A stretch of 10,841 nucleotides of DNA from Flavobacteriaceae bacterium. Its GTDB lineage: Bacteria > Bacteroidota > Bacteroidia > Flavobacteriales > Flavobacteriaceae. Position 1 is the stretch's first letter. Every line of letters starts with the position of its first letter. The stretch spans positions 1 to 10,841 of the forward strand of contig JALZVC010000149.1 in the NCBI GenBank assembly GCA_023301205.1, written 5' to 3'. Made by a program: the position numbers and the translations under genes. The notes under the pieces were generated by a model, which had not been told where the DNA came from, searched no databases, and was given only the letters and a program-made list of their open reading frames with translations. Below are positions 1 through 10,841 of this stretch, piece by piece.

Positions 1-48
1 GTCATAATTAACCTTCAGAACTCTTAAAGAAGTGCTAAACTTTCTCGA

Positions 49-82
49 TTGTAGGCTTGTAGCATTTTGAATATTATATTTG
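49..82 (+). promoter_or_regulatory. Bacteroidota-type promoter of the M16 gene pair
   Basis: TATATTTG at 75-82 is an exact match to the Bacteroidota -7 consensus TAnnTTTG. A TTG at 49-51 lies 23 bp upstream, at the far end of the accepted 17-23 bp spacing for the -33 element. A second TTG at 57-59 would leave only 15 bp. Transcription should start near 89, giving a leader of about 58 nt before the ATG at 147. The leader is A-rich with no Shine-Dalgarno sequence, which is usual in this phylum. Nothing codes convincingly in 1-146. Confidence 0.6.
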
Positions 83-146
83 TAGTAGAAATCAGTAACA
101 TTTCTAAAGTAAAACCAACTAACAATTACAATTTAAAACACAATTT

Positions 147-1490
147 ATGAAAAAAGTACTTTTAAGTGCAGCATTATCATTAGGCTTAATCGCTAGTGTA
201 ACTGCACAAAAGGTGGAATTTGAAGAATACACCTTAGATAATGGGTTACATGTTATCCTTCACCAAGAAAATGCTGCCCCAGTAGTGACTGTAGGTGTAA
301 TGTACCAAATAGGTGCAAAAGACGAAATTACAGGTCGCTCAGGGTTCGCACACTTTTTTGAACACCTGCTTTTTGAAGGAACACCTAACATAGAGCGTGG
401 CGAGTGGTTTAACATTGTAAGTGCTGCAGGTGGGCGTAACAACGCAAACACCTCTCAAGATCGCACCTATTACTACGAGACCTTCCCATCAAACAACCTT
501 GAAATGGGTTTATGGATGGAAAGCGAGCGTATGTTTAACCCTGTAATTGAAAAAATAGGTGTTGACACTCAAAACGAAGTGGTAAAAGAAGAAAAGCGCC
601 AGCGTATTGACAATGCTCCTTATGGTAAAATTATTTATCGCACCGGTATTGATAAGCACCTTTTTAAAACGCATCCTTACGGTAGATCTGTAATTGGGTC
701 TATGAATGATCTTGATGCTGCAGAGTTAAAAGAATTTCAACAATTTAACGACACATACTACAACCCAAACAATGCGGTACTTGTAGTTACTGGAGATTTT
801 CAGGCGGCAAATGCAAAAAAAATGATTTCAGATTACTTTAGCACAATACCTAACCTAGCTAATGAAAATGTACGTCCTGTAATTACAGAAGCTCCTATCA
901 CAGAGACAAGATATGCTACAGAATACGATAGTAACATACAGATTCCTGCATTCGTATTTTCTTATATTACGCCTAAAAGTGTAGATAAGGATGCATATGT
1001 TTTAGACTATATCTCTACAATACTTACTGGGGGTAATAGTTCTAGAATGTACAAGCGTATGGTAGAAGATGAAAAAGTAGCCGTACAAGTTCTTGCTTTT
1101 GCACAATCTAACCAAGACTACGGAACCTACACTATGGGTGCTTTGATTAAAGGAGAGCCAGATTGGGACCAACTTAGAATCATGATGGATGAAGAAATTA
1201 GCAAATTACAAAACTCGCTTATTTCAGAAAAAGAATACCAGAAACTTAAAAATCAATTTGAGACACGTTTTGTAAATGCAAACTCTAGCGTAGAAGGTAT
1301 TGCAGCTTCTCTTGCTAGTTTTTACATGTTAAGAGGTGGGGCAACAGGAGACATCAATAACGAGTTAGTTCTGTATAACAGCATAACTCGTGAAGACATC
1401 ATGCGTGTTGCAAAAAAATACCTAAATCCTAACCAACGTTTAGAGCTTAAATACCTTGCAGGTGAAGCTCCAGCAGATTCTCAAAAATAA
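147..1490 (+). CDS. M16 family zinc metallopeptidase, catalytic subunit (periplasmic)
   Basis: The 447-residue product is an insulinase/pitrilysin-family peptidase of the short, single-half type related to mitochondrial processing peptidase beta. It starts with a Sec signal peptide (positively charged start, hydrophobic residues 4-19) with likely cleavage at A20-Q21, so it acts in the periplasm or on the outside of the inner membrane. The inverted zinc motif HFFEH is at residues 69-73 (His69 and His73 as ligands, Glu72 as general base). Glu149, in the EEKRQR stretch, is spaced correctly as third ligand. The second M16 domain covers about residues 190-370 and includes the GGNSSRMYKRMVEDEK stretch, the counterpart of the family's substrate-clamping R/Y region. 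The ATG at 147 is preferred because the signal peptide begins there. The next gene, 88 bp downstream, encodes an M16 homologue without the zinc site, so a mixed dimer is likely. The substrate is unknown. The family assignment is firm and the partner assignment is inference. Confidence 0.93.
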   Translation: MKKVLLSAALSLGLIASVTAQKVEFEEYTLDNGLHVILHQENAAPVVTVGVMYQIGAKDEITGRSGFAHFFEHLLFEGTPNIERGEWFNIVSAAGGRNNANTSQDRTYYYETFPSNNLEMGLWMESERMFNPVIEKIGVDTQNEVVKEEKRQRIDNAPYGKIIYRTGIDKHLFKTHPYGRSVIGSMNDLDAAELKEFQQFNDTYYNPNNAVLVVTGDFQAANAKKMISDYFSTIPNLANENVRPVITEAPITETRYATEYDSNIQIPAFVFSYITPKSVDKDAYVLDYISTILTGGNSSRMYKRMVEDEKVAVQVLAFAQSNQDYGTYTMGALIKGEPDWDQLRIMMDEEISKLQNSLISEKEYQKLKNQFETRFVNANSSVEGIAASLASFYMLRGGATGDINNELVLYNSITREDIMRVAKKYLNPNQRLELKYLAGEAPADSQK

Positions 1491-1496
1491 GATGAC

Positions 1497-1554
1497 ATGC
1501 CCTTTAACCTATTAAAAACTGAAAGAAGATGAATACTTTGGGCATACCATCTTC
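1497..1554 (+). other. Potential RNA fold between the two M16 genes
   Basis: The 88-bp spacer holds GAAGATG (1525-1531) facing CATCTTC (1548-1554), a 7-bp stem with a 16-nt loop. The loop contains GGGCAT (1540-1545), which is complementary to ATGCCC (1497-1502) just after the first stop codon. The two pairings interleave, so they could form an H-type pseudoknot or compete with each other. There is no U-tract, so this is not an ordinary terminator. A processing site or a modulator of the second gene's translation is conceivable. The pairings are seen in the sequence, but any function is a guess. Confidence 0.3.
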
Positions 1555-1578
1555 CTCTTTATCAAACACTTTACACAG

Positions 1579-3639
1579 ATGAAAAAATATATTTTATACA
1601 CATTTGCGCTAGTCCTTACTGGTCTTACCGCAACCGCACAAATAGACAGAACACAGATGCCAGCCTCTGGTCCTACTCCAGAAGTAAACCTAGGTGATGC
1701 AGAAGAATTCACACTTAAAAACGGACTTACCGTTCTCGTTGTAAACAACACAAAGTTACCGTCTGTAACTTTTAGCTTAAACCTAAATAACCCAGCAGCT
1801 TTTGAAGGAGATAAAGCAGGAGTGCAATCACTTACTGGTGCATTATTGGGTAAAGAGACAATGAAAACATCTAAAAATGATTTTTCTGAGCAAGTAGACT
1901 TTTTAGGAGCTAGAGTAAACGTAAACCCTAATGGAGGTTTTGGTTTTTGCCTTTCTAAATACAAAGAAGAAGTATTCTCTCTTTTTGCAGAAGCTGCTTT
2001 AATGCCAAAGTTTACCCAAGAAGAACTTGATTTTGAAAAGGAACAATTACTTGAAAACATCAAAAATGGCGAGAGCAGTGCAGCGGCAATCGCTGGTAAT
2101 GTGCGTAGCGCATTAGCATACGGTAAAGATCACGCAGCTGGTGAGATTGTAACAGAAGAAACTATAAACAATGTAACGTTAGCAGATGTTGAGGCTTTTT
2201 ATAAAAGCCGTTTTAAGCCATCAAGGGGTTATATGGTATTTACAGGAGACATTAAAGCTAAAGAAGCAAAAAAGCTTTTAAAGAAGTATATGGGTGACTG
2301 GGAAGCTGGTGAAGCAACAATGCCTAAATATCCTGCTACAAGTGACGTAGCAGTGACTGAGATTAACTTTGTAGATGTACCTAATGCAGTACAAACAGAA
2401 CTAGCCATCATGAATATGGTACCATTAAAAATGAAAGACAAAGATTATCACGCAGCTTTAATTGCTAATTACATATTTGGTGGAGGTTTTGGGTCTTACC
2501 TTAACATGAATCTTCGTGAAGCTAATGGTTACACTTATGGAGCACGTTCTTCTGTTAGAACAAGTCGTGATTTTGATGCTACATTTATGGCAACAACTAA
2601 AGTACGTAACGCAGTTACAGATAGTGCAGTTGTTGAGTCTTTAAAAGAAATGAAGCGTATTAGAACAACTAAAGTTGACGCAGAAACGCTTAAAAATGCA
2701 AAAGCAAAGTTCTTAGGTAGTTTTATTTTAGAATCTGAAGACAAAGCCGTTGTTGCAAGAAGAACGATTAATATTAAAACCAATGATCTACCTGTAGACT
2801 TCTACAAAAACTTTATTGCTGACATAAACGCAGTATCTCAAGATGACATTCAGCGTATTGCAAACAAGTATTTCAAGATTGACCAATCTCGTATTGTACT
2901 TGTTGGTAAAGCAACAGATGTTCTAGAAGGAGTTGAAAATATAACTTGGGAAGGCAAAAAAATACCCGTAAAGTATTTTGACAAAGATGCAAACCCAACA
3001 AAAAAACCATCTACAATAGCAATTCCAGATGGAGTAAGTGCTAAGACTGTAATGGCTAGTTATATTAAAGCTATTGGTGGTAAAGATGCCGCAACAAAAG
3101 TAAAAAGTCTAGCTTTTGTTGGTGAAGCAGAAATACAAGGCCAGAAACTACAGATGGAAAGCAAAAACACCTCTAAAAATCAATCGTTAATGCTATTATC
3201 TATGGGCGGACAGGCTTTACAGAAAACTGTTTTTAATAAAACAGAAGGATATACATTAGCCAGAGGTCAAAAAACAGATAATACGCCAGAGCAAAATAAA
3301 CGAGCTATGCTAGGCGCTACTCCTTTTCCAGAATTAAATGGGAGCGATGCTACACTAGAAGGGATAGAAGCTGTTAACGGTAAAAATGCGTATGTACTTG
3401 CTACAGGAGATGTGAAAAACTACTACGATGTTGCTACTGGACTAAAAATTAAATCTAGTGTGACAATGTCTCAAGGAGGTCAAAGCCTGACTGTAGGAAC
3501 TACCTATAGTGACTATAAAACGGTGAATGGTGTAAAAGTACCACACGGAGTTTCTATGGCTATGGGGCCGCAAGAGTTAAAGTTTGCACTAACTAAAGTA
3601 ATGGTGAACGAAGGAGTTACAGACGCAGACTTCGAGTAA
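1579..3639 (+). CDS. M16 family protein lacking the zinc site, with C-terminal extension
   Basis: The 686-residue exported protein has a signal peptide with likely cleavage at A20-Q21. Residues about 40-450 form two M16 half-domains. Where active relatives have HxxEH, this protein reads SLTGA (residues 84-88), so both histidines and the glutamate are gone and it should not bind catalytic zinc. The second half keeps the GGGFGSYLNMNLRE segment (301-314) followed by GYTYG, with Arg313 and Tyr318 or Tyr320 as the conserved substrate-binding R/Y pair. This active/inactive split resembles MPP-alpha/beta and other bacterial M16B heterodimers, and the gene follows an HxxEH-bearing homologue on the same strand. 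Residues about 485-686 are an extra domain rich in alternating beta-type sequence, like the LolA/outer-membrane-lipoprotein-sorting folds found after M16 domains in Bacteroidota; I recognise this only loosely. A terminator follows at 3705-3737. Confidence 0.9.
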   Translation: MKKYILYTFALVLTGLTATAQIDRTQMPASGPTPEVNLGDAEEFTLKNGLTVLVVNNTKLPSVTFSLNLNNPAAFEGDKAGVQSLTGALLGKETMKTSKNDFSEQVDFLGARVNVNPNGGFGFCLSKYKEEVFSLFAEAALMPKFTQEELDFEKEQLLENIKNGESSAAAIAGNVRSALAYGKDHAAGEIVTEETINNVTLADVEAFYKSRFKPSRGYMVFTGDIKAKEAKKLLKKYMGDWEAGEATMPKYPATSDVAVTEINFVDVPNAVQTELAIMNMVPLKMKDKDYHAALIANYIFGGGFGSYLNMNLREANGYTYGARSSVRTSRDFDATFMATTKVRNAVTDSAVVESLKEMKRIRTTKVDAETLKNAKAKFLGSFILESEDKAVVARRTINIKTNDLPVDFYKNFIADINAVSQDDIQRIANKYFKIDQSRIVLVGKATDVLEGVENITWEGKKIPVKYFDKDANPTKKPSTIAIPDGVSAKTVMASYIKAIGGKDAATKVKSLAFVGEAEIQGQKLQMESKNTSKNQSLMLLSMGGQALQKTVFNKTEGYTLARGQKTDNTPEQNKRAMLGATPFPELNGSDATLEGIEAVNGKNAYVLATGDVKNYYDVATGLKIKSSVTMSQGGQSLTVGTTYSDYKTVNGVKVPHGVSMAMGPQELKFALTKVMVNEGVTDADFE

Positions 3640-3660
3640 TATTATTTTAGATTTTTTAGC

Positions 3661-3687
3661 ACCTGTCTGAGCAATGTAACGATAGGT
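3661..3687. repeat. Imperfect palindrome after the M16 pair
   Basis: ACCTGTC (3661-3667) can pair with GATAGGT (3681-3687) with one G-U, leaving a 13-nt loop. The outer arms and the TGAGC in the loop resemble the palindromic intergenic repeats (ACCTGTCTGAGC type) that I recall from flavobacterial genomes, so this may be a decayed copy. Only one copy is present in the window, so the repeat family assignment is a recollection and not something shown here. Confidence 0.3.
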
Positions 3688-3704
3688 AGAAATACAAATA
3701 AATC

Positions 3705-3737
3705 AAGACCGTCTTTTACGAGGTGGTCTTTTTTTTT
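3705..3737 (+). terminator. Rho-independent terminator of the M16 operon, inside the 3' end of the convergent gene
   Basis: AAGACC (3705-3710) pairs with GGTCTT (3725-3730) and the run of T continues to 3737, the usual layout of an intrinsic terminator on the plus strand. The right arm and the T run are also the last codons of the minus-strand transporter gene (its lysine-rich C-terminus KSKKKTTS). The poly-lysine tail codons and the terminator U-tract are therefore the same bases. On the minus strand the hairpin lacks a following U-run, so it should work mainly for the plus strand. Confidence 0.6.
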
Positions 3738-4600
3738 GATTTTCTATTTGCTAAATACACCCCAAAGATGATTAATCCGGCAGCACCTATTTGAGATAAC
3801 CCAAACACTTCTCCGTCTAGTAAACCCCAAAATAAAGCTACTATAGGAATTAAATATGTCACTGATGTTGCAAAAACAGGAGTGCTAATTTGTACAAGTT
3901 TATTAAATACTATTTTTGCCACTCCCGTACCAACAATAGCCAATATTGCCAGATACCCTAATGAAGTCATCACGGTATCATTTGCGATAATCTCTTGATC
4001 AAAAAATCCTGAAAAACCTAAAATCACAAATGCAGGTATGATAAGTACCATAAAATTGCCCACAGCAATACCTGTTGCAGAAATGTCCTGCAAATGCCTC
4101 TTTATAATATTTACATTCATCCCATAACAGAAAGAAGCAATTAAAACCAATATACTATACCAATAGTTTTGATTAGGATGCAACGTTGCCCCACTCCATA
4201 TAAGCAAAAGGCTTCCTATAAGCCCAACAATAACTCCAACTAATTGGTTACGAGTAAAACCAATACTGAAAATAAAAACACCTAATAATAAGGAAATAAT
4301 TGGCACCGTAGAGTTTAGTACAGAAACCACCGCACTATCAATCTCCGTCTCAGCAAAAGCAAACAGAAATGCGGGAATAAAAGTGCCTAAAAACGCAGAT
4401 ATTGCGATCCATTTCCATTTGTCTCTCGGGATGGTTCTTAACTGTTTATAGCCTACTAAAATTAAAAAAGCAGCAGCAAAAAGAGTACGCAAAGCACCTA
4501 ACTGTAATGGCGTAAGACCAACTAAAGCTTTTTTTATAAGTATAAAAGAACTTCCCCAGACAATGGAGAGGATGATTAGATATAACCATTTTTTTGACAT
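3716..4600 (-). CDS. EamA/DMT superfamily inner-membrane transporter
   Basis: The 294-residue protein has about ten hydrophobic segments and two EamA repeats (roughly residues 5-135 and 145-285), the standard length and layout of drug/metabolite transporters of the RhaT/YdcZ-like group. The first helix carries WGSSFILIKKAL, a common EamA signature. The second repeat ends in an ALFWGLLDGEVF segment matching the family's WG-x-x-x-GE motif. The C-terminus is short, basic and cytoplasmic. Members export or import amino acids, nucleotides or other small metabolites, and the substrate cannot be read from the sequence. The gene stands alone on the minus strand, convergent with the M16 pair and about 210 bp from gldD, with its own possible -7 box at 4625-4632. 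The ATG at 4600 fits the N-terminal helix. Confidence 0.9.
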   Translation of the reverse strand: MSKKWLYLIILSIVWGSSFILIKKALVGLTPLQLGALRTLFAAAFLILVGYKQLRTIPRDKWKWIAISAFLGTFIPAFLFAFAETEIDSAVVSVLNSTVPIISLLLGVFIFSIGFTRNQLVGVIVGLIGSLLLIWSGATLHPNQNYWYSILVLIASFCYGMNVNIIKRHLQDISATGIAVGNFMVLIIPAFVILGFSGFFDQEIIANDTVMTSLGYLAILAIVGTGVAKIVFNKLVQISTPVFATSVTYLIPIVALFWGLLDGEVFGLSQIGAAGLIIFGVYLANRKSKKKTTS

Positions 4601-4624
4601 ATTTTCACTTAAGTATTACAACTG

Positions 4625-4632
4625 CAAAATTA
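4625..4632 (-). promoter_or_regulatory. Possible -7 box of the EamA gene
   Basis: Read on the minus strand the sequence is TAATTTTG, matching TAnnTTTG. It would start transcription about 18 nt before the ATG at 4600. I see no TTG or TTTG at the proper -33 distance, so this is half a promoter at best. Confidence 0.4.
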
Positions 4633-4708
4633 TGAATTAATACCCTCGAAAAATGGAATTAACACACAAGAGTTATAAGTAGTTGGATTTTGTTCATTTA
4701 CTCGGGTA

Positions 4709-4748
4709 GTTACACAGAGATTCACTGAGCTACACAAAGATTCGCAGA
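4709..4748. repeat. 20-bp imperfect tandem repeat, two units
   Basis: Units at 4709-4728 and 4729-4748 both follow the pattern GyTACACArAGATTCrCwGA and agree at 16 of 20 positions. They lie in the 212-bp gene-free gap between the EamA gene and gldD. No start codon or other coding signal accompanies them. They may be the remains of a dispersed intergenic repeat. Confidence 0.6.
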
Positions 4749-4774
4749 TAGATTGTTATAACCTGAATAAAGAT

Positions 4775-4821
4775 ACTGCTACTGTCAACTGCCACTGCTT
4801 ACTAATGACTGCTTACTGTCC
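4775..4821. repeat. Degenerate ACTG-headed heptamer array at the gldD 3' end
   Basis: Seven consecutive units of 6 or 7 bp start with ACT, six of them with ACTG: ACTGCT, ACTGTCA, ACTGCC, ACTGCTT, ACTAATG, ACTGCTT, ACTGTCC. The last unit and a half cover the gldD stop codon and final codons. Short tandem ACTGCC-like arrays occur between genes in Bacteroidota, and this is a small decayed example. Together with the neighbouring 20-bp repeat it makes the gldD/EamA gap look like a site of slippage. Confidence 0.6.
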
Positions 4822-5370
4822 CCTCCACTCCATCGTTTCCATCATCATGCGCATATCATTGCGCACATAGTCTATGGCCGGCAAGAGGGAATCGTAATTA
4901 GGCTTAGAATCAAAATAGAGCGCAGCACTTACAAAATGCTTTATACTATCGGTAAGATGAAACTGCCCTTGAGAAGCGGCATTTCCATTTATCTCATAAA
5001 AGGTGCCGTATGTCTTTTTATCTGGATTAACATACCGGCTCTCTGGCATGTTAATTGCCATAGGTTTGTGATTTAAGGCCAAACGCTCTGCCTCTCTCAA
5101 CTGTGCGTTCATTTTAGCTGTATCGGTGTCGATGTACGTTAAAAAAACAGTCGCTTTCATTTGCGGGTATTCCACTTTTATACCGCAATTTTTATTTACC
5201 AAAACCTCAGCAAATTCGTTTTGTTTAAAAACAAAAGGACAATCTAATTTGACATCGCTATACACTGGTTTTGGAAAACGCAGTCTCAATTTGGCATGTG
5301 GTTTTACCACCACATCATCTTCACAAGAAGCACTTACAATAAGTATTAAAAATACAATCAAGAATCTCAT
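4813..5370 (-). CDS. gldD: Gliding motility lipoprotein GldD
   Basis: The 185-residue protein has a lipoprotein signal peptide: a hydrophobic run at residues 3-14, then lipobox SASC with the acceptor cysteine at 16. It should be lipid-anchored in the cell envelope. The mature part carries the conserved GldD blocks: KPHAKLRLRFPKPVY near the N-terminus, the LDCPFVF segment, YPQMKATVFLTY, YGTFYEINGNAASQGQFHLTDS, and near the C-terminus KPNYDSLLPAIDYVRNDM with a final WRGQ. In Flavobacterium johnsoniae GldD is needed for gliding and is linked to the type IX secretion/gliding apparatus, though its biochemical role is not defined. The ATG overlaps the gldE stop as ATGA (5367-5370), so translation is probably coupled. 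Two internal cysteines (residues 44 and 62) could form a disulfide in the periplasm. Confidence 0.92.
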   Translation of the reverse strand: MRFLIVFLILIVSASCEDDVVVKPHAKLRLRFPKPVYSDVKLDCPFVFKQNEFAEVLVNKNCGIKVEYPQMKATVFLTYIDTDTAKMNAQLREAERLALNHKPMAINMPESRYVNPDKKTYGTFYEINGNAASQGQFHLTDSIKHFVSAALYFDSKPNYDSLLPAIDYVRNDMRMMMETMEWRGQ

Positions 5371-6695
5371 ACAGGTACTCGCGTCAATTTAATTTGTTGT
5401 ATACGTTTGTTATCAAACGCCTCTATGGTAAACGCATAATTATGGAATGTTATTACTTCGTTCTTTTTAGGAAACCCTTTTGATATCTCTAAAAGAAAAC
5501 CAGCAATAGTTTCTGCCTCTCCTTTTTCGTCCTCAAAAATAGAAGGATCTTCCAACTCAATCACTCGGTAAAAATCTTTTAAGGAAGTCTTTCCTTCAAA
5601 TACAAATGTATTATCATCCAGCTTCGAGAATATAAGGTCTTCATCATCAAACTCATCACTAATCTCACCAACAATCTCTTCAATAATATCTTCTAATGAA
5701 ATAAGTCCGCTAGTCCCTCCGTATTCATCTACGACAATAGCAAGGTGCATTTTCATCTCCTTAAATTCATTCAGTAAATCGTCCAGCTTTTTATTTTCTG
5801 GCACAAAATACGCTTCACGTATTAGCGCGTTCCAGTCTAGCTTTTTACGATCTATATAAGGCATTAAGTCTTTTACATAAAGCACCCCTGTTATCTTATC
5901 TATATTCTCCTTAAAAACCGGTATTCTTGAGAAGCCTTTGTCAATAATTTGCGGCATAATCTCAGTAAAAGAAGCTTCTTCATTTAGTGCAAAAATCTCC
6001 ATCCTGGGTTTCATCACCTGCTTAGTGTCTGTATTACCAAAAGTTACAATACCCTGTAATATTTTTTGTTCTTCGCTAGTGGTGTCTTCTTCATCTGTTA
6101 GCTCTAGCGCTTGGTATAATTGATCTACACTTATGTTAGAACTCTGTTTCCCAAAACGATTTTGCAAATACATCGTCATAGACCGCATAGGTGTGCTTAA
6201 TGGAGTAAGTAGAAAGTCTAACACGTTTAGCGGATAGGACATAAAGTAAGCAAAAGACAGTTTGTTACGGGTAGCATATACCTTGGGTAAAATTTCTCCA
6301 AAAAGTAAAATAAGAAATGTAACTGCTACTACTTTTACTAGGAATACCGCGCTCACCTCAAAGAAATACAAATTGATTTCATAACTCCACCCTTCAAACC
6401 ATACTCTGCTTAAGGATTCAAAAAGTAAAACAATAGCGATATTGATAAAGTTGTTCGCAACAAGAATAGTCGCTAAGAGTTTTTTAGGCTTCTCTAGTAA
6501 TTTTTTTACAATAGCAAGTTTTCTTGAAGCACTATCTTCTGCCGTTTCAAGATCAGAACTACTTAATGAGAAAAAAGCCACCTCTGCTCCAGAAATCATT
6601 GCAGAACAACCTAAAAGAATCACGAGCACAACTAGGCTCGGGATTTGCATATAAAATAATGATATTAAAAGGTAACTAGGAGGTTCTATATCCAC
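5367..6695 (-). CDS. gldE: GldE, CNNM/CBS/CorC-type membrane protein
   Basis: The 442-residue gliding-associated protein belongs to the hemolysin-C/CorC family. Residues about 17-190 form the DUF21/CNNM membrane domain with several helices, including SGAEVAFFSLS (35-45) and LFGEILPKVYATRN (131-144). Two CBS motifs follow (about 225-350), ending in the hallmark VDEYGGTSGLISLEDIIEEI (322-341). A CorC/HlyC domain covers about 358-440. CNNM/CorC relatives handle Mg2+ or Co2+, and the role of GldE in gliding is genetic rather than biochemical. The start is taken as GTG (6693-6695), which gives the family-like MD-EPPS opening. A TAA in frame two codons upstream rules out anything longer, and the ATG at codon 16 is the only close alternative. 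The gene lies 61 nt after the second in-frame stop of ssb and overlaps gldD by 4 nt. Confidence 0.92.
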   Translation of the reverse strand: MDIEPPSYLLISLFYMQIPSLVVLVILLGCSAMISGAEVAFFSLSSSDLETAEDSASRKLAIVKKLLEKPKKLLATILVANNFINIAIVLLFESLSRVWFEGWSYEINLYFFEVSAVFLVKVVAVTFLILLFGEILPKVYATRNKLSFAYFMSYPLNVLDFLLTPLSTPMRSMTMYLQNRFGKQSSNISVDQLYQALELTDEEDTTSEEQKILQGIVTFGNTDTKQVMKPRMEIFALNEEASFTEIMPQIIDKGFSRIPVFKENIDKITGVLYVKDLMPYIDRKKLDWNALIREAYFVPENKKLDDLLNEFKEMKMHLAIVVDEYGGTSGLISLEDIIEEIVGEISDEFDDEDLIFSKLDDNTFVFEGKTSLKDFYRVIELEDPSIFEDEKGEAETIAGFLLEISKGFPKKNEVITFHNYAFTIEAFDNKRIQQIKLTRVPV

Positions 6696-6713
6696 TTGTT
6701 ATATTTCGATTAA

Positions 6714-6726
6714 GCACCTTGGGTGC
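6714..6726 (-). other. Small hairpin in the ssb-gldE spacer
   Basis: GCACC (6714-6718) and GGTGC (6722-6726) form a 5-bp stem with a 3-nt loop. No U-run follows on the minus strand, so it is not a good terminator. It may cap the 3' end of a processed ssb transcript or mean nothing. Confidence 0.25.
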
Positions 6727-6756
6727 AGACGGTACAATAAAAGTATCGTTTATTAT

Positions 6757-6813
6757 TTAAAACAGCAAATCATCATTACTAGAATCTGTTTGTTGTGATG
6801 GTAAGGCTGTATT
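6757..6813 (-). pseudogene. In-frame continuation of ssb beyond the stop: acidic C-terminal tip DDLLF
   Basis: Directly after the ssb TAA (6814-6816) the same frame stays open for 18 codons reading NTALPSQQTDSSNDDLLF and then ends in a second TAA (6757-6759). A Gln/Ser/Pro-rich linker closing with acidic residues plus a hydrophobic Leu-Leu-Phe is exactly the C-terminal design of bacterial SSB (DDDIPF in E. coli, DDLPF in many Bacteroidota). A chance match in the right frame, at the right distance and ending in a stop is unlikely. A single substitution (for example CAA to TAA, or TAA read through) separates this frame from a normal 150-residue SSB. The segment is therefore a just-detached tail, a readthrough extension, or an artefact of a sequencing error. 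Confidence 0.8.
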
Positions 6814-7209
6814 TTAAGGCTGCGTTTCTGGTTGTGATTGTGCACCAGTATTATTTGCAGCTTGATTTTCTTCTTTTGGTGTTAAGAAATTAAAATCTGT
6901 ACAGTGTATCTCTGTAGTGTATCGATCTTTGCCTTGGTCATCTTGCCACTTTCTGGTCTTAATACGGCCTTCAACATATATTTTATCACCTTTTTTGAGG
7001 TACTTTTCACAAATTTCTGCCATTTTATTGCGCATTACAATATTGTGCCATTCTACATTATTAATGCGTTCGCCCGTTGTCTTATTTGTGTACGTCTCGT
7101 TAGTCGCTAACGGAAAATTACCTATACTCCCACCACCCTCAAAAAAATGCATTTTAACATCATCACCGGTATGCCCTATTAGCATTACTTTATTTAATGT
7201 ACCATTCAT
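6814..7209 (-). CDS. ssb: Single-stranded DNA-binding protein, tail cut off by TAA
   Basis: The protein is 131 residues to the first stop. Residues 1-112 are a complete OB fold opening MNGTLNKVMLIGH, with NVEWHNIVMRNKMAEICEKYLKKGDKIYVEG (51-81) as the classical SSB core and Trp54 and Trp88 as likely base-stacking residues. It binds ssDNA as a tetramer in replication, repair and recombination. The ATG at 7207-7209 is preferred over a TTG two codons upstream because it gives the usual family N-terminus. After residue 112 there is only a short polar linker ending QPETQP, with no acidic tip. That tip lies beyond the stop in the same frame (6757-6813). As written, the protein would bind DNA but lack the docking site for SSB partners. 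The gene sits 53 nt after mutY, and a -7 box at 7230-7237 may give it its own promoter. Confidence 0.93.
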   Translation of the reverse strand: MNGTLNKVMLIGHTGDDVKMHFFEGGGSIGNFPLATNETYTNKTTGERINNVEWHNIVMRNKMAEICEKYLKKGDKIYVEGRIKTRKWQDDQGKDRYTTEIHCTDFNFLTPKEENQAANNTGAQSQPETQP

Positions 7210-7229
7210 AGTCAAAAATTTAACGGAGA

Positions 7230-7237
7230 CAAAGATA
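7230..7237 (-). promoter_or_regulatory. Possible -7 box of ssb
   Basis: Read on the minus strand the sequence is TATCTTTG, an exact TAnnTTTG, placed about 20 nt before the ssb ATG. No clear TTG lies at -33, where the mutY stop region is. It could allow ssb to be expressed independently of mutY, as expected for an abundant protein. Confidence 0.45.
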
Positions 7238-7262
7238 CAACACCCCTACTAGTCTCGATACA

Positions 7263-8333
7263 TTATACCATCTTAAATGGAGGAAACTTATCAATAAAAT
7301 TACTGATTAAAACAGGCACGGGGCTGTTTTTTATTTCTGAAATGGGAAACATTCCATCTATCTCATCCTTTAAAAGCACAATCCAAAATCGCGTATGTAA
7401 GTGTTGATGTGATAATTTATGAATCACCGCTATTTCATTATAAACAGAAACACTGTCTATAGACCAATGTTTGGTAATACTTCGGAAATTTTCTTCGTTC
7501 AACAATTGCGCTTCATTAACACTATGCTCCGTCTCTACTAATGGAAATTGATATAAATTTTGCCAGATTCCTTTACCTTCTCTTTGTTCAAGTATAGTCC
7601 GTTTAGTTTCGGTTAAGGGCACTAAAAAATTAAAATAACGAGCTCTTACTTTTGCTTTTTTCAACTTAACGGGTAGTACAGGTACTTTATTATTTCCGAA
7701 GGCAACGCAGCTAGCATTGAACACACAACTACTGCAGTCTGGCGATGCAGGCGTACAATGCCTAGCCCCAAACTCCATTAATGCTTGATTGTGGTTACCT
7801 GGCTGGTGGGGGTCTAACAATTTTTGCGCGAGTAACTTAAACTCTTTGATTCCAGGCGTGGTGTTTATAGCTGTTTCAATCCCAAAATACCTAGACAAAA
7901 CCCGATATACATTTCCATCCACGACTGCAGTTGGTTCGTTAAAACAAATAGACGCGATAGCACTTGCCGTATAATCGCCCACGCCTTTGAGTTTTAATAT
8001 TTCAGAAAAAGTAGAAGGAAAAACACCATCAAGCTCATCGACTACATACTTGGCTGCGGTGTGCAAATTGCGAGCCCGAGAGTAATAGCCTAAGCCTTGC
8101 CATAATTTTAAAACTGTTTCTTCATCTGCTTTAGCAAGATCTTGTATCGTGGGGAAAGCCGCTGTAAAAGCAAAATAATATGGGGTTCCTTGTGCAACCC
8201 GAGTTTGTTGTAGAATAATTTCTGAAAGCCAAATATAATACGGATTAGATATACCACGCCACGGTAAATCACGTTTGTTTTGTAAGTACCATGCAATGAG
8301 TGTTTTAGAGAATTGTTTATTTATTTTTGGCAT
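7263..8333 (-). CDS. mutY: Adenine DNA glycosylase MutY (A/G mismatch repair)
   Basis: The 356-residue enzyme removes adenine mispaired with 8-oxoguanine, the second line of the GO system. The N-terminal HhH-GPD domain shows the catalytic Glu38 in LSEIILQQTRV, the WQGLGYYSRARNL block (78-90), the helix-hairpin-helix LKGVGDYTASAIAS (115-128) and the catalytic Asp139 in AVVDGNVYRVLSR. The [4Fe-4S] cluster ligands are Cys193, Cys200, Cys203 and Cys209, with the exact C-x6-C-x2-C-x5-C spacing of MutY. Residues about 228-350 are the NUDIX-like domain that reads 8-oxoG, with LSH at 307-309 in place of the FSH loop. Length and motifs are complete. It is first in the minus-strand group mutY-ssb-gldE-gldD, an order conserved in Flavobacteriaceae, and is divergent from the HU-like gene. 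Confidence 0.96.
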   Translation of the reverse strand: MPKINKQFSKTLIAWYLQNKRDLPWRGISNPYYIWLSEIILQQTRVAQGTPYYFAFTAAFPTIQDLAKADEETVLKLWQGLGYYSRARNLHTAAKYVVDELDGVFPSTFSEILKLKGVGDYTASAIASICFNEPTAVVDGNVYRVLSRYFGIETAINTTPGIKEFKLLAQKLLDPHQPGNHNQALMEFGARHCTPASPDCSSCVFNASCVAFGNNKVPVLPVKLKKAKVRARYFNFLVPLTETKRTILEQREGKGIWQNLYQFPLVETEHSVNEAQLLNEENFRSITKHWSIDSVSVYNEIAVIHKLSHQHLHTRFWIVLLKDEIDGMFPISEIKNSPVPVLISNFIDKFPPFKMV

Positions 8334-8380
8334 ACCGCTAAAATAGCTTTTATGTAATTAAATTTTAATGTTTTAGCTAG

Positions 8381-8411
8381 TTAGTATTTCATACTAAAAA
8401 TGTTATATTTG
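8381..8411 (+). promoter_or_regulatory. Promoter of the HU-like gene
   Basis: TATATTTG at 8404-8411 is an exact match to the TAnnTTTG -7 box. TTAG at 8381-8384 sits 19 bp upstream as a one-mismatch -33 element (TTTG). The start point would be near 8418, leaving an A-rich leader of about 45 nt without a Shine-Dalgarno sequence. It lies in the 129-bp region between the divergent mutY and HU-like genes; I see no matching box for mutY. Confidence 0.65.
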
Positions 8412-8462
8412 CACTCTTGAAAAAGAAAAAATAATTTTTTAAAACTATAATAAACAAACATA

Positions 8463-8753
8463 ATGACGAAAGCAGATATCGTAGCAAAAATATCCGAAAA
8501 ACTAGGAATGGAAAAAGGTGATGTTCAAGCTACTGTTGAAACATTTATGGCCGAAGTAAAAACTTCATTAGAAGGTGGCGATAACGTATACCTTAGAGGT
8601 TTTGGAAGTTTCATCATAAAAACACGTGCTGAGAAAACGGGAAGAAATATCTCAAAGAACACAACTATTAAAATCCCTGCACACAACATCCCCGCATTTA
8701 AACCTGCAAAAGTTTTTGTAGAAAGTGTTAAGACAAACGTAGAAGTAAAGTAA
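8463..8753 (+). CDS. HU/IHF-family nucleoid DNA-binding protein
   Basis: The 96-residue protein has the full HU fold: N-terminal helix pair (residues 3-38, MTKADIVAKISEKL onward), the turn VYLRGFGSFIIKTR (42-55), then the beta-arm with GRNISKNTTIKIPAHNIPAFKPAK (60-83). The arm proline in IPAHNIP is the residue type that inserts into DNA and bends it. Proteins with the RNISKNTTI arm form the standard Bacteroidota HU/IHF-like group, and the sequence does not show whether it acts as homodimer or heterodimer. It has a strong promoter upstream, is followed 37 nt later by the basic micro-protein gene, and ends the transcription unit at the terminator at 8872-8898. The ATG at 8463 is the only sensible start. 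Confidence 0.95.
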   Translation: MTKADIVAKISEKLGMEKGDVQATVETFMAEVKTSLEGGDNVYLRGFGSFIIKTRAEKTGRNISKNTTIKIPAHNIPAFKPAKVFVESVKTNVEVK

Positions 8754-8756
8754 TAA

Positions 8757-8774
8757 TCCGTTCGCCAAGGCGGA
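8757..8774. repeat. GC-rich palindrome-like element between HU-like gene and micro-protein
   Basis: TCCG (8757-8760) is mirrored by CGGA (8771-8774), with CGCCAAGGCG between. Removing the TTCG at 8761-8764 leaves a perfect TCCGCCAAGGCGGA palindrome. It stands out as GC-rich in an AT-rich gap and may be an altered copy of a short dispersed palindrome. As RNA it would place a weak hairpin 16 nt before the micro-protein ATG. Confidence 0.35.
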
Positions 8775-8790
8775 CACAATACACATTTAT

Positions 8791-8880
8791 ATGCCAAGCG
8801 GTAAAAAAAGAAAAAGACATAAGGTAGCGACGCACAAGCGTAAAAAAAGAAGACGCGCTAACAGACACAAGAAAAAGTAG
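8791..8880 (+). CDS. 29-aa extremely basic micro-protein, probable ribosome/RNA-associated
   Basis: The ATG-to-TAG frame opens MPSGKKRKRHKVATHK and ends RANRHKKK. Of 29 residues 10 are Lys, 7 Arg and 3 His, with no acidic residue, a profile of small ribosomal proteins such as Thx or bL36-like extensions. I recall near-identical small ORFs between HU and rng genes in other Flavobacteriia. Flavobacterium ribosomes are reported to hold an extra small protein named bL38; whether this is that protein I cannot tell. The gene lies 37 nt after the HU-like stop, probably on the same mRNA, and its stop codon is part of the terminator stem. There is no Shine-Dalgarno sequence. The coding call rests on the stringent composition and the tight fit between HU and terminator. 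Confidence 0.75.
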   Translation: MPSGKKRKRHKVATHKRKKRRRANRHKKK

Positions 8881-8898
8881 TTTTAAACTACTTTTTTT
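8872..8898 (+). terminator. Rho-independent terminator overlapping the micro-protein stop
   Basis: AAAAAGTAG (8872-8880) pairs with CTACTTTTT (8888-8896) around a TTTTAAA loop, followed by more T to 8898. The left arm is the last two lysine codons and the TAG stop of the basic micro-protein. It should end the HU-like/micro-protein transcript. Confidence 0.75.
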
Positions 8899-9004
8899 GT
8901 TTAATAGCTACTTGAACACTAGTTATTATTAATTAAAATCGTTCTTTGAAAACGAAATGCATATCATCCTAACCTGTATGGTGTGACATTTCTACGGATA
9001 TTGA

Positions 9005-9037
9005 TACAGACTAGCGCCACTAGGGTGTTAGCCTGTA
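9005..9037 (+). promoter_or_regulatory. Strong leader hairpin 1 upstream of rng
   Basis: TACAG (9005-9009) pairs with CTGTA (9033-9037), an A-C mismatch follows, then CTAGCGCC (9011-9018) pairs with GGTGTTAG (9024-9031) using two G-U pairs. The loop is ACTAG. The total is 13 pairs in an untranslated region 77 nt before the rng start. No U-run follows, so it is not a terminator. E. coli rne has a structured 5' leader through which RNase E controls its own mRNA, and this could be an analogue. Confidence 0.55.
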
Positions 9038-9067
9038 AAAAATCCTGTGAAAATTATTGTTTAATCC

Positions 9068-9099
9068 ATTCCAGAAACCCAATATTTGGGCAACGGAAT
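9068..9099 (+). promoter_or_regulatory. Leader hairpin 2 upstream of rng
   Basis: ATTCC (9068-9072) pairs with GGAAT (9095-9099), and inside it CCCAA (9078-9082) pairs with TTGGG (9086-9090) across an internal loop. It ends 14 nt before the GTG start, close enough to affect initiation. With hairpin 1 it makes the 215-nt gap 8899-9113 a structured leader, and no coding frame is evident there. I found no clean TAnnTTTG promoter in the gap. Confidence 0.5.
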
Positions 9100-9113
9100 A
9101 AAAATTAATTAAC

Positions 9114-10658
9114 GTGAACTCAGAATTATTTATTAGATCCAGTTCACAAGAAGTTGATTTTGCTCTTTTTAAAGATGGAAGACTCATCGAACTTCACAAG
9201 GAGGAAGAAGGCAACAAGTTTTCTGTGGGAGATATTTATCTCGCTAAAGTTAGAAAAACTGTTCCAGGTCTCAATGCTGCATTTGTAAATGTAGGGTATG
9301 AGAAAGATGCTTTTTTGCATTACCATGATCTTGGTCCTAAGATCGCCTCTCTATTGAAGTTTGTAAAACGTGTAAGCACAGGTAAACTTAAAGATTATTC
9401 TTTAAAGGATTTCCCATTAGAAAAAGAGATTGATAAGCACGGCGGCGTTAATGACGCTATCAAGTCTAATCAATCTATTCTGGTACAAATTGTAAAAGAA
9501 CCCATTTCTACTAAAGGACCGCGTATAAGCTCTGAGCTTTCTATCGCAGGTCGTTATATAGTTTTAGTTCCTTTTTCTGACCGTATTTCTATTTCTCAAA
9601 AAATAGAAAGCAAAGAAGAAAAAGAAAGATTAAAGCGATTAATAACGAGCATACGTCCTAAAGGATTTGGTGTTATTATACGTACTGTAGCAGATGGCAA
9701 AAAAGTAGCAGAACTGGATAAAGATTTACAGAATCTTATGGATCGCTGGAATGCGATGTGTAAAAAGCTACATGGGGCACACCACCCAAGTAAGGTGTTA
9801 AGTGAACTAGATAGAGGAGCATCCATATTAAGAGACGTGTTTAATGACTCGTTTACTAATATATGTATAGATGACGAAACCCTTTATCTGCAAATAAAAG
9901 ATTACGTGCAGAGCATTGCACCAGACAAAGAGAGTATTGTTAAACATCACGACTCTAACGTGCCTATTTTTGAAAAATATGGCGTAGATAGACAGATTAA
10001 AACTTCTTTTGGTCGTAGCGTATCAAGTACTAAAGGTACTTACTTAGTGATAGAACATACAGAAGCCATGCACGTCATTGATGTGAATAGTGGTAACCGT
10101 AGTAGTAAATCTAAAAACCAAGAAGATACAGCGCTAGAAGTTAACATTATTGCAGCTACAGAGGTTGCCAGACAATTACGTTTACGTGATATGGGTGGTA
10201 TTATTGTAGTAGATTTTATAGATATGGGTCAAGCAAAAAATCGCAAGGCACTTTTCGATCATATGCGTAATGAGATGAAAGATGATAGAGCAAAACATAA
10301 GATTTTGCCTCCTAGTAAATTTGGTTTAATCCAAATAACAAGACAACGTGTACGTCCTGAGATGAACATTAAAACTCGTGAAGACGCTCCCGGCACTGAA
10401 AGTGGCGAAATTGAAGCGCCTATCATCATAGTTGATAGAATCGCAGAAGACGTAAAACGACTCTTAGTAAACAAAGACTATAAAAAGATAACGCTTAATG
10501 CACATCCTTTTATAGCAGCCTTTTTAACCAAAGGTTTTCCATCAATGCGCCATAAATGGTTTATGGAGCATAAAAAATGGGTTAAAGTTCAACCGAGAGA
10601 TGCTTACACGTATCTGGAATACCACTTTCAAGACAAAGATGGTAACGAGATAAACTAA
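9114..10658 (+). CDS. rng: Ribonuclease E/G family endoribonuclease
   Basis: The 514-residue product is the RNase G-length form, which cuts single-stranded RNA in rRNA maturation and mRNA turnover and lacks the long scaffold tail of E. coli RNase E. An S1-type domain starts near residue 38 (GDIYLAKVRKTVPGLNAAFVNVG). The 5'-sensor/RNase H-like part follows (RISSELSIAGRYIVLVP). The DNase-I-like catalytic core contains Asp323 in VIDVNSG and Asp367 in GGIIVVDFIDM, matching the Mg-binding D303/D346 of E. coli RNase E. The Zn-link CPxCxG motif of proteobacterial enzymes is absent: that region reads RQRVRPEMNIKTRED and has no cysteine pair. As far as I recall this is normal for Bacteroidota. The start is GTG at 9114, giving the conserved MNSELFIRSS opening. 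A long structured leader precedes it and a strong terminator follows. Confidence 0.94.
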   Translation: MNSELFIRSSSQEVDFALFKDGRLIELHKEEEGNKFSVGDIYLAKVRKTVPGLNAAFVNVGYEKDAFLHYHDLGPKIASLLKFVKRVSTGKLKDYSLKDFPLEKEIDKHGGVNDAIKSNQSILVQIVKEPISTKGPRISSELSIAGRYIVLVPFSDRISISQKIESKEEKERLKRLITSIRPKGFGVIIRTVADGKKVAELDKDLQNLMDRWNAMCKKLHGAHHPSKVLSELDRGASILRDVFNDSFTNICIDDETLYLQIKDYVQSIAPDKESIVKHHDSNVPIFEKYGVDRQIKTSFGRSVSSTKGTYLVIEHTEAMHVIDVNSGNRSSKSKNQEDTALEVNIIAATEVARQLRLRDMGGIIVVDFIDMGQAKNRKALFDHMRNEMKDDRAKHKILPPSKFGLIQITRQRVRPEMNIKTREDAPGTESGEIEAPIIIVDRIAEDVKRLLVNKDYKKITLNAHPFIAAFLTKGFPSMRHKWFMEHKKWVKVQPRDAYTYLEYHFQDKDGNEIN

Positions 10659-10693
10659 ACTCATTCTTAAGCGAAAACTTTTGAATACAATTT

Positions 10694-10728
10694 AAAACCC
10701 CTTACTATTTTTAGTAAGGGGTTTTTTT
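10694..10728 (+). terminator. Strong Rho-independent terminator of rng
   Basis: AAAACCCCTTACTA (10694-10707) pairs perfectly with TAGTAAGGGGTTTT (10712-10725) across a TTTT loop, and the T run extends to 10728. With a 14-bp stem it is the best terminator in the window. Confidence 0.9.
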
Positions 10729-10841
10729 ATGCTTGAGATTTAGTTAAAACTCGGGACGTTTTGATCCACAACCTGCACTCACTGGCGTGAGCGCTTGAAA
10801 CAGGACTTGACATAGAAGAAAGATGAAAGACCGTTCGCTTC
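10729..10841. other. Unassigned tail of the window
   Basis: This 113-bp stretch is richer in G and C than the preceding genes. It contains a hairpin of GC and CTCAC (10775-10782) with GTGAG and GC (10787-10794), including one mismatch. An ATG at 10823 opens a frame (MKDRSL) that runs off the window, and a minus-strand frame is open from the edge to a TAA in the terminator. Neither is long enough to call a gene. It may be the start of the next gene's leader or of an element beyond the window. Confidence 0.4.

Follow-up and report, generated by a model that had tools for sequence, protein, structure and literature searches.

The window, by which we mean the whole stretch of 10,841 nucleotides that was analysed, is contig C149 of genome G000, a flavobacterial assembly of 1.87 Mb in 298 contigs that is 59.84% complete. 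Its named relatives belong to Flavobacteriaceae, and Flavobacteriales is accordingly taken as its order. Its minus strand carries an ssb gene at 6814..7209, whose 131-amino-acid product consists of an SSB OB fold and a Q-rich linker ending in QPETQP. The start at ATG 7209 agrees with the MxGTLNK of the homologues. In a profile search the product scored above the cut-offs of both PF00436 (E=7.2e-31, 106.8 bits against a cut-off of 26) and TIGR00621 (E=8.1e-39, 133.6 bits against 53.95), which identifies an SSB-type OB domain. Upstream, at 7263..8333 on the minus strand, lies a gene with HhH-GPD, HHH and NUDIX_4 domains that is open throughout and is presumably mutY-like. Downstream, on the same strand as ssb (5367..6695), lies a gene with CNNM, CBS and CorC_HlyC domains, which we take to be gldE-like.

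Translation of the minus strand from 7209 to 6757 gives the 131 residues, a TAA at 6816-6814, 18 further open codons at 6760..6813 (NTALPSQQTDSSNDDLLF) and a second TAA at 6759-6757, and so confirms the in-frame stop between OB fold and tip-like tail that the first-pass annotation had described. The open codons finish in DDLLF (6760..6774), in which codon 6765-6763 encodes Leu where relatives have Pro. The TAA behind them (6757..6759) is presumably the ancestral ssb stop; relatives stop directly after DDLPF. The predicted product ends before the TAA in QPETQP and lacks the acidic tip with its hydrophobic residue, Pro and Phe.

The lost C-terminus and its relatives

An open run of 18 codons by itself carries little meaning, since 20 of the genome's 298 contigs contain 70 long ORFs, and 16 of these have an extension at least as long behind their stop. 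The content of the tail, on the other hand, is not due to chance: across six frames of the 20 contigs and the window, [DE][DE][LIVM]xF stands directly before only one of 14,595 stops, and that one is the ssb tail. In nine congeners the linker end and tip can be aligned with the tail, and on this alignment the tail is the lost C-terminus of SSB. The linker is too variable for the codon that turned into the stop to be told.

The comparison of ssb genes covered 110 loci (L002-L111), of which 109 were read as ORFs and one did not parse; some loci are one genome fetched twice (for example L003 and L032), so that distinct genomes are somewhat fewer than loci. An ending of the form [DEN]DLPF was found in 107 of the 109 ORFs (105 DDLPF, one NDLPF and one EDLPF), and the two without a tip are those of the window and of a congener, G010. 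The list of best relatives comprises 120 proteins. DDLPF is the ending of 114, and five others end in F, one of them (DNVSF) without Pro; the sole tipless protein is P0001. Nearly all relatives thus keep the tip (107 of the 109 loci), and among these loci and listed proteins only P0001 shares the window's end.

The same comparison bears on the state of the tail, which had been described as an intact tip without other decay. This description was wrong. The penultimate Pro of the near-universal DDLPF is kept by each of the 107 loci with a tip and by 118 of the 119 listed proteins that have one. In the window it is replaced by Leu; the tail has therefore a change at a position that is Pro in every tip-bearing locus, downstream of the TAA. 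According to one report (PMC10164576), loss of the SSB tip is lethal in E. coli, and the ssb-113 allele, in which the penultimate Pro of the tip is changed to Ser, weakens partner binding, the SSB113 peptide binding RecG with a Kd of 23 uM as against 3.1 uM for the unchanged peptide. Because the Pro altered in ssb-113 is also lost here, the window's tail would probably work poorly even if it were translated.

The second tip loss is of a different kind. Relative to G001 and G008, the ssb gene of G010 (L009, G010:C7) has a 16-nt deletion that shifts the frame before the tip and leaves DDSPF out of frame, while residues 1-110 of its product are identical to those of G001. Judged from the gene sequence, this congener lost its tip separately from the window's lineage, by frameshift; the deletion is seen in one assembly, where an error is possible, though it lies outside a homopolymer. 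G010, with an assembly given as 77% complete, is also alone among 11 genomes of the genus in having no PriA_C match.

Age of the stop and alternative readings of the tail

P0001 is a protein of 131 amino acids from a 938-base contig. It ends in QPETQP as the window's product does and differs from it at 6 of 131 residues. It is known from its protein sequence and presumably ends by the same stop codon. When P0001 was sought in viral contigs, five loci were found, the best of them 70% identical. Of the first-pass suggestion of a very recent nonsense change, the nonsense change is supported, whereas its great recency is doubtful, given that P0001 has an identical end at six differences.

The age of the split was estimated from the 104-residue OB segment, in which P0001 and the window differ at four positions. 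For the 31 ssb pairs that likewise have four differences in this segment, the fraction of four-fold sites that differ has a median of 0.61 and runs from 0.32 to 0.78; these pairs are non-independent and are drawn from approximately one locus per species, so that close, young pairs are under-represented. The smallest distance, 0.32, corresponds to approximately 0.42 after Jukes-Cantor correction (by hand) and to at least approximately 0.2 on the window's branch, a clock that faster change after tip loss would mislead. In simulations of a neutral tail, DD[LIVM]xF survived along with the open frame and the old stop at a frequency of 0.54, 0.29, 0.095 and 0.014 at 0.05, 0.1, 0.2 and 0.4 substitutions per site, respectively; with 0.1 indel per substitution added, the values were 0.40, 0.17, 0.03 and 0.001. 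With a stop of the apparent age of the P0001 split, neutral survival of the tail would thus be about 3-10%. The tail should in that case have decayed more than it has, which leaves room for a constraint that still acts on it, unless the stop is younger.

A younger stop would fit a nonsense allele that arose recently and may still be segregating, or a defective strain; there would then have been neither compensation nor time for decay. The retained frame, old stop and four of five tip residues agree with this reading, as does the high neutral survival at young ages (0.54 and 0.29 at 0.05 and 0.1 substitutions per site, respectively). P0001, however, has the same end and yet differs at 6 of 131 residues, and the sampled pairs at a P0001-like distance are old, though sampling of about one genome per species passes over young pairs. 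We consider a recent allele unlikely, while it is the alternative that survives best.

Constraint on the tail is what stop-codon readthrough would predict. Regulated or constitutive, it would make a minority of tailed SSB and so set the fraction of partner-recruiting tips per tetramer. In its favor, the frame is open and four of five tip residues persist despite the shared end of P0001, and neutral survival would be as low as 0.095 at 0.2 substitutions per site, or 0.03 with indels, if the P0001 split is deep. Against it, TAA is the commonest ordinary stop, ending 42 of 70 long ORFs in 20 sampled contigs (15 end in TAG and 13 in TGA), a usage that also rules out an altered genetic code. No tRNA reading UAA was found, anticodon tta being absent from 20 ARAGORN calls in this 59.84% complete genome, where 1 of 21 Rfam tRNA matches had no call. 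The class I release-factor frames in the genome comprise 364 and 352 codons, plus a shorter one of 138. Moreover, the tail has lost its penultimate Pro, G010 has lost the tail frame altogether, and among 109 loci and 120 listed proteins the end is common only to P0001, which is known as a protein. No report of readthrough of an SSB stop was found in the literature searched. The earlier proposal of two SSB forms made by readthrough is thus not supported, on account of the common TAA, the lack of a tta tRNA, the lost Pro and the G010 frameshift, and we regard readthrough as improbable and presumably absent.

The tail might instead be kept as DNA or RNA for another purpose, for instance as promoter or leader sequence for the gldE-like gene, and it does sit between ssb and that same-strand gene, which starts at 6695. 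No such purpose has to be assumed to account for the match with the SSB tip at the protein level, and position is the only aspect of this reading that was considered; we hold it to be very improbable. A sequencing or assembly error at 6816-6814, which the first-pass annotation had also raised and which a fragmented assembly (298 contigs, 59.84% complete) might invite, is scarcely credible because P0001, a distinct protein from another contig, stops at the identical residue, and while P0001 could itself end at a contig edge, that edge would have to coincide with the same residue. The truncation is real and natural, and is probably a lineage-level loss rather than a readthrough switch.

DUF3127 as a second tip-bearing protein

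When the genomes were searched for DD[ILMF]PF with a stop behind it, nine of 10 congeners had two such places each; G010 had a single one, and the window's genome had none. Read in frame, one of the two places is ssb and the other a DUF3127 protein (PF11325). The single place in G010 is DUF3127, which is intact there and ends in DDLPF. PF11325 was matched in 57 of the 59 genomes searched (57 of 58 relatives, with loci at L169-L178, L202-L221 and L232-L257). The misses are G054 and the window's genome, where there were no matches in an assembly that is 59.84% complete and so misses approximately 40% of its content. This miss counts against a backup by DUF3127 in the very genome that would need it, where the gene is presumed to be present. 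Nor is such a backup universal, since G054, which is 99% complete, has an SSB without a DUF3127 match.

The ending of DUF3127 is strongly conserved. LPF closes every one of the 56 main copies read: 54 have DDLPF, one has NNLPF and one DSLPF; the main copy of a 57th genome, G030, is split over two contigs and was left out, and the DSLPF copy (G040) has a TGA within its match. Extra copies in G047, G038, G007 and G033 were excluded from this count: those of G047 and G038 are tipless, that of G007 ends in NDLPF and that of G033 in DGMPF. The second copy in G007 (G007:C1:257900-259200, L179/L261) adjoins a longer frame with a weak match and the end LPPPF. Among close DUF3127 proteins, 120 of 121 end in DDLPF.

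Pfam lists DUF3127 as a separate family of unknown function. Profiles and a predicted model give it an SSB-like OB fold, and its link to SSB rests on these two; searches with a single DUF3127 sequence found no SSB in PDB and no NCBIfam family. The sole mention of DUF3127 in the literature searched concerns a Pantoea phage SSB that is said to contain the domain.

Genomes in which no canonical SSB was detected provide a further view of the family. PF00436 had no match at E 0.001 in 49 members of a 196-genome set from the order, for which a completeness of at least 95% was required of every genome except the window's; a divergent SSB below the threshold is possible in these 49. Among the 20 listed of these 49, 16 are genomes of approximately 600 kb from one genus. 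DUF3127 with DDLPF was found in all four PF00436-less genomes tested (G050, G043, G056 and G046). One of them, G050, is 345 kb in a single contig, and the G046 protein is identical to one of Ichthyobacterium seriolicida whose name in the source begins 'Single-stranded DNA-bin'. Its presence with DDLPF in the tested PF00436-less genomes and this SSB-like name, apparently given to it by one source, make DUF3127 a candidate stand-alone SSB. On SSB in Blattabacterium, nothing to the point was among the literature matches listed.

The first-pass annotation had proposed a search for a second full-length ssb; a single PF00436 gene was found in the window's genome, and no second one, at 59.84% completeness. 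A second PF00436-type SSB gene of approximately 110 aa does occur in nine congeners and in G017 (L112-L121), and all 10 of its products end without a tip; rescue by another ssb gene was rejected on these two observations. PriA is intact in the window's genome, open for 834 codons, and, of the published pocket, has matching residues for Trp and Tyr, the other three positions being not confidently mappable. RecO was not found in this genome (G000), a miss that carries no weight at 59.84% completeness.

Proposed loss of the SSB tip and comparison with known systems

The explanation that we favor, and hold to be moderately probable, is a fixed nonsense mutation that left a tipless SSB and an untranslated, decaying tail, tolerated via the tip-bearing DUF3127. 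A nonsense mutation would have gone to fixation in a flavobacterial lineage, so that the main SSB ends short of the tip on which its partners dock. The 131-residue SSB should still bind single-stranded DNA through its OB fold, and the 18-codon tail would be untranslated and would have begun to decay, with the tip Pro changed to Leu. DUF3127, with the same DDLPF ending, may then recruit the SSB partners, and we propose that loss of the SSB tip is tolerated because DUF3127 carries the same tip. The intact PriA, which reads the tip elsewhere, counts against this explanation.

The SSB tip is regarded as the hub of bacterial genome maintenance. A wider reading is that in Flavobacteriales partner recruitment is shared with, and replaceable by, the SSB-fold protein DUF3127, leaving SSB free to lose its tip, as in the window's lineage and G010, or to vanish, as in part of the order; for this reading we hold the scales about even. 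The window's lineage, which retains the OB fold but not the tip, provides together with the second tip loss within its genus a natural experiment on the role of the tip. The larger interest of the finding is DUF3127: if it does the work of SSB, the notion of one SSB as the hub fails for this order.

The window's ssb shares its OB domain and sequence with canonical SSB (PF00436, TIGR00621). Canonical SSB has an acidic C-terminal tip, whereas the window's product has none, the tip lying behind the stop with its Pro changed to Leu. Among flavobacteria, the SSBs of Flavobacterium psychrophilum and Psychroflexus torquis have been characterised and end in DLPF, according to PMC3991886. DUF3127 resembles SSB in its predicted fold and profile and in its DDLPF tip (54 of 56 main copies), but it forms a separate Pfam family and is absent from the recovered part of the window's genome. 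On natural loss of the SSB tip, nothing to the point was among the literature matches listed.

Two laboratory alleles are also close to the window's ssb. E. coli ssb-113, as described in PMC10164576, is changed at the penultimate Pro of the tip, as the window's tail is; there the change is to Ser in a translated tip, whereas here it is to Leu behind a stop. B. subtilis, according to PMC3000357, survives loss of the SSB C-terminus with defects in growth, repair and temperature response, so a backup is not strictly required. Its ssb-delta-35 strain, like the window's lineage, is a living cell with an SSB that lacks the C-terminal docking region; it is an engineered mutant with defects, whereas the loss in the window is natural and apparently fixed.
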